Shown piece after piece: positions 1 to 64,000 of a DNA stretch of 64,000 nt (within the stretch, counting starts at the first letter, position 1; each line of letters opens with the position of its first letter). A program made the position numbers and the translations under genes. The stretch spans positions 1 through 64,000 of the forward strand of contig SHVB01000001.1 of assembly GCA_009694375.1 (NCBI GenBank). The letters run 5' to 3'. The DNA is from Acidimicrobiia bacterium. Lineage in GTDB: Bacteria; Actinomycetota; Acidimicrobiia; Acidimicrobiales; VFJN01. The notes below the pieces were generated by a model that did not search any database, was not told the DNA's origin, and worked only from the letters and a program-made list of their open reading frames with translations.

Positions 1-534
1 CACCCAGTCGGCGCGTCGGCCGCGGTTCAGGGCCGCCGCACAGATGATGCCTCCGACCAGGACCAAATAGTGGTTGAGCCATGACGGCGACAGGTCCAGG
101 CCGCCGAAGCTCAGCAGCGAGAGCGCCGCGATGGCGGCGAGCGGCGGCGTCAACAGCCGTCGAGTCGTCACGAAGTAGGCGACGGGGGCGGCCAGTAGGC
201 ACAGCAGAGCCGTGACCCGGAACGGCCCGTAGGAGAAACCGAACACCTCGAAGAGAGCAAGGTACAAGGCGAGAATCGTGATACTCGGATGATCGTTGAA
301 CGGCGCCAGCATCCCGCGGAACGACCCGGACTGCCGGAGAAGCGACCAGTCGTCGCCGTTGAAGTACAGGTGGGTGCCAACCCCAAAGAGGTAGACGAAC
401 TCGACCGCGATGATGGCGACGAAGACGATCTCGACCGCGTGGGCAGCCGACCACAAACCGAGCCGCCGCGCCCGACCGACCGCCGGAAGCTCTGCCTGCC
501 CCCGTTCCTGCTGCGTGTGTCCTTTCTGCGGCAT
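1..534 (-). CDS. GT-C-like multi-pass membrane protein (N-terminal 178 residues; cut by window edge)
   Basis: The reading frame is open from the left edge to an ATG at 534, and the C-terminus lies outside the window. After a short basic N-terminus come hydrophobic segments. The first loop carries GDDW and then NDHPS, followed about 25 residues later by FSYGPFR and later by NHYLV. The same landmarks, in the same order and spacing, occur in the protein at 51130-52344 (GDDW, NDHLS, LDYTPFR, NHYIV), so the two are paralogues. An acidic pair in the first extracytoplasmic loop is typical of GT-C polyprenyl-phosphate-dependent glycosyltransferases, so a role in glycosylating a surface polymer is a reasonable inference. 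No family was confirmed. It starts 27 bases after the rsfS stop on the same strand. Confidence 0.75.
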   Translation of the reverse strand, partial: MPQKGHTQQERGQAELPAVGRARRLGLWSAAHAVEIVFVAIIAVEFVYLFGVGTHLYFNGDDWSLLRQSGSFRGMLAPFNDHPSITILALYLALFEVFGFSYGPFRVTALLCLLAAPVAYFVTTRRLLTPPLAAIAALSLLSFGGLDLSPSWLNHYLVLVGGIICAAALNRGRRADWV

Positions 535-560
535 GTGTCCTTTCCGCTGCACAGCCGCGT

Positions 561-938
561 TCAGGCGGCGGGATCGGCCCAATCGAGTCGAGGAACGTCG
601 GCCCAGAGCCGCTCGAGGTCGTAGAACTCGCGCTGCTCCTGCTGGAACACGTGCACCACAACGTCGCCGTAGTCCATGAGCACCCACGAGCGGTCGTCCA
701 AGCCCTCGATTCGCTTCGGCTTCGGGCCGGCCCCCGCATGGATTTGGAGCTCCACCTCGTCGCAGATCGCCTTCACCTGCCGCTCGTTGGTTCCACTGGC
801 GATCACAAACCAGCCACAGATCCCGAGCACCGCCGCCACCTCCAGAATCACCACATCCCGGCCTTGCTTGGCCTCGGCCGCCCGCGCCGCACGAATGGCC
901 CACTGGCGGGTCTCGTCGATGGTGGTGGACTCAGCCAG
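561..938 (-). CDS. rsfS: Ribosomal silencing factor RsfS
   Basis: RsfS binds ribosomal protein L14 and blocks subunit joining when nutrients are short. The core seen here (VVILEVAAVLGICGWFVIAS, then GTNERQVKAI and WVLMDYGDVVVHVF) is diagnostic of the family. The frame has no ATG, GTG or TTG ahead of the conserved VVILE strand until the stop codon of the upstream gene, so an ATG/GTG-only annotation truncates the first helix. A CTG at 938-936, preceded by GAGGAGA with good spacing, gives a normal 125-residue protein starting LAESTTIDE. I chose that start, which would be a rare CTG initiation. It follows the LytR_C and nadD genes in one operon, the usual nadD-rsfS context of Actinobacteria. Confidence 0.9.
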   Translation of the reverse strand: MAESTTIDETRQWAIRAARAAEAKQGRDVVILEVAAVLGICGWFVIASGTNERQVKAICDEVELQIHAGAGPKPKRIEGLDDRSWVLMDYGDVVVHVFQQEQREFYDLERLWADVPRLDWADPAA

Positions 939-947
939 GGTGTCTCC

Positions 948-2162
948 TCAGGTATCGGAACCGAGCACGACGGTCACATCGAAGGCATCGGTGGGACGAG
1001 GATCATCTACCACGACACCCGCTCCCAGCGAGTCGCGGATACGTTCCGCCGCCACTTTCATCCCGGGGCCGTGGTAGCGAATCTCCGTAACGGTGTAGCT
1101 GAACCGGTCGGCGTTGCCGGCAATCACGATCTCTGCGTTAGCGGGCACCACCAAGGGAGCCGAACGCGCCACATGATCCGCATCAGTGCTGCCATTGAGG
1201 AGTCGCACCCGCGTGCGGGCCCCTTCCACGTCGCCGGTGGGGAAAGGCACGAGGCCGGCGATCATCTCGTCCACCGTCGCCCGATCCGCCCGCAACACCG
1301 GAAAACCATAGGCATCGACGGTCTCGACGAGGGGCAGGGTCACGACCCGCGCCGGCCCATTGCCCAAGCCACGAGCAAACCGGCCGATGCCCCCATCAAC
1401 CTCACCGGGCACGACGTCAGGACGATCTGGATCAGCAGCAATGGCGGCCGCCCACGCCTCCCAGAACAACTGCTGCCGGTACATCCGAGCGAGATCGCTT
1501 TCTCCCTCGTTGCCGGCCGCCAACCACGGCCCCACCTGCTCGGGGCTCAGGGACACCGGCCCGATGGGAAACCCCTCTAGGGCGTCGGGGTTCTCCAGGG
1601 TCAGCGGCGCAACGGGGCCCACCAACTCCGCCCATCGGGCATCGTCCACCACCACCGCCTCGGAGATCCCCATGCCCAACAAGCCTTGGACACCAACCCG
1701 AACACCCGCCGCCGGGGCCTCACCGTAGGCGTAGCTCACCGAGAGGGGACGCTCATCGGCTCCGCTGCCTGCGAGAGTGGCTCCGGGCACCAACATCACC
1801 GAGCCCCCCGCGTCACCGTTGTTGAGAGCCACTACGGCGACCGAATCGAGATTGCCGTTCACCTCATGGAGCACCGCCAGCGTTGGCGTGGGGGTGACAA
1901 AGGCCTCGAACCCTGGTGCCGTTGGATCCGTCACGGTAGACACAATCCGACCCGCTTTACTCGTGCGCACGGTTTGTAGGCCCACATAGGTGAGCACCAA
2001 AGATGCCCCCACGGCCACCACCATGCACGACGAGAACACCGCCATCCAACGGCGCGACGGTCCCCGTGACGCTCGGCGCGCCGAGCGCACCCCAGTGCCG
2101 TGCTCGGGCAGTTCGAGCGCCGCCACCAGATGCGAAAGAGGATCGTCTGAAGGACCCGTCAT
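948..2162 (-). CDS. Membrane-anchored LytR C-terminal (LytR_C) domain protein
   Basis: This 404-residue protein has a short cytoplasmic N-terminus, one transmembrane helix (about residues 40-65) and a large extracytoplasmic part. The C-terminal region contains RVRLLNGSTDAD and the pattern of the LytR_C domain found at the end of LytR-CpsA-Psr proteins. The middle region, with SVMLVPGATL, resembles part of an LCP fold, but I do not see the full catalytic arginine set. The ATG at 2162 overlaps the nadD stop as ATGA, which decides the start over the ATG 36 bases upstream. Its place between nadD and rsfS matches Actinobacteria, where an LCP or LytR_C gene often sits there. A wall-related role is likely, and the exact function is unknown. 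Confidence 0.75.
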   Translation of the reverse strand: MTGPSDDPLSHLVAALELPEHGTGVRSARRASRGPSRRWMAVFSSCMVVAVGASLVLTYVGLQTVRTSKAGRIVSTVTDPTAPGFEAFVTPTPTLAVLHEVNGNLDSVAVVALNNGDAGGSVMLVPGATLAGSGADERPLSVSYAYGEAPAAGVRVGVQGLLGMGISEAVVVDDARWAELVGPVAPLTLENPDALEGFPIGPVSLSPEQVGPWLAAGNEGESDLARMYRQQLFWEAWAAAIAADPDRPDVVPGEVDGGIGRFARGLGNGPARVVTLPLVETVDAYGFPVLRADRATVDEMIAGLVPFPTGDVEGARTRVRLLNGSTDADHVARSAPLVVPANAEIVIAGNADRFSYTVTEIRYHGPGMKVAAERIRDSLGAGVVVDDPRPTDAFDVTVVLGSDT

Positions 2163-2764
2163 ACCGGGTCCTGATACAGATTGTGGGCGGATATCCACTC
2201 CACTACTTCCCGGGTGGCGAGGTAGTCGAGCGGCCGCCCGTCGCTAACACGAGCCCGAAGGTCGGTACTGGAAACTTGGAGGCCGGGAACCTCCACGCTC
2301 TCCCACCGGAACCCCTCGAGCGGGGTAACCGCAGCGGCCCCGGGACGCTCCACCACCACGATCGTGGCCTGCTCGCGCACCTCATCGAGACGCTCCCAGG
2401 TGGGCAGACCAGCCGCCGCGTCAGCCCCGAGCACCACGAAGAAGTCGTCGGTGAGGCTCTCGGCCCTCAACCTGGCCAGGGTGTCGGCCGTATACGACAG
2501 TCCACCGGCGTCGATCTCAATGCGGCTGGCCTCCAGGCCGTCCACGTCAGCCACGGCAGCTTCCACCATCGCCAATCGCTGAGCGGCTGGGCTTATGGGC
2601 CGAGTGCCGATCTTTTGCCACGGAAGGTCGTTCACCACAAGCAGAACCCGGTCGAGGCGCAGGTGATAGCGAACATTGACGGCGCACACGAGATGCCCGA
2701 CATGCGGAGGGTCAAAGGTGCCTCCGAAGATCCCAAGTCGCTCACCCAAACAGCACCGGTTCAT
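2159..2764 (-). CDS. nadD: Nicotinate-nucleotide adenylyltransferase NadD
   Basis: NadD joins nicotinate mononucleotide and ATP to form deamido-NAD in NAD synthesis. The sequence opens with MNRCCLGERLGIFGGTFDPP, which contains the nucleotidyltransferase GGTFDPPHxGH motif, and ends with the family's SSTDLRARV substrate-binding segment. A length of 201 residues is normal. The frame is open further upstream, but the ATG at 2764 places the first strand at the usual distance, so I chose it. It is first in a leftward operon with the LytR_C gene (ATGA overlap) and rsfS. In most Actinobacteria nadD follows proA directly; here the two are separated by about 7.4 kb of other genes. Confidence 0.95.
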   Translation of the reverse strand: MNRCCLGERLGIFGGTFDPPHVGHLVCAVNVRYHLRLDRVLLVVNDLPWQKIGTRPISPAAQRLAMVEAAVADVDGLEASRIEIDAGGLSYTADTLARLRAESLTDDFFVVLGADAAAGLPTWERLDEVREQATIVVVERPGAAAVTPLEGFRWESVEVPGLQVSSTDLRARVSDGRPLDYLATREVVEWISAHNLYQDPV

Positions 2765-2822
2765 ACATCGCCATCCCCGCAACCTATTCGCTCCGACGGC
2801 CTGTGCCATGGCGGCTCACTGA

Positions 2823-2836
2823 GTGACCAAGGTCAC
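2823..2836. promoter_or_regulatory. Inverted repeat between divergent nadD and sigma genes
   Basis: GTGACC-AA-GGTCAC is a perfect 6-2-6 palindrome in the 187-base intergenic region, 59 bases upstream of the nadD start and about 115 bases upstream of the sigma-factor start. It could be an operator for either gene; no bound regulator is known. Confidence 0.35.
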
Positions 2837-2951
2837 CGCCCGGCCAGGAATCCTCATCTGGCCCCCGGTGTTGTTACGAATACCCCTACGAAGGCAGTGC
2901 AAATCGATTGCCTCCGGAAGAAGCCATGCGATAACAATCGTTAGGAACGCT

Positions 2952-3782
2952 ATGACAGATTCAGTAGGTCAATACCTCAACGAAATCGGCCTGGTTCCGC
3001 TCCTCACGGCCACTGAGGAACGGGAACTCTCCCAGGTCGTAGAAGCTGGTACCGCCGCCCGAGAGGCCATCGCACAGGGCGATGACAGCGTCGAAAACCG
3101 GCGCATCGCCCGCAAGGGGACTGCCGCCAAAGACCGTTTCATCCGGGCCAACCTTCGGCTCGTGGTGTCCGTAGCCCGCCGCTACCCCCTGCCCCCCGCC
3201 ATGGAACTCCTCGATCTGGTGCAGGAGGGCAACCTGGGGCTTGAGCACGCCGTCGACAAGTTCGATTGGCGCAAGGGCTTCAAGTTCTCGACCTACGCCA
3301 CGTTCTGGATCCGGCAGGCCATCGGGAGAGCGCTTGATCAAAAGGCTTCCCTCGTGCGTCTCCCGGGGGATCGATCGGCCGGTCTGCGGGCTGCCCTTCG
3401 TCAGGTATCTGGGGATGGCGATGAACTCGACGATGAAAATGCTCGCCTCTACCGGCTCACCACCCCCACCAGCCTCGATCGCACCGTGGGTGACGACGAC
3501 GGTAGCGAACTGATGGATCTCATCGCCGACGATAAGCCTGGCCCCGAAGCCCTCGTGGTGTACGCCGAGGACCAAGCGCTCGTAGGGGACCTCCTCGACG
3601 TGCTCGACGATCGGGCCCGCAGCGCCGTAGAGCAGCGCTTTGGCCTGGCCGACGGCCGCAAACGCAGTTATCGCGAGGTGGGCGAAGACCTTGGGGTCAC
3701 CGCCGAAGCCGCCCGCCGGCTCGTGAAGCGCGCCGTCACCCTCGTGCGCGAAGAAGCCCTCGCCCGCAGCGCCGCCGCCTGA
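2952..3782 (+). CDS. Sigma-70 family RNA polymerase sigma factor, group 2, with reduced domain 3
   Basis: This is a 276-residue primary-type sigma factor. Region 1.2 is at residues 2-30 (SVGQYLNEIGLVPLLTATEE), region 2 at about 60-130 (NLRLVVSVARRY, DLVQEGNLGL, KFSTYATFWIRQAI), and region 4 at about 215-268 with the HTH SYREVGEDLGVTAEAARRL. The stretch between (131-214) lacks a recognisable domain-3 HTH of the ELGREPT/EEIA type and is acidic and short, so the protein looks like a group 2 (SigB-like) factor that has lost most of domain 3. AGGA five bases before the ATG at 2952 decides the start; the upstream open frame looks non-coding. It is transcribed divergently from nadD and ends 61 bases before aroG. 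Confidence 0.88.
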   Translation: MTDSVGQYLNEIGLVPLLTATEERELSQVVEAGTAAREAIAQGDDSVENRRIARKGTAAKDRFIRANLRLVVSVARRYPLPPAMELLDLVQEGNLGLEHAVDKFDWRKGFKFSTYATFWIRQAIGRALDQKASLVRLPGDRSAGLRAALRQVSGDGDELDDENARLYRLTTPTSLDRTVGDDDGSELMDLIADDKPGPEALVVYAEDQALVGDLLDVLDDRARSAVEQRFGLADGRKRSYREVGEDLGVTAEAARRLVKRAVTLVREEALARSAAA

Positions 3783-3843
3783 GCACCGACACCGCCAAAG
3801 AACTGGCTTTGCCTGTCCGGTCCCCACAGGGGAGGCTGGGGGT

Positions 3844-5187
3844 GTGACCACTAACTGGGCTCCCTCATCGTGGCTTGCCTACCCTGCCCGCCAGCAGCCG
3901 CTCTGGCCCGACGACGCCGCCCTAGCCGGTGTCCTCAAGCACCTCGGCACCCTTCCCCCCCTCGTGTTCGCCGGAGAAGCACGATCCCTGACCAGCGCCC
4001 TCGCTCAGGTGGCGGACGGCCGAGCCTTCCTCCTACAGGCTGGCGATTGCGCCGAATCCTTCGATGCCTTCTCCGCCGACGGCATCCGCGATCGTCTCAA
4101 GGTCATCCTGCAGATGGCCATCGTCTTGAGTTACTCCTCCGGTGTGCCCATCGTGAAGGTGGGCCGAATCGCCGGCCAGTTCGCCAAGCCTCGGTCCTCC
4201 GACACCGAGATAATCGACGGGGTCGAGTACCCCTCCTTCCGGGGTCACATCGTCAACGACATCCCCCCCACCGCTGCTGCCCGCGTGCCCGACCCTGCCC
4301 GACTCCTCCAGGCGTACCACCAATCGGCTTCCACCCTGAATCTCCTCCGGGCCTTCGTGAAGGGCGGCTTTGCCGACCTCTCGCAGGTGCACCAGTGGAA
4401 CCAGGAGTTCGTGGGCTCCAGCCGCGAGGGCCAACGCTACGAGCACCTCGCCGACGAGATCGACCGGGCCTTGCGCTTCATGCGCGCCTGCGGGATCGCG
4501 TCGGAAACACAACCCTCGCTGCACGAAGTGGATTTCTTCACCAGTCACGAGGCCCTGCTGCTCGGCTACGAAGAAGCCCTCACCCGCCAAGACTCCCTCA
4601 CGGGCCATTGGTATGACTGTTCGGCCCACATGGTCTGGATCGGGGAACGCACCCGTCAACTCGACGGTGCTCACGTGGAGTTCTTCCGGGGGATCCACAA
4701 CCCCATCGGCTGCAAAATCGGACCCACCGCCACTGCCGAAGAGGTCCTCGATCTCTGTGAGGCCCTCGACCCCCATCGAATCCCCGGCCGCCTCACCCTC
4801 ATTACCCGCATGGGCGCCGATCACATCGAAGACGGGCTCCGCCCGCTCCTGGCGGCGGTTCGCGATGCTGGTCGCAGCGTCGTGTGGGCCTGTGATCCCA
4901 TGCACGGCAACACCTTCACCGCCGCGGGGGGCCGCAAGACCCGCCACCTCGATGCGGTGCTGGCCGAGATCGGTGGCTTCTTCGCGGCCCATCAGGCCGA
5001 GGGCACCTGGCCGGGCGGGGTGCACGTCGAACTGACCGGCGACAACGTGACGGAATGCCTCGGTGGTGCCGAAGAAATCGTCGATGCCGACCTCGAGGCC
5101 CGGTACGAGACCATCTGTGATCCCCGGCTGAACGGTCGGCAGTCCGTCGACTTGGCCTTTCGGGTGAGCGAGTTGCTGAAACGATAA
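3844..5187 (+). CDS. aroG: 3-deoxy-7-phosphoheptulonate (DAHP) synthase, class II
   Basis: DAHP synthase condenses phosphoenolpyruvate with erythrose 4-phosphate, the first step of the shikimate pathway. The 447-residue length and motifs (LLQAGDCAESF, VKVGRIAGQFAKPRS, FFTSHEALLLGYE, HWYDCSAHMVWIGERTRQ, NPIGCKIGP, VWACDPMHGNT, HVELTGDNVTECLGG) are those of the plant/mycobacterial class II enzyme, with the metal-binding Cys, His, Glu and Asp residues present. It starts at a GTG with a GGGAGG sequence just upstream. It follows the sigma gene and is followed by the sulfite reductase operon, which probably has its own promoter. Confidence 0.95.
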   Translation: MTTNWAPSSWLAYPARQQPLWPDDAALAGVLKHLGTLPPLVFAGEARSLTSALAQVADGRAFLLQAGDCAESFDAFSADGIRDRLKVILQMAIVLSYSSGVPIVKVGRIAGQFAKPRSSDTEIIDGVEYPSFRGHIVNDIPPTAAARVPDPARLLQAYHQSASTLNLLRAFVKGGFADLSQVHQWNQEFVGSSREGQRYEHLADEIDRALRFMRACGIASETQPSLHEVDFFTSHEALLLGYEEALTRQDSLTGHWYDCSAHMVWIGERTRQLDGAHVEFFRGIHNPIGCKIGPTATAEEVLDLCEALDPHRIPGRLTLITRMGADHIEDGLRPLLAAVRDAGRSVVWACDPMHGNTFTAAGGRKTRHLDAVLAEIGGFFAAHQAEGTWPGGVHVELTGDNVTECLGGAEEIVDADLEARYETICDPRLNGRQSVDLAFRVSELLKR

Positions 5188-5207
5188 TTTGCGCAGGATC
5201 GGGAATG

Positions 5208-5256
5208 TTGACCGATCAAGTCAGGTTTGGGATGATTGTTGAGCGATCCACTCAGG
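5208..5256 (+). promoter_or_regulatory. Tandem 18-bp operator-like repeat and candidate promoter ahead of the sulfur operon
   Basis: Two direct copies of TTGA(C/G)CGATC(A/C)A(G/C)TCAGG lie at 5208-5225 and 5239-5256, differing at 3 of 18 positions and offset by 31 bases (about three helical turns). The first copy begins with TTGACC, which with GATGAT at 5231-5236 (17-base spacer) makes a plausible -35/-10 pair. A regulator binding both copies would straddle the -10. This is inference from position and repetition. Confidence 0.5.
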
Positions 5257-5290
5257 ATTAGACCGCGACACCCAACCCCGAAAGCCACCC

Positions 5291-7060
5291 ATGTTGCAGC
5301 GTGAGATCGACCCGGAAGCCCAGGTCGACATCGAGAAGTTTGAGACACAGTTGGCCCGGTACCTCGCCGGGGAACTCGAAGAAGACGCCTTCCGGGTGTT
5401 TCGTCTGAACAACGGAATTTACGGCCAACGCCAGGGTGGCCACCACCAAATGGTTCGGGTCAAGGTTCCCTTCGGGTCGATCAGCCCTGAGCAACTCGAC
5501 ATGTTCGCCCATCTCGCCGAGACCTACAGCCGCGGCTGGGGCCACCTCACCACACGCCAGAACATCCAGTTCCACTTCGTCGATCTCGAGCAGATTCCTG
5601 CCCTGATGCGAGACATGGCGTCGGTGGGCCTCACCTCTCGCGAGGCCTGCGGCGACACGGTGCGCAACGTGATGGGTTGCCACCTCGCCGGCGCCTGCCC
5701 CCACGAGGCCCTCGACATCAGTCCGTGGGCCGAGGCGGCGCACCAGCACTTCCTCCACAACCCACTCAGCCAGCGCCTTCCCCGCAAGTTCAAAATCAAC
5801 TTCTCCGGGTGCGAAACCGACTGTGGCCAGGCGATGTTCAACGACGTCGGAGTGATCGCCACCACCCGCACTCTCCCCGATGGCCGCCGCGAAGCCGGCT
5901 TCCGGGTGTTCATCGCCGGGGGCCTGGGGGCCAACCCGCACCCGGCGCTCGCCCTCGAAGAGTTCACCGCCCGCGAAGACCTGCTGATCACCCTCGAGTC
6001 CGTCCTGCGGGTGTTCTCCAATCACGGCAACCGCGACAACAAACTTCGCGCCCGCATGAAGTGGCTGGTGGACACCATGGGTTGGGAAGACCTGCAGGCC
6101 CGTGTCCTGAAGGAACGCAAACTCCTCCTCGCATCCTCCTCCTGGCCCGGCGGCATCCCCGAAAGCGTCCAGCAACACGGCGATGCCCCCGCTGGTCTCG
6201 GCCAGGGCGTCACCCCCACCCCCGTCGGGCAGGGCACGCCGGTCACCCTCAGTCGCCGCGACCCTTACCAGGCCTGGGACGATGCCAACGTGGTGCGCGG
6301 CGTGGCCAAGGGCACGGTTTCGGCGGTGGCCTACGCCCGCCTCGGCGATGTGACCACCGACCAACTGCGAGCCCTCGCTTCCATCCAGCGGGAACTCCGC
6401 GCCGACGTGCGCATCACCAACCGCCAGAACCTGGTGTTCCGCGACCTCACGGAGGCCCAACTTCCCATCTTGCACCAGCGCCTCGCCGCCATTGGCATGG
6501 ACAAACCCGGGGCCGAGTTGGCCCGGGATGTCGTGGCCTGCCCCGGTGCCGACACCTGCAACCTTGCCGTCACCCAGAGCCGCGGGTTGGCTGACGCCAT
6601 CGGTGTGGCCCTGGAGGCCGCGGGACTCGCCGAGGTGGATGGGATCCGCACGAATATTTCGGGCTGCACCAATAGTTGCGGTCAGCACCACATCTCCGAC
6701 ATCGGCTTCTTCGGGGCTGAACGCCGGGCCCACGGACAGTCGGCGCCGGGTTACCAGTTGCTGCTCGGCGGCTATGTGGGCCAAGAAAAAATTCACTTCG
6801 GGCAAAAGGCCTTGCGGCTGCCGGCTAAAAACGCGCCGGAGGCCGTGGTGCGAGTAGTACAGCGCTTCAACGATGAGCGCAACGCGGGTGAGGTATTCCG
6901 CTCCTGGGTCGACCGTGTCGGTGGCGTTACCGCCATCGCCGACGGGCTCCGCGACCTTGATGAGTTCCCCACCCCCGAGGACGGCCCGGAGTACTACGTG
7001 GATTATGACGAGACGGGCCCCTACGTCGCCGAGGTGGGCGACTCGGAGTGTGCGACATGA
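5291..7060 (+). CDS. Siroheme-dependent sulfite (nitrite) reductase
   Basis: This enzyme makes the six-electron reduction of sulfite to sulfide or nitrite to ammonia using siroheme coupled to a [4Fe-4S] cluster. The 589-residue protein has the two-fold repeat of the family: ferredoxin-like half-domains at about 45-110 and 335-400 and siroheme-binding halves after each. The C-terminal half has C417-X5-C423 and C459-X3-C463. The N-terminal half also has a complete set, C130-X5-C136 and C174-X3-C178, whereas typical family members keep only one. Overlap by ATGA with the APS reductase gene argues for sulfite as the substrate. Redox partner (probably ferredoxin) genes are not in the window. Confidence 0.92.
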   Translation: MLQREIDPEAQVDIEKFETQLARYLAGELEEDAFRVFRLNNGIYGQRQGGHHQMVRVKVPFGSISPEQLDMFAHLAETYSRGWGHLTTRQNIQFHFVDLEQIPALMRDMASVGLTSREACGDTVRNVMGCHLAGACPHEALDISPWAEAAHQHFLHNPLSQRLPRKFKINFSGCETDCGQAMFNDVGVIATTRTLPDGRREAGFRVFIAGGLGANPHPALALEEFTAREDLLITLESVLRVFSNHGNRDNKLRARMKWLVDTMGWEDLQARVLKERKLLLASSSWPGGIPESVQQHGDAPAGLGQGVTPTPVGQGTPVTLSRRDPYQAWDDANVVRGVAKGTVSAVAYARLGDVTTDQLRALASIQRELRADVRITNRQNLVFRDLTEAQLPILHQRLAAIGMDKPGAELARDVVACPGADTCNLAVTQSRGLADAIGVALEAAGLAEVDGIRTNISGCTNSCGQHHISDIGFFGAERRAHGQSAPGYQLLLGGYVGQEKIHFGQKALRLPAKNAPEAVVRVVQRFNDERNAGEVFRSWVDRVGGVTAIADGLRDLDEFPTPEDGPEYYVDYDETGPYVAEVGDSECAT

Positions 7061-7734
7061 GCACGATGCTCGAGGTGAACCACTTCAGCGATGGGGAGCT
7101 GGCCGCACTCAACCGCCGGTTCGAGCGCCTGCCGGCAGCCCAAATCATCCAGTGGGCCGTCGATAGCTTCGCCCCCCATCTGAGCCTGAGCACCTCCATG
7201 AACGATGCCGTGCTGATCGATCTGGCTACCAAGGTGCACCCAGGTATTGAGGTCGTGTTCATCGACACCGGCTACCACTTCCCCGAGACACTCGAAACTG
7301 TTGAGACGGTGCGCCGGCGCTACGGCCTAAACCTGCGCATCATGACCGTCCCCCACCACGCCGAAGAACTCTGGCGGGTGGACCCGGAGAACTGCTGCTC
7401 GGCGGTGAAAGTGGGTCAACTCGACCGAGCCCTCGAAGGAAAAGCGGCGTGGATGAGCGGCCTGCGAAGAGAAGAAGCACCCACTCGGGGGGAGGCCCCG
7501 ATCGTCGTCCGCGACCTGCGTGGCCTCGTGAAGGTGAACCCACTCGCGACCTGGACCGCGATGGATGTGGAGAACTACATCGCTGAGCACGATGTGCCGG
7601 TGAACACCCTCAAGGCGAAGGGCTACCTGTCCATCGGCTGCCAACCCTGCACCTCGATACCCACCGACCCCGAGGACCCCCGCTCCGGGCGATGGGCCGG
7701 GGCCGGCAAGACGGAGTGCGGCCTGCACGACTGA
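7057..7734 (+). CDS. cysH: Assimilatory adenylyl-sulfate (APS) reductase
   Basis: It reduces adenylyl-sulfate to sulfite, supplying the substrate of the enzyme encoded just upstream. The paired cysteines C113-C114 and C195-X2-C198 are the [4Fe-4S] ligands that mark APS-type rather than PAPS-type reductases. The catalytic cysteine is in the C-terminal ECGLHD (C221). SLSTSMND and VFIDTGYHFPET form the nucleotide-binding region. The ATG at 7057 overlaps the previous stop as ATGA, giving 225 residues, so the genes are translationally coupled. Sulfate adenylyltransferase genes are not seen nearby. Confidence 0.94.
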   Translation: MSTMLEVNHFSDGELAALNRRFERLPAAQIIQWAVDSFAPHLSLSTSMNDAVLIDLATKVHPGIEVVFIDTGYHFPETLETVETVRRRYGLNLRIMTVPHHAEELWRVDPENCCSAVKVGQLDRALEGKAAWMSGLRREEAPTRGEAPIVVRDLRGLVKVNPLATWTAMDVENYIAEHDVPVNTLKAKGYLSIGCQPCTSIPTDPEDPRSGRWAGAGKTECGLHD

Positions 7735-7751
7735 TCGCCCCCGTACCCCGC

Positions 7752-9233
7752 TCAGGCGAGGTAGTCGACGAACTTCTCGAGTTGCCGAAGGTTGCGGCAC
7801 TCGAACGTGCCGTCACAATGGTTGGCGTACTCCCCCACGATGGAATCGCCGGTGTCCCAGTACGACTTCGGCTCCGGGTTCAGCCAGTAGAGGTGCCGCG
7901 CCCTCTTTTCGATCTCCTTCAGCACCCAGGCCTGCGACGCGTGATAGTTGTTCCGGGCATCGCCAAGGATCATCACCGTCGTCTTCGAACTGATTTCCTT
8001 GCCATAGCGCTGCCAAAACACCTCGAAGGCATGGCCGTAGTCGGAGTGGCCGTCCACCCACACCACATCGGCCTCGGTGTTCACGCGATGGACGGCCTCG
8101 GCGATGTCGTCGATGCCCTCGAACAGACGGGTCACTTCGTCGAGACCATCGATGAATACAAACGCCCGCACCTTCGAGAACTGCCCCGAAATGGCATAGA
8201 CGAGGTGAAGGGTAAACCGGGCGAACGAAGCGACCGAGCCGGAGATGTCGGCTATGACAAAGATCTCGGGTTTCGACGGACGCGGATACTTGAACTTCGG
8301 CTCGGCTGGCACACCCCCGTAGGACAGGGAGTGGCGCACCGTATTGCGGAAGTCGAGCGGTCCCTTGCGTCCGTGACGGCGCTTCCGGGCCAAGCGCACC
8401 GCCAACTTGCGGGTGAGGGGGTAGATGGCCTTACGGAGCGACGCCATCTCCTCGCGCGATGCATGCATGAAATCCACATCCTCGGGCAGAGGCTTACGCA
8501 GCGTGCGCGCCATAGCCTCCACCCCCCGATCCGCCACCAGTACCCGACGGATCTCACCTTCAATCTCCTTCTTCAACTGGTCGATGCGGCTCTGGTATTC
8601 GTCGTGCTCGAGACGCTCCTCAAGCGGACTGAGCGCCTCCGGCGAATCCTGCCGGGCCTGGTTCATCAACTTTTCGAGCACTGCGTCGAGATCCAGGTTC
8701 CGCAGCGTGCGGTAGAGGTAGTAGGTGCCCCCCACCGGGCGGCCCCGCTCCATGCCCGCAAAGCGTCGTACGGCCTGACGAGCAACCGCTCGCATGAGGG
8801 CATCATCGCCCCGCTGAAGTGCCTTGTAGAGCATCTCGGCGATCTCCTCGGGGGTCAGACTTTCGCCCCCTCCCGAGCCATTACGCGGCCCATCACCCTG
8901 CATCTCCTCTTGTTGCTCCAGCTCCTCGAGAAGTTGGGCCAACGCGTCGTCGCCCCCATCACCCATGCGGAACTGCGGTCCCCGCAGCGAAAAATACACC
9001 TCAAACACGGTCTCAAAGGCCCGCCAGTGGGTGTTGGTCTTCACCAGCGTGGCCGCCAGGGCGTACTTGAACGCCTCCCGATCCTCCAGCGGGATGTGCT
9101 TCACCGCTTCCATGGCATCGAGGTTCTCGGTGAGGCTCACCGGCAGTCCGGCTTGGCGGAGCTCTTGGATGAAGCCAGCCAACAACTCCGTAATCGCCTC
9201 GCCGGCGGCCCGCTCAGGGTGGAGGTCGGTCAC
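7752..9233 (-). CDS. VWA domain protein, CoxE-like, partner of MoxR ATPase
   Basis: This 493-residue soluble protein has an all-helical, charged N-terminal region (about 1-300) and a C-terminal von Willebrand factor A domain opening with FVIADISGSV, where the DxSxS metal-ion-dependent adhesion site is intact. The overall architecture matches CoxE-type proteins that work with MoxR AAA+ ATPases to mature metalloenzymes or remodel complexes. It lies 8 bases downstream of the moxR gene on the same strand. No carbon monoxide dehydrogenase or other client enzyme is in the window, so the target is unknown. It is convergent with cysH (17-base gap). Confidence 0.85.
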   Translation of the reverse strand: MTDLHPERAAGEAITELLAGFIQELRQAGLPVSLTENLDAMEAVKHIPLEDREAFKYALAATLVKTNTHWRAFETVFEVYFSLRGPQFRMGDGGDDALAQLLEELEQQEEMQGDGPRNGSGGGESLTPEEIAEMLYKALQRGDDALMRAVARQAVRRFAGMERGRPVGGTYYLYRTLRNLDLDAVLEKLMNQARQDSPEALSPLEERLEHDEYQSRIDQLKKEIEGEIRRVLVADRGVEAMARTLRKPLPEDVDFMHASREEMASLRKAIYPLTRKLAVRLARKRRHGRKGPLDFRNTVRHSLSYGGVPAEPKFKYPRPSKPEIFVIADISGSVASFARFTLHLVYAISGQFSKVRAFVFIDGLDEVTRLFEGIDDIAEAVHRVNTEADVVWVDGHSDYGHAFEVFWQRYGKEISSKTTVMILGDARNNYHASQAWVLKEIEKRARHLYWLNPEPKSYWDTGDSIVGEYANHCDGTFECRNLRQLEKFVDYLA

Positions 9234-9241
9234 GAACGCTC

Positions 9242-10150
9242 CTACTTGCCTGCGCTGGCCTTTTGAATGGTGCCGTGCTCTTGGTCGAGCTCGCGCACCG
9301 CTTTGGTGATGTCGCTTTGATACTTGAGAAGGATGTTAATCGTGGCCTTGGCTGTCTCGGCATCCACATGCTCGATTCCGAGGAGCAGCAGCGTGCGCGC
9401 CCAGTCGATCGTCTCGGAAACCGATGGGGCCTTCTTCAACTCCAACTGCCGAATCGACCGCACGATGCGAGCCACCTGATCGGCGAGGGAGTCGGTGATA
9501 TCGGGAACCTTGGTGAGGACGATCTCCTTTTCCCGCTCCAGATCCGGGTAGTCCACGTGGAGGAACAAGCAGCGACGCTTGAGGGCCTCGGAAAGTTCGC
9601 GGGTGTTGTTAGAGGTAAGGAAGACCAGCGGAATCTGCTTGGCCACGATGGTTCCCAGTTCGGGGATGGACACCTGGTAGTCCGAGAGAATCTCCAGCAG
9701 CAGGGCCTCGGTCTCCACCTCGACGCGGTCAACTTCGTCGATCAACAAAACCACCGGATCGTCGGCGGTGATGGCCTCCAGAAGGGGACGGGTGAGGAGG
9801 AACTCGTCGGAGAAAATGTCGTCTTCGATCTGCTCCCAGGCGTTTCCCTCGCCCCGCTCGGCCTGGATCCGCAGCAACTGCTTCTTGTAGTTCCACTCGA
9901 ACAGTGCCTTGGACTCGTCGAGCCCCTCGTAGCACTGCAGGCGGATCAAGCGCGCCCCAGACATCTCCGCCACGGACTTCGCCAACTGGGTCTTGCCGGT
10001 CCCTGCGGGGCCTTCCACCAGGATCGGTTTCCCTAGCCGATCGGCTAGGTACACGATGCCGGCGATCCCCTCATCCGACAGGTAATCCACGTTGCGGAGG
10101 CCTTCACGAACCTCGGCGACGGACTCGAAACGGTACGTCTGATCAGCCAT
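9242..10150 (-). CDS. MoxR-family AAA+ ATPase
   Basis: This 302-residue MoxR ATPase has Walker A GPAGTGKTQ (about residues 47-55), Walker B VVLLIDEVDR (about 137-146), sensor 1 VFLTSNNTREL and an arginine-rich RRCLF segment. MoxR proteins are chaperone-like ATPases that act with VWA proteins; the adjacent CoxE-like gene fits this. The start is the ATG at 10150. A perfect palindrome typical of TetR-type operators lies just upstream (10172-10187), so the pair is probably regulated as a unit. It lies downstream of proA on the same strand with a 54-base gap. Confidence 0.92.
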   Translation of the reverse strand: MADQTYRFESVAEVREGLRNVDYLSDEGIAGIVYLADRLGKPILVEGPAGTGKTQLAKSVAEMSGARLIRLQCYEGLDESKALFEWNYKKQLLRIQAERGEGNAWEQIEDDIFSDEFLLTRPLLEAITADDPVVLLIDEVDRVEVETEALLLEILSDYQVSIPELGTIVAKQIPLVFLTSNNTRELSEALKRRCLFLHVDYPDLEREKEIVLTKVPDITDSLADQVARIVRSIRQLELKKAPSVSETIDWARTLLLLGIEHVDAETAKATINILLKYQSDITKAVRELDQEHGTIQKASAGK

Positions 10151-10171
10151 AGGCGCAGCCTACGGTCTCAC

Positions 10172-10187
10172 TTGACCGGTCGGTCAA
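10172..10187. promoter_or_regulatory. Perfect 7-2-7 palindrome, TetR-type operator candidate
   Basis: TTGACCG-GT-CGGTCAA lies between the moxR start (10150) and the proA stop (10205). The half-sites resemble TetR-family operators, and on the minus strand TTGACC could also be the -35 of a moxR promoter. No TetR gene is in the window. Confidence 0.5.
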
Positions 10188-10204
10188 TCTCATGATTCTG
10201 ACGC

Positions 10205-11458
10205 TTAGGAGCGGGTCTGGCCCTGACCGTGGATCACGAACTTCAGGGTGGTCAATTCGCGTAAGCCCATTGGCCCGCGGGCGTGAAGCTTCTGGGTGGA
10301 GATGCCGATCTCGGCGCCGAAGCCCAGTTCCTCCCCATCGACAAACCGGGTGGAAGCATTGACCAGCACGGCGGCAGCATCCACCTCAAGACAGAAGCGT
10401 TCCGCCGCTCGCAGATCAGTGGTGATAATGGCCTCGCTGTGGCCTGTGCTGTATCGGGTGATGTGGGTAATGGCGGCGTCAAGGGTATCCACTACCCGGA
10501 TGGCCAACTTCATATCCAAGAACTCGGTTGCGTAGTCGTTCTCGGTGGCCAGGCTCGTCACCCGCTCCCCGAGGATCTCGCAGGTGGCGGCATCCCCCAC
10601 GAACTCCACCCCCTCGAGACGAGGGGCTAGGTCGGTAAGGAAGGTGGCCGCCACGTTGCGATGCACGAGCAAGGTCTCGGCCGCGTTGCACACCGAAGGC
10701 CGCTGCGTTTTGGCGTTCTCCACAATGGCCGCGGCCATGGCCAGGTCGGCTGAGGCATCGACGTACACATGACAGTTGCCATCTCCATCGATCACGTAGG
10801 GAACGGTGGCGTTATCGAGCACCGTACGGATGAGAGACGGGCCCCCCCGAGGGATAAGCACATCGATGATGCCGCGTAGGCGCATGAACTCCACGGCGGC
10901 CTCTCGCGCCGTGTCCTCCACCAGCACGAGAGAGTCGTGCGGAAGCCCTGCCTTGGCCAGGCCCTCGCGGAGGGCCGAGGCGATAGCGATGTTGGAGCGG
11001 ATCGCGCCGGAGGACCCGCGCAGGAACGCCGCATTGCCCGACTTCAAGCAGAGTCCGAATGCATCGCTGGTCACGTTGGGCCGATTTTCGTAGATGATGG
11101 CCACGACGCCGAAGGGGACTCGCACCCGCTGCACCTTCAGTCCGTTGGGACGGGTCCATCCGTCGGCCACCTCGCCCACCGGATCCGCCAGACCCGCCAC
11201 CGACCGAAGGCCGTTCGCCATCGACTGCAGCCGGGCATCGTTGAGACGAAGTCGATCGACCACCAACGCGCCTTGCCCAGCGGCCTCCGCCGCCGCTACA
11301 TCCTCGGCGTTGGCGCCTAAAATCTCAGCATGCCGGTGGAGGAGGACGTCGGCCGCCGCATGAAGGGCGGCGTCCTTTGTCGCCGTGGACGCGGTAGCCA
11401 GGACGCGGCTCGCCGCTTTGGCCCGCGCTCCGAGTTCGGCGATGGGGTCGTTAGCCAC
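10205..11458 (-). CDS. proA: Gamma-glutamyl phosphate reductase ProA
   Basis: ProA reduces glutamyl 5-phosphate to glutamate semialdehyde with NADPH in proline synthesis. The 417-residue sequence has the aldehyde-dehydrogenase fold signatures: VRVPFGVVAIIYENRPNVT, LRGSSGAIRSN, LIPRGGPSL, the active-site segment with Cys (TQRPSVCNAAETLL) and the C-terminal EIGISTQKLHARGPMGLREL. Its usual partner proB lies 8.8 kb away on the same strand, separated by a rightward operon, an unusual split. It is divergent from the GNAT gene at 11518, with only 59 bases between. Confidence 0.96.
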   Translation of the reverse strand: MANDPIAELGARAKAASRVLATASTATKDAALHAAADVLLHRHAEILGANAEDVAAAEAAGQGALVVDRLRLNDARLQSMANGLRSVAGLADPVGEVADGWTRPNGLKVQRVRVPFGVVAIIYENRPNVTSDAFGLCLKSGNAAFLRGSSGAIRSNIAIASALREGLAKAGLPHDSLVLVEDTAREAAVEFMRLRGIIDVLIPRGGPSLIRTVLDNATVPYVIDGDGNCHVYVDASADLAMAAAIVENAKTQRPSVCNAAETLLVHRNVAATFLTDLAPRLEGVEFVGDAATCEILGERVTSLATENDYATEFLDMKLAIRVVDTLDAAITHITRYSTGHSEAIITTDLRAAERFCLEVDAAAVLVNASTRFVDGEELGFGAEIGISTQKLHARGPMGLRELTTLKFVIHGQGQTRS

Positions 11459-11517
11459 CGTCGGAGTGTAGAAGGACAGATCGCCCGATGCCCTACTGAA
11501 TCTGGCAGGCTGGACCT

Positions 11518-12126
11518 ATGGCGCATTCGGCACGGGCGGCGACGACCGAAGACCTCGGCGACATCGCCGAGGCGCTCGCCCTGGCGTTCCTCGACGACCC
11601 CCTGCTGTCCTGGCTGTTTGGCCAAGACCCAACCCGCGCCATCCGCTACACCCGGCGCTATTTTCGCAGCGAAAGCGCACGCCATCTCAAGCATCGGCAT
11701 GTGTACACGACGCACGTTCTCTCGGGAGCCGCCTGCTGGGAGCCACCCGGGCACTGGCGCACCAAGACCACCGACATTATCAAGATCGCCCCCCTCATCC
11801 TTCGCGGCATCGGTTGGCGAATGACCCACGCGCTCGGCGGCCTCGCCCGGGCCGAGCGGATCCACGCCACCTTCCCCGAGCACTATTACCTCGCCACCTT
11901 GGGGGTCCGTCCCGACCATCAACGCCAAGGGGCCGGAACCGCCATGCTGGCCCCGATCCTCCAGCGCTGCGATCGAGAGGGCCTCGGCGCCTACCTGGAG
12001 AGTTCAAACGAATCCAACATCTCCTTCTATCGCCAGCATGGGTTCCAATTGAAGGGCGAAGTGGTCTTTCCCCATGGCCCGAAGATTTGGCCGATGTGGC
12101 GCGACCCGCGGCCCCACAATGGCTGA
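11518..12126 (+). CDS. GNAT-family N-acetyltransferase
   Basis: This is a 202-residue acetyltransferase. The acetyl-CoA-binding motif A is seen as LATLGVRPDHQRQGAGTAML (Q/RxxGxG/A type), followed by LESSNESNISFYRQHGF, the motif B region. It begins the long rightward gene series and overlaps the next gene by 8 bases, so it is likely co-transcribed with it. The substrate cannot be predicted. The N-terminal region (DDPLLSWLFGQD, RYTRRYF) is typical of the subgroup of small-molecule acetyltransferases common in Actinobacteria. Confidence 0.85.
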   Translation: MAHSARAATTEDLGDIAEALALAFLDDPLLSWLFGQDPTRAIRYTRRYFRSESARHLKHRHVYTTHVLSGAACWEPPGHWRTKTTDIIKIAPLILRGIGWRMTHALGGLARAERIHATFPEHYYLATLGVRPDHQRQGAGTAMLAPILQRCDREGLGAYLESSNESNISFYRQHGFQLKGEVVFPHGPKIWPMWRDPRPHNG

Positions 12127-13561
12127 ATCACTCGTTGGGCCTTCACACCAGTTCATCGAGACAACCGCCGCCACCCTGGAGTTGCTCAGCGGTGGCGTCG
12201 CCGGAGTGGGGTCGGGCACTTGGCGGCAGGATGCGGCCCTGGAGGCGTTCAACCTCGCCTGTGGCCTCGTGGCGATCGATCACCGCATTAGCGACGACGA
12301 ATTGTGGGCCATCATGGGCGCCTTCGGTCCGTTCCTGCAGACCCGCCTCGCCGGCACTACCCCCGCCGACCTGCGCGACTCAGGCCTGGTGGAGGGCCAA
12401 CGCCAGTTCACCGCCGCGCCGTCGGCAATGTTCGAGCTGTTCGTGGCGGCCGATGCCGCCGGGGCGAGCAACCACGCCCGGTCCTACTACTCCGCCGCGG
12501 TGGAAATCGCCTTCGCCATAGCCGCTATCGACCGGCACACTTCCGAAACTGAACTAATCGCCATCGAGCAGTTCCGGGGAATGCTCCTGCGGGCGATCGA
12601 GACCATGGAACGCGATCGCAGGATGGGGACTAAGGCCGCGCTAAGCGACCCCCGGGCCGAGACCCCCGCCCTCGCCCACCCACTCCCCGCCACCCCTGTC
12701 GCTCCCCGGCCCCTCGATGACCTCCTGAGCGAACTCGACGATCTCATCGGCCTCGACGCGGTGAAGCACGAGGTGAAACTCGTCACCAATCTGCTGCGGG
12801 TGCAGAACATCCGGCGCGAACGCGGCCTTCCGGTATCGGACCAGAGCCGCCACCTCATTTTCACGGGTAACCCCGGGACTGGGAAAACCACCGTGGCCCG
12901 GTTACTGGCGCAGATTTACCACAGCCTCGGGGTGGTGGATCGCGGCCAACTCGTGGAAACCGACCGCGCCGGCCTGGTAGCGGGCTACGTCGGACAGACG
13001 GCCCCACTGGTGGTGGCCCGATTTGATGAGGCCGACCAGGGTCTCCTGCTGATCGACGAGGCCTATTCACTGGTGCGGGGCGGGGAACGTGACTTTGGGC
13101 GAGAAGCGATCGACACCATCGTGAAATTGATCGAAGACCGCCGGGATCGCCTCGTCGTGGTGATGGCTGGCTATCCCGACGAGATGGAAGCCCTGATCGA
13201 ATCCAACCCCGGCCTGCGGTCGCGCTTCCCGAAGTCGATCCATTTCCCGGACTACACCACCGACGAACTCCTGCGGATTGTCAGCCAACTGGGCGGGGCG
13301 GCTGGCTACCAACTCAATGCGGGGGCCACCGCCGCGGCCCGCCGGTGGTTCGATGCCATCGAGCGCGAGCAGGGATTCGGTAACGGACGCACCGCCCGCA
13401 ACCTGTTCGAATATGCCGTCTCCGCCCAGGCCACCCGCCTCGCCCCCGTCGAACATCCCACCGATGCCCAACTCACCACCGTGATGGCCGAAGACATCCC
13501 CCGGCCCGGCACTGGCCCGCTGACCGCCGGAAGGCCCCCCGCTAGTAGTCTTTCTCCGTGA
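12119..13561 (+). CDS. CbxX/CfxQ-type AAA+ ATPase with TerB-like N-terminal region
   Basis: The C-terminal half of this 480-residue protein is a CbbX/EccA-type AAA+ module: IGLDAVKHEVK linker, Walker A GNPGTGKTTVARLL (about residue 250), the GYVGQTA pore segment, Walker B LLLIDEAYSL (about 310), and the NGRTARNLFE sensor 2 region. The N-terminal part (about 30-170) contains two similar helical stretches, ACGLVAIDHRISDDELWAI and AIAAIDRHTSETELIAI, which look like TerB metal-sensing repeats. That assignment is by eye. The ATG at 12119 lies inside the GNAT stop region. The next gene begins with GTGA overlapping its stop, so it is translationally linked to exported binding-protein-like and VWA proteins. 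Confidence 0.88.
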   Translation: MAESLVGPSHQFIETTAATLELLSGGVAGVGSGTWRQDAALEAFNLACGLVAIDHRISDDELWAIMGAFGPFLQTRLAGTTPADLRDSGLVEGQRQFTAAPSAMFELFVAADAAGASNHARSYYSAAVEIAFAIAAIDRHTSETELIAIEQFRGMLLRAIETMERDRRMGTKAALSDPRAETPALAHPLPATPVAPRPLDDLLSELDDLIGLDAVKHEVKLVTNLLRVQNIRRERGLPVSDQSRHLIFTGNPGTGKTTVARLLAQIYHSLGVVDRGQLVETDRAGLVAGYVGQTAPLVVARFDEADQGLLLIDEAYSLVRGGERDFGREAIDTIVKLIEDRRDRLVVVMAGYPDEMEALIESNPGLRSRFPKSIHFPDYTTDELLRIVSQLGGAAGYQLNAGATAAARRWFDAIEREQGFGNGRTARNLFEYAVSAQATRLAPVEHPTDAQLTTVMAEDIPRPGTGPLTAGRPPASSLSP

Positions 13562-14481
13562 TACAGCGGCTGCTGGCGGGACTCGGGGCGGTGGTGATGA
13601 TCGGCGGGTCAATCATGATGCGCGAAACCCTCGACAGCGGTGACGGCGGGTCCCAGGCCGATGATCGCGTCGTGATCGTCTGCGCCAGTGATCTGGAGAC
13701 CTACTGCGATGCCTTCGGCAACGAGGTGGAGATTCGTTTGGCCACTGCCGCCGATACCGCCGAGGCAATCCGCACCGGGTCCTTGCCGAGCGACATCGAC
13801 GGCTGGATTACCTCGAGTGCGTGGCTGGAGGTGCTCGGTGACACCCCCGCTCTGGGCCGGTCAGAGCCGCTGGCCACGTCCCCCATCGTGGTGGCCGGCC
13901 TGGCCGACCGGGCTGATGCCCTCTCCACGCTGTGTGATGGAACACCGATCTGGGGCTGTCTGACCGAATCGGCGGGGCTATCGGGAACCGAGTTGAACGT
14001 GCCGCTCCCCGGGGTACTCAAGGTGGGGGTGCCGAGCGCCAACTCGGCCCTCGGCCTCCCGGTACTCGCCTCCGTGGCGGCCGGTTCGCTCGGCGGCGTC
14101 GGCTTCGCCTCCAACGACTTCGACGCGCTATTTCGCGCCAACCTGGCTGCATTGGTGGGCTCATCGGCGGGCGACGACCGTCATCCCGTCATCACCATGG
14201 TGACGCAACGGGGCCGCTACGCCGCCGCCGGCACACCGCAGGCCGTCCTCACTGAATTGCCGCCCGCTGAAGTAGTGGTCTTCAGCACCACTCCGGCAGT
14301 GGCCGCCACCGTGGTGCTGGTGGCCTTCCCCGATGGCGACGATCTTCCTTCCACGGAATCCGTCCGTGAGGCGCTGTTCGCCGCCGGATGGGCCCCGGCG
14401 GCCGGGCCCGGCGTGGAACCAACGCTCGGGCGTGGTGTGATGTCTGCGTTGCACAACCTCTGGCTGGAGGCCATCCGATGA
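13558..14481 (+). CDS. Exported substrate-binding-like protein
   Basis: This 307-residue protein has an N-terminal signal or anchor helix (about 4-22) followed by a soluble extracytoplasmic domain. The layout VVIVCASDLETYCDAF, DIDGWITSSAWLE, PIVVAGLADRADAL and VGVPSANSALGLPVL recalls periplasmic binding proteins of the extracellular solute-binding type, but no transporter permease or ATPase is nearby. It starts GTGA over the ATPase stop and ends ATGA into the VWA lipoprotein gene, so it is one unit with them. It may present or sense a ligand for the following lipoprotein, which has a related N-terminal half. Function unknown. Confidence 0.72.
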   Translation: MIQRLLAGLGAVVMIGGSIMMRETLDSGDGGSQADDRVVIVCASDLETYCDAFGNEVEIRLATAADTAEAIRTGSLPSDIDGWITSSAWLEVLGDTPALGRSEPLATSPIVVAGLADRADALSTLCDGTPIWGCLTESAGLSGTELNVPLPGVLKVGVPSANSALGLPVLASVAAGSLGGVGFASNDFDALFRANLAALVGSSAGDDRHPVITMVTQRGRYAAAGTPQAVLTELPPAEVVVFSTTPAVAATVVLVAFPDGDDLPSTESVREALFAAGWAPAAGPGVEPTLGRGVMSALHNLWLEAIR

Positions 14482-16295
14482 ACCGTTCCCGTGCCGTGCT
14501 ACTCACCTTGACACTGACCTTGGTGGCGAGCGCCTGCTCGGCATCCAAGGAACCGAGCGCCAACGGCCTGGAGGACCCCGGTAACTGCACCGTCATCGAC
14601 CTGGCCGTGTCGCCGGAGAAACGCGACTTGCTCACCGAACTGGCCCAGGACTTCAACGCGAGCGACCAGGCCCGCGACGGGGATCGCTGTTTCTTTGCCC
14701 GCGTGCAGGCCAAGTCATCCGGGGCAGCCGCTCAATTGTTGTCCAGCGAGTGGGACGAAACCGCTGAGGGTCCCCGTCCGGTTATCTGGTCTCCTTCGGC
14801 CTCCACCTGGGGTGCGATTGTGAATCAACGCCTCGAGGCGCAAGCCGAGCCTCCCCTCACCGGCGAATTCACCTCATTCCAACTCACACCGCTGGTCATC
14901 GCCATGCCCAAGCCCATGGCGGAGGCGCTCGGCTGGCCCAAAGAGCCGCTGGGCTTTGCCGACATCCTGGCGCTTTCACAGGACCCCGCTGGCTGGGCCG
15001 CCTACGGCCACCCCGAGTGGGGCCCGTTTCGCTTAGGCAAGACCAACCCCAACTTCTCTACCAGTGGCCTCTCGGCACTTCTGGCCCAGGCCTACGCCGC
15101 CAATGAGAAGACCGCCGGCTTGTCGATCGAAGACCTCCAGAAGCCCAGCACCTCCGTCTTCGCCAGCGCCATCGAGTCGTCGGTAGTGCATTACGGCGAC
15201 ACCACCCTCACGTTCTTGAACAACTGGTACCGAGCGGACCAGCGGGGCAACCCCTACGGCTACGTGTCGGCGGTGGCGGTCGAGGAAAAGTCGGTGATCG
15301 ACTACAACCGGGGCAACCCCGATGGCGTGCTGCAAGACGGCGAGCAGGCCCGGCCTCCTCGCGTACCGCTGGTGGCGATCTACCCCGAGGAAGGCACGGT
15401 GTATTCCGACAATCCCCTCTACGTACTCGATGCCTCCTGGGTCGATAGTGCGCAGAAGAAGGGGGCCGACCGCTTCGTGGACTTCCTGGGCCGCACCGAA
15501 AACCAGAAGAAGATCCTCAAGTTCGGTTTCCGCCCGGGAAACCCGAAGGTGGAAGTGTCTAGCCCCATCGACGCTCGCAACGGGGTAGACCCGAATCAGC
15601 CCCAAACGCTGCTCGAGATCCCCGAACCAGAGGTTCTGGTGCAACTCCTCGCCGACTGGCAGGAACAACGCAAACCGGCCCGAGTGCTCCTTCTCGTCGA
15701 TGTCTCAGGCTCCATGGGAGAGGTAGCCGACCCCGAAACCGGAGCCACGAAACTCGATCTGGCCAAGAGCGCGGCGATCACCGCCCTCGATGAGTTCAAT
15801 GACGACGACGAAGTGGGACTCTGGGTGTTCACGACCGGCCTGCCCGGGGTCGACGGGAAACCCCTCGATCACCTCGAACTAGTACCCCCCGGTCGGGTGG
15901 GCGACGTGGGTGAGAAACTCAAAACCGAGTTGCGCAGCCTCATCCCGCTCGAAGGTACGCCCCTATACGCCGCCACCCAAACGGCCTACCAGAACCAGGT
16001 GGCGTCGTATGATCCAAGTCGGATCAATGCCGTGGTACTGCTGTCTGATGGCATCAATGACGACGGCGACCCCGATGATGACCGCAAGCAGTTGCAAGCG
16101 CTCCTCGCCGCCCTGAGTGAGGGATCAGAGGGACAGGCGAGCCAAAAGGTGCGCGTATTCACGATCGCCTACGGGGAAAGCGCCGATCTCTCCACCCTTC
16201 GTAGCATCGCCGAGACCAGCCAGGCCGCTCTCTACGACTCCAGCGACCCCCGCAGTATCAACAAAGTCTTTGTGGCGGTGGTATCCAACTTCTAG
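14478..16295 (+). CDS. Lipoprotein with substrate-binding-like and VWA domains
   Basis: This is a 605-residue lipoprotein with a signal peptide ending in the lipobox VASAC (lipidated Cys20). Residues about 35-380 form an extracellular solute-binding-like domain (VIWSPSASTWGAIVNQRL, FTSFQLTPLVIAMPKP, SLHY-type central region around 230). Residues about 400-600 are a VWA domain with the intact MIDAS DVSGSM and a downstream LLSDGINDDGD. Such binding-protein/VWA fusions occur in Actinobacteria next to AAA+ ATPases, with no settled function. The ATG overlaps the previous stop. The outer-face VWA domain could bind another protein in a metal-dependent way, but its partner is unknown. Confidence 0.82.
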   Translation: MNRSRAVLLTLTLTLVASACSASKEPSANGLEDPGNCTVIDLAVSPEKRDLLTELAQDFNASDQARDGDRCFFARVQAKSSGAAAQLLSSEWDETAEGPRPVIWSPSASTWGAIVNQRLEAQAEPPLTGEFTSFQLTPLVIAMPKPMAEALGWPKEPLGFADILALSQDPAGWAAYGHPEWGPFRLGKTNPNFSTSGLSALLAQAYAANEKTAGLSIEDLQKPSTSVFASAIESSVVHYGDTTLTFLNNWYRADQRGNPYGYVSAVAVEEKSVIDYNRGNPDGVLQDGEQARPPRVPLVAIYPEEGTVYSDNPLYVLDASWVDSAQKKGADRFVDFLGRTENQKKILKFGFRPGNPKVEVSSPIDARNGVDPNQPQTLLEIPEPEVLVQLLADWQEQRKPARVLLLVDVSGSMGEVADPETGATKLDLAKSAAITALDEFNDDDEVGLWVFTTGLPGVDGKPLDHLELVPPGRVGDVGEKLKTELRSLIPLEGTPLYAATQTAYQNQVASYDPSRINAVVLLSDGINDDGDPDDDRKQLQALLAALSEGSEGQASQKVRVFTIAYGESADLSTLRSIAETSQAALYDSSDPRSINKVFVAVVSNF

Positions 16296-16337
16296 GCCCA
16301 CCCCAGTTCACCCCGCCGCCTGTCGTAGCCTGCGGAG

Positions 16338-17099
16338 ATGGCTGGGCTGTCGCTGCGGGATCGTTTCTTCACTCCCCCGGTAGCCCGGGCCGTCACCTCG
16401 CCCTCGGGAATCCTGTTGCTCGGAGCGGGCGCCAGCCTGGGGATCCTGGTCGGTGGCGGTGTGATCGGTGCGGTTGTCCTCGGCGCCTTGGCCTGGGGCG
16501 GTCGGGTGGCGGTCGCCATTCCGCGGCCCCAAGCCACGGAGCAGATCGACCCCTTCGCCCTCGCAGACCCGTGGCGGAGGTACGTGGCCGACGCCCTCGG
16601 GGCCAAGGCCCGCTTTCACACCGCGATCAACAGTGCCCGGACCGGTCCGCTCCAGGACCGCCTGCGTGAGATTGAAGACCGCGTCGACACCGGGGTACGC
16701 GAGGTGTGGGGTATCGCCCGCCGCGGCCACGAACTCGTGGATGCCCTGCGCCGCATCGATCCCGCTTCGATCCGCGCCGAAGTGGCCCTCTGCACGGACA
16801 AGGCCACGGCGTCAGGCTCGGCCACCGATCAACGCACCCTCGAGTCCCTGCGGGCCCAGTTGGTGATCGGCGAGCGTCTCGAGGCGGTCATCGGCGATAC
16901 CGACAGCCAACTCCGTCTGCTCAATGCCCGGCTCGATGAGGCCGCCGTGCGCACTATCGAACTTTCCGTCCAGGCCGAGGACGTCGCCGACCTCGGCGGC
17001 CTTCGGCACGACGTCGATCAGGTGGTGGAGGAGATGGAAGCCCTCCGCCAAGCCATCGACGAGACCGGTGGGGGGCCCACCCCTTCTACCGCCACATGA
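16338..17099 (+). CDS. Membrane-anchored coiled-coil protein of unknown function
   Basis: This is a 253-residue protein. An N-terminal hydrophobic hairpin (about 20-62, GILLLGAGASLGILVGGGVI and onward) is followed by a long helical, charged region (about 75-245) with heptad-like spacing, probably coiled coil. I do not recognise a family. The arrangement resembles membrane partners of TelA- or XpaC-like toxic-anion-resistance modules, but that is only an impression. Its last codons overlap the MurJ-type gene as ATGA, and it follows the VWA lipoprotein after 42 bases, so it belongs to the same operon. Confidence 0.7.
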   Translation: MAGLSLRDRFFTPPVARAVTSPSGILLLGAGASLGILVGGGVIGAVVLGALAWGGRVAVAIPRPQATEQIDPFALADPWRRYVADALGAKARFHTAINSARTGPLQDRLREIEDRVDTGVREVWGIARRGHELVDALRRIDPASIRAEVALCTDKATASGSATDQRTLESLRAQLVIGERLEAVIGDTDSQLRLLNARLDEAAVRTIELSVQAEDVADLGGLRHDVDQVVEEMEALRQAIDETGGGPTPSTAT

Positions 17100-18820
17100 G
17101 TGACATCGCCGGGGAGTTGAACGGACCGCTCGACAACGTAGAGGCGCCCACCGGTAGCGGATCCATCCCCCACGACGGACGACGCGGCTCCTTCCTGGTG
17201 GGCGCGGGCATCCTGCTGTCACGCGTGGCGGGTCTGGTGCGGGAGATGACCATTGCGGGATTTCTCGGCGTCGGCGGCACCGCCGATGTGTTCAAGGCGG
17301 CCCTGCGGATCCCAAACCTTCTACAGAATCTTCTCGGTGAGGGCGTGCTGTCGGCCTCGTTCATCCCCGTGTACTCGCGACTCTTAGAGAAAGACGAACG
17401 GGAAGCCAATCAACTAGCGGGAACGATTCTTGGGCTCCTGTTGATCGTAATGACCGCAGTGGTGTCGATCGGGGTGATCTTTGCCGGCACGCTGGCCCGG
17501 GTGATCACCCCCGGCTTCTCCGGCCAACGCCTGGAGTTGGCCACCACGTTGCTGCGGATCATGTTTCCGGCCATCGCCTTCCTGGTGCTGTCGGCGTTTT
17601 GCACCGGCGTACTCAACAGCCACCGGCGGTTCTTTCTCTCGTACGCCTCACCGGTGATGTGGAATGCCACCCAGATTGCCTTTCTGGTCACCGCTGGCAT
17701 CATGGGTACCAGCAACGTGGGCCTCGCCCACGCGCTGGCGTGGGGTGTACTCGTTGGCTCCGTACTGGAGGTAGCTATTCAGGTGCCCGCCGTACGTCGC
17801 CTCACCGCTGGGGCCCGACTCTCGGCGGATTATCGCTCGCCCAATGCGCGTGACGTACTCAAGCGTTTCGCACCCGTTGCTCTCGGGCGGGGGGTCATTC
17901 AGATCCTCCTCTACGTCGAACTGTTCCTGGCCAGTTTGCTGGCCGCCGGTGGTATCTCGGCGCTCACCTACGGACAGGTGCTCTACCTCTTGCCCATCAG
18001 CCTGTTCGGAATGGCCGTGGCCGCCGCCGAGCTCCCCGAACTGGCTCGCCTGGGCCAGTCAGGGCATGCCGCCATCAAGCAACGACTCCACTTGGGTATC
18101 GAACGCATCGTGTTCTACGTGGCCTTCACCGCCGCCATCTACATCTTCGCCGGCGACATCATCGTGGCGGCACTGCTGCAACGAGGCCGCTTCAGTGCCT
18201 CCGACACCATGCTGGTGTGGTTCGTGGTGGCCACCTTTGCTCTCGGTCTGCTCGGCACGACGCAATCCCGACTCCTGCAGAACACCCTCTATGCCCTGAA
18301 CCAACCCACGACGGTGGCGCGTATCGCCGTGGCCCGGGTGGCGCTCGCTGCGGGCCTCGGGGCGCTGTTCATGTTCCCCCTGGATCGCTTCGTCATCGTG
18401 AACTCCCAGATCAAACAAATCGCCCCCATCGCCTTTCGCCCTCTTCCGGACTACCTGCGCAACCTCCCCGACGGGCCTCCCCATCTGGGGATCGTGGGCT
18501 TGGCCCTCGGCGCCGCGCTGTCGTCCTGGATCGAATACCGCCTGTTGAAGGCGGCTCTCGAGCGCCACATCGGTCCCCTCCCGACCTTCAGTCGCGGTGC
18601 TCGCTGGTCTCTGGTGGCGGCCTTGGTGGCGGGCGTAGCGAGCATGGGTCTGCGGATCGCCTCCACCGGCCTCCCCCCGCTGGTTACTGCGGTACTGGTG
18701 GGGGTGCCTACCGTGCTCATCTACCTCGCCATCACCGGGGCGGCGGCCGTGCCTGAATCCGTGGCGTTGCTTCACCGCTTGGGCCGATTCCTGCCTGCTC
18801 GTGACTCCTCGAGGCGATAG
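17096..18820 (+). CDS. MurJ/MviN-type lipid II flippase family protein
   Basis: This 574-residue MOP-superfamily membrane protein has the MurJ N-terminal pattern: GAGILLSRVAGLVREMTIAG, FKAALRIPNLLQNLLGEGVLSASFIPVYS and LEKDEREANQ, followed by about 14 hydrophobic helices. MurJ moves lipid-linked peptidoglycan precursors across the membrane. It starts ATGA over the previous gene. In many Actinobacteria the main murJ sits near the origin with trxB, so this one may be a second copy dedicated to another lipid-linked substrate. That is inference; the rest of the genome is not seen. Confidence 0.88.
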   Translation: MSDIAGELNGPLDNVEAPTGSGSIPHDGRRGSFLVGAGILLSRVAGLVREMTIAGFLGVGGTADVFKAALRIPNLLQNLLGEGVLSASFIPVYSRLLEKDEREANQLAGTILGLLLIVMTAVVSIGVIFAGTLARVITPGFSGQRLELATTLLRIMFPAIAFLVLSAFCTGVLNSHRRFFLSYASPVMWNATQIAFLVTAGIMGTSNVGLAHALAWGVLVGSVLEVAIQVPAVRRLTAGARLSADYRSPNARDVLKRFAPVALGRGVIQILLYVELFLASLLAAGGISALTYGQVLYLLPISLFGMAVAAAELPELARLGQSGHAAIKQRLHLGIERIVFYVAFTAAIYIFAGDIIVAALLQRGRFSASDTMLVWFVVATFALGLLGTTQSRLLQNTLYALNQPTTVARIAVARVALAAGLGALFMFPLDRFVIVNSQIKQIAPIAFRPLPDYLRNLPDGPPHLGIVGLALGAALSSWIEYRLLKAALERHIGPLPTFSRGARWSLVAALVAGVASMGLRIASTGLPPLVTAVLVGVPTVLIYLAITGAAAVPESVALLHRLGRFLPARDSSRR

Positions 18821-18830
18821 GGTCCGCCCT

Positions 18831-19640
18831 ATGTTCAAATCCCTAAAGCGGTGGTGGAAGTATTTCGTTGCCAAAATCAACTCGTCCTTCAATGCCAAAG
18901 CAGACCCCAAGATCCAACTGGAACAGGCCATCACCGAGGCGCAGGAGCAACACCGTCGTCTGCGGGAGCAGGCGGCGAACGTCATCGCTAACCAAAAGCA
19001 GACCGAAATGCGCCTGGAACGGGCGATCGAGGAGCTGGAAAAGGTCAACGGAAACACCAAACAGGCTGTGCTCATGGCCGACGAGGCCAGCAAGAAAGGC
19101 GAGACTGCCAAGGTCGCCGAGTACACCTCCGCCGCCGAGTCCTTCGCCACTCGTCTCATTGTGATCGAGGGTGAGGTGGAAGGCCTGAAGCAACTAGTCT
19201 TGCAGTCCGCCCAAGCCTCTGATCAGGCCAAGGCGGCTGTGCAGCAAAATGCCACGCTGCTCCAACGGAAGTTGTCGGAACGCCAGAAACTCCTCTCGCA
19301 GCTCGACCAGGCCAAGATGCAGGAGCAGGTCAACGTCGCGATGGCGTCGCTGCAGGAGACCGTCGGCCAAGATGTGCCCACCTTGGCCGAGGTTCGCCAG
19401 AAGATCGAAGCCCGCTACGCCAAGGCTCGAGGGATGGCCGAGCTCACCGGGTCGTCCGTTGAGTCGCGGATGCTGGAAGTGGAGCAAGCCGCCGCTAACA
19501 GCGAAGCCCAGACACGGCTGGCGCAGATTCGTGCACAACTCGGTCTTGAGCCGGGCCTCGAAACGGCCACCGAGCCTGCGGCCACGGAGCCTGCGGCCGA
19601 GGAGCCTGCGGCCGAGGCCGGCGAGGCCGGCACCAACTGA
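18831..19640 (+). CDS. pspA: PspA/IM30 family membrane-stress protein
   Basis: This 269-residue protein begins MFKSLKRWWKYFVAKINSSF and continues as a long alpha-helical coiled coil (about 25-215), as in PspA/IM30/Vipp1 proteins that bind stressed membranes and stabilise them. The C-terminus is a low-complexity tail of EPAAT/EPAAE repeats (about 240-262). The start is at 18831, where the amphipathic helix begins; it lies 10 bases after the flippase stop, so it ends the AAA+/VWA operon. A PspA partner suggests that the operon deals with the membrane or envelope. Confidence 0.9.
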   Translation: MFKSLKRWWKYFVAKINSSFNAKADPKIQLEQAITEAQEQHRRLREQAANVIANQKQTEMRLERAIEELEKVNGNTKQAVLMADEASKKGETAKVAEYTSAAESFATRLIVIEGEVEGLKQLVLQSAQASDQAKAAVQQNATLLQRKLSERQKLLSQLDQAKMQEQVNVAMASLQETVGQDVPTLAEVRQKIEARYAKARGMAELTGSSVESRMLEVEQAAANSEAQTRLAQIRAQLGLEPGLETATEPAATEPAAEEPAAEAGEAGTN

Positions 19641-19654
19641 ACCACGAGATCGGC

Positions 19655-20242
19655 GTGGGACCTCACCCCACGCCCTGGCCCAACGATCCCCGCCTCGATG
19701 CCCGGTTATTGGCCGACGGCGACCGCCGTAACGTGGTGGATCGGTACCGCTACTGGACCGTGGAGGCCATCGTGGCCGACCTCGATCGTCGTCGCCATTC
19801 GTTCCACATTGCGATCGAAAACTGGACCCACGACCTCAATATCGGCACGGTAGTTCGGAACGCCAACGCCTTCGGGGCGGCCGCCGTGCACATCGTGGGA
19901 CGCCGCCGCTGGAACCGGCGTGGGGCGATGGTGACGGATCGCTACCAACACTTGTTGCACCATCCCACCATTGATGATCTGGTGATCTGGGCCGCCGGCG
20001 AGGCCACCGACTTGGTAGGAATCGACAACCTCCCCGGTGCCGTCCCCATCGAGACCACTTCTCTTCCAGTCCGATGCGTGCTCCTCTTCGGCCAGGAGGG
20101 CCCGGGCCTCTCCCCCGCCGCCCACGCCGGGTGTTCGCTGGTGTGTTCCATCACCCAGTATGGATCCACCCGGTCCATCAACGCGGGCGTTGCGTCGGGC
20201 ATTGCCATGTACACCTGGCTGCGCCAGCATCCGCCCGCCTGA
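19655..20242 (+). CDS. SpoU (TrmH-family) RNA 2'-O-methyltransferase
   Basis: This is a 195-residue SPOUT-fold methyltransferase that lacks a substrate-binding N-terminal extension. Motif 1 is seen as HDLNIGTVVRNANAFGAAAV, motif 2 as VLLFGQEGPGLS, and motif 3 as GSTRSINAGVASGIAMYTWL, the knot that binds S-adenosylmethionine. The target, a tRNA or rRNA 2'-OH, cannot be told from sequence alone; the short length is like TrmL-type proteins. The start is a GTG at 19655, 14 bases after pspA. It is convergent with proB, with 23 bases between the stops. Confidence 0.9.
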   Translation: MGPHPTPWPNDPRLDARLLADGDRRNVVDRYRYWTVEAIVADLDRRRHSFHIAIENWTHDLNIGTVVRNANAFGAAAVHIVGRRRWNRRGAMVTDRYQHLLHHPTIDDLVIWAAGEATDLVGIDNLPGAVPIETTSLPVRCVLLFGQEGPGLSPAAHAGCSLVCSITQYGSTRSINAGVASGIAMYTWLRQHPPA

Positions 20243-20265
20243 TCCGAACCACGGCCCCTCCTCGC

Positions 20266-21360
20266 TCAAGGCAACACAACCAGATCGTCGCGGTGCACCA
20301 CCTCATGCGGCATGGCCTCTGGTAGGTCGGCAGTTCGCTTTCCCGCCACCGTGGCCAGGTCCAGGGAACTCATCCGGGTGAGCCCCTTGGCAAACACCCG
20401 TCCGTCGGGACCGGCGATCTCCACGGCATCGTCAACCTCGAAGCGACCCGTCACCGCGTGCACCCCGACGGCAAGTAAGGAGAGACCGCGGTCCACCAAG
20501 GCGCCGCGGGCGCCCTCATCCACCACGATGGTGCCACTGGACCCCACCGCGAAGGCGATCCACAATTTGCGGGCCGGGAGCCGACTGCTCTTGGGCAGCA
20601 CCACCGTCCCCGCCCCCGCCGCCCCTTGCACTGCCGCTTCCAGCACTCCATCCCGCGAGGCCTGGGCGATGACGGCTCGCACCCCAGACCAGGCGGCGAT
20701 CTTGGCGGCAGCCAACTTGGAGGCCATCCCGCCGCTCCCACGCTGCGAGCCGGTTCCTCCGGCCATCGCTTCCATGGATTGATCCACCTCCACGATCTCC
20801 TCGATGAGCGAGGCGTTGGAGTCCAGCCGTGGGTCGGCGGTAAGCAGACCGGGAGCATCGGTGAGCAGAACGAGGAGGTCGGCGGCCACCAGATGGGCAA
20901 CCAACGCCGCCAGACGATCGTTGTCTCCGAAGCGAATCTCGTCGTCAGCAATGGCATCGTTCTCGTTCACGACCGGCACCACGCCGATTTCCAGCAGACG
21001 GCCAAGGGTGGCCCGGGCATGGAGGTACTGCTGACGCACCATAAAATCCAGCGGAGCGAGCAGGATTTGGCCGGCCACGAGACCGTGGTCGGCGAGGGCG
21101 CTTTCGTAGACCCGCATCAATCGTGTCTGTCCCACCGCCGACGCCGCCTGGAGCGTCACGGCATCACGAGGCCGGTCCCCGCTGGTGTAGCCGAGGGCGG
21201 GAAGGCCCGACGCAATGGCCCCGGAGGTCACGATGACCACGAGATGACCGTTCGTGCGCAGGGCGGCCACCTCGCCACAGAATTTGGCGATGGCGGCGGC
21301 GTTGATCTCGCCCCCGGCATCAGTGATCGACGACGTACCTATTTTGGCGACAACGATCAT
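20266..21360 (-). CDS. proB: Glutamate 5-kinase ProB with PUA domain
   Basis: ProB phosphorylates glutamate as the first step of proline synthesis. The 364-residue protein has the amino-acid kinase domain (MIVVAKIGTSSIT, VIVTSGAIASG, VVNENDAIADDEIRFGDND, DAPGLLTADPR, GSGGMASKLAAAKIA) and a C-terminal PUA domain (about 270-350, with VGVHAVTGRFEVDDAVEI). It lies 54 bases downstream of obg on the same strand, the normal obg-proB order. proA is missing from the expected next position and is found 8.8 kb away. Confidence 0.96.
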   Translation of the reverse strand: MIVVAKIGTSSITDAGGEINAAAIAKFCGEVAALRTNGHLVVIVTSGAIASGLPALGYTSGDRPRDAVTLQAASAVGQTRLMRVYESALADHGLVAGQILLAPLDFMVRQQYLHARATLGRLLEIGVVPVVNENDAIADDEIRFGDNDRLAALVAHLVAADLLVLLTDAPGLLTADPRLDSNASLIEEIVEVDQSMEAMAGGTGSQRGSGGMASKLAAAKIAAWSGVRAVIAQASRDGVLEAAVQGAAGAGTVVLPKSSRLPARKLWIAFAVGSSGTIVVDEGARGALVDRGLSLLAVGVHAVTGRFEVDDAVEIAGPDGRVFAKGLTRMSSLDLATVAGKRTADLPEAMPHEVVHRDDLVVLP

Positions 21361-21414
21361 GGGAGCAGGTTACGTGGCGGTGGCTCTCTCCCCGCACTGG
21401 AGCCGCCTTTAGTC

Positions 21415-22656
21415 TTAGGAGTCGTCTTCGTAATCGAAGGCGAGGCGGCCGATATGCACGGTCTCGCCGTGCTTCGCGCCGGCCCGCGCGAGGGCCTTGT
21501 CGATACCGATGGCCTTGAGGCGACGGTGGGCCTCATCGAGGGCTTCCACGTTGGTGAGGTCCGATAGGGCCACGGCCCGCTCAGCCTGCCGACCGATCAC
21601 TTCCCAATCGCCGCTGATGTCGCGCTGCACGCGATACCCCTCGGCCGCAGGACGATGCACCACGAATGCATCCGGCTCGGGCAACTGCTGCCGCGCCTGC
21701 TGCACCATCTGTGCCATCGATAACACCAGGGGGCGTATCCCCCGGCCGGTCACGGCGGCGATCCGTTCCCCGTCGAATTCCAGGGCAGGGTCAGCCAGAT
21801 CGGCCCGTGAGCCCACCACGATCCGTGGTCGGTCGAGCAGGTCGGGTTGATACTGGCCCAGTTCGTTCAAAAGGATGCGTTGTTGCTCGGCGGGTCGGTG
21901 TTCCGCAACCGGGGCGAGATCGAGCATCACCACGAGCACGCGAGCCCGTTCTACGTGACGCAGGAACTGGTGTCCAAGGCCGCGTCCTTCGCTGGCCCCC
22001 TCGATCAGGCCGGGGAGGTCGGCCACCACAAACTCGCTGTCCTCCCCTACCCGAACCACCCCGAGGTTTGGCTCGAGGGTGGTGAAGGGGTAGTCGGCAA
22101 TTTTGGGTTTGGCCGCCGAGATGGTGGCGATAAGGGTGGATTTGCCGACGCTGGGGAACCCCACGAGGGCGACGTCGGCCATCAATTTCAGCTCGAGCCG
22201 CAGCCAGTGTTCCTCGCCAATCTCACCCTGCTCCGCAAAGGCCGGGGCGCGGCGCCGGTTCGACAGGAAGCGAGCATTACCGCGTCCCCCCCGGCCACCG
22301 TCGGCGGCCAGCCAGCGGTCGCCCGGTTGCACCAAGTCCGCCAGCACCACCCCGGCCTGGTCTTTCACCACAGTACCTTCGGGTACCGACACCAGGAGGT
22401 CGCCGCCGCCTTTCCCATGCTTTCGTTGGCCCTGACCATGCGTCCCTCCCTTGGCCGCCCGATGGGGGTGATCCTTGAACGCAATCAGCGACGAGACGTT
22501 GCGGTCCACCACGAGCCACACTCCGCCGCCGAGGCCGCCGTCGCCACCATCGGGACCGCCGAAGGGGACATGCGCTTCGCGTCGGAAACTTACCGACCCC
22601 GCGCCTCCATCCCCGGCCTTCACATGGAGCCCACATTCGTCTACGAATTGCGACAC
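21415..22656 (-). CDS. obg: Obg/CgtA GTPase
   Basis: Obg is a ribosome-associated GTPase involved in 50S assembly and stress signalling. The protein has 413 residues, with the glycine-rich Obg fold at the N-terminus (VKAGDGGAGSVSFRRE, GGPDGGDGGLGG, HGKGGGD), the G domain (G1 GFPSVGKST, switch region DYPFTTLEPNLG, G3 DLPGLIEGA) and a C-terminal OCT domain, as in other Gram-positive Obg proteins. It starts at a GTG. In most bacteria rpmA directly precedes obg; here a 7-kb block of pseudopilin genes separates them. Confidence 0.96.
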   Translation of the reverse strand: MSQFVDECGLHVKAGDGGAGSVSFRREAHVPFGGPDGGDGGLGGGVWLVVDRNVSSLIAFKDHPHRAAKGGTHGQGQRKHGKGGGDLLVSVPEGTVVKDQAGVVLADLVQPGDRWLAADGGRGGRGNARFLSNRRRAPAFAEQGEIGEEHWLRLELKLMADVALVGFPSVGKSTLIATISAAKPKIADYPFTTLEPNLGVVRVGEDSEFVVADLPGLIEGASEGRGLGHQFLRHVERARVLVVMLDLAPVAEHRPAEQQRILLNELGQYQPDLLDRPRIVVGSRADLADPALEFDGERIAAVTGRGIRPLVLSMAQMVQQARQQLPEPDAFVVHRPAAEGYRVQRDISGDWEVIGRQAERAVALSDLTNVEALDEAHRRLKAIGIDKALARAGAKHGETVHIGRLAFDYEDDS

Positions 22657-22783
22657 GCCTGCAGGTTAGGGGAGCGGTCTCCGGGTGGGAGAACCCACAG
22701 GGCACATCTCCGGTACCGCGTTCCTCCCGCCGCGGCGATCGCAGCGGCGTTCACGCATAAGCCCAGGGGCCAACAAACCCCTC

Positions 22784-24157
22784 CTAGAGCTCAAGACCGA
22801 TATCGAGCAGCGGCTCGGTGGTCGGGCCAGTGGGCGACGTATTGACCGTCGTCTCGCTGTTGCCCTGGAACTCGTACGATCCGGCCACGACGATTCCGTC
22901 GACGACACGGTCTGCGGTTCCTCTCATAGTCATCTTCGCCCCAAACGCGTAGATGCTACCCAATCCGCTGCCTGCGGTGCCGCCGAGGCTCATCCCAGTG
23001 ACGTTGCTCCGCCGTTGGTAGATCGACAGTCCGGCATAGGTGGAGCCGGCTGTCTGTCCGGCCTGGTAGGGAAGCAACTGCACGGTGCCATTACCATTGT
23101 TCGACAACGACCCGTTGTAGAAGTACATCAGCACCCCGCCCGCACCGGCGCTGCACGTCGAGCATCTCACGTTGTTATTTCTCGGGTCGAAACTGCCATT
23201 GAACCAATACACCCCTGGCGTCATGTTGACTGTGTTGTTGCCGTTGGGCGAGGAGCAACCGGAGCCAAAGTAGCCCGGGCCCATGGCCAGACCACAGACC
23301 CCCACTGCCGTGGGCACCGACGGGTTGGCACCGCTACAAGCAGTGGCCGCGGCAGGAAGACACACGGTGTCGGGTAGAGATACGAACGGGTCGGGGAAGG
23401 AATCGGCGCCCTCGACCACGCTGCCAACGTTCTGAGCATCCACGCAATCGGTAATGGTGCCCCCGGCGGCTACCAACTCCGCGGTGAGCGTGAAATTGGC
23501 ACAACCACCACCATTCATGCACATAGCAGGGTTCGACGTACTGTTCGAAATCAGGGCGCCGCCCTGGATCACGACCGCAGTGTTGCCGTTGAATTCCACC
23601 GTACAACCGGTTGGGTTCATTGCCATCATGCCAATACCGGTCCCGGGGGCTGCCTCAACCTGACGGGCGACGGAGGCCCGGCACACGGAGATCGGGGCCG
23701 CTGACCATACCGTCGAAAACAGGGCCGGGGTGTCCTCACAGATCTCCACGCGCACCAGGTTGTAGGAGGGGACCGTCGAACCGGCTAGCACGTAGGGCGT
23801 GGTGGCGGTCACGGTGGCGGCCCCCACGGTGAAGGTACAGGTGTTTCCCGCTTGGTAGATGCAGGCCGCTCCCGCGGCACTGCCACCCAACGACGCCACC
23901 GCGTAGTCCCGGGCCGTATTACGGGCTGTGAGCGCCATGGTTGAATCTGCGGCCTCTGAAGGGAGGTCCTGGGACGCCGCCAGGGCGGCGGCATCGGCTG
24001 TCCCTTGCGTGTGGCGGGCGGTCTGACGGGCATTGCCGAGGTCGACAACGAACGCCGTCAGCCCGAGCAAACTCGTCATCAACAGGACTGAGAGGATCAA
24101 CACGGCTCCCCGGTCCCCTCGGACGGCGGTGATTTTCGGATTCGTTAGCACCATGAC
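22784..24157 (-). CDS. TadG-like pilus-assembly protein
   Basis: This 457-residue protein has an N-terminal segment DRGAVLILSVLLMTSLLGLT, the single hydrophobic helix found in TadG/TadE-type pseudopilins, then AFVVDLGNARQTARHTQGTADAAALAAS, which is very typical of the TadG (putative Flp pilus assembly) N-terminal domain. The rest is a secreted, Cys-containing, Gly/Asn-rich region. It overlaps the upstream TadE-like gene by 13 bases. It is last in the regulator-TadE-TadG unit and 128 bases from obg. No Tad ATPase or platform genes are in the window. Confidence 0.82.
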   Translation of the reverse strand, partial: VMVLTNPKITAVRGDRGAVLILSVLLMTSLLGLTAFVVDLGNARQTARHTQGTADAAALAASQDLPSEAADSTMALTARNTARDYAVASLGGSAAGAACIYQAGNTCTFTVGAATVTATTPYVLAGSTVPSYNLVRVEICEDTPALFSTVWSAAPISVCRASVARQVEAAPGTGIGMMAMNPTGCTVEFNGNTAVVIQGGALISNSTSNPAMCMNGGGCANFTLTAELVAAGGTITDCVDAQNVGSVVEGADSFPDPFVSLPDTVCLPAAATACSGANPSVPTAVGVCGLAMGPGYFGSGCSSPNGNNTVNMTPGVYWFNGSFDPRNNNVRCSTCSAGAGGVLMYFYNGSLSNNGNGTVQLLPYQAGQTAGSTYAGLSIYQRRSNVTGMSLGGTAGSGLGSIYAFGAKMTMRGTADRVVDGIVVAGSYEFQGNSETTVNTSPTGPTTEPLLDIGLEL

Positions 24158-24741
24158 CAGTTGGCTCCTGAGGGGTCGGATTCCTGCCACGTTGAGATAT
24201 TTCCGAGATCAATGGTGACGCCCATCGATTTTTCGGCGCGCATCGTGATCTGCGTACGCAGCGGAAGATTACCCGTGAACGGAGTAAACAACCCGGTGAT
24301 CGACCCCACTAGGCGCGTCTCACAGATCTTCACTGAATTGCCCTTCCACTGTGACTCGTTGGGATCCGCCACAACCCTCACCGCCACCCGCACGGAGTTG
24401 CCCAGGCCCGTTCGGGCCTTGGTTTGGCAGATCATCCTCTTCACGTCGTCGATGGCGCCGGCGGCAGTGCCATCGATTCCGCAACTCGTCACCGCTCCGT
24501 AATTCGTGACAACCGCCTCCCGGGCGCCTTCTCGGGCTCCCTGCCGGATGGACTGATAGTCGTTGAAGGCAAACCCAAATTCGATAATCCCGAATAACAG
24601 GAGAAACAGAATTGGGACGATTAACGCAAACTCCACCAAGGAGGCGCCTCGTTCGCCAGCGGCGCGCCGCGAGGCGGTGGACGCCGTTGCGCTCATTGAA
24701 CTTCGGGCACTGGATCGGCGACACCGCCATTGAGTAGTCAT
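24145..24741 (-). CDS. TadE-like pseudopilin
   Basis: This 198-residue protein has the TadE motif ERGASLVEFALIVPILFLLL followed by FGIIEFGFAFNDYQSIRQGAREGARE, the pattern of minor pilins processed after a Gly before a hydrophobic helix (Glu at +5). The extracytoplasmic part carries two or three cysteine pairs. It lies 25 bases downstream of the four-HTH regulator gene and overlaps the following TadG-like gene, so the three genes form an operon. Confidence 0.85.
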   Translation of the reverse strand: MTTQWRCRRSSARSSMSATASTASRRAAGERGASLVEFALIVPILFLLLFGIIEFGFAFNDYQSIRQGAREGAREAVVTNYGAVTSCGIDGTAAGAIDDVKRMICQTKARTGLGNSVRVAVRVVADPNESQWKGNSVKICETRLVGSITGLFTPFTGNLPLRTQITMRAEKSMGVTIDLGNISTWQESDPSGANWSWC

Positions 24742-24766
24742 TCGGTTCCTTGTGCTTCGGTTGATG

Positions 24767-25663
24767 TCATGCCGCCTGCGCCGCCGCTTCGACCACGTTG
24801 ACGTAGGGCATCTGGAGGGCGTCGGCCAAGCGGACCAGGTTGCGGGGCACCGGACGGCTCCGGCCGTGCACCCAACGGCTCACGGTTGCCTCGGTGGTGC
24901 CCACCAGATCGGCCAGGTCCGCAGAACGCAGCCCCAGTTCGCGCTGGCGAGACAGGATGAGATCGCCCAGGGTCGTGGTGACTACCCGCCGGGGCAGGGC
25001 GGCGACCAGCGACGCCATCTCCACCGACAATACGGCGGCCAAGCGGGCGAGTTGTTTCGGCCCCGGAACCCGGTAGCCAAGTTCCCACGACACCACGCTG
25101 CGGATCGACACGCCCAGGGCCTCGGCCATGTCCGCTCGGTTGAGCCGGAGTTCCTGCCGACGGGCACCGACGAACTGACCGAAGGCGGGCCATCTGGCAA
25201 AGTCCACGACGAAGGGAACGGCACACAAGGTGGCCACTGCGACCTCGCTGATGCCCAGGAACGTTCCGATCTTGGCGAACCATTGAATCCCGGGGGCTGA
25301 TCGGCCGGTCTCCCACCCGGCGTAGGTGGCATGGGGAACGTCCATAGCCTTCACAACCGCCGCCTGTGTCGTGCCTCGCTCTTTCCGCTCGGCGACAAGT
25401 CGACGAGCGATGGCGGGCAGTTCGGGAACAGGATCGGACGTCGCCGGCCAATCAGCGGCTCCCAGGGAGACGAGGGCGATCAACCGCACCAACCGTGCTT
25501 CGGAGGGCTGCACCGAGCCGTTCTCCCATAACCGGATCGTCTCCTCGCTCACCCCCAACTGGGCGGCCAGCTCGGTACGACGCATGCCCGCTGCTCGTCT
25601 GGCTGCCTCCAGGTGGCCCCCGAGACGGGGAGACCACAGCAGCGGCGCTTCATCAGTGCCCAC
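24767..25663 (-). CDS. Transcriptional regulator with four tandem XRE-type HTH domains
   Basis: The whole protein is four Cro/C1-type helix-turn-helix domains, each about 55 residues, with almost nothing else. Counting from the upstream ATG at 25753, they are at about 44-98, 115-169, 191-245 and 262-316. Each has the pattern xxAxxLGVSxxTIxxWExG, and the four tryptophans (76, 147, 223, 294) are spaced 71, 76 and 71 residues. A GTG at 25663 has GGGGAG five bases ahead, so I favour it (298 residues); the ATG at 25753 is an alternative. No ligand-binding domain is seen. It probably controls its own promoter and the pseudopilin genes beside it. Confidence 0.82.
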   Translation of the reverse strand: MGTDEAPLLWSPRLGGHLEAARRAAGMRRTELAAQLGVSEETIRLWENGSVQPSEARLVRLIALVSLGAADWPATSDPVPELPAIARRLVAERKERGTTQAAVVKAMDVPHATYAGWETGRSAPGIQWFAKIGTFLGISEVAVATLCAVPFVVDFARWPAFGQFVGARRQELRLNRADMAEALGVSIRSVVSWELGYRVPGPKQLARLAAVLSVEMASLVAALPRRVVTTTLGDLILSRQRELGLRSADLADLVGTTEATVSRWVHGRSRPVPRNLVRLADALQMPYVNVVEAAAQAA

Positions 25664-25735
25664 GAAGACTCCCCTTCGGTCTTCCCGGCGGCGGGACGAC
25701 GACGATTCCCGGCCCCCCACCGACCCCGACACTAC

Positions 25736-25755
25736 GCATGATTTGGGTAACATGC
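25736..25755. promoter_or_regulatory. Inverted repeat at the four-HTH regulator promoter
   Basis: GCATG-N10-CATGC lies just downstream of the candidate -10 at 25771-25776 and would overlap the expected transcription start region and upstream ATG. Its place suggests an autoregulatory operator; not proven. Confidence 0.35.
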
Positions 25756-25770
25756 ACCATTATTCCAAAG

Positions 25771-25799
25771 AGTATGACCAGGCCGGATCAGCCTGTCAA
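25771..25799 (-). promoter_or_regulatory. Candidate promoter of the four-HTH regulator gene
   Basis: On the minus strand TTGACA (25799-25794) and CATACT (25776-25771) are separated by 17 bases, the best sigma-70 promoter match seen near the pseudopilin cluster. Transcription would run into the regulator gene. The remaining bases between 25664 and 26013 hold no convincing reading frame. Confidence 0.5.
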
Positions 25800-26013
25800 C
25801 CCTTGATTCCAGAGCCAGCGACCACCTGCGCTGATAATCCGTGTAGTAATACTGCCAGAAGGTCTAGCGGAGTGGCAACGCGCTACGCCGCCTCATGGGG
25901 CCACACGGGAGGAGCATCCCGCTCTTTGGAAACGGCGGCGGCGGACGAGCCCGAAGCCGCCGCCTTCGGAACCAAGAGTGGGGCACGCGGTATCGGAGAC
26001 GGATCCGATCCGA

Positions 26014-28359
26014 CTACTTCGTGAGCCGCAGGGGGTTGCCTTCGATCCGGGCCGTCCACGTGGTGGCGTCGGTCGCATCGTTCTCGAAGTCGTATTTGAT
26101 CCCCCACCAGCAGGAGTTGGCGGTCGTCTCTGGGTCTACCCCCATGGTGCAGGTGTAGGTGGTGGGGATCGTGATGCGGATCTGCAACCATTCGCCGTTG
26201 AATTTCCGGTCGTCGGTGCGCACCATGCACTTGGAGTTGTCGTCGGAAGCCTGCGGTGCCACCACCTGGGTGCCGGTCCCTCCACCATCCGAATTGTTCT
26301 GCGCAGAGTTTGGGTAGGGCGATGCGGTGTATTTGCAGGTTGCGGCCGGCACGTGGACGGTGGGTTTGGGCGCCGAGGTCGCGGGCTTCATCACATAGAG
26401 ATCGGCGTCACCGTTCACATCACCAGCATCGTAAAGATTGACCACCAGAACTCGACCGTTGTATTGCTGGCCCACCTCAGCAAGGTAGAAGGTGGATTCG
26501 CCCTCCGTAACGTTGTTAAAGATGGCCATCTCAGAGATTGCGGCCAGCGCTGGCTGCAATGCAGTGTCACAATTGCCCTGTGCACAAGCCTGCACGGCGT
26601 AACCGTTCAGACCGGAACCGGTAGTACCATTGGTGCGAACGTTGAGGAGATACGTCTCTCCCGACGAAACCCCGTTGAGCGTGCACAAGGTGTTCCACTG
26701 CCCCCTGAAGCCCGACTCCGAGCCGAGTTTCCAGTGACAACTACCCTCGGTTGTGTCGCCAGGGCTCGACCCCACCCGGCTGCGCACTGAAAAATCAAGA
26801 GCGTTGTTCTGCTTATACATCGTGTATTCCGTCTCGAAGGCCCCATTGACCGCCGCATTCGAAACATTGCTCGATGCATCCCCCGCCAGTGTGGAGAGGC
26901 TTCCCGACGGGTTGTTGCTCCCATCAAACACCGACACAACAATCGCGCCGCTCAAGCCAGTAGGAATTTTGATCGAGTACCAATAACCCCTGTTTTGATC
27001 GCTCGAAGGGCGATACATCAGATTGTCCCCACTGGTGCAGTTGGCGGTGATGTAGCAGCGAACTGAGTAGGCATCCCCATTTGGGGCCACCGTGCCCGGA
27101 CCCTCAACGAGTGCCCAGAAACCAGGGCTGCGGGTGGAAGCGATCGGATTCGTACCGGGTATGGGCGGATGTTGGGTAGTGACGATGGTGGCGGCGACAG
27201 GGTTAGTGGTGATGATGGTGGCCGTCACCAACCAATTACACAACCTGTTACCGTCACTGGCTTTCCCAGCGACGGCCTTATCGGCGTTGCCGCCTCCGTC
27301 TTTGAGAAGTTGATAATCACTCGAACCGGAACCCTTGAACCATCCCGACCCAGCCGTCACGCCACTCCCCCGCAGGTGGGTGTCGTTCGGCTCGTAACCA
27401 GTGCGGCACTTCGCATTCGTCGGCGCTTGGGTGGCATATACCGAGGGCAGCGACGAAAGAATAGTGGTCCATTTCGTCCAACTACATTTCGTGGTCGGTG
27501 CGCCGCTCGTCGAACTGCTGTAAGTGGGGACAGTCGCGATCACTTTCCACTGGTCCTGTGTGGTGTTCCCGCCGTCTGTCTTCACGGCGCAGGGGGACGA
27601 GAGCGGCGGTCGGGTCGTATAGTCCGACGGGGGAAACGAGTTAGATCCGGCCCCGGAGCCAGTGGTGGGCGATCCGACGGGCACGACGTTCCACTTACAC
27701 TGAGAGGCCCCGGATGTCCAGCCGGTGGCGTCGAAGGACCCACTGGCCGGCCATGTGCCGAGATTCTGGCTGGAACTTGTCCCAATGTTGCACGGACGAG
27801 TCGAGGGGGCCACCGTGGCGTAGGTGGTCGGGGTCTGCACGGAGTACGTGTCGGGTTGGGGGATATCAGGCTGCGCCGTCTTTGTTTGATCACCTCCGAA
27901 GTAGTGCAGGGGACTCCCCATCGGTATCGGGAGGTGGAATACGGCTTCGGAGGTACGGACGATCGTCTGCTTGCCTCGAAAAACCTGCGAAAAATATCGA
28001 TCCACGTCGGTATCAGTCAATGTGACGATGAGCGAGTTCTCGTCGGCTCCCTGCACGGCGGTCACCAACAGGCTGTCGATTCCGTCCTCCAGACCGTTTT
28101 GCTTCAGAATGGCGTCAACCACTGTGTCGGCCCTGGCGAGGTCGGGCATATACGGCGAGCCCGCCAGGGCCGCTGCGTCGGCGGCGGTTTGAAGGGTATT
28201 AGCCCTCGCATACCAACTGGCGAGATCCACCCCAAAGGCTGCGAAAATCATCATCGGGACCAGCAGCAATGACGTTAAGATCAGGGCGAGTCCCATCTCA
28301 CCCACACCCCATTGGCGTTTCGGTTTGGTCATCGAGCGGTCGTCCATCGTCCTAACCAT
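26014..28359 (-). CDS. Large TadG-like secreted pilus protein with Cys/Trp repeats
   Basis: This 781-residue protein has an N-terminal TadG helix (GLALILTSLLLVPMMIFAAF) and the VDLASWYARANTLQTAADAA segment shared with the TadG-like protein at 22784-24157. The secreted region holds three degenerate tandem units, each opening with Tyr-x-Thr-x2-Pro and a Cys and closing with Cys-x-Trp: C190 to C221-KW, C257 to C292-SW and C318 to C374-NW. A second part (about 415-760) has more Cys pairs and GDVNGDADLYV. Three ATGs are possible starts (28359, 28347, 28332). It overlaps the upstream TadE-like gene. Role inferred: tip or adhesive component of a Tad-type surface structure. Confidence 0.8.
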   Translation of the reverse strand: MVRTMDDRSMTKPKRQWGVGEMGLALILTSLLLVPMMIFAAFGVDLASWYARANTLQTAADAAALAGSPYMPDLARADTVVDAILKQNGLEDGIDSLLVTAVQGADENSLIVTLTDTDVDRYFSQVFRGKQTIVRTSEAVFHLPIPMGSPLHYFGGDQTKTAQPDIPQPDTYSVQTPTTYATVAPSTRPCNIGTSSSQNLGTWPASGSFDATGWTSGASQCKWNVVPVGSPTTGSGAGSNSFPPSDYTTRPPLSSPCAVKTDGGNTTQDQWKVIATVPTYSSSTSGAPTTKCSWTKWTTILSSLPSVYATQAPTNAKCRTGYEPNDTHLRGSGVTAGSGWFKGSGSSDYQLLKDGGGNADKAVAGKASDGNRLCNWLVTATIITTNPVAATIVTTQHPPIPGTNPIASTRSPGFWALVEGPGTVAPNGDAYSVRCYITANCTSGDNLMYRPSSDQNRGYWYSIKIPTGLSGAIVVSVFDGSNNPSGSLSTLAGDASSNVSNAAVNGAFETEYTMYKQNNALDFSVRSRVGSSPGDTTEGSCHWKLGSESGFRGQWNTLCTLNGVSSGETYLLNVRTNGTTGSGLNGYAVQACAQGNCDTALQPALAAISEMAIFNNVTEGESTFYLAEVGQQYNGRVLVVNLYDAGDVNGDADLYVMKPATSAPKPTVHVPAATCKYTASPYPNSAQNNSDGGGTGTQVVAPQASDDNSKCMVRTDDRKFNGEWLQIRITIPTTYTCTMGVDPETTANSCWWGIKYDFENDATDATTWTARIEGNPLRLTK

Positions 28360-28948
28360 CTATATCCGGTTGAAGGCGGAACACGTTCTGGTGTGTAAAG
28401 GTAAGGCTGTTGAACAACAACCCCGTCTTGGCCGCGTAGGTGGTTCTGATGTAGAGCCCCAGCGAGTCGGGCGTGCCAGCCAGGCTGTCAACTCGGGTGG
28501 TTCCCGACCAGTAGTCGTCGGCGGCACCAAGGGACGTGCTACTGGTCACGCTTCGCACGGTGCCGCCCGTGTAGGTGTTGCAGGAGGCGGACACACCGGT
28601 CTGTACTTGTGATCCAACCGCCTGAATGCAGTTAGCCGGCACCGTGCCGCTGGCGGCGGTGGACTTATAGATCACCACTCGGTCAAGGTTGGCGAGAGCC
28701 TCGCTGGACAGGGCCGCTCGCAACGCTACGAGAATGGTGCGGTCGGCGTTGGCGTTGGCCCCCACGCTGGCACCCACTCGAGTAGCCGTTGCCACGGCTG
28801 ATTGAACCCGGCTCTTGGCGGTCCACGCCAAACCCATCTCAACCGTCCCAAACACCATGAGGCAAAGAAAAGGCACGACCAGAGCGAACTCAAGCAGCAC
28901 AGCACCCCGGTCATTGCGTCGGCGGGCTCGGCGGGCGGTCCTACCCAT
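28352..28948 (-). CDS. TadE-like pseudopilin
   Basis: This 198-residue protein begins with a basic stretch and NDRGAVLLEFALVVPFLCLM followed by VFGTVEMGLAWTAKSRVQSAVATATRVGAS, the TadE signature. The external part has one cysteine pair. Its start ATG overlaps the stop of the upstream TadE-like gene as TGATG, and its end overlaps the large TadG-like gene, so these three genes are translated together. Confidence 0.85.
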   Translation of the reverse strand: MGRTARRARRRNDRGAVLLEFALVVPFLCLMVFGTVEMGLAWTAKSRVQSAVATATRVGASVGANANADRTILVALRAALSSEALANLDRVVIYKSTAASGTVPANCIQAVGSQVQTGVSASCNTYTGGTVRSVTSSTSLGAADDYWSGTTRVDSLAGTPDSLGLYIRTTYAAKTGLLFNSLTFTHQNVFRLQPDIDG

Positions 28949-29766
28949 CAGTTGGCGTCCTCTACGGAATAGATCCGAGGCTCAAGCAGGACAACGGCGC
29001 TGCCAGTGATCGTCTTGGTGGTGCCGAAAAACCCGGTGTAGTAGTGGTGAGTGGACCCGATGGCCACCCCGAGGAAATCGGCGTATATCGGGTTGCCGGT
29101 CGCGTCGCGCGGGGAGATCGCCACCTTGCGATTGGTGGCCGCCCATTTGCAGTCCACTTTGTTAGCCGCCGCTGCGTCGGATGGGCCGCTGCATCCGAAG
29201 TAGTAGGGGGCGGACTGCGCGGCGGCTCCCCTCGCCATGTCCAACGCTCCACCGGGGAGGCCGGGCTTCACGTACACATTGCACGCCCCGGCCGAACTCG
29301 TGCCGCCGTCGTACACGCCTCGTGAAGAAGTGTTGACTGCGCCTCCCGCAACCTGGTTCACACAGGCGTCCGGAACGGCCTCACCCGTAGCGAGGGCCTT
29401 CCAGATAATGATGTACTCCATTTCATCCGTGGGAATCCCAAAGGTCTCTGCGGACATGCTCGCTAAGATGGACTGATCGGCCAAGGCGTCATTGCCGGCG
29501 ATACCCGCAGTACGGGCCCCCATCGCCGCGGAGTGGGACGCCGAGGAGTGCGACTTCATCAGCCCACCCATCTCGATCACCCCGAAAAGCAGAACCATCA
29601 ACAGCGGACCGACCAGCGCCATCTCTACCGCCGAGACCCCGCGATCGGGTGCCGCCCCCGACCGGTTGCTCGCCCAACGGAGCCCACGAGGCCTCCATGC
29701 GCTCCAACGTGATAGCGGGTTCGGCACCCTCGGCCTCCTCAACACGGCACCGCCCCAAAGCGGCAC
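28948..29766 (-). CDS. TadE-like pseudopilin, longer form
   Basis: This protein has up to 272 residues if the GTG at 29766 is the start. The first 40 residues are unlike a normal leader and the true start may be later, but no ATG or GTG with a good ribosome site is evident. The core is DRGVSAVEMALVGPLLMVLL then FGVIEMGGLMKSHSSASHSAAMGARTAG, clearly TadE-like. The external region has several cysteines. It is the first gene of the pseudopilin cluster and follows the rpmA stop region after about 170 bases on the same strand. Confidence 0.78.
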   Translation of the reverse strand: MPLWGGAVLRRPRVPNPLSRWSAWRPRGLRWASNRSGAAPDRGVSAVEMALVGPLLMVLLFGVIEMGGLMKSHSSASHSAAMGARTAGIAGNDALADQSILASMSAETFGIPTDEMEYIIIWKALATGEAVPDACVNQVAGGAVNTSSRGVYDGGTSSAGACNVYVKPGLPGGALDMARGAAAQSAPYYFGCSGPSDAAAANKVDCKWAATNRKVAISPRDATGNPIYADFLGVAIGSTHHYYTGFFGTTKTITGSAVVLLEPRIYSVEDAN

Positions 29767-29932
29767 GCCATCGAATTTGTCCTCTAGAACTACAGAAAAC
29801 CGTACCGATGGCGGTAGGGCTGCGCATGAGTCAAAAAGACCTATTCTCCGGCAGATCCCTCGGGATTGGGCGCGCCGAAGCTACGGGGGCGGGCCCTCGG
29901 GCCGGAGTGGCTAGGACAATGCGTCCCGGGAG

Positions 29933-30187
29933 CTACTCGACGAGAAGAATATCGACGAGTTTGCGGCCCTTCCGGCGGCCGAACTTCACCTTGCCATCAG
30001 CCATGGCAAAGAGGGTGTCGTCGCCACCCTTACCCACGTTCTCGCCGGGGTGAAACTTCGTTCCACGCTGGCGCACGATGATCGTGCCCGCGGTTACCGC
30101 CGTGCCGTCGTAGCACTTCACGCCGAGGCGCTGTGCGTTGGAATCGCGCCCGTTCCGGGTGGAACCGCCGCCTTTGGTCTTAGACAT
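29933..30187 (-). CDS. rpmA: 50S ribosomal protein L27
   Basis: This 84-residue protein has the family signatures [39 protein letters not shown] and [15 protein letters not shown]27 sits near the peptidyl-transferase centre of the large subunit. There is no N-terminal extension of the kind cleaved in Firmicutes. It lies 10 bases after rplU, the conserved pair. The usual next gene, obg, is displaced by 7 kb. Confidence 0.97.
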
Positions 30188-30197
30188 CTGGTGCTCC

Positions 30198-30509
30198 TCA
30201 GCCCGTAGAGATGCCGGTGATCTCGACGGCGTCGTAGTGCTGACGATGACCCCAACGCTTGCGCTGGTTGCTCTTGTTCTTGTACTTGAAACCCGTGATC
30301 TTGGGGCCCTTAGCTTCGCCCACCACCTTGGCGGTAACCGACGCACCGGCCAACTCACTGGGCGTGGCGAGAACCGTGTCACCGTCAACGACCAACACGG
30401 GAGTGAGAATGAGGTCGTCGCCCACTTCCTTGCCCAGTTTCTCGACATTGAGAACTTGGCCAGCCTCGACCCTCTCCTGCTTGCCACCGGTCTTGATCAC
30501 TGCGTACAT
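30198..30509 (-). CDS. rplU: 50S ribosomal protein L21
   Basis: This 103-residue protein has the family start [14 protein letters not shown] and the C-terminal [16 protein letters not shown] signature. L21 binds 23S rRNA in early assembly. It is followed by rpmA after 10 bases and preceded by the RNase E/G gene, the normal rne-rplU-rpmA order of Actinobacteria. The 54 bases between rne and rplU may hold a promoter or an L21 autoregulatory leader; I see no clear structure. Confidence 0.97.
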
Positions 30510-30563
30510 GCGACTTCTTCCTTGCGTGGGACATCCGAGCCTACCGCGGGAGCCACCAAACGC

Positions 30564-32489
30564 TCAATCCGGGGGGAGAAGTTGGGGGTCGATCACCAAA
30601 CCGCGCCCATCGCAGTGCGGACAGTGGCCCGCGAATGACTCCAGCAGACCCTCCCCGATCCGCTTTCTCGTCATCTCGCAGAGCCCCAGGTCCGAGATTT
30701 CAAACACCTGGGTGCGGGTCTTATCACGGGCCAACGCCTCCCGGAACACCCGGATCACTTCGCTGCGGTTGGGACGGATCTCCATGTCGATGAAATCCAC
30801 CACGATGATTCCTCCCACGTCCCGCAGCCGCAGCTGACGCGCGATCTCCTCGGCCGCCTCGAGGTTGTTGCGGAACACCGTTTCCTCGAGATTCGAGGTG
30901 CCCACATTCTTTCCTGTATTCACATCGATCACGGTGAGGGCCTCGGTGTGCTCGATGATCAGTGACCCTCCCGACGGAAGCCACACCTTGCGATCCAGAG
31001 CCTTGTGTAACTGCTCATGAATCTGGAAACGCTCGTACAGCGGAAGCGCCTCCACCTCCGTATCGAAGTACTCAACCCGGTCAGCCACCTCCGGACTAAT
31101 CGATCCCACGTAGTCACGTACGGACTCGTAGAGATCCCTGTCATCGATCACCACCCCGCGGTAATCATTAGTGAATTCCTCCCGAATAACCCGCAAGGCC
31201 ATGTCGGGTTCGCGGTACAGCAGGGCCGGGGCCTGGCTTCGTTTCGCCAGCGCGGTGATCTGGTTCCACTGGTCAACCAGCCGAAGAACGTCCTGTTCAA
31301 CCTCCTGATCGGTCACACCCTCTGCGGCCGTTCGCACAATCACTCCGTGCTCCGCTGGCTTTACCCGATCCAGGATCGAACGCAAACGCTTGCGCTCGTT
31401 ATCCGACACTCGCTTCGAAATGCCATAGGTGGAACTGTTGGGGATCAGCACCACGAAGCGGCCGGGAAGGGAAACCTCCTGGGTGAGACGCGCCCCCTTT
31501 GCTCCAATCGGGTTCTTCGTAACCTGACAAATGATCGTCTGCTTGGCCTTCAGCATCTGCTCGATGCGCATGTTGTTGCTCTTCCGCGCTTTGCCGCCCT
31601 CTACCTCGTCGGCATCAACCTGCACGTCGCCTCGATACAACACCGCGTTCTTCGGCGTGGCGATATCCACGAAGGCTGCCTCCATGCCTGGGAGTACAGT
31701 CTGTACTTTTCCCAGATAAATGTTCCCGTGTATCTGGCCAATGTCATCGGTCGGCCGAGACACGTAGTGCTCGATGAGGTTCCGGCCCTCCAGCACCGAG
31801 ATCTGCGTAGCTCCCTCAGCTACATGCACGCACATGAGGTACCGCCCGACCGGTCGGCCATTACGCTCTCGGCCGCGGCGGGCTTCAAGGATGTCATCGC
31901 CGAGGTGGATGCCGCCGGTGGGCAGCACCGCCTCGATCGGTGAACCACCCCGTCCACCGCCGCGGTTACCACCGCCGCCCTGGCCTGAGCGGCCCCCACT
32001 GGCCCCTCCCCCGCTTGACCGACCACCACCGCCAGCACCGCCAGCACCGCCAGCACCGCGGCCACGACCCCCCCGACGGCGCTTCCGCTTCGGGGCCTCC
32101 CCCCCAGCGGGAGCCGGAGCGGGGGCCCCCGGCAACGGTCGCGAATCACCGATCTGCGGTTTACGCACCTCGGCGGAGTCGCCCTCCTGACGGCGCACCA
32201 ACGAGGCATCAGCCGCTTCCGGGGAACTGGGACGTCCCTCGTGAGGCAAATCAGGTAGGTCGGGGTTCAGATGATCATCGCTGGCTACCGCATCGTCAGG
32301 GCTCGACCGCGTGCGGCTGCGTCCCCCCCGCGACCCACGGCGTCGCGGGCTGCCCGGCGAGGATGTATCCCCACCGCTCGCTCGAACATCTCCCGACGAG
32401 GGGCGATCAGGCGGAGGAGAGACGGCGGGCAGGCGGCCAGGATCCGACGGCGTTGTGCCGCCGGAGTTGCCAGTGGGGAGATCGGTCAT
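30564..32489 (-). CDS. rne: Ribonuclease E/G family endoribonuclease
   Basis: This is a 641-residue RNase E/G. An acidic, Pro-rich, then Gly/Arg-rich N-terminal tail (about 1-210, with a GGAGG run coded by a 9-base tandem repeat) precedes the catalytic module: an S1-like domain (IYLGKVQTVLPGMEAAFVDI), the 5'-sensor and DNase-I-like region with DVNTGKNVG and VDFIDMEIR metal-site segments, and a Zn-link region (CPHCDGRG at the C-terminus). It cuts single-stranded AU-rich RNA in mRNA turnover and rRNA maturation. The order of tail and catalytic parts is that of actinobacterial enzymes. It starts 19 bases after the DUF2344 gene. Confidence 0.94.
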   Translation of the reverse strand: MTDLPTGNSGGTTPSDPGRLPAVSPPPDRPSSGDVRASGGDTSSPGSPRRRGSRGGRSRTRSSPDDAVASDDHLNPDLPDLPHEGRPSSPEAADASLVRRQEGDSAEVRKPQIGDSRPLPGAPAPAPAGGEAPKRKRRRGGRGRGAGGAGGAGGGGRSSGGGASGGRSGQGGGGNRGGGRGGSPIEAVLPTGGIHLGDDILEARRGRERNGRPVGRYLMCVHVAEGATQISVLEGRNLIEHYVSRPTDDIGQIHGNIYLGKVQTVLPGMEAAFVDIATPKNAVLYRGDVQVDADEVEGGKARKSNNMRIEQMLKAKQTIICQVTKNPIGAKGARLTQEVSLPGRFVVLIPNSSTYGISKRVSDNERKRLRSILDRVKPAEHGVIVRTAAEGVTDQEVEQDVLRLVDQWNQITALAKRSQAPALLYREPDMALRVIREEFTNDYRGVVIDDRDLYESVRDYVGSISPEVADRVEYFDTEVEALPLYERFQIHEQLHKALDRKVWLPSGGSLIIEHTEALTVIDVNTGKNVGTSNLEETVFRNNLEAAEEIARQLRLRDVGGIIVVDFIDMEIRPNRSEVIRVFREALARDKTRTQVFEISDLGLCEMTRKRIGEGLLESFAGHCPHCDGRGLVIDPQLLPPD

Positions 32490-32507
32490 CGGGGGAATCC
32501 CTTCTTG

Positions 32508-33218
32508 TCACACACGCGCTCCCGCGTGCGGGGTCGGCGTCGCGCCGCGCGAACTGAAGTCCCCGAAAGGAATCGGTTCGCGGCGGGCGCCGTCGACCAG
32601 CGTCCATTGGTGAGTACGTAACACTCGGCCCTCACCCCAGGTGGGATCGATGGCTCGAAGAAGTTCGGCCGGGCGAAGGCTGCGCGGCTGGGAAGCCAAC
32701 TCGGCCTCCAACACCACATCATCTTGGCTGAGCGCCAGAATGGCCGGCCGCGCGTCCAGGGTAATTTTGTTGCCCTTTCGCTCCACCACAATCGGCAACT
32801 CGTCGGCCCCCATCACTCGGGCGAGGCCCTCAGCAACCTCATCGGCTTCGATGTCGGCAAGGGCAATACGCCAACTCGAACTGGTAACGGCCTGCTGAAG
32901 GGAAAGGATGCCCGGCTCAATTGGAATAGCAATCTGCGCCTCCATGCCACTCGGCAGAGACGGATTCACGATTCCAGGGAGTTCCACCGGATCAACATCC
33001 TGTGCGAGGTCGATGTCCAGGTACTCCCCCAGGCTCTCGTGCCCGGTAGACAACGCCAAACCAAAACTCAGGCGCGGACGGGGGGAGAAGCCCTCGCTGT
33101 AGGCCACCTGGACCCCCGAGCGACGCAAACTCCGTTCCCAGATACGAGCCAGGTCGCGATGAGATAGGAAGCGGATTTTTCCAAGTTTCGTGAACCGAAC
33201 GCGCTGCTGGATCTTCAT
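32508..33218 (-). CDS. Radical SAM-linked protein (DUF2344 family)
   Basis: This 236-residue protein has the family N-terminus VRFTKLGKIRFLSHRDLARIWERSLRRSG, then YSEGFSPRPRLSFGLAL. The family is always found next to, or fused to, the B12-binding radical SAM protein encoded immediately upstream; here the ATG lies within the end of that gene (4-base overlap). A joint role in RNA modification has been suggested from this linkage, but no reaction is established. It precedes rne. Confidence 0.9.
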   Translation of the reverse strand: MKIQQRVRFTKLGKIRFLSHRDLARIWERSLRRSGVQVAYSEGFSPRPRLSFGLALSTGHESLGEYLDIDLAQDVDPVELPGIVNPSLPSGMEAQIAIPIEPGILSLQQAVTSSSWRIALADIEADEVAEGLARVMGADELPIVVERKGNKITLDARPAILALSQDDVVLEAELASQPRSLRPAELLRAIDPTWGEGRVLRTHQWTLVDGARREPIPFGDFSSRGATPTPHAGARV

Positions 33219-35170
33219 ACCGGGACCTGAACCGATCTTCGGGATCCTAAGACCACGGGAACCTCAGTCCCCCACAGCAAGTTCTGGCCGGTGCCCTGGC
33301 TTCCACCGGCCGGCGGCACCGCCGAGGCCACCACATGCTCGATGCTGTAACCGGTACAGGCTCCGCAGTCGTAACAAGGTGTCCAGCGGCAGTCCTCCAA
33401 CCCCAGTTCATCAAGGGAATCTCGCCAGTCCTGCCAGAGGAAATCCTTGTGCAGTCCCGCCGAGAGGTGATCCCACGGGAGCACTTCGTGCTCGGTGCGA
33501 TGGCGATGGCAATACCAATCCATGTCGAGGCCATGGGCCTCCATGGCGGCTTCCCATAGATCCAGTCGGAAATGCTCGCTCCACTCCTGAAATGTGCCCC
33601 CGGCCCTCCACACGTGCTCGATCACCGGGCCCAAACGCCGATCCCCGCGGCTCACCAGACCCTCTACGAGACTGGCGCGGGTGTCGTGCCACTTCAACTG
33701 CACACCCTTGGCCTTGCGCGCCGCATCTCTCAGAAGGTTGACCTTGCGGCGCAGTTCCTCCTCGGTGTTCATACCAAACCATTGAAAGGGCGTGAATGCC
33801 TTCGGCACAAACCCGCCGACGCTCACCGTAACGGAACCGTTATGCCCCTTCTCCTTCGCCAACTGCAGGCAACGACTCGCCAACTCGACGATTCCCAACG
33901 TGTCTTCGTCGGTCTCGGTGGGCAGTCCCACAAGGAAGTAGAGCTTCACCCGGCGCCAACCCTGACTAAAGGCTGAGTCCACCGCGGCGTAGAGATCTTC
34001 TTCCGTGATCAACTTGTTGATCACCTGACGCATCCGCCAAGAACCTGCCTCAGGGGCAAAAGTGAGGCCGGTGCGGCGCGCCTTTTGGATCTGGGCCGCC
34101 ACCCCCACCGTGAAGGCATCCACCCGCAGGCTCGGGAGGCTCACCGACACATTCCCACAGCCCACCGAATCATCCATGGCCGACGTCACCACGTCTTCGA
34201 TACCAGAGAAATCGGCGGTGGATAGGCTGGTGAGAGCTACCTCGTCGTAGCCCGTGCGGCGGATGCCCTGCTGCACCATCTCACGCACCTGATCGGCGGG
34301 GCGCTCCCGCACCGGGCGCGTAATCATCCCGGCCTGACAGAACCGACAGCCCCGGGTGCACCCCCGGAAAACCTCCACGTTGAGGCGGTCGTGCACCACC
34401 TCGGTGAGGGGCACGATCTGTTGTTTCGGGTACGGCCAATCAGCCAGATCGGCGATGGTGCGCTTTTCCACAACGGCGGGAGCGGCCGCATCGATCGGGG
34501 CCGTGACTTCCAGGCAGCCGTCGGGCAGGTAGCACGGCTCATAGAGGGCAGGGACGTACACGCCCTCAATCCCCGCGAGGGCACGGAGCACATCGATACG
34601 GGCCGTCCGGCCACCGGCGATCCATGCCGCCACGACGGCGTTGATCTCCCCCACCACCTCCTCGCCATCGCCGAGCACCACAAAATCGAGGAAGTCGGCC
34701 AGCGGCTCGGGGTTATACGTGGCATGGCCACCGGCCCCGATGAGGGGATGCTCAACCCGTCGATCCTCCGACCGCACCGGCACCCCCGCGAGATCGATGC
34801 AGTTGAGCACGTTCGTGTACACCAACTCGGCCGACAAATTGAAGGCGATCACATCGAACTCGTCGGCGCTGCGGTGGGTATCTACGGAAAAGAGGGGAAT
34901 GTTCTCCCGTCGCAACACCTCCTCGAGGTCTGTCCAGGGGGCATAGGACCGCTCGGCGCGGGCATCCGGCCGCTCGTTGAGGATCTCGTAGAGGATCTGT
35001 AGGCCCTGATTAGGGAGACCGATCTCGTAGGTGTCGGGGTACACCAACAACCACCCGACCCGGTGCGGGGCGGGCGGCGGAACCTCAGCACAGAGCTCGC
35101 AGCCGATGTAGCGCGCCGGCTTCTGGACCGAGGCGAGGTGCGGCTCCAGGCGAGCCCATACATCTACCAT
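33215..35170 (-). CDS. B12-binding-domain radical SAM protein
   Basis: This 651-residue protein has an N-terminal Rossmann-like B12-binding-type region (about 20-200; the cobalamin-coordinating DxHxxG is not evident), followed by a radical SAM barrel with the cluster motif CTRGCRFC (CX3CX2C) near residue 260. The C-terminal region ends with a Cys-rich segment, CRWTPCYDCGAC, which may bind a further metal. It belongs to the family that pairs with DUF2344. The start at 35170 (MVDVWARLEP) is preferred over an ATG 42 bases upstream because the family begins near this point. Exact reaction unknown. Confidence 0.9.
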   Translation of the reverse strand: MVDVWARLEPHLASVQKPARYIGCELCAEVPPPAPHRVGWLLVYPDTYEIGLPNQGLQILYEILNERPDARAERSYAPWTDLEEVLRRENIPLFSVDTHRSADEFDVIAFNLSAELVYTNVLNCIDLAGVPVRSEDRRVEHPLIGAGGHATYNPEPLADFLDFVVLGDGEEVVGEINAVVAAWIAGGRTARIDVLRALAGIEGVYVPALYEPCYLPDGCLEVTAPIDAAAPAVVEKRTIADLADWPYPKQQIVPLTEVVHDRLNVEVFRGCTRGCRFCQAGMITRPVRERPADQVREMVQQGIRRTGYDEVALTSLSTADFSGIEDVVTSAMDDSVGCGNVSVSLPSLRVDAFTVGVAAQIQKARRTGLTFAPEAGSWRMRQVINKLITEEDLYAAVDSAFSQGWRRVKLYFLVGLPTETDEDTLGIVELASRCLQLAKEKGHNGSVTVSVGGFVPKAFTPFQWFGMNTEEELRRKVNLLRDAARKAKGVQLKWHDTRASLVEGLVSRGDRRLGPVIEHVWRAGGTFQEWSEHFRLDLWEAAMEAHGLDMDWYCHRHRTEHEVLPWDHLSAGLHKDFLWQDWRDSLDELGLEDCRWTPCYDCGACTGYSIEHVVASAVPPAGGSQGTGQNLLWGTEVPVVLGSRRSVQVPV

Positions 35171-35258
35171 CGTGCCCCCCAGGCTACCGGACCACCCCCG
35201 CCGAGCCGACATTCCAGGTCAGCGGGGTGGGTGGGAGTCCGATAAGGGCTGACGACGC

Positions 35259-36131
35259 TCAATCGGGGTCGTCGAGCACGGCCGCCAGGGCGTGCTGGCC
35301 CAGCGGTATGACCCGGTCGTCGCCGCCGAGATGGGCGATGGCCAGGGCAAGAGCCCAGCCCTTAGCCCGGCGCCAGGTGTCCTCATCCACGCCGCCGTAG
35401 GCCGAGCGGAACGCGTCGCGCACTGACGCCGGCAGCCAGAACCATGCCACGGAGAGGTCCACCGCCGGGTCTCCCGCCGTCATGTCGCCGAAGTCGACCA
35501 CCGCCGCGAGCCTGCCTTCGTGCACGATGATGTTGCGCGGGTGGAGATCCCCGTGGAGCCAGACCTTGGGCCCGGGCCACTCGGGCGTGGCAACCAGGGG
35601 TGCCCAGCGCTCCTCGATCTGCGCTCGATCGACGGCATCGCCCGCTTCGTCGAGGCCCTCGACGAAGCGGGCGGCCCGGCCGGCGAGCGGAACCCCCCGG
35701 TACGGGTTCGGCGGCGCATCACCCGGAGCCGGCTGGTGGAGGGCCACGAGAAAGGCGGCGAACCGCTCCGCGGTGTCGGTCCAGTCGGTGGGTTCGGCCC
35801 GAGCGGCCTCGTCGCCGCGGAACCACGGGACGATTGCCCATGGCCACGGGTAGCCGGGGCCGGGTTCGCCGACGAACACCGGAGCCGGGACCGGCAAGGG
35901 CAAGTGGTGGCTGAGCTCGGCGAGCCACCGCTGCTCGTTGGCGGCGAGGACCACTGCGACGGCTCTCCGGGGAAGGCGCGTTGCGAGGTCGGCGCCCACC
36001 CGGAAGACCACGTTGTCCCACCCTGAGGCCACCTCGCGGATCTCGAGATCGGCCAGGTCAGGGCGCTGGGACGCTAGCAACGAACGGACCAGCGCGACGC
36101 TCACCTCGATCTCCGCGTCGGGTGCCGCCAC
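35259..36131 (-). CDS. Aminoglycoside phosphotransferase (APH) family kinase
   Basis: This 290-residue protein has the APH fold: N-lobe GWDNVVFRVGADLATRLPRR, catalytic loop WLHGDLHPRNIIV (with the Asp and Asn) and VVDFGDMTAGDPAVDL, the metal-binding DFG-like motif. Members close to this one act on antibiotics, choline-like or sugar substrates, and the sequence does not settle which. It lies between rodA and the radical SAM gene, where other Actinobacteria lack it. It is 46 bases upstream of the radical SAM open frame. Confidence 0.85.
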   Translation of the reverse strand: MAAPDAEIEVSVALVRSLLASQRPDLADLEIREVASGWDNVVFRVGADLATRLPRRAVAVVLAANEQRWLAELSHHLPLPVPAPVFVGEPGPGYPWPWAIVPWFRGDEAARAEPTDWTDTAERFAAFLVALHQPAPGDAPPNPYRGVPLAGRAARFVEGLDEAGDAVDRAQIEERWAPLVATPEWPGPKVWLHGDLHPRNIIVHEGRLAAVVDFGDMTAGDPAVDLSVAWFWLPASVRDAFRSAYGGVDEDTWRRAKGWALALAIAHLGGDDRVIPLGQHALAAVLDDPD

Positions 36132-36248
36132 GCGCCGATTCTCGCGCGGAACTCCCCCGATCTCACGCCTCTGATCCCTATCCCTGTCTGATCCCCACGA
36201 ACCCGAGCGCGAACCACCCGAGTCCCCCCGGGGGCAGACCCCGGGGGG

Positions 36249-37427
36249 TTAGTTGAAACGGCGCATGTGGACGTTCATGACGAGACCCACGGCGACGAAA
36301 GCCGTGAGGGTGCTCGATCCGCCGTAGCTCATGAACGGCAAGGGGATTCCGGTGACCGGCATGATCCCCATAGTCATCCCCACGTTCTCGAACACCTGAA
36401 ACACAAACATCGACAGTACGCCGACGCAGATCAGGGTGCCGAGGGGATCACGCGCCAACTGGGCCGCCCGCCAGATGCGCCAGGCCATCACCCCGAGTAG
36501 GGCCAGCAGGGTACCCGAGCCGGCAAAGCCCAACTCCTCCCCCACCGCTGTGAAGATGAAGTCGGTGTGCTGTTCGGGCACGATGCCCAACCGCGTCTGG
36601 GTTCCCTGGCCGAGACCGGCGCCCAGCCAGCCGCCCGACCCGATCGCCACTTTGGCTTGGTCCTGGTTGTACGACGCGTCGCGCTCGATACACACCCGGC
36701 TCTCTGTCTCCAGAAAGGAAGTGAAACGGCACTTCTGATACTCCTGGAGCATCCCCGAGTTCAGCACGACGGCCACGCCTGCGATGCCCAACAGCGTGAG
36801 CGCAGCAATGTGCCGGCTCTGCACACCGCCAATCAGGAGCATCCCCATCGTGATGGCCACAAATACCAGGGCCGTCCCGAGGTCGGGTTGCAACATGATC
36901 AAGGCCATTGGCAGGCCCGGGACTGCCAACACCATGACCAATCGTTGAACATTCAACTCATATTTGAACTGCTCCAGCAGCGAAGCCAGCATCACGATCA
37001 CCACGATCTTGGCCGGCTCGGAGGGTTGCAACTGGAACGGCCCGAGTTGGAACCATGCCTGCGTGCCCTTGCTCTCGCTTCCCAAACCCGAGACGACCAG
37101 CAACAACAACAGCGACACCACGCCATAGGCCACCGGCGCCCATTCCCGATAGCGGCGGTAGTCCACCGAGGCCACCACCGCCATCAGCACAATCCCGATG
37201 CCTATGAAGAGCACCTGCTTCGCCACGAACGCAGTGTCGAAGGCGGCAGGGTCGCTTCCCCGCGTGGAACTGAAGACCATGAGACAACCCAGAACACACA
37301 CGGCCAGCACACAACCCAGCAGCAACAAGTCGATGTGGCGCCAAGGAGCTGACGGGTTACGGGAGAGCCGACCGGCCGCTCCCGGGGCGACCTGATTGCG
37401 GGATGAGAAATTGGTGGGGGCGGCCAT
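36249..37427 (-). CDS. rodA: Rod-shape SEDS peptidoglycan polymerase RodA
   Basis: This 392-residue polytopic protein has about ten membrane helices. The SEDS signatures are WFQLGPFQLQPSEPAKI, LQPDLGTALVF, and near the end GIMPVTGIPLPFMSYGGSS. RodA polymerises glycan strands together with the class B penicillin-binding protein encoded just upstream. The start ATG at 37427 overlaps by one base with the mrdA stop, so the two are translated as a unit in the mreB-mreC-mreD-mrdA-rodA operon. Confidence 0.95.
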   Translation of the reverse strand: MAAPTNFSSRNQVAPGAAGRLSRNPSAPWRHIDLLLLGCVLAVCVLGCLMVFSSTRGSDPAAFDTAFVAKQVLFIGIGIVLMAVVASVDYRRYREWAPVAYGVVSLLLLLVVSGLGSESKGTQAWFQLGPFQLQPSEPAKIVVIVMLASLLEQFKYELNVQRLVMVLAVPGLPMALIMLQPDLGTALVFVAITMGMLLIGGVQSRHIAALTLLGIAGVAVVLNSGMLQEYQKCRFTSFLETESRVCIERDASYNQDQAKVAIGSGGWLGAGLGQGTQTRLGIVPEQHTDFIFTAVGEELGFAGSGTLLALLGVMAWRIWRAAQLARDPLGTLICVGVLSMFVFQVFENVGMTMGIMPVTGIPLPFMSYGGSSTLTAFVAVGLVMNVHMRRFN

Positions 37428-39427
37428 CAGTCGCGCACGTCACCCGGTTCGGGAGCCAGCGTCGCCAGATCATCGAGTTTGCCGCCCGGGGGAGCTGGAA
37501 CCAGCGGAATGGCGCCGGACAGCACGTCGTAGAGCCGACGTGCAATGGGGGCGGCGGTGGTACCGCCATAGCCCGCCTCCTGGAGGAGCACCGACATTGC
37601 GTACTGCGGATTGCCAGCGGGGGCGAACGAACCGAACACCGCAGTGGGTGCTTTCTTGGTCCCCACCTGAGCCGTTCCCGTCTTCGCCGCCACCGGGTAA
37701 GCCGCCGAATCGAAGCCGCTGAAGGCGCCGCTGGCGGTGCCACCCTCGCTGGTTGTCACTCCCTGCAGGCCATCAACGATGGCGGCGCGCCACTCAGGGA
37801 GCAGATCCACCCGGCTCAACTCTTTCGGCTCAATCGTCTCGATGACTTCACCAGTGACGCCGTCAAGGATCTGCTTCACAACGTGCGGAGTCCACACGAT
37901 CCCGCCGTTCCCGATGGCGGCGTAGGAATTGGCGATCTGTAGGGGGGTGAGCAGGACCGACCCCTGCCCCACCGCCATGTTCACGTTGTCACCCGTGCGC
38001 CAGGTGTCCTCGAGGCAGTCCACTTCCTCACAGAACTTGGTGAGCCACAACGGAGAGGGAATCCGACCCGACTGTTCATAGGGGAGATCGATACCGGTGT
38101 CTTTGTAGAAACCCCAGCGCTCCAGGAGGCTCCGGAACATTTCTGGGCCTCCCAGGGCGTCCTGTTCCCGCCAGAATCGTGCCCCCAGGCCGTAGTAGAA
38201 AACGTCGGAGGACACCGTGAGGGAACGACTCAGGTTCACCGTGCCATAGGCCTTGCCGTTGTCGTTCTGGAAGGTGCAGGAGTCGCCAGAACAACCGGGC
38301 ACATCAAACGACCCGGTGTCGTTGATGGTGGTTTGGGGGGTGAGAATCCCTGCCGACAACCCAGCCGCCGCAGTGAAGGGTTTCAGGGTAGAACCCGGCG
38401 CATACTGACCTTGGATGGCGTAGTTGTTCTGAGGCGCGAAGTTGGCCGGGTCGTCGAGGTAGGCAAACTCTGAGTCACTGATCCCGTCGATGAAATCGGC
38501 TGGGTTGTACGTGGGATAGGAAGCCATCGCCACCACCCCGCCGGTGCGCGCATCGAGCACCACGGTGGAACCCACCTGGGCTACTACAGCACCCTTACAT
38601 CCAGCACAGGAGCGGCCCTGGGCAAAGGCCAGGCCAGTCTTGAGCGCCTGCTCGGCCTGGGCCTGCACGTCGATGTTCAGGTTGAGGACCACATCGTCGC
38701 CAGGAATCGGCGCCTCACCACCGATGTCACGAATCGGCTCGTTTTGGGCATCCACTTCAATCTCGCGAGTGCCAGGGGTTCCGCGTAGATACGCCTCGTA
38801 CTGCAGTTCCAGGCCGGACTTCCCGATTTCGTCGTTCAGCGTGTACGGCTTATCGGAGTTCGCCATGCTCTCGAACTCGGTGTCGTTGATCTGGCCGGTG
38901 TAGCCGAGGACATGGGAAGCGAGGCTCCCGTAGGGGTATTGACGCACTGCGACACGCACCGCCGATACCCCCGGAAGTTCGGCGCCACGTTCATCCAACC
39001 AGATCTTCAAATCCTCGGGTACGTCCCTCGCTACCGGCACCGGCACATACGGGCTGTAGCGCTCGTTGGCCAGGTCGGTCTCAATGTCGGCCACCGTCTT
39101 CGCCTTCGAGGCACGAGAGAGCGCCTCGGCAAGAGCGGTGAGGACCCGCGTGCGCTCGTCCTCCTCTAGTTTGTCGAGCACGGTGCGGTCAATGGTGACC
39201 TGCACCGAGATGGCATTGTCGACGAGTACTTTGCCCGTTACGTCGAGGATGCGGCCGCGTGGCGCCCCCACCGGCACCACCCGCACCCGGTTGGCCTGGG
39301 CCACCACCTGGAACTCGTCGGTGACCATGACCTGGAGGTACCAGAGCCTGGCAAACAGCGATGCGAACAGAGCCACCACCACGATGCCCAGGATCGACAG
39401 GCGCATACCCGGAGTGTCTTTTTTCAT
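37427..39427 (-). CDS. mrdA: Penicillin-binding protein 2 (class B transpeptidase)
   Basis: This 666-residue protein has a membrane anchor (about 9-30), a PBP dimerisation domain and a transpeptidase domain with SxxK (STLKPF), a second serine motif (SSD within SVSSDVFYYGLG) and KTGT. It cross-links peptidoglycan during elongation and is the partner of RodA. The ATG at 39427 overlaps the mreD stop as ATGA, which decides the start. Its usual length is 600-700 residues. The Cys residues of CSGDSC and CAGC lie near the active-site region; they may form disulfides outside the cell. Confidence 0.95.
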   Translation of the reverse strand: MKKDTPGMRLSILGIVVVALFASLFARLWYLQVMVTDEFQVVAQANRVRVVPVGAPRGRILDVTGKVLVDNAISVQVTIDRTVLDKLEEDERTRVLTALAEALSRASKAKTVADIETDLANERYSPYVPVPVARDVPEDLKIWLDERGAELPGVSAVRVAVRQYPYGSLASHVLGYTGQINDTEFESMANSDKPYTLNDEIGKSGLELQYEAYLRGTPGTREIEVDAQNEPIRDIGGEAPIPGDDVVLNLNIDVQAQAEQALKTGLAFAQGRSCAGCKGAVVAQVGSTVVLDARTGGVVAMASYPTYNPADFIDGISDSEFAYLDDPANFAPQNNYAIQGQYAPGSTLKPFTAAAGLSAGILTPQTTINDTGSFDVPGCSGDSCTFQNDNGKAYGTVNLSRSLTVSSDVFYYGLGARFWREQDALGGPEMFRSLLERWGFYKDTGIDLPYEQSGRIPSPLWLTKFCEEVDCLEDTWRTGDNVNMAVGQGSVLLTPLQIANSYAAIGNGGIVWTPHVVKQILDGVTGEVIETIEPKELSRVDLLPEWRAAIVDGLQGVTTSEGGTASGAFSGFDSAAYPVAAKTGTAQVGTKKAPTAVFGSFAPAGNPQYAMSVLLQEAGYGGTTAAPIARRLYDVLSGAIPLVPAPPGGKLDDLATLAPEPGDVRD

Positions 39428-39951
39428 CGGTACACCGACCGAACCCGCAAGCCCCCACCCGGAGCGGTGGCCCATCGCATCACGGGCACCACGATCGGCG
39501 CCGCGATGGCATTCCAGAGGGCCACCACAAGGGCGACCCTCAGCAGCGAGAGCGACACAAGATCCTGCCCCACCATGGTGTCGAACACGCCATACAGAAT
39601 GACACCGATCCCGCTCGCCGCGGCCGCGGTCGCCACCGGTATCCACCAGGCCGCTCTGATGACCAAGTGCTGGAGGTGCCCCACGGCGTAGGCCATCAGA
39701 GCGAATGTGAGGGCCGACAGGCCCAGAGGCGTCGACAAGCCCAGGTCATAGATCAGGCCCACCACAAAGCCGATGGTGGCCCCTCGCTCCGGACCGGCGG
39801 TCATACCAGCCGCAATCGCAATAAGCAGCATCAGATCGCCATGCACGCCGAAGAGCTCGACACGAGGGGCGATAGCCAACTGGAACGTAAGGGCGACGAC
39901 CATGACCAACGACAGCCGCGCCGCCACCAGAAAGGAATCGGAGGGTGTCAC
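39424..39951 (-). CDS. mreD: Rod-shape-determining membrane protein MreD
   Basis: This 175-residue protein has five or six membrane helices and is poorly conserved, recognised mainly by length, hydrophobicity and position between mreC and mrdA. The motif LFGVHGDLMLLIAIAAGM is typical of MreD near the first helices. It overlaps its neighbours by 4 bases on each side (GTGA or ATGA), as expected for a coupled mreBCD operon. Confidence 0.9.
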   Translation of the reverse strand: MTPSDSFLVAARLSLVMVVALTFQLAIAPRVELFGVHGDLMLLIAIAAGMTAGPERGATIGFVVGLIYDLGLSTPLGLSALTFALMAYAVGHLQHLVIRAAWWIPVATAAAASGIGVILYGVFDTMVGQDLVSLSLLRVALVVALWNAIAAPIVVPVMRWATAPGGGLRVRSVYR

Positions 39952-40787
39952 GGGCCGCCCGTCCAGAGCAGCACCGTTACGAAGGCCAACTTCTCGGTGT
40001 CGGCTAAAGGGCTGACCACCAGGTTGAGGGTGAGACCACCACCGGCCTCCTTGGTCTCCTTCAACCTGGCCACCGGGATGGTTTCCGGGAACACACTCTC
40101 ATCGATGCCGCTGGTGGTCGTGGCGGCGCCAACTTCGGGGATATCCGTTCCGCCGGGGGCCAGACGGGTGTCCACAATGAGATCCTTGCCCCGACCCTGG
40201 CCGCGGGCGGTACCGGTAACCCCATTCAGGAAGCGGACACCCACGGCAAACTCGGGGTCGGTGATGAGTTGCACCGTGGTCCGATGGGCGTTGACCTGCA
40301 CCACCTTGCCCACTAGCCCCGCGCCGTTCACCACCGGCATCCCCACCTTGATGCCATCACGCGAGCCCTTGCTGATGTCGATCGTCTCAGCGAAGTTCGA
40401 GACCGGTCCGGCCACCACGCGCGCCCGGACCGTTTCGATGGCGCCGATCCACTCGAGGTCGAGTTGGGCCGTGAGTTCGAGCATCTGCTGGGCGGCGGCG
40501 GCATTGAGTACGTCCTGCCCCTCCAACTCAGCCACGCGCTCACGCAGGCGGTCGTTCTCACTCTTGACATCCCCAAAGTCGGTGATGCCCCGCCAGGCGT
40601 TGGAAAAGGGAGCGCTTACCGTCTCTCCCACCCCCTTGAGTGGAGAAAACACCGATCCGGCGGCATCGCTAGCAGTGCGAACGAGGACGGAATCACGAAA
40701 GTCGAGCGTGAGCAAGGTGAGGGAGGTGAGCACGAGCAGGGCCAGGGTGAAGCGGGAACGGCCGCCGCGTCGACGGGAAACAGCCAC
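39948..40787 (-). CDS. mreC: Rod-shape-determining protein MreC
   Basis: This 279-residue protein has one N-terminal membrane helix (about 12-30), a coiled coil (KSENDRLRERVAELEG, about 75-105) and two beta domains with GMPVVNGAGLVGKVVQVNAH and GGTDIPEVGAATTTSGID. MreC sits outside the membrane and links MreB filaments to PBP2 and RodA. It follows mreB by 14 bases and overlaps mreD by 4 bases. Confidence 0.94.
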   Translation of the reverse strand: MAVSRRRGGRSRFTLALLVLTSLTLLTLDFRDSVLVRTASDAAGSVFSPLKGVGETVSAPFSNAWRGITDFGDVKSENDRLRERVAELEGQDVLNAAAAQQMLELTAQLDLEWIGAIETVRARVVAGPVSNFAETIDISKGSRDGIKVGMPVVNGAGLVGKVVQVNAHRTTVQLITDPEFAVGVRFLNGVTGTARGQGRGKDLIVDTRLAPGGTDIPEVGAATTTSGIDESVFPETIPVARLKETKEAGGGLTLNLVVSPLADTEKLAFVTVLLWTGGP

Positions 40788-40801
40788 GAACTAGGCGGAG
40801 A

Positions 40802-41839
40802 TCAGTGGTTAGCGGACGAGAAGAGTACGCCCTTGAGGGCCTCGAACTCTTCCAGGGACTGGCCGGATCCGATAGCCACGGCGTGGAGTGGATCGGGGGC
40901 GATCAGGATCGGCATGCCCGTCTCGTGGTGAAGTCGGGCCTGGAGGCCGTGCAAGAGTGCTCCACCGCCGGCCAGGGTGATGCCCTTTTCCATGATGTCG
41001 GCGGCGAGTTCCGGGGGCGTTTTGTCGAGGGTGAACTTCACTGCGTCGACGATGGCCGAGACCGGCTCCCCCATGGCTTCACGAATCTCCTCGGTGGTAG
41101 TAACAACCGTCTTGGGCAAACCGGTGACGAGATCACGACCACGGATCTCAGCGTGGAGTTCCTCCTCAAGAGGCCAGGCCGACCCGAGAGCGATCTTCAC
41201 TTCCTCCGCGGTGCGCTCGCCCACCGCAAGGCTGTATTCCTTCTTGATGAACTGGATGATCGAGTCGTCGAGTTCGTCGCCCCCCACGCGTACGGACTGG
41301 CTGGCCACGATGCCGCCCAGTGAGATCACCGCCACCTCAGTGGTGCCACCGCCGATGTCCACGATCATGTTGCCGGTGGGTTCCTGCACCGGGAGGCCCG
41401 CACCGATCGCGGCCGCCATGGGCTCTTCGATGATGTAGGCGGGCTTGCGGGCACCGGCATACTCGGCGGCTTCCATAACCGCCCGTTGCTCCACTCCGGT
41501 GATACCCGAGGGCACGCAGATCACCATGCGGGGCTTGCTCCAGCGCCGATTGTTGACCTTCTGGATGAAATACCGGAGCATCTTCTCGCACATCTCAAAG
41601 TCGGCGATCACGCCGTCTTTCAGCGGTCGAATGGCCTGGATGTGTGCCGGGGTGCGGCCGATCATCCGCTTGGCTTCAACCCCCACCGCAAGCGGTTGAC
41701 CGTTGCGGACATTGATGGCCACCACCGACGGCTCGTTCAGCACGATGCCGCGCCCCCGTACGTACACGACGGTGTTCGCCGTGCCGAGATCGACCGCCAT
41801 GTCGCGGCCCAAAATGGAGGAAAGAAGGTTCTCGGACAT
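40802..41839 (-). CDS. mreB: Rod-shape-determining actin homologue MreB
   Basis: This 345-residue bacterial actin has the phosphate-1 motif [14 protein letters not shown], connect-1 region ([15 protein letters not shown] type), phosphate-2 [19 protein letters not shown], adenosine motif [11 protein letters not shown]. It forms filaments that guide elongation. The start at 41839 gives the usual MreB N-terminus ([20 protein letters not shown]); an open frame upstream is not conserved. It heads the mreB-C-D-mrdA-rodA operon. The 140 bases upstream (to ndk) must hold its promoter; I could not define one with confidence. Confidence 0.96.
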
Positions 41840-41979
41840 CGGGGCGGGACCCTCTCCGCTAGCTACCACGGACGTTGTGTGCATCGTACTCGCACAAGAT
41901 TGCAACCGGAAGGTCAACCTTTAGTCGACCCTTCGCCTGCTGATCTCCGAGTCTAGGGCCTGCAACCGAATCGTAACAA

Positions 41980-42393
41980 TCAGTGGCCCTGGGGGAACCA
42001 CAAGGCGATTTCCCGGACGGCACTGTCGTGGCCGTCGGAGGCGTGAACAAGGTTCTCACTGGTGATGGTGGCGAAGTCGCCTCGAATGGTGCCCGGCTCA
42101 GCGTCGTCCACCTTGGTGGCCCCCACGATCTTGCGGACGAGGGAGAACGTGTTGTCGGCGGGACCCTCCAGGATCATGGCCAACACCGGCGAGCGAGTGA
42201 GGAAACTCACGAGCTCTCCGTAGAACGGCTTATCGGCATGCTCGGCGTAGTGCGCCTCGGCCAAAGCGACACTGGCGGTGCGCAACTCGGCGGCCCGCAC
42301 GGTGAAACCCTTGCGCTCGAAGCGGGCGATGATTTCCCCCACGAGAGAGCGCTCAACGGCATCGGGCTTACACATAACAAAGGTCTGGTTCAT
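41980..42393 (-). CDS. ndk: Nucleoside diphosphate kinase
   Basis: This 137-residue protein has the family start TFVMCKPDAVERSLVGEI and the active-site histidine motif NLVHASDGHDSA. Ndk transfers phosphate from ATP to other nucleoside diphosphates. It is 21 bases downstream of folC on the same strand, the normal order in Actinobacteria. Residues for the hexamer interface and the KPN-type loop appear normal by eye. Confidence 0.96.
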   Translation of the reverse strand: MNQTFVMCKPDAVERSLVGEIIARFERKGFTVRAAELRTASVALAEAHYAEHADKPFYGELVSFLTRSPVLAMILEGPADNTFSLVRKIVGATKVDDAEPGTIRGDFATITSENLVHASDGHDSAVREIALWFPQGH

Positions 42394-42414
42394 GACGACC
42401 GAGCGTAGGAGGGC

Positions 42415-43716
42415 TCAGGTGTCCAAGACCAACCCGTGCACCCGGGCGGCCCGGCGGGCCGCGCCCACCGTGTAGAGCGACCCGGTGATGAGGACCACAT
42501 CGGATACCGCCGCCGTCGCCAGAGCCAACGCGACGGCTTCCCCCACATCGGGCACCACCCGCGCCCGCCCTCCGAGACGCCTCACGACCGCCGCTAGGTC
42601 CGCCGCCGGAAGGGCTCGGGGCGAATCCGGGGTGCAGCACACCACCTCAACCGCGTCCTCCGCCCCCAATATCTCGAGCAATTCGCGAGGGTCGCGCCCG
42701 TCGAGCACGCCCACCACGAGGTATCGATCACCGCGCACCGCGAACCCACTGGCCAGCGCCTCGGCTACCGCCTGCGCGCCGCCGGGATTGTGGGCACCGT
42801 CGAGGATCACCAGCGGGTCGCGCTGTAGCACCTCGAACCGGCCTGGGTTGCGAACCGATGCAAAGGCTTCGGCCACCAGATCCCCGTCGAGGGGTCGGCC
42901 GAAAAATGCCTCGGTGGCGGCCAGAGCAAGGGACGCATTGTCGCCTTGGTGGGCACCATGTAGGGCGAGGAACACCTCGTCGTACCGCCCCCCCGGCGTG
43001 CGCAGATCAAGCATGCGCCCGCCCACCGCCAACGCGTTCCCGGTACAGGCAAAGTCCACGTCGCGGTACCAGGTGGCCTCTGCGGGGGTAGCGGCAAACA
43101 CCGCCGCGAGAGCTGGATCGGTTTCGCCCACCACAAAAGTGGACCCCTCCTTCGCGATGCCCGCCTTCTCCTCGGCGAGCCGACCCCGCCAATCACCCCG
43201 ACCATCGGTGTGATCACGGCCGATGTTCGTAAGCACCGCAACAACTCCGTCCACCACGTTGGTGGCATCCCAGCGCCCGAGTAATCCCACCTCCACCACT
43301 GCCGCCCCTACCGCTTCATCGGAGAACCAGCGAAAAGCCGCCGCCGTGAGCAGTTCGAAGTAGGACGGGCGATGCTGCAAAAGCGGCTCGACACGGGACA
43401 GATCGGTCAGCACCTCCGCCAGAGCTCTATCGGAGATCGCCACGCCATTGCGAGAGATGCGTTCGTTGATCGTCTCGAGGTGTGGGCTCGTGTAGGTGCC
43501 CACGGTGAGATCGTGGGCGCCGAGCAGGGCGGTGACGAGTCGGGCCACCGAGCCTTTCCCATTGGTACCGGTGATGTGGATGGTGGACTGCTGGCGCTGG
43601 GGGTCGCCGAGGACAGCGCACAGCTCCCGCATCTGATCCAGCTTCAGACCCTCAACGCGACCGGCCACGGCCGGGCTTGTCTCGAGATTGATGTGCTGGC
43701 CCAACCAGGCCAACAC
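42415..43716 (-). CDS. folC: Dihydrofolate/folylpolyglutamate synthase FolC
   Basis: This 433-residue protein joins glutamate to folates. Mur-ligase-type features: ATP-binding P-loop ITGTNGKGSVARLV, GVAVLTNIGRDHTD, EKAGIAKEGS and ILDGAHNPGGAQAVAEAL. It lies 11 bases after clpX. In Streptomyces and Mycobacterium the valS gene normally sits between clpX and folC; it is absent here. Confidence 0.94.
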   Translation of the reverse strand: MLAWLGQHINLETSPAVAGRVEGLKLDQMRELCAVLGDPQRQQSTIHITGTNGKGSVARLVTALLGAHDLTVGTYTSPHLETINERISRNGVAISDRALAEVLTDLSRVEPLLQHRPSYFELLTAAAFRWFSDEAVGAAVVEVGLLGRWDATNVVDGVVAVLTNIGRDHTDGRGDWRGRLAEEKAGIAKEGSTFVVGETDPALAAVFAATPAEATWYRDVDFACTGNALAVGGRMLDLRTPGGRYDEVFLALHGAHQGDNASLALAATEAFFGRPLDGDLVAEAFASVRNPGRFEVLQRDPLVILDGAHNPGGAQAVAEALASGFAVRGDRYLVVGVLDGRDPRELLEILGAEDAVEVVCCTPDSPRALPAADLAAVVRRLGGRARVVPDVGEAVALALATAAVSDVVLITGSLYTVGAARRAARVHGLVLDT

Positions 43717-43727
43717 CTCGGGGAGGT

Positions 43728-45002
43728 TCAGGAGGCTGCTCGCCGCGGGCGCTGCTGGGTTGGCGCGTCCTTGCGCTTCACCAGAGTGGGGTTGACCTTA
43801 TCCAGCACGACATCGCGGTCGATGACGCACTTCTGCACGTCGGTGCGGGAGGGGAGGTCGTACATCACATTGAGGAGCACCTCTTCGAGGATGGCCCGAA
43901 GGCCACGAGCACCCGTGCCGCGCAGCAGGGCCTGATCGGCCACCGCGTCGAGGGCATCGTCGGAGAACTCCAATTCGACGTCTTCCAACTCGAAGAACTT
44001 CTGGTACTGCCTCACCAGGGCGTTCTTGGGCTCCACCAGGATCCGGACCAAGGCCTCCCGGTCGAGTGGCGCCACCGCGCTGAGTACCGGCAGGCGGCCG
44101 ATGAACTCGGGGATGAGACCGAACTTGATGAGGTCCTCGGGAAGCACACTGGCCAGCGCCGCCCCCGGGTGCTTTTCCTCATGCTTGCGGATGTCGGAGG
44201 TGAAGCCGATGCCATTGGAACCAAGACGACCCTCAATGATCTTTTCGATCCCAGCAAACGCTCCGCCGCAGATAAAGAGCACGTTGGTGGTGTCGATCTG
44301 GATGAACTCTTGGTGGGGGTGCTTGCGGCCCCCTTGCGGCGGAACCGACGCGGTGGTCCCCTCCAAGATCTTGAGGAGAGCCTGCTGCACACCTTCGCCC
44401 GACACATCGCGGGTGATCGACGGGTTCTCGCTCTTGCGGGCGACCTTGTCGATTTCGTCGATGTAGATAATCCCTGTCTCGGCCTTCTTCACGTCGTAGT
44501 CGGCGGCTTGAATGAGCTTGAGGAGGATGTTCTCCACGTCTTCTCCGACGTACCCCGCCTCGGTCAGAGCGGTGGCATCGGCGATGGCGAAGGGCACGTT
44601 CAGCATGCGAGCGAGCGTCTGGGCCAGGAGGGTCTTTCCGCAACCGGTGGGACCGAGCAAGAGAATGTTCGACTTCGCCAGTTCCACCTCTTCGTGGTGG
44701 CTGGCACCGAACTGAACTCGCTTGTAGTGGTTGTAGACCGCCACCGCGAGGATCTTCTTGGCGTGGTCCTGACCGATGATGTAGTCGTTCAGGAACTCGT
44801 AGATCTCCTGGGGCTTGGGGAGTTCATCGAAGCGCATCTCCGATGTCTCGGAAAGCTCCTCCTCGATGATTTCGTTGCACAGATCGATGCACTCATCGCA
44901 GATGTAGACCCCCGGGCCGGCGATCAACTTCTTCACCTGCTTCTGAGACTTACCGCAGAACGAGCACTTGAGAAGCTCGCCCCCATCCCCGAATTTGGCC
45001 AC
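43728..45002 (-). CDS. clpX: ClpX ATPase subunit of the Clp protease
   Basis: This 424-residue unfoldase has the N-terminal zinc domain (CSFCGKSQ and CDECIDLC), Walker [13 protein letters not shown], Walker [10 protein letters not shown], sensor 1 and arginine-finger segments and the IGF loop (FIGRLPVL). It recognises tagged proteins and feeds them to ClpP, encoded 35 bases upstream on the same strand. This is the standard tig-clpP-clpX order. Confidence 0.97.
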
Positions 45003-45037
45003 GTTGCTGACCCCCGTTTGCCTCTCGTACCTGCTGG

Positions 45038-45694
45038 TTAGCTAGCCCGAGTGATCGGGCCAGCATTGTCGGCCAAGGTTCGGGCCGTGATGACTTCGTC
45101 GATGATGCCGTACGCGAGCGCCTCATCGGCGGACATCACGAAATCTCGCTCCGTATCCTGGTGGATCTTCTCGGAGTCTTGGCCGGTATGGTCGGCCAGT
45201 AACTCGTCGAGTTGGATGCGCATCCGGAGAATCTCACGGGCCGCCAGCTCCACATCAGTGGCCTGCCCGCCGGCTTGGCCCCACGGTTGGTGGAGTAGCA
45301 CCCGGGAATGGGGAAGGGCCAGCCGCTTGCCCTTGGTGCCGGCGGCGAGGAGCACGGCGGCCGCACTAGCAGCCTGCCCGAAACAGATCGTGCTGATGTC
45401 GGGCTTCACGAAACTCATCGTGTCGTAGATGGCAAACAACGCTGTGATGTCGCCACCGGGGCTATTGATGTAGATGTTGATGTCGCGGTCGGGGTTCTCC
45501 GACTCGAGGTGAAGCAACTGAGCGCAGATCAAGTTGGCGATCGTGTCGTCGATGGGCGTGCCCAAAAAAATGATGCCGTCTTTGAGGAGTCGGCTGTAGA
45601 GGTCATAGGCCCGCTCGCCGCGGTTGGTCGACTCAACGACCGTGGGAACGAGGTAGTTCCGGATCACCGTTTCGTGCTGCCCGATGATGTCCAT
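45038..45694 (-). CDS. clpP: ATP-dependent Clp protease proteolytic subunit, first copy
   Basis: This 218-residue serine protease has the catalytic Ser in [16 protein letters not shown], His in [11 protein letters not shown], and Asp in the [11 protein letters not shown] region. The N-terminal part (about 1-15) is likely processed. It overlaps the tig stop by one base and is followed by clpX. A second clpP is at 57984-58559; in most Actinobacteria the two form one operon and one mixed protease. Confidence 0.96.
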
Positions 45695-47085
45695 CAGTCT
45701 TGGTCGTCCGTTTCGTCGGCGACCTCGTCGGTCGCGGTGAGGGGGATTTCGTTGGTATCGGCTTCTTCAGGTGGGATCTCAAGCTCACTACGCTCGATTT
45801 TGACACCCTCGGGGTCGAGAAGTTCGACCTTTTCGAGTAGCCACTCCAGCGCTTTGCGCTTCTTGATGTCTGAGCGTACCGCCGAGATCTGCCCCACGCT
45901 CTCGAAGCGCTCGCGCACCTCATCAACACTCTGGCCTACCCGCTCAGCCACCTCTTCGAGTTCGGTGAGGAGGTCCTCATCGGTGCAGTCGATTCCCTCG
46001 GCTACCGCTACCGCTCGCAGCGCCAGGTCCACTTTTACCCCGGAGGTGGCGGTGTCGCGAAGTTCCTGGCTGAACTGCTCCGGGTCGGTGCCGGTCATCT
46101 GCAAGTACTGGTCAAGTTGCATGCCCTGGGCTTGTAAGCGCATGGCGAGGTCTTGGAAACGCTCCTGCATCTCGTGGTTCACCATTGCTTCGGGCAGGTC
46201 GTCGGTGACCAGCGCCGCGAGGGCTTCGCCGGTCTTTTCGCGCAGAGCCATCTGGGCTTGGGCGGTCCGGACCCGCGTCATGCGGTCGATGAGGCTGGCC
46301 CGGAGTTCGTCGAGCGTTTCGAACTCGGATGCCATGGCAGCCCAGGCATCGTCGAGGTCGGGAAGAACCTTCTCCCGCACGTCCTTGAGAGCAAGTTCAA
46401 AGAGCAGTTCGCGCCCTTCGTCGGGATCGGGGTGGGTGGCCGCGAAGGCGAGCGCCGCACCGGCGGTGGCCCCGAGGAGGTTCTCGTCAACCTCCGGGCT
46501 GATCGCTCCCGAGCCCACCGTGTAGTTGTAATCGTCGGCGGTGAGCCCCGATTGAGCCTCGCCATCCAGGGTGCCGGCGATGTCGATGGTGACGGTGTCG
46601 CCGTCTTGCACCGGCCGATCAACCGACTCGAGGGTGCTGTTGCTCTCACGCATACGACCGAGTTGGGCGTTGATGGCGTCGTCGTCGGGGGCGGGACGTT
46701 CCAGCGTGACCGACAGCCCGCCATACCCGGGCACCTCGATGGAGGGCCGCACCTCCACGACGGCATCGAAGGCCACGTTGCCACCCTCGTGCCCGCCCGT
46801 CACATCAATCTCAGGAGGAGCGATGACATCGACGTCGTGTTCGATGACCGCGGCGCTGTAGTACTCCGGAAGGGAATCCTGCATCGCCTGCTCTCGGCCC
46901 ACCAGCGGGCCAAGACGGGCTTCGAGGACCTTACGGGGGGCTTTACCGGGCCGGAAACCCGGGAGGCGCACCTCCTTGGCGATCTTTCGGAAGGCGACGG
47001 TGATGGCCTCTTCGAACTCGGCCGCCTCCACCTCAACGGACAACTTGACCTTGTTCCCCTCGAGGGGTGCGACGGTGCTCTTCAT
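45694..47085 (-). CDS. tig: Trigger factor, ribosome-bound chaperone
   Basis: This 463-residue protein has the ribosome-binding motif [20 protein letters not shown], a PPIase domain ([15 protein letters not shown], about 155-235) and a helical C-terminal chaperone domain, ending in an acidic tail. It meets nascent chains at the exit tunnel. I chose the ATG at 47085 ([10 protein letters not shown]) because it is where the conserved N-terminal beta strand begins; the frame stays open upstream, across the tRNA-Pro gene region, without coding features. It leads the tig-clpP-clpX operon. Confidence 0.95.
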
Positions 47086-47164
47086 GTGGACCCCTACTGT
47101 ATCGGCCGACGCGAGGGTCCCCGACATGCACCTGCCCTCCGAGGGCCTATCGTGCACCCCGTCA

Positions 47165-47239
47165 CGGGGAGTAGCGCAGTGGTAGCGCACCTGCTTTGGG
47201 AGCAGGAGGTCGGGGGTTCAAATCCCCCCTCCCCGACCA
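47165..47239 (+). tRNA. tRNA-Pro (anticodon TGG)
   Basis: The 7-bp acceptor stem CGGGGAG/CTCCCCG, D arm, anticodon stem CCTGC/GCAGG with loop TTTGGGA (anticodon TGG at 47197-47199), T arm with TTCAAAT, discriminator A and encoded CCA are all present. The 3' half is the integration site of the mobile element to the right. Confidence 0.97.
47192..47237 (+). repeat. attL: 46-bp att core in the 3' half of tRNA-Pro
   Basis: This 46-base stretch is repeated exactly at 52815-52860 and spans from the anticodon stem to the discriminator plus first C of CCA. The integrase gene starts 86 bases downstream and reads away from the tRNA, the usual layout for tRNA-targeting elements. Confidence 0.95.
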
Positions 47240-47284
47240 CTCTGACCAGGTGTTATACTGACTCAGCGAGCCGGCGATCATCGC

Positions 47285-47304
47285 ATGTATCAGCGATGTA
47301 TCAG
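47285..47304 (+). repeat. Tandem ATGTATCAG repeat near attL (possible integrase arm sites)
   Basis: ATGTATCAG occurs at 47285-47293 and 47296-47304, 11 bases apart (one helical turn), between attL and the integrase start. This is a usual place for arm-type binding sites. Confidence 0.45.
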
Positions 47305-47323
47305 AATCCGGCGGGAGGCAGCC

Positions 47324-48490
47324 ATGGGCTGGAAGGCCATCGGAGACCCCACCGTCCGCAGGCAGCGTGACAAGTGGGTGGTGCGCGTCGATGGAATCGA
47401 CACCGAGACGGGCCGGCACAAGTCGCGGCAGCTCGGCACGTTCCCGTCCAAGCGAGCGGCAATCAACGCCTCCCGGTCGACATCGTCGGAGGACCTCGTG
47501 TCGGAACGGGGCACCCTCGGCTGGCTCGTCAAGCGATACGTCGCGTCCCGCACCGACGTCTCGGTCAAGGCGCGCGAGCAGTACGGGTGGGCGGCGTCGC
47601 ACATCGAGACGGGGCTCGGTGCTATCCGCGTCGACCGGCTCGAGCGCGAGGACATCGCTCGGTGGCTGGACGAGATCGCCGCGGCCGGCAAGCTCTCGCG
47701 GCGCAGCGTCCAGATCTGCCGCAACGTCCTCCGAGCCGCTCTGGCCGACGCTGTCGATGAGGGCCTGCTACGTCGTAGCCCAGCCACGCGCGTGGCCATG
47801 CCGCGCCATGTGGCCAAGCCAGTGCGCGAACGAGAAGTCAAGGCGTGGAGCGCCCAGCAGGTCGACGGGTTTCTCGCCACCACGAACGAACATGCGTGGG
47901 CGGCGGGGTTCCGATTGGCGGTCCTTTACGGCCTCCGCCGCAGCGAGCTGCTCGCTCTGCGCTGGGACGACTTCGCCGCGAAGGAGGGAACCATCCGAAT
48001 CGACGAGGGCCTCGTGGCGACCGCAACCGGGGCTACGTGGACCGACGCCAAGAACACCCGATCGCGCCGGGTGATCCCGCTCGACCAGGAGACGGTCAAG
48101 GCCCTGGCCGCTCGCAAGCGGGCCCAGGCCGAGGAGCAGCTGCTCGCCGGGGCTGGCTGGAGCGACCAGAACCTCATCTTGACGACGCGCACCGGCAACG
48201 CGGTGATGCCCCGGAGCTTCGACCGAACGCTGGACGTGCTCGTGAAGCGGTCCGGCGTTCCCCGCCTCAGCTCCCATGGCCTCCGCCACACCGCCGCCAC
48301 CCACATGGTGAGCGGGGCGGCTGATCTCGGTGAGCTCCGGGCCGTCGCCGACATCCTGGGGCACAGCCCGGAGATCCTGTTGAGCGTCTACGCCCACGCG
48401 CTGCCCGCCAGCGTGCGCGCCGTCGCCGATCGGATCGGCCAACGCAGCGCCGTCCTGCGGACCGAGCCAAGCGGTCCGTCCCCGTCGTGA
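47324..48490 (+). CDS. int: Tyrosine-type site-specific integrase
   Basis: This 388-residue phage-type integrase has an N-terminal arm-binding domain (RRQRDKWVVRVDG, SRQLGTFPSKRAA), a core-binding SAM-like domain (about 60-150) and a catalytic domain with Arg in VLYGLRRSELLALRW, HGLRH near the C-terminus, GHS and the nucleophile Tyr in ILLSVYAHA. GGAGG five bases before the ATG at 47324 decides the start over an ATG 39 bases upstream, which sits in a repeat. It integrates the element into tRNA-Pro. Directionality factor: none identified; the small HTH protein at 48906 is one candidate. Confidence 0.94.
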   Translation: MGWKAIGDPTVRRQRDKWVVRVDGIDTETGRHKSRQLGTFPSKRAAINASRSTSSEDLVSERGTLGWLVKRYVASRTDVSVKAREQYGWAASHIETGLGAIRVDRLEREDIARWLDEIAAAGKLSRRSVQICRNVLRAALADAVDEGLLRRSPATRVAMPRHVAKPVREREVKAWSAQQVDGFLATTNEHAWAAGFRLAVLYGLRRSELLALRWDDFAAKEGTIRIDEGLVATATGATWTDAKNTRSRRVIPLDQETVKALAARKRAQAEEQLLAGAGWSDQNLILTTRTGNAVMPRSFDRTLDVLVKRSGVPRLSSHGLRHTAATHMVSGAADLGELRAVADILGHSPEILLSVYAHALPASVRAVADRIGQRSAVLRTEPSGPSPS

Positions 48491-48577
48491 CACCTCATCC
48501 AGGTCCGGCACCTTGGTGGAGACTCGCCCTCGTAGGCGTAGCCAACCTTGCGCTCAACAATCAGCCATGATGAGGTG

Positions 48578-48895
48578 ATGGACACCCCACAGCGAAGCGC
48601 CGTTCGCCGGACGGTTGTGCCGGTTGCGCTGGGCGCACTAGCGATGCTGGCTGCCCTCGTCGGCCCCGGGTGGCTCTCGGGGGCGGTGGCGGTGGTTGGA
48701 GCGCTGGTTGCGGGTGCCTTGAACCCCAACGAACCTGTCCGGGCAGGGGTGCTCACTGTGGCCCTTCCCGTGATCGGTGGGCTTATCCGTGTCCGGACCT
48801 GCCCGGCCAACGACTGGGCGCCCCACGCCACGTTCCCGCCGGACTCCTGGTGGGACGCCCTCGACGCGGCCGACCTGAACCCCCCTCGACTCTGA
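48578..48895 (+). CDS. Small membrane protein of the element
   Basis: This 105-residue protein has two hydrophobic segments (about 12-30 and 32-48), plus a weaker one near 58-70, then a soluble tail with WDALDAADLNPPRL. No family recognised. The ATG at 48578 follows GAGGTG; a TTG 30 bases upstream is an alternative. It is followed 10 bases later by the HTH gene, so they may be co-transcribed. Confidence 0.55.
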   Translation: MDTPQRSAVRRTVVPVALGALAMLAALVGPGWLSGAVAVVGALVAGALNPNEPVRAGVLTVALPVIGGLIRVRTCPANDWAPHATFPPDSWWDALDAADLNPPRL

Positions 48896-48905
48896 AAGGC
48901 CCCGA

Positions 48906-49103
48906 ATGTCCACCAGTGTGAACGACTCCGCCATCGTCGCCGCCCTCGCCACCGGGCTCGGCGACCACGAGACCGCCCGCGTCGCCAACTGCTCCCCCAA
49001 GACTGTCCAACGGAGACGGGCCCTGCCAGACGCCACCCGCCGTGAACGTGGCCGCCTTGCGGGTGGTCGTCACCGCCTACGGAGACCTCACCGACCGCGG
49101 TGA
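48906..49103 (+). CDS. Small HTH (homeodomain-like) protein, possibly frameshifted
   Basis: This 65-residue protein has the segment SAIVAALATGLGDHETARVA then NCSPKTVQRRRALPD, a helix-turn-helix of the kind seen at the start of small DNA-binding proteins in actinobacterial elements. The last 20 residues are Arg-rich and look out of frame. An overlapping frame begins GTG at about 49042 and reads VNVAALRVVVTAYGDLTDRG and LLDRLDALEAALYR, ending at 49173. That would be the natural coiled-coil end of such a protein, so a frameshift or a second small gene is possible. Confidence 0.55.
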   Translation: MSTSVNDSAIVAALATGLGDHETARVANCSPKTVQRRRALPDATRRERGRLAGGRHRLRRPHRPR

Positions 49104-49169
49104 TCTCCTCGACCGCCTCGATGCTCTGGAAGCCGCCCTGTACCGGGACCAACCGCTCCGGGTCATCCG

Positions 49170-49433
49170 ATGAGCCAACGCCCGCCCGATCCGGCTACCC
49201 GCGTCGCCAGGATCGCGGCGACCATGGCCTGCACCCGGTGCGAAGGAACCGGGATCGAACCGGCCCACGTGCCGATGCCCCAGTCCCGGAAGGACGAACT
49301 CATCGCGGAGATCAGACGGATAGCGGCCCGGATGGAGGTCGACCGGGAGGCCGATGTCAGACGACTAGCGGCCCGGCTGGCCACCGACCGGGTTCCGCCC
49401 CCTCCGCAGAGCAGCCCCCGCGTCGGTACGTGA
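49170..49433 (+). CDS. Small zinc-ribbon-like protein with helical tail
   Basis: This 87-residue protein has MACTRCEGTGIEP (Cys21-x2-Cys24, followed by Gly, like half a DnaJ zinc ribbon), then a charged helix KDELIAEIRRIAARMEVDRE. Its ATG overlaps the stop of the preceding small frame (ATGA). A degenerate copy lies at 50860-51085. No function can be assigned. Confidence 0.55.
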   Translation: MSQRPPDPATRVARIAATMACTRCEGTGIEPAHVPMPQSRKDELIAEIRRIAARMEVDREADVRRLAARLATDRVPPPPQSSPRVGT

Positions 49434-49924
49434 GCCCAGCGGGTCAGCCGAGGGCGGCGAGGTACCTCAGTCCCCGGCGGGGTTCCGGCACCACGCCTGC
49501 TATCAGAGCAAGGGGCGACATCGGCGGCCGCTACGACATCGGCGCAGGCCAGGTCGTCGCCGGGGGTCCGCGCCGTCGCCATTTGGCATCAGGTTGGGCA
49601 TCACGGGCCTCCCAGGAGGAGCCGCCTAGCGTCCAGCATGATGACCCGAACCGAAGTCCTTGTAACCGTCGGTGTCGCGCTGGTCGGAGTAGTGCCGTCG
49701 ACGCCGGGAGCGCCTCCACCGGCCGCTGACCCGCGACGTTCGACTGTGCGACAAGGGAAGCGTCGACAGGCGCCTCGGGTCGTCGGCCTCCCCTCCTGTT
49801 CGCGGGCTCGGGAACAGGAGGGAGCGGCAGAGCAGAGTGGCCACGTGGGAGCCTCGGTGAGCACTGCGCGTGCGGAACCACCGCTCCGGACGACCGCGGC
49901 GAGAGGGTCTGTATTGTCGAGCCG
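49434..49924. other. 490 bases without a convincing gene, containing a perfect hairpin
   Basis: No frame shows conserved features. A frame beginning at 49638 reads MMTRTEVLVTVGVALVGVVP, signal-peptide-like, but quickly becomes Arg/Ala-rich with no domain. The stretch contains the perfect inverted repeat at 49791-49822 and leads into the methyltransferase gene, so it may hold that gene's promoter or be a remnant. Confidence 0.5.
49791..49822. repeat. Perfect 11-bp inverted repeat with 10-base loop
   Basis: CCCTCCTGTTC and GAACAGGAGGG flank GCGGGCTCGG. No T-run follows on either strand, so a simple intrinsic terminator is unlikely. It lies 103 bases upstream of the methyltransferase start. Confidence 0.8.
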
Positions 49925-50851
49925 ATGGTCGAGTGCTCGCTCTGCGGATCGAACGTCTGGCGACATCTCCACACCACGAAGGACGGCGTCGCAGCGTTCA
50001 CCAAGGCAGCGACCTTCAACATCTGTGGCACCTGCGGTCTAATTACGCGACACCCGGTCCCGGACTCGACCGAGGACTTCTACCAGCTTGAGTACTGGGG
50101 GGACCGGCCAACCCCCGATCTCCTGTTTCGCTCCGGGGAGAAACAACGGCAGCAGGCCGAGGCAGTACGCGAAATCACCGGGGACCTGTCCCGCACAATC
50201 GTTGATGTCGGATGCGGATTCGGCGCCCTAACCGGCGCCCTGGCTGACGTATTCACGGACGCAAGAGTCGTAGGCGTAGAACCCGACCTGAGGCTCAGTG
50301 AACTTCTTGCCGAGCACAATCAGCGACCGAACGTGAGGATCGCGGCCGCCCCCCTTGAACATCTCACCGAGATCGGAGCTGAGGTAGCGGACCTTGTGGT
50401 GCTGTCGACGGTGTTCGAGCACCTGATCGATCCGGTCGCTGCGCTCGCGACGCTCAGGGCGGTCACCTCCGAGAGGGGATGGCTTCTCATCGTCGTTCCC
50501 GACGTCGATCACCCTGGTCGGTTCGGTCTCGACTGGTTCTTGCGAGATTTCCATCTTCGGTACTACTCCGAACGTACGTTGACGGCGATGCTCGCCACAG
50601 GCGGATTTGAGGTGACGGCCCGTCTCGCCAACCCCGTATTCTCCGGCACGGGGGTTCCGTTCCTTGCGGTCCTGGCCCGCCCAGCCGATCGCCCGCCAAT
50701 GCCCGAGCTGGGAGGTGAGGCTGCCCGCATCGAGAAGCACGTAGATGCCTACAAGAGGCGGACGCGACTCGTGGGACCGGCGCGCTTCGTATGGAACTAC
50801 CGGCTCCGACGTCCAATCAGCAGGGCGGCCGTCCGCCTCTTGCGTCGCTGA
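49925..50851 (+). CDS. Class I SAM methyltransferase with N-terminal zinc ribbon
   Basis: This 308-residue protein has Cys4-x2-Cys7 and Cys34-x2-Cys37 (zinc ribbon), then a Rossmann methyltransferase domain: motif I IVDVGCGFGALTG, acidic strand-2 residue in VVGVEPD, motif IV DLVVLSTVFEHLIDP and PDVDHPGRFGLDWF. This layout resembles methyltransferases in cell-surface glycan and deoxysugar gene clusters. It is cargo of the element, lying between two copies of a small gene. Substrate unknown. Confidence 0.88.
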   Translation: MVECSLCGSNVWRHLHTTKDGVAAFTKAATFNICGTCGLITRHPVPDSTEDFYQLEYWGDRPTPDLLFRSGEKQRQQAEAVREITGDLSRTIVDVGCGFGALTGALADVFTDARVVGVEPDLRLSELLAEHNQRPNVRIAAAPLEHLTEIGAEVADLVVLSTVFEHLIDPVAALATLRAVTSERGWLLIVVPDVDHPGRFGLDWFLRDFHLRYYSERTLTAMLATGGFEVTARLANPVFSGTGVPFLAVLARPADRPPMPELGGEAARIEKHVDAYKRRTRLVGPARFVWNYRLRRPISRAAVRLLRR

Positions 50852-50859
50852 TCGCCTAC

Positions 50860-51085
50860 TCAGGCGGGCTCCGGGATCGAACCGGCTCACCTGCCCGTGA
50901 CCGAGGACCGCAAGGCCGAACTCATCGCGGAGATCCACGGGATATCGGCCCGGATGGAGGCCGAGCGGGAGGCCGAGATCGTGCGGCTAGCGACCCGGAT
51001 GGCCGCCGACCTGGCGAGCGGGCCTCCCCCGAATCCCGAACCGCTACCCAATGGGCGTCGATCGAAGGCGACCGGGGTGGAGTAG
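50860..51085 (+). pseudogene. Degenerate second copy of the small zinc-ribbon-like gene
   Basis: The frame reads GSGIEPAHLPV then DRKAELIAEIHGISARMEAE, clearly similar to GTGIEPAHVPM and RKDELIAEIRRIAARMEVDR of 49170-49433, with similarity also at the DNA level. The CxxC segment is lost through an indel upstream. A GTG at 50897 could still start a 62-residue protein. It reads away from the methyltransferase gene. Confidence 0.6.
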
Positions 51086-51129
51086 TTCCGCGTCCGTCTC
51101 GCCCGGCGGCGCGTGCGGCACTCCGGCAG

Positions 51130-52344
51130 CTATGCCCGCTTCACCCGGAGTCCTTGCGTGCAGTGCTCAGGGGGTGGTTGTACCAAGTAGCGGTCGATGA
51201 GGGGGCCGACTTCATCGGTGCTGGTCGAGCCCGGGAAGCCGATCTCGTCGGATCGACCATCCGCGATCAGGCACCTGTTCCGCGCACCCCAGAACTCCTG
51301 AAACTTAGAGTGGTCGCTGACGTCACTGGGCACAAGGAGAACAGCCAATCCGACCGCAACAACTCCGCCGATGGCGGTAGCAACCGTCGCGACGCGTGAC
51401 ATCCGCACTGGCTGGGATGGCACGCAGGCGAGCAGGACGAAGATCAGGGCGATCAACTGGTAGCGGTTGTATACGTTGTCGAGACCGCGGTCGCGTTCCA
51501 ACGACAGGCCGACCGACCACGTCAAGAGCGCTGCGGTCCACGCAAGCCACGTAGCGCCAGCTCGAATCCCTCGTCGCAGTTGGAACGCTCCGAGGCAGAC
51601 GAACCCTGCCATCAGTAGCAAGTCGATGTGCCACAAATCAAAGGGGGACAGAGCGACATTCCTCGAAGCCCGCAAGACAGCGACCAGCGTCGGATCGGTA
51701 GTGGGCTGGAACTTCGAAGAATCGTGTCTCGTTACTAACCACCAGAGGGCCCAGACCGCCGCGGGGGCCAACGTAGCCACCCACTGACGCCATCGTGCCC
51801 GCGTGCAGGCGCAATGCACCAGACACGCAACCGCGACGGCCACGCCTCCTGTCGTGCCCAACAGCGCCAGCGCCAACCCACCGGCCAGCCACCCGCTCTT
51901 GTCCCGTCGAAGCGCCCAGCCGCAAACCACTGCCCCAAGCCCAACGATGTAGTGGTTGAGGTTGGCTGCCTGGGTCGCGAAGGTCGGCAGGGCAAGCAGC
52001 GCCACGACTCCCCCAGCTGCCAATAGGGGCGAGAGCTGCTCCCGAGTCGTGAGGTACCACGCCACCACGATCGCGAGGAACCACAGCACGGCCGCGACCC
52101 GGAACGGCGTGTAGTCGAGCCCGAACACCTCGACGAGCACCCGGTAGTTCCCGATGATCAGGATGCTGAGGTGGTCGTTGTACGGCTCGACCAGCCCGCC
52201 CCAGTGTTGACCCTGGACCAGTAGCCCCCAATCATCGCCGGCGAACGACAGCCTCCGGCCAGCCCACAAGACGTAGGCACTGAATGCGACAAGGCTGCCG
52301 AGGACCGCCGCGTCCACCACCCGTTCGCCCGCTCGTTCGTTCAT
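51130..52344 (-). CDS. GT-C-like multi-pass membrane protein
   Basis: This 404-residue protein has about ten hydrophobic helices. The first external loop has FAGDDW and NDHLS, shared with the paralogue at the window's left edge. I see no confident Pfam-type match by eye, but the layout (acidic first loop, 9-11 helices, C-terminal soluble tail) fits GT-C glycosyltransferases. It is on the strand opposite the methyltransferase and probably has its own promoter at the right side of the element. Together the two cargo genes suggest modification of a surface glycan. Confidence 0.75.
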   Translation of the reverse strand: MNERAGERVVDAAVLGSLVAFSAYVLWAGRRLSFAGDDWGLLVQGQHWGGLVEPYNDHLSILIIGNYRVLVEVFGLDYTPFRVAAVLWFLAIVVAWYLTTREQLSPLLAAGGVVALLALPTFATQAANLNHYIVGLGAVVCGWALRRDKSGWLAGGLALALLGTTGGVAVAVACLVHCACTRARWRQWVATLAPAAVWALWWLVTRHDSSKFQPTTDPTLVAVLRASRNVALSPFDLWHIDLLLMAGFVCLGAFQLRRGIRAGATWLAWTAALLTWSVGLSLERDRGLDNVYNRYQLIALIFVLLACVPSQPVRMSRVATVATAIGGVVAVGLAVLLVPSDVSDHSKFQEFWGARNRCLIADGRSDEIGFPGSTSTDEVGPLIDRYLVQPPPEHCTQGLRVKRA

Positions 52345-52475
52345 CCGTCCTTCGCCCGTCTCACGCGGGCATCCTGCCCGGTATGGGCGCCTCTGTCATG
52401 CGGGGGCGGTGTCCAAGCCCCTGGGCCGCCACGCTGCGGGGATGACCCCGCAAGCCCCCAGGAGGGCCTCCGGGG

Positions 52476-52664
52476 TCATCGGCGTCCAGCCAAGCGGGTC
52501 TTGGCCCCCGGGGTGGTGCCTGAGCCCGGACCGATCCGCACGAGGGGCCCCGGGCAACGATGCACGGGGCAGGCGGCCACGGGGCCGTCCGCATGGATCA
52601 GGTGCCCTCTGGCGCACTGGTACTGGTACGGCGGGACGTACTTGGCATCGGCTCGCGTGGCCAT
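52476..52664 (-). CDS. Small zinc-ribbon-like protein near attR
   Basis: This 62-residue protein has YQYQCARGHLIH and AACPVHRCPGP, with Cys17, Cys32 and Cys37 plus nearby His residues, suggesting a small metal-binding fold. AGAGGA with good spacing precedes the ATG at 52664. Such small zinc proteins are frequent in actinobacterial integrative elements. No function can be given. It reads leftward toward the GT-C-like gene, with 131 bases between. Confidence 0.55.
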   Translation of the reverse strand: MATRADAKYVPPYQYQCARGHLIHADGPVAACPVHRCPGPLVRIGPGSGTTPGAKTRLAGRR

Positions 52665-52688
52665 GGCGATCCTCTAGGCCGTGGTGCC

Positions 52689-52712
52689 GTTGGCATCACT
52701 GTTGGCATCACC
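52689..52712 (+). repeat. Tandem 12-bp repeat near attR
   Basis: GTTGGCATCAC(T/C) occurs twice in a row, just outside the small zinc-ribbon gene start and 103 bases before attR. It may be a binding site of the integrase or an accessory factor. Confidence 0.45.
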
Positions 52713-52728
52713 GGGGCAGCCGAGACCG

Positions 52729-52796
52729 GCCGACACCAGCCGACAGAGCCACCGGGTGATGCCCGGAACCCCAGGTAGAGCCGACAAAGGCCGACA
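52729..52796 (+). repeat. Four phased GCCGACA repeats near attR
   Basis: GCCGACA occurs at 52729, 52739, 52780 and 52790; the outer pairs are part of an exact 14-base repeat, GGCCGACACCAGCC (52728-52741 and 52789-52802). Intervals of 10, 41 and 10 bases put all copies on about the same helix face, as for integrase arm-type or directionality-factor sites. Confidence 0.5.
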
Positions 52797-52814
52797 CCAG
52801 CCAACGACCGGAGG

Positions 52815-52860
52815 TGCTTTGGGAGCAGGAGGTCGGGGGTTCAAATCCCCCCTCCCCGAC
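52815..52860 (+). repeat. attR: 46-bp att core
   Basis: This is an exact copy of 47192-47237. It holds only the 3' half of tRNA-Pro (no acceptor 5' strand or D arm), so it is not a working tRNA and marks the right end of the element. Confidence 0.95.
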
Positions 52861-52935
52861 GGGAACATCGCGAAGATCCGCCGGCGAGGTCCGGTCGAAG
52901 AGGGGGGCGGGAGGGACTACCCTCTCCGAAACCCT

Positions 52936-53010
52936 GCGGGTGTAGCTCAACGGCTAGAGCCCCAGCCTTCCAAGCTGGTGGTGCGGGTTCGATTCCCGTC
53001 ACCCGCTCCA
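52936..53010 (+). tRNA. tRNA-Gly (anticodon TCC)
   Basis: Acceptor stem GCGGGTG/CACCCGC, anticodon stem CCAGC/GCTGG with loop CTTCCAA (anticodon TCC), T arm with TTCGATT, discriminator T and encoded CCA. Confidence 0.96.
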
Positions 53011-53141
53011 CGCCACCCACCGCAGTTCGTTGGCCGACCCGCCAACCCCACTGGGGCTGGCTTGGCAGCCGCCAGAGTCACCCGATCGGCTGGACGCAAT
53101 GCGCCGGAACGCTCAAGTAATCCCTGGCTCCCGCCGACAAC

Positions 53142-53810
53142 TTGAGGGCGCACCCAGGCGCACCACATCCAGGAGCTGACATTGTTCAACGCTCACCCCA
53201 CCACCAAGACTACTGGTCTGACATCGACGCAGAAGCCGATGCACTCATGATGGCCACCACGCAACTCACCGCCTCTGGGCATCCCATCGAGACGCGCCAC
53301 ATCATCGGCTGGTACGCCGGTCGAGGAGTCCGGATCGTGGTGGCGGCCGCCGCCGCCCTCGCCGTCATCGCCACGATTTCGCTCCTGGCGCTGGCAGGCA
53401 GCAGTTACCGCCCGATGATTGTGCGAGGCGAAGGCATGGAGCCAACCTTCAATACCGGCGACGTCGTCGTCAGTCAGGTGGTGGCGGCCTCGTCTATCAA
53501 AGCGGGTGACGTCGTGACCTACATCGATGGAATGCGCGGAGGCGCGCTGGTCACCGAGCGAGTGCTTGAGGTGACGCCGAGCGACTCCGAGTACTCCTTC
53601 ACCACGATGGGTGCCGGCAAGACCTCCGTTGAGCACCTCGCCGTTGCCATCGACGGCGAAATCGGTCGGATCACCTACCAGCCCCCCGGGCTTGGTCGGA
53701 TCCTCGACCTGACCACCTCCCCCTCCACCCGACTCGCGGCCATGGCGGTCGTCGCACTCCTCTTGCTCCGTCCGGTGGTACGACGAGGCCGCTTCGAACT
53801 GAACCTCTAG
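53142..53810 (+). CDS. Signal-peptidase-I-like membrane protein without catalytic residues
   Basis: This protein of up to 222 residues has a hydrophobic helix (about 65-87), an S24/S26-type beta domain and a C-terminal helix (about 198-212). The motif that should read Gly-Ser-Met-x-Pro-Thr reads GEGMEPTF, with Gly98 at the nucleophile position. The region equivalent to the archaeal/SipW-type HRV motif reads TERVLEV, with Glu139 instead of His. No Lys is at the usual place. It therefore looks like a pseudoenzyme. The start is unclear: TTG 53142, ATG 53247, or an ATT at 53181 that has AGGAG five bases ahead. Confidence 0.75.
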   Translation: MRAHPGAPHPGADIVQRSPHHQDYWSDIDAEADALMMATTQLTASGHPIETRHIIGWYAGRGVRIVVAAAAALAVIATISLLALAGSSYRPMIVRGEGMEPTFNTGDVVVSQVVAASSIKAGDVVTYIDGMRGGALVTERVLEVTPSDSEYSFTTMGAGKTSVEHLAVAIDGEIGRITYQPPGLGRILDLTTSPSTRLAAMAVVALLLLRPVVRRGRFELNL

Positions 53811-53848
53811 ACGGCGGCGGCGGCACCTGGCCCTCATGGGGCTCGGGG

Positions 53849-53922
53849 CGCCTCCGGCAGGATTCGAACCTGCGGCCATCGGAATAGAAATCCGCTGCTC
53901 TGTCCAGCTGAGCTACGGAGGC
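53849..53922 (-). tRNA. tRNA-Arg (anticodon TCT)
   Basis: Acceptor stem GCCTCCG/CGGAGGC, D arm, anticodon loop TTTCTAT (anticodon TCT), T arm with TTCGAAT, discriminator G; CCA not encoded. Confidence 0.94.
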
Positions 53923-54006
53923 AGAGCCGAGCGTAGGCCGCGAGGTGGGCCGGTTGATCACGGTTGAGGCGGGGACTTCCCCCTAGCCTATGCTGGCACC
54001 TCCCGT

Positions 54007-54084
54007 GGTGGCCGTAGCTCAGTTGGTTAGAGCGCCAGGTTGTGATCCTGGATGTCGGGGGTTCGAATCCCCTCGGTCACCCCA
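54007..54084 (+). tRNA. tRNA-His (anticodon GTG)
   Basis: Acceptor stem GTGGCCG/CGGTCAC preceded by the extra G-1 opposite discriminator C, anticodon stem CCAGG/CCTGG with loop TTGTGAT (anticodon GTG), T arm with TTCGAAT, encoded CCA. Confidence 0.96.
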
Positions 54085-54155
54085 AACCACTGGTAAGCCA
54101 ACCACCAGTGGGCTTCGTAGCCTGGGCCAACAACGCCTAGGCTGCTGGCCCACTT

Positions 54156-54229
54156 GCCCCTCTAGCTCAACTGGTCAGAGCGTCGGACTCTTAATCCGTA
54201 GGTTCTGGGTTCGAGTCCCAGGGGGGGTA
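54156..54229 (+). tRNA. tRNA-Lys (anticodon CTT)
   Basis: Acceptor stem GCCCCTC/GGGGGGT (two wobble pairs), anticodon loop CTCTTAA (anticodon CTT), T arm CTGGG/CCCAG with TTCGAGT, discriminator A; CCA not encoded. Confidence 0.94.
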
Positions 54230-54296
54230 CGCCGTTCCTACCAGGGCTTTCCAGCGCGAAGGCCCTGGTGCGGCGGGGTCCGGCCGGGCGGCGGGG

Positions 54297-55025
54297 TCAG
54301 TCGAAGTTGCCCGACAACACAGCGCTGTTTTTGGACTTCGCCACACCGCCGGCCTTCTCCTGGGTGACCGCCAGACCGGTGACGTGATCTCCCGCCTGGA
54401 ACACCACCGCCCGGTCGGGGTCTGCTCCCAGCAGACCCAGCGAAATCACCCCAGTATCGGTTACACCCCACAGCTGATACGTCTCCTCGGTCGTGAGGGC
54501 CGGGAGGGCCTCGGCGAGGAGGTAGCCCGTCCCGTTTGACAGCAGGACCGCATCCATGGTCATCGTTCCATCGGCGGAGGACAACGCGGCGACACTCGTA
54601 GGCAAGATGGCCGCATCAGACTGCGCCGACTCCAAGTCCTGGATACGGGTGTCCTGTCGCACCACTACCGCCCCCATAACCCCGATCAGCACAGCCGCCG
54701 CGATGCCCAGCACCGCCAGCGTCACTTGGCTCGGTCGACCCCGCGACAGCCGATCAGCGGCCCCCGCCATCGGCAGCACACCCAGGCGCAGGGCCGGAGG
54801 TGAATCCTCTAGTTCACCCACAATGCGTTCCCACAAACCCACCGGGGCATCCTCGCCCGAATGGCCCAACAGGGCGGCGACCTCACGATGGACGAGCACC
54901 TCCTGCGCGCAACGCGGGCAGACACCGAGGTGGTCATCGACCAGTTGGCGCTCAGTCTGGTCGAGGGCATGCAGGGCATACACGCCCAGAAGCTCTTCAA
55001 TGTCCGCATGCTGGTAGTCGCTCAC
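54297..55025 (-). CDS. Anti-sigma factor, RskA-like with zinc-finger N-terminus
   Basis: This 242-residue protein has the ZAS motif (His32-x3-Cys36-x2-Cys39 in DDHLGVCPRCAQEV), one transmembrane helix (about 102-122) and an extracytoplasmic RskA-type C-terminal domain (GYLLAEALPAL, TYQLWGVTDTG). It holds the ECF sigma factor encoded just upstream (4-base overlap) at the membrane and probably releases it after proteolysis. This is the sigK-rskA type of arrangement. Confidence 0.92.
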   Translation of the reverse strand: MSDYQHADIEELLGVYALHALDQTERQLVDDHLGVCPRCAQEVLVHREVAALLGHSGEDAPVGLWERIVGELEDSPPALRLGVLPMAGAADRLSRGRPSQVTLAVLGIAAAVLIGVMGAVVVRQDTRIQDLESAQSDAAILPTSVAALSSADGTMTMDAVLLSNGTGYLLAEALPALTTEETYQLWGVTDTGVISLGLLGADPDRAVVFQAGDHVTGLAVTQEKAGGVAKSKNSAVLSGNFD

Positions 55026-55657
55026 CGGTCCGCTCCTTCGAGCCCCGCAGTAAGAAGGTCGCCGCGCAGCCGCTTCAAGCCGGAGCGAATCCGGCTCTTC
55101 ACGGTGCCCTCCGGCTGGTTGAGCAGTTCGGCTACTTCCCGGTAGGTGTGCCCACTGAAGTAGGCCAGGGAGATCGCTTGGCGCTCCATTTCCGGCAGCC
55201 CCGCGAGGGCTGTCTGCACTTGGTCGGCCACCAGCAGATCAACCACTTCGTGCTCGAGGTCGTAACCCGACTCTGCGGTGCGGCGGGCGTCGCGCTCCTC
55301 ACGTAATCGGCGAGACGACTCCGCCCGCAGTAGATCAACCGACCGACCATGGCTTTGCGCCAACAGGAACGACCGCAGTGAACCTCGATCCGGATCGAAC
55401 TTGTCGGGCTGGTTCCAGAGCCTCAGGAACACCTCCTGCACAACCTCCTCCGCCAAGTTGACGTCGACCAGCAGGCGACGGGCCAGCGCAAAGACCGCCC
55501 CGGCATGACGCCGATACGCCTCAGCTAACGCGTCTTGGCTGTAGCGCGAGATACCCACCACGAGGACGGCATCGCCGCTGACGCTCAGATCCTCGAGAAA
55601 GTTCACACCCGAAGATTCGGCGCCGATGCCACCGCCGGATGAATCAGGCTCAGGCAT
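55022..55657 (-). CDS. ECF sigma factor, SigK-like
   Basis: This 211-residue sigma factor has region 2 (AEAYRRHAGAVFALARRLL, AEEVVQEVFLRLWNQP) and region 4 (QTALAGLPEMERQAISLAYF, the HTH TYREVAELLNQPEGTVKSRI). It is controlled by the downstream anti-sigma factor. The ATG at 55657 lies just before the end of the RumA-type methyltransferase gene on the same strand (8-base overlap). An ATG 18 bases further upstream is an alternative. Confidence 0.93.
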   Translation of the reverse strand: MPEPDSSGGGIGAESSGVNFLEDLSVSGDAVLVVGISRYSQDALAEAYRRHAGAVFALARRLLVDVNLAEEVVQEVFLRLWNQPDKFDPDRGSLRSFLLAQSHGRSVDLLRAESSRRLREERDARRTAESGYDLEHEVVDLLVADQVQTALAGLPEMERQAISLAYFSGHTYREVAELLNQPEGTVKSRIRSGLKRLRGDLLTAGLEGADR

Positions 55658-56831
55658 GATCAAACCGCGAGACAACCTCGACGTGGGACGTGTGGGGAAA
55701 AAGGTCGATCAACTCGGCATGGCGGAGTTCGTACCCAGCCTCGGCCAGCAGGCGAACATCCCGGCCGAACGACGCCGGATCGCAACTAATCAGGGCCAAT
55801 CGACCGGCCCGGGTGGCCGCCACCTTGGCCACACCGCTAGCCCCCAGCCCGGCCCGGGGCGGATCGGCCACCACAACCTCGGCCCGGGCGGCGCCCCAGT
55901 GATCTACGTCGGTTTTCACGATCCTCACTCCCTTATCAGCGAGATTCACCCGGGCGTCGGCCACCGACGACGCTCCGATCTCCACCAGGGTGACTGGCCC
56001 CGAGGTGGGCAGCGCGCCCGCCAAGAGCCCCACCCCGCCGTAGAGGTCAACCAGGTGACCCCCATCGGCCACGCCCGCCATGGCCGCGCTCACCGCTGCG
56101 ACTAGCGCCTCAGCCCCGTCAGGCCGGGACTGAAAAAACGAGCGGGCCGAGATCCGCCAACGCCGTCCGGCCAACTCCTCGAAATACCAAGCCCGCCGCC
56201 CCGCCTTCAGTTCCCCATCGGTCACCACCCGCACGCCGTCGGGCACGGAAGTGTGGTCGTCGTCGTGACTCACCACCACCAGTCGCTCGCCGGTGCCCGC
56301 TCCGGCCCGCAGCACGACCTCGCCATCGGGGAAGCGCCCGTGGGCGATCAGTTCCGCCAGCAGCGGGTGCACCACGAGGCAGGGGTCCACCGGGACCACC
56401 GCGTGAGACGACCGAGGCCGAAATCCGAAACGTCCGTCCACGGCCACCCCCCGGACCGAGGTGCGATAGCCCGTGGCGGGAAGATCGGGCCCGAGGCCGA
56501 TCTCGATCTCCTGGTGCGCCTGCCGCCGGAGGGCATCGGCGACCATGGCCGCTTTGAGGCGACGCTGAGCGGTGGCCTCGATGTGTTGCCAGTCGCAGCC
56601 CCCACAGCCCGCCGCCACAAAGCGACAGGGCTCGGCCACGCGGTCGGCTGAGGGCTCGATCACCTGGGTCACCGTGCCACGGGCGAAGTCTTTTTTGGTT
56701 TGATGGATATCCACCGCAACCCGCTCACCGGGCAGCCCGCCGGTGACGAAGGTGACCCGGCCGGTCTCGTCGCGGGCCAGCCCATCACCCCCGGCCACCA
56801 TCCCCGTGATCTCCAGAGTGACATTGTGCAC
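55650..56831 (-). CDS. RumA-type RNA m5U methyltransferase with TRAM domain and Fe-S site
   Basis: This 393-residue protein has a TRAM domain (about 1-60), an iron-sulfur site Cys69-x6-Cys76-x2-Cys79 (PCRFVAAGCGGCDWQH) plus a fourth Cys near 152, and a methyltransferase domain with VDLYGGVGLL (SAM motif), ADPPRAGLG and the catalytic Cys of ISCDP. This places it with the RumA/RlmD/TrmFO-independent TrmA-like enzymes that make m5U in 23S rRNA or tRNA. The exact site is unknown. It is divergent from rpe with only 26 bases between starts. Confidence 0.92.
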   Translation of the reverse strand: MHNVTLEITGMVAGGDGLARDETGRVTFVTGGLPGERVAVDIHQTKKDFARGTVTQVIEPSADRVAEPCRFVAAGCGGCDWQHIEATAQRRLKAAMVADALRRQAHQEIEIGLGPDLPATGYRTSVRGVAVDGRFGFRPRSSHAVVPVDPCLVVHPLLAELIAHGRFPDGEVVLRAGAGTGERLVVVSHDDDHTSVPDGVRVVTDGELKAGRRAWYFEELAGRRWRISARSFFQSRPDGAEALVAAVSAAMAGVADGGHLVDLYGGVGLLAGALPTSGPVTLVEIGASSVADARVNLADKGVRIVKTDVDHWGAARAEVVVADPPRAGLGASGVAKVAATRAGRLALISCDPASFGRDVRLLAEAGYELRHAELIDLFPHTSHVEVVSRFDHA

Positions 56832-56857
56832 CCGCGAACCCTAGGCGGCGCGCGAGG

Positions 56858-57562
56858 ATGGAGCCGATGAGTGACCACCCTGGCACCGACCGGCCCATCG
56901 AGATCGCCCCGAGCGTGCTCCCCGCCGACTTCGCCAAACTCGGTGAGGAGGTAGCCGCCCTGGAAGCGGCGGGCGTGGACCGCATCCAGTGGGACGTGAT
57001 GGATGGGCGTTTCGTGCCAAACCTCACCTTCGGGCCCGAGGTGATTGCCGCCTGCCGTCCCCACGCCTCGGTTCTCTTCGAGGCCCACCTGATGGTGGAG
57101 CAACCCGACAACTTGGCCAGCCGCTACGTCGACGCCGGATGCGGCTTGATCATCGTGCACGCCGAAGCCTGTGTGCACCTGCATCGAACCCTGAGCCACA
57201 TCGCCGGACTGGGCGTCGGGGCGGCGGTGGCGCTCAATCCGGCCACGCCGGCGGTGGTGCTGACCGACGTGCTGGACCTCGTGGACCTCGTGCTGGTGAT
57301 GACTGTGAATCCCGGCTTCGGGGGACAGTCGTATATCCCCACCATGGAGCCGAAGATCGCCGAGGTGCGGCGAATGGTGCTGGAGGGCGGCCACGACGTG
57401 GACATTGAGGTGGACGGGGGCATCGGTCCGAACACCATCGAGGCGGCCGCGGCAGCGGGCGCCAATGTTCTCGTGGCCGGCTCGGCCCTCTACCGCGACC
57501 CCGAGGGTCTGACCCACGCCGTGAGCCAACTGCGCCAGATCGCTGAATCCACCCGTCGATGA
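56858..57562 (+). CDS. rpe: Ribulose-phosphate 3-epimerase
   Basis: This 234-residue TIM-barrel enzyme interconverts ribulose 5-phosphate and xylulose 5-phosphate. The signatures are IEIAPSVLPADFAKLGEEV, WDVMDGRFVPNLTFGP, FEAHLMVEQPD, MTVNPGFGGQSYIP and DIEVDGGIGPNTI, with both metal-bound His and Asp positions intact. The start at 56858 is near the family's N-terminus; an ATG at 56867 is an alternative. The lipoprotein gene follows with ATGA overlap. Confidence 0.95.
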   Translation: MEPMSDHPGTDRPIEIAPSVLPADFAKLGEEVAALEAAGVDRIQWDVMDGRFVPNLTFGPEVIAACRPHASVLFEAHLMVEQPDNLASRYVDAGCGLIIVHAEACVHLHRTLSHIAGLGVGAAVALNPATPAVVLTDVLDLVDLVLVMTVNPGFGGQSYIPTMEPKIAEVRRMVLEGGHDVDIEVDGGIGPNTIEAAAAAGANVLVAGSALYRDPEGLTHAVSQLRQIAESTRR

Positions 57563-57987
57563 TCAGGCCCACCCGCCGGGGGCCGCTGCTGCTGCTGCTG
57601 CCCCTGGTAGCGGCCCTCGCCTCCTGCACCAGCGACGAGGGGAATACCGAGGCGTTCTGCAAAACGCTGGCGAATGGTCAGCAGTACCCCAGCGTGTTCG
57701 AGGGCTTCAACCCCACCGATGCCAACAACGCCCTCGAACGGCTCCGCATCGCCCGCGGGGACCTCGAGGAACTCGACGTCGATGCACCTCGCGAGATCCG
57801 CGACGACCTCCGGGTGGAAATCGACTATGTAGAGGCCCTCATCGACGGCGTCGCCGCCCTCGGCGCCGGGGCCGATTCGGACGACCTCACCGCCACCTTC
57901 CAAGCCGTGACCACCGATCACCCCAAGGTGCCGGCGGCGGCGGCCGCCTTGGAGACATTCGCCACGGCGGGTTGCCCGGCGGGCTAG
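57559..57987 (+). CDS. Small lipoprotein of unknown function
   Basis: This 142-residue protein has a signal peptide ending in LVAALASC (lipidated Cys23). The mature part is a small helical domain with two Cys (CKTL near 35 and CPAG at the end) that may form a disulfide. No family recognised. It overlaps rpe by ATGA at the start. Its stop TAG lies in a CTAG palindrome shared with the stop of the convergent clpP gene. Confidence 0.75.
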
Positions 57988-58559
57988 AAGGACTCCCCGC
58001 GTTTCGTGGAGACGTGATCGATGATCCCGTACTCCTTGGCCTGCGGGGCGGTGAACCAACGATCTCGCTCGGAGTCGGCCTCGATCTGCTCCACCGGCTG
58101 ACCAGTATGGAAGGCGATCCGTTCGGCCATAAGACCCTTGATGTAGATCAGTTGCTCCGCCTGGATGGCAATGTCACTGGCCTGACCCCGCACCCCGCCG
58201 GACGGTTGGTGCATCATGATGCGGGCGTGGGGCAACGCGAAGCGTTTGCCTTCGGCGCCGGCGCACAGCAGGAACTGGCCCATCGACGCAGCCAAGCCCA
58301 TGCAGATCGTGGCTACGTCGGGCTTGATGAACTGCATGGTGTCGTAGATCGCCATGCCGGCGGTGACCGAGCCGCCGGGGCTGTTCACGTAGAGCCAGAT
58401 GTCTTTGTCGTCCTCGCCTTCGAGGTAGAGCATCTGGGCGCAGATGATATTGGCGATGTCGTCGTTCACATCGGTCCCCAGGATGATGATCCGGTCTTTC
58501 AGGAGACGGTTGTAAATCTCAGAGGTGGGGTTGCCCATCGCACTTTGAGCGCTGGGCAT
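57984..58559 (-). CDS. clpP: ATP-dependent Clp protease proteolytic subunit, second copy
   Basis: This 191-residue serine protease has the catalytic Ser92 in [11 protein letters not shown], His117 in IMMHQP, and Asp in the DSERDRW region. Unlike the copy at 45038, it lies alone with no clpX or other Clp gene beside it. Start options are ATG 58559 or GTG 58586; neither has a clear ribosome site. The open frame continues far upstream over the tRNA-Leu region but without coding features. A mixed ClpP1P2 complex, as in Mycobacterium, is likely. Confidence 0.93.
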
Positions 58560-58643
58560 CGGGGGGAAGGATTGGTCGTGGCTCACCCGGATGAGGTTAG
58601 CGGTGCGAGGCCGTACCCCCACGCGCTCTATCATTGGCGGGTC

Positions 58644-58728
58644 GCACCAGTGGCGTAATCTGGCAGCCGCGCAAGGTTTAGGTCCTTGTGAGCTAACGCT
58701 CGTGTGGGTTCGAATCCCACCTGGTGCA
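58644..58728 (+). tRNA. tRNA-Leu (anticodon TAG)
   Basis: Acceptor stem GCACCAG/CTGGTGC, anticodon stem CAAGG/CCTTG with loop TTTAGGT (anticodon TAG), long class II variable arm, T arm with TTCGAAT, discriminator A; CCA not encoded. Confidence 0.95.
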
Positions 58729-58760
58729 CCCGCCGATAGTGATTTGCTAGCGTTAGCCGC

Positions 58761-59765
58761 GTGAAGGTCCACGACCTCCCCACCCCCGCGTTGCTCGTGG
58801 ACATCAATGCCTTTGACCACAATGTGGCCACCATGGCCGCCCGGTGGCCGGGCCAGACGCTGCGCCCCCACGTGAAGGCCTTCAAGTCCACGGCGCTGGC
58901 GGCCCGCCTCGCAGCCCAGGGTCACACGGCGTTTTGTTGCGCCACCGTGCGAGAAATGGTGGGGATGGCCACCGCCGGTTTGGGCGATGACCTGCTCCTG
59001 GCCAACGAAAGCCTCGACCTGCACCGCCTCACCCCTGCTATCCGTACCGGAGCGGCGCGCATCACCGTGGCGGTGGACTCTGAGGCCACCATTGCCGCCG
59101 CCGTCGCCGCCGGGGTCGCGGAGGTGCTCATCGACGTGGAAGTGGGTCTCCCTCGCGGCGGTTGCGACCCGAGCGATGCCGCTCGCCTCGCCGACCTCGC
59201 CCGCGCCGATGGTCTGACCGTGCGCGGGGTGATGGGCTACGAGGGACACCTCATGCGTGAACCCGGCGACAGCAAAGCCCAACTGGTGGAGCGATCCATG
59301 GCGTTGCTCCTCGATGCCCACGCGGTCGTGGGCGGCGATGTGGTGTCGGGCGGCGGCACGGGCACCTGGGACACGAATACCTGGGTGACCGAACTGCAGG
59401 CGGGCTCCTACTGCCTCATGGACACCGAATACGCGCCCCACGCCCCGGCCTTTGCCCAGGCGCTGTTCGTGAACACCACCGTGATCTCGATCTCGGCTAA
59501 GGGATGGGCCGTACTCGATGCCGGGCTCAAGGCCTTCGGCATGGACCACGGCGATCCCACCGCCGTCGAGGTGGGGCCGATCTGGTTCGTGTCCGACGAG
59601 CACATCACCGTGGGGATCCCCGAGGGTTCCCCCGCACGGGTTGGCGACCGCGTGCGGGTGATTCCCGCCCACGTCGACCCCACCGTTTCGCAACACGAGC
59701 GCCTTCACCTCATCGACGGCGACGAGGTCATCGAGGAGTGGGACGTGGATCTGCGGGGCTGGTAG
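58761..59765 (+). CDS. D-threonine aldolase / D-serine dehydratase-like PLP enzyme
   Basis: This 334-residue protein has an alanine-racemase-like TIM barrel with the PLP lysine in [10 protein letters not shown], and a C-terminal domain with [15 protein letters not shown] that carries metal-binding residues of the D-threonine aldolase/DSD1 fold (the eukaryotic-type D-serine dehydratase family). The start is a GTG 32 bases after tRNA-Leu. The substrate cannot be told without comparison; a role in D-amino acid breakdown is likely. It is followed, convergently, by rdgB. Confidence 0.85.
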
Positions 59766-59808
59766 CACCCCGCCGGCCCAGCACCCCGGCCGGGGCCACG
59801 GGGCCGCC

Positions 59809-60360
59809 CTAGAGAAGAAGGGCCAGTTTCCCGAAGGCCCGGGACCGGTGACTGATGGCGTGCTTTTCCGGCGCTGTCATCTCAGCGAAGGTGCGACCGT
59901 CGCCCTCAAGCGGGGCCACGATCGGGTCGTAGCCGAAACCGCCCGCGCCCCGGGGGGCCTGAACGATTCGCCCCTCTACCTCGCCCCGCACCACCACCTC
60001 GCGGCCATCCGGCCAAACGGCTGCCGCCGCGCACACGTAGCGACAGCCCCGCGCCTCGGGGGGCTCCCCGTCCAGTTCGCGGAGGACCCGGGGGATCCAG
60101 TCCCCCTCGGTAGTCCAGCGCGCCGAGTGAATGCCCGGCCCGCCCTGAAGATGATCGATCTCGATCCCCGAGTCGTCGGCCAGGGCCACCTCGCTGACGA
60201 TGGCCACCAACGCACGGGCCTTGAGCAAGGCGTTGGCCTCGAAGGTGACCCCGCTCTCCTCGGCGCCGGTGTCGGAGGCCACCACCACGTAGCGGTCGCC
60301 CAGGATCTCCTGCACCTCGCCCACTTTGTGGGCGTTACCGGTGGCCAACCAGAGGCGCAT
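59809..60360 (-). CDS. rdgB: XTP/dITP diphosphatase RdgB (HAM1 family)
   Basis: This 183-residue protein starts [20 protein letters not shown], which carries the SHR-type nucleotide-binding T/SxNxxK motif, and has [18 protein letters not shown] and ISHRSRA. It removes deaminated purine nucleotides such as ITP and XTP. The start ATG overlaps the rph stop (TGATG), so the genes are coupled as in Mycobacterium. Confidence 0.95.
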
Positions 60361-61100
60361 CAGCGAGGGGCGGGGGGCACGCTGAGCAACTCCCGCTGCA
60401 AGGCGAAGATCTCCTCGATGCCAGCGGTGGCTAGGCCCAGCAGCGAGTCGAGTTCGGCCCGGGAGAAGGGGGCGCCCTCGGCGGTTCCCTGCACCTCCAC
60501 GAACCCACCGAGAGACGTCATCACCACGTTCATGTCCGTGTCGGCCGTCGAGTCCTCGATGTAGGGGAGGTCCAACACGGGCACCCCGTTCACGACGCCC
60601 ACCGAAATGGCGGCGCACAATGCTCGCAGCGGGTTGGCCTTGATGCTGCCCGCCAGCACGAGACGCTCGAGCGCGTCGTGCAGGGCGATGTAGCCACCAC
60701 AAATCGATGCCGTACGGGTGCCACCGTCGGCTTGGAGCACATCACAATCCACGATGACCTGCCGCTCCCCCAGCGCCGCCATGTCGCACACCGAACGAAG
60801 GGCCCGGCCGATCAGACGCTGGATCTCCTGGGTGCGTCCGGAGGGCTTGCCGTCTTTCACCTCTCGGCGGATTCGCTCCGGCGAGGCCCCCGGGAGCATC
60901 GAATACTCTGCGGTTACCCAACCCTTGCCCTTGCCCCGCATCCAGCGCGGCACGTCGTCGTCCACCGAGGCTGTGCACAGCACCCGGGTGTTGCCGAAAC
61001 TGATGAGACAGGACCCCGCCGCCATGGCGGTGAAGTCCCGTTCGAAGGTGATGGGGCGAAGTTCATCGACGGCACGACCGTCGGGGCGGGAAGCAGACAT
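60360..61100 (-). CDS. rph: Ribonuclease PH
   Basis: This 246-residue phosphorolytic 3'-exoribonuclease matures tRNA ends. The signatures are [70 protein letters not shown] and [18 protein letters not shown], which includes the phosphate-site residues. It is 26 bases downstream of murI and is followed by rdgB. Confidence 0.96.
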
Positions 61101-61126
61101 GTTCGCATCCTCGCAGGCTCCGGGCG

Positions 61127-61933
61127 TTAGTCCCAGGTGACGGGGTGCACCTCGGCGAGTTCCGGGCCCAACAGCGTTCGGCCCAACTCCTGAAACCAGG
61201 CCACATCGCCACTCGAAAACCAGCGGTGATGGCCCGGACCTGACGAGGGCAGACGAGCCAAGGCGGTTCCCTCCAATCGGCGACGAACCTCGAAGGCGGT
61301 TTCGTCGGCCGAGGACACGAGCACAACATCACGGCCCATCACATCGCTCAGAACACGGGCCAGGAATGGATAGTGGGTGCAGCCGAGCAGGAGCGCATCC
61401 ACCCTGGCCTCCCGCAATGGGGCCAGCAACCGCTCCGCCAACCGCGCCACCTCGTCGCTTTGGGTGTCACCGCGCTCCACGAACTCCACCAACCCCGGAC
61501 AGGCGGCACTCGTGAGTTCGAGGTCGCCCGCCAGGGTGGCCACGGCGTCTTGATAGGCACCGGAGGCCACCGTGCCCGCCGTCCCAATCACCCCTACCCG
61601 GCCGCTCTGGGTGGCCAAGGCCAGCGACCGCACCCCGGGCTCAATCACGCCGATCAGCGGCACGTCGACATCCTCTTGCAGTTCGGCCAGACCGGTGGCG
61701 GCGGCGGTATTGCAGGCCACGATCACCAGTTTCACGCCGTGCTGCTGCACGAGGTACTCGATGATCTGGCGGGCGAAGCCCCGCACCTCGGCCTGGGGGC
61801 GAGGACCGTAGGGGTAGCGGCCGGTGTCGCCCAGATACACGAGGTGTTCGGCGGGCAGGAGGTCGATGAGCGCCCGAGCGACGGTGAGCCCGCCGAATCC
61901 GCTGTCGAACATCCCGATTGGGCGGTCGTCCAC
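61127..61933 (-). CDS. murI: Glutamate racemase
   Basis: This 268-residue enzyme makes D-glutamate for peptidoglycan. It starts with [20 protein letters not shown], carries the first catalytic Cys in [11 protein letters not shown] and the second in [10 protein letters not shown], and has [14 protein letters not shown]. The order murI-rph-rdgB is the same as in Mycobacterium. It is preceded by a GNAT gene, 9 bases upstream. Confidence 0.96.
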
Positions 61934-61942
61934 CCCGCCAGG

Positions 61943-62536
61943 CTAGGGGGTGCGGGCCGCCCACTGGGGTTCCGTGGTCACCCAGATCTGCATGGAACTC
62001 CCCGCGGTGGGACCGGTGGTGGGAACGATCAGACCACCAAAGGTGTAGCCAAGTTTTTCCGGTACCCGGGCGCTGCGATGATTGTGTTCCTCGCAGCGGA
62101 TCTCGAGGCGCGCCACGCTCTCGAGGCCCAAGCCCGCCGCGGTGAGGGCGGCGGCGGCCTCGGTGGCAAGACCGCTCCCGGCGGCCTCCCGGCGCACCCA
62201 ATAGCCAATCTCCAACGCCCCCGGGCCCAGGCGGTTGTGGAGCCCGCACCCCCCAATGACCGACCCGGCGGGGTCCAGCATGGAATAGGTGAAGTCCTGG
62301 CGTTGCTCCCACAGCAGATCCGCCGCGCTGAAGAAGGTGGCCATGCCCGCCACCGTCGCCGGCTCGGCGGCCCAGGGCATCCAGGGCAAGAGGTGCTGGC
62401 GGCTGGCGTTGATGGCGGCGGCCGCCGATTCGGCTCGCTTGGCGTCGGCTCGTTCGAGCGACCGGCCGCCGCGCAGAACAATGCGAGGGGGCGGCGCGAC
62501 CGGGAGCGGCGGGAGTGACTCGGGGGCAGCGGGCAT
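61943..62536 (-). CDS. GNAT acetyltransferase, RimJ/RimL-like
   Basis: This 197-residue protein has GGCGLHNRLGPGALEIGYWV followed by RREAAGSGLATEAAAALTAAGL (acetyl-CoA loop) and RLEIRCEEHNHRSARVPEKLGY, the RimJ/RimL pattern. The function could be acetylation of a protein N-terminus or a small molecule. It is divergent from the ArsC-like gene (61 bases between starts) and is followed by murI. Confidence 0.88.
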   Translation of the reverse strand: MPAAPESLPPLPVAPPPRIVLRGGRSLERADAKRAESAAAAINASRQHLLPWMPWAAEPATVAGMATFFSAADLLWEQRQDFTYSMLDPAGSVIGGCGLHNRLGPGALEIGYWVRREAAGSGLATEAAAALTAAGLGLESVARLEIRCEEHNHRSARVPEKLGYTFGGLIVPTTGPTAGSSMQIWVTTEPQWAARTP

Positions 62537-62597
62537 GACCCGATGCTGGTCGCCGGGCGGCCGCGATGGAAATGGATTGAGGCTCTACGCTGCCGGG

Positions 62598-62951
62598 GTG
62601 GGTGACTTTACGATCTGGCATAACCCCCGGTGCTCCAAGAGCCGGGCGGCGCGGGCGATTCTTGATGAGGCCGACGTGACCTTCGATGAACGCCGCTACC
62701 TCGATATGCCTCCCACCCCGGCCGAACTGGAGGCAGTGCTCGACGCCCTGGGCGCGGAGCCGTGGGAGATCACCCGCCTGGGCGAGGAGGCTGCAAAAAC
62801 CCTCGGCCTACGAACCCTCCCGCACGACCGCGCCGTCTGGATCGCGGTGTTGGTGGCCCATCCGATTCTCATCGAACGCCCGATCGTGGTGAGTCGTGAC
62901 GGGCGCGCTGTGCTCGCCCGCCCCCCGGAGGTAGTGCGCGACCTGCTCTGA
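62598..62951 (+). CDS. ArsC-family (YffB/YfgD-like) thioredoxin-fold protein
   Basis: This 117-residue protein begins MGDFTIWHNPRCSKSRAARA, with the ArsC HNPRCSKSR motif and its reactive Cys, and ends with RPIVVSRDGRAVLARPP, the conserved Arg of glutaredoxin-dependent arsenate reductases. True arsenate reductase activity is possible; many members have no known arsenate role. The start is a GTG at 62598. It is the only rightward gene in this stretch, convergent with cysM. Confidence 0.88.
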   Translation: MGDFTIWHNPRCSKSRAARAILDEADVTFDERRYLDMPPTPAELEAVLDALGAEPWEITRLGEEAAKTLGLRTLPHDRAVWIAVLVAHPILIERPIVVSRDGRAVLARPPEVVRDLL

Positions 62952-63011
62952 GCAGACCGTCGGATGGCGCCGCCCGGCCGATGGCCGACCACCCCGCGAC
63001 CAGGCGCAGAG

Positions 63012-63965
63012 CTAGAAGTAGATGGTGGCCTTGGCCCGGGCCTCGACGGTAGCGATGTCGTCGATCCACACCCCGGCCGAGAGGTACTTCCAGCCGCCGT
63101 CACACACGATCATGACAATCGTTCCTTCGTCGATGAGACCGGCGGCCTTCACCGCTCCGGCGAGGATGGCGCCCGAGGAGATGCCGGCGAAGATGCCCAC
63201 TTCGGTGAGGCGGCGGGTCCATTCGATGGACTCACGCGGCCGCACGATGAGCCGGCGGTTCAGCAGGTCGTAGCCGTCGTTGTCGGTGAACACGGGGGGC
63301 ACGAAACCGTCGTCGAAGTTCTTCAGCCCATCCACCATCTCCCCCGTCGGCGGTTCGATGGCCCAGAGTTGGACGTCGGGGTTCTGCTCCTTGAGAAAGC
63401 GACCCACCCCCATCAGCGTGCCGGCGGTGCCGAGGCCGGCGATGAAATGGGTGATCTCGGGAACGTCACGCCAGATCTCCGGACCGGTGCCCTCGTAGTG
63501 GGCCTTGGGGTTGGAAGGATTCCCGTACTGGAAGGGGAACCACCAGTCGGTGTGTTCGGCGGCCATCTCCTGGGCCCGCCGCATGGCGCCGTTGGATCCC
63601 TCGCCACCCGGGCTGTCGATGATCTCCGCCCCCCAGGACTCCAACAGTTGACGCCGCTCCACCGACACGTTGTCCGGGAGGACCACCTTCAGCCGGTAGC
63701 CCCTCACCTTGGCGATCATGGCGAGGGCGATACCGGTGTTGCCCGAGGTGGACTCCAAGATGACCTGGCCGGAGCCGGGTACCAGGATGCCCTCGCGCTC
63801 GGCATCGATAATCATCTGCCGCCCGGCCCGGTCTTTCACGGAACCGCCGGGGTTCTGCCCCTCCAGTTTGGCGAGGATCCTCACCCGCGGATTGGGGCTC
63901 AGCGGGGAGATGTCGACGATCGGGGTGTTGCCGATGAGATCAATGGCTGATGCGTAGACGGCCAC
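63012..63965 (-). CDS. cysM: Cysteine synthase CysM (probable O-phosphoserine sulfhydrylase type)
   Basis: This 317-residue PLP enzyme has the lysine in NPGGSVKDRAG, the substrate loop STSGNTGIALAM, VSVERRQLLESWGAEI, and the C-terminal GGWKYLSAGVW. It is closest in pattern to mycobacterial CysM, which takes thiocarboxylated CysO as sulfur donor and O-phosphoserine as acceptor. The downstream murI-rph-rdgB genes also match the Mycobacterium order. The start is a GTG with GGAG seven bases upstream. cysO and the Mec protease would be expected just beyond the right edge of the window. Confidence 0.93.
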   Translation of the reverse strand: MAVYASAIDLIGNTPIVDISPLSPNPRVRILAKLEGQNPGGSVKDRAGRQMIIDAEREGILVPGSGQVILESTSGNTGIALAMIAKVRGYRLKVVLPDNVSVERRQLLESWGAEIIDSPGGEGSNGAMRRAQEMAAEHTDWWFPFQYGNPSNPKAHYEGTGPEIWRDVPEITHFIAGLGTAGTLMGVGRFLKEQNPDVQLWAIEPPTGEMVDGLKNFDDGFVPPVFTDNDGYDLLNRRLIVRPRESIEWTRRLTEVGIFAGISSGAILAGAVKAAGLIDEGTIVMIVCDGGWKYLSAGVWIDDIATVEARAKATIYF

Positions 63966-64000
63966 GGGGGCGCTCCAAGGGGGAAAGTTGACTTCTTCAC

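Follow-up and report, generated by a model that had tools for sequence, protein, structure and literature searches.

A tRNA-Pro island of an Acidimicrobiia genome, probably the fused and immobile remains of mobilisable elements

About 5.6 kb of foreign DNA is inserted site-specifically in a tRNA-Pro gene of an Acidimicrobiia host, within the 64,000-nt stretch of DNA analysed in the current study (the window). This island is probably made up of the fused remains of mobilisable elements, and is probably immobile. It is likely to be a composite, in which accretion and deletion joined the left-hand end of an element A with the right-hand end of an older element, B. Exact att repeats next to an integrase do not of themselves define one mobile unit, and here a comparison of arm sites indicates that the two ends have separate origins. 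The analysis also uncovered a by-product that is more interesting than the island, a family of IMEs with MobF relaxases that occupies tRNA-Pro, tRNA-Arg and tRNA-Ala genes in Acidimicrobiia, whose arm sites are conserved and which has a putative oriT motif. The insertion site, the integrase and the island ends comprise the following features:

nt 47165–47239, + strand: intact tRNA-Pro(TGG) gene, the integration target (ARAGORN; Rfam tRNA, 76 bits)
nt 47192–47237, + strand: attL core, 46-bp direct repeat within the tRNA gene (repeat search)
nt 47286–47303, + strand: left arm-type pair TGTATCAGCGATGTATCA, the integrase family's own, present as a single copy in the genome
nt 47324–48490, + strand: tyrosine integrase, 388 aa (Pfam PF00589, phrog_1, relatives at 53–70%, tree)
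nt 49583–49603, + strand: internal arm pair of the second type, GGCATCA-N5-GGCATCA, possibly the left arm of an older element
nt 52476–52664, − strand: 62-aa ORF within the right-end segment (sister species G003: 91% over 55 aa)
nt 52500–52863: right-end segment in common with G003, 94.8%
nt 52690–52711, + strand: right arm-type pair TTGGCATCAC-TG-TTGGCATCAC, which differs from the arm sequence of the integrase family
nt 52815–52860, + strand: attR core, 46-bp direct repeat (repeat search)

The original prediction of an exact 46-bp att repeat in tRNA-Pro(TGG) was borne out by the repeat search and ARAGORN. The two copies are identical over all 46 bp and lie 5623 bp apart, the left one being the portion of the tRNA gene from the anticodon stem to the 3' end, and an exact match of this length at this position rules out a chance origin. 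The 28-bp core of the repeat is found only twice in the whole 2.58-Mb genome, both times at the island ends. An empty tRNA-Pro site, which had been proposed as a check, was seen at the predicted join in a member of the same genus, G001 (the assemblies of G000, the genome carrying the window, and of its genus relatives are drafts). There, only a short spacer separates tRNA-Pro from tRNA-Gly, and the sequence aligns with nt 47130–47237 of the window joined straight to nt 52861 onward, with the junction exactly at the repeat. It is therefore not the case that all relatives carry the same genes without an att duplication. The locus thus combines the features of a tRNA 3'-end integrative element, namely a repeat of the tRNA 3' end, an intact tRNA, an integrase, and an empty site.

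The integrase, correctly placed beside the intact tRNA in the original prediction, matches Phage_integrase (Pfam, E 1.6e-19) and the phrog_1 integrase (PHROGs, E 1.2e-56). Its ORF was listed as nt 47285–48490, and the start was placed at nt 47324 by homology; the listed ATG overlaps the left arm repeat, and relatives begin with MGWKA or MSWKA, a sequence (MGWKA) found in the window at nt 47324. Among 397 genomes of the order, 135 contain matches at E ≤ 1e-20, few with more than 50% identity, and a search of a wider collection returned 23 integrase loci above 40%, mostly labelled Acidimicrobiia, Ilumatobacteraceae or Actinobacteria. Where the upstream flank is included, nearly all of these integrases lie directly 3' of a tRNA. 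In the tree, the window integrase falls in a clade of nine (support 100/99), eight at tRNA-Pro and one at tRNA-Ala, and the group next to this clade targets tRNA-Arg; relatives of the enzyme, then, adjoin tRNA-Pro in other genomes, as a suggested search had sought. A plasmid origin was discarded, plasmid integrases among the matches listed being less than about 28% identical.

Five relatives for which both ends were found span 12–16 kb and have exact att repeats of 44–52 bp:

G320, tRNA-Pro: 15.8 kb, 45-bp att
G320, tRNA-Ala: 16.3 kb, 52-bp att
G400, tRNA-Pro: 12.8 kb, 48-bp att
G401, tRNA-Arg: 14.1 kb, 44-bp att
G403, tRNA-Arg: 12.1 kb, 44-bp att

These five and three further relatives carry one family of large relaxases, and the two that were tested are of the MobF/TrwC type (PF08751, E 5.9e-74, Pfam; NF041492, 231.7 bits, cut-off 100 bits, NCBIfam). 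Most of the eight also encode a small, excisionase (Xis)-like HTH_17 protein, and no type IV secretion genes were found among the scanned proteins of the relatives' elements. The motif ACAGACAGGTGCCCG lies just 5' of the relaxase gene in seven elements (L152, L134, L136, L146, L149, L148 and L151), and is a candidate for the oriT of the family. A review in 2017 knew of no canonical IME encoding MobF (PMC5704250). In the complete genome G320 there are two sibling elements (L134, L136) whose integrases are near relatives; one occupies tRNA-Pro and the other tRNA-Ala, representing a change of target.

All five complete relatives have a TGTATCA-N4-TGTATCA pair at both ends, 42–95 bp inside the left core and 136–149 bp before the right core (n = 5). 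In the window the left pair is situated at 49 and 60 bp from the left core, and no such pair occurs at the right end of the island or in the rest of its genome. The right end has instead GGCATCA-N5-GGCATCA, its two halves 123 and 111 bp from the right core, and, at 58 bp, a single inverted GGCATCA. In layout this is an integrase arm region like those of the relatives, but its sequence differs. Since the arm-type sites beside the two att copies differ, these copies would not be the ends of one intact element. The precise boundaries originally assigned to a single compact element hold for the insertion and the empty site, but the att copies flank mismatched arms. Within the window, the GGCATCA pair is limited to the right end and the one internal copy (near nt 49585). 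A search outside G000 and G003 gave only scattered matches, each with two mismatches, and the one inspected, in G001, sits within an ordinary coding ORF. As none of the 397 genomes of the order yielded an element that combines an integrase with GGCATCA-type arms, element B is reconstructed from its end alone.

Comparison with the sister species places this right end in a longer history. The corresponding segment of G003 holds an att copy matching at 45 of 46 positions, and its identity to the window (94.8%) is like that of the adjacent chromosome (93.9%) and of the clpP-tig side (97.3%). Between tRNA-Pro and attR, G003 has unrelated genes (a tRNA-Gly copy, a SulP permease and a DUF4190 protein), and a close relative of the island integrase is absent from the genome, where the best match has an E value of 1.7e-24. 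Being present in G003 at chromosomal identity and without the integrase, the right end appears to have been inherited vertically and to predate the left end. The extra tRNA-Gly(TCC) copy of G003 lies within its tRNA-Pro island (the two copies are at L036:9966-10040 and 14740-14813), and a 47-bp 3' fragment of tRNA-Arg is found at L036:12800-12846.

From these observations we infer the following order of events. Element B would have integrated in tRNA-Pro before the split between the window's species and G003, and its right end (about nt 52500–52860) would have persisted in both. Element A, from the tRNA-Pro-targeting clade of MobF-relaxase IMEs, would later have entered the same tRNA in the lineage of the window, contributing the integrase and a left end with the arm sites of A. 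The intervening DNA, including the Xis, relaxase, oriT and right end of A, the middle att, and the integrase of B, may then have been lost in a deletion that brought the two surviving ends, the left one of A and the right one of B, together around the cargo. Because attR is without its arm sites, the integrase is presumably no longer able to excise the island efficiently. Successive accretion and deletion at one tRNA would be the most economical history, although the identical 46-bp cores, which count against it, are also compatible with a recent single insertion.

The remaining genes of the island are:

nt 48584–48895, + strand: small hydrophobic ORF, 103 aa, of no family
nt 48906–49172, + strand: HTH gene, likely frameshifted (weak HTH_23/HTH_29 match in the N-terminal frame)
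nt 49170–49433, + strand: 87-aa ORF, its 3' part within a 144-bp repeat
nt 49925–50851, + strand: cargo, class I SAM methyltransferase, 308 aa, with an N-terminal CxxC...CxxC (Methyltransf_23, E 2.6e-17, Pfam)
nt 50897–51085, + strand: 62-aa ORF, a partial, diverged copy of the 87-aa ORF
nt 51130–52344, − strand: cargo, multi-spanning GT-C-like glycosyltransferase, 404 aa (alignment, model, PDB fold search)

No recognisable transfer or replication genes were detected in the island by Pfam and PHROGs scans or by relaxase scans, in agreement with the original prediction. A TrwC relaxase is absent from both the island and the whole of G000, no other relaxase family is represented among the island ORFs, and tblastn with the relatives' genes gave only chance-level matches to a residual relaxase or Xis. 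The ACAGACAGGTGCCCG motif of the relatives is likewise absent from the island, though an oriT unlike it may exist. A third, middle att was not found, the best internal match to tRNA-Pro being no better than those of shuffles. In the HTH gene, the C-terminal part continues in another frame, the end of which overlaps the following ORF at an ATGA. The gene may be a pseudogene, or the shift may stem from misassembly. The 404-aa protein is without a C-terminal domain of about 100 aa that is found in five homologues to which it was aligned. The apparent frameshift, together with the partial duplication of the 87-aa ORF, adds to the picture of decay. With no TrwC in the genome, no oriT motif of the relatives, and two damaged-looking genes, the suggestion that the island is mobilisable is doubtful for the present, and autonomous mobility is unlikely.

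The claim of glycan-related cargo holds at the level of fold only, for a GT-C-like membrane protein and a class I methyltransferase. The 404-aa protein has no match in Pfam or NCBIfam; the motifs D(D/E)W and P(Y/F)N are conserved between it and the five homologues. Its structural model is of moderate confidence (pLDDT 63.6) and has its best PDB matches to GT-C glycosyltransferases (OST, ALG9, ArnT, EmbB, PMT), with high probability yet E values above 0.001. A role of the cargo in surface glycans is plausible, and the proposed change of the cell surface is a guess. A search of 197 other genomes of the order gave no relatives of the methyltransferase at E ≤ 1e-25, and the methyltransferase gene is bracketed by the two copies of the 144-bp repeat (nt 49249–49392 and 50871–51014, 81% identical). 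A reading of this repeat as a tRNA-like T-arm was dropped, as Rfam finds no tRNA there. PADLOC returned just a generic methyltransferase-domain match to mad2, and a defence island was rejected as an explanation.

The island could alternatively be a single, compact and intact non-autonomous element, a relaxase-less IME or 'iOriT'-like hitcher that excises itself with its own integrase and depends on a helper for mobilisation in trans. Its open integrase ORF, identical cores, conserved left arm site and empty site in G001 are all in keeping with this, as is the frequency of relaxase genes in the order (18 of 31 genomes examined). It is nevertheless unlikely, given right arm sites unlike those of all five complete relatives, a right end that is older and common to a species without the integrase, the missing oriT-like motif and TrwC, and the damage to the GT-C-like and HTH genes. 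If the arm specificity of the integrase had drifted, GGCATCA at the right end could be a functional arm of the same element; the two kinds of pair are indeed alike in period (12 for GGCATCA and 11 for TGTATCA), attR layout and ATCA core. The left arm, however, retains TGTATCAGCGATGTATCA exactly as in the relatives, and G003 carries the GGCATCA end without the island integrase, so we regard drift as very unlikely. A functional hybrid, with one integrase acting on att sites that have two arm sequences, would imply a family that regularly trades ends at tRNA-Pro and shuttles surface-glycan genes among Acidimicrobiia without a relaxase, and this we consider quite unlikely.

Phage satellites (PICI, PICMI, tycheposons) are compact tRNA-associated islands with an integrase (PMC11389934). 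The island resembles them in these respects, and its integrase is up to about 31% identical to those of phages, but it has no phage-derived or replication module. Neither Pfam nor PHROGs revealed a capsid, packaging, replication or phage regulatory gene, close integrase relatives (53–70%) occur in cellular genomes only, most of their examined elements carry a MobF relaxase, and all matches to viral contigs are short or weak (26–43%). An origin as a phage satellite or degenerate prophage is thus extremely improbable, and the satellite-like nature first proposed for the island is unsupported.

The composite island is best regarded as a decayed tandem IME/CIME, an already known kind of element and an ordinary class with an unusual history. 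Tandem arrays of IMEs and decayed partners are well known from the ends of tRNA or tmRNA genes (PMC5704250; PMC3146451). Like the IMEs of tRNA 3' ends (PMC5704250), the island has a tyrosine integrase by an intact tRNA, exact repeats of the tRNA 3' end, and cargo, and the relatives of its integrase are tRNA-inserted IMEs that carry a relaxase and in which no T4SS gene was recognised. Like a canonical IME the island encodes its own integrase, which belongs to the MobF-IME clade (100/99), but it encodes no relaxase; of the TGTATCA pairs on both sides and the MobF relaxase that mark this clade, the right arm and the relaxase are missing, and unlike these IMEs it has no family oriT-like motif and has ends with different arm sites. 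CIMEs and tandem accretions related to ICESt1/ICESt3 (PMC5704250) and the ssrA islands of Dehalococcoides (PMC3146451) similarly show successive insertions at one tRNA or tmRNA 3' end and shared cores, with one partner deprived of genes for integration and transfer. Here, by contrast, the middle att is gone as well, the incoming element has retained its integrase, and the right end is foreign. A CIME retains attL and attR but no longer has its integration and transfer genes and thus no integrase, a definition that fits only the older right-hand partner, and tandem accretions have more than two att copies including a middle one, where the island has two.

The tRNA-Pro gene is an insertion hotspot across the order. 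In G009 and G008 it is occupied by compact islands with a different integrase family, the former (L039:4099-10747) carrying an apparent toxin-antitoxin pair and the latter (L041:4827-12603) a MobF relaxase. An island of about 3.7 kb in G018 (L040:487-4207) has the same tRNA and an exact repeat of its 3' end, and encodes a DUF268 protein (possibly glycan-type cargo) and a repeat protein; unlike the island of the window, it has no called integrase and its cargo is unrelated in sequence. Other members of the GT-C-like family were also seen. The window begins within one (nt 13–411, 42% to the island protein), and a further copy is on contig C4 of the same genome. G001 has a 550-aa GT-C-like gene (L037:6280-8483, 41% to that of the island) inserted between tRNA-Lys and an anti-sigma gene, with no evident integrase and flanked by a 39-bp direct repeat (compare nt 54257–54295 of the window).
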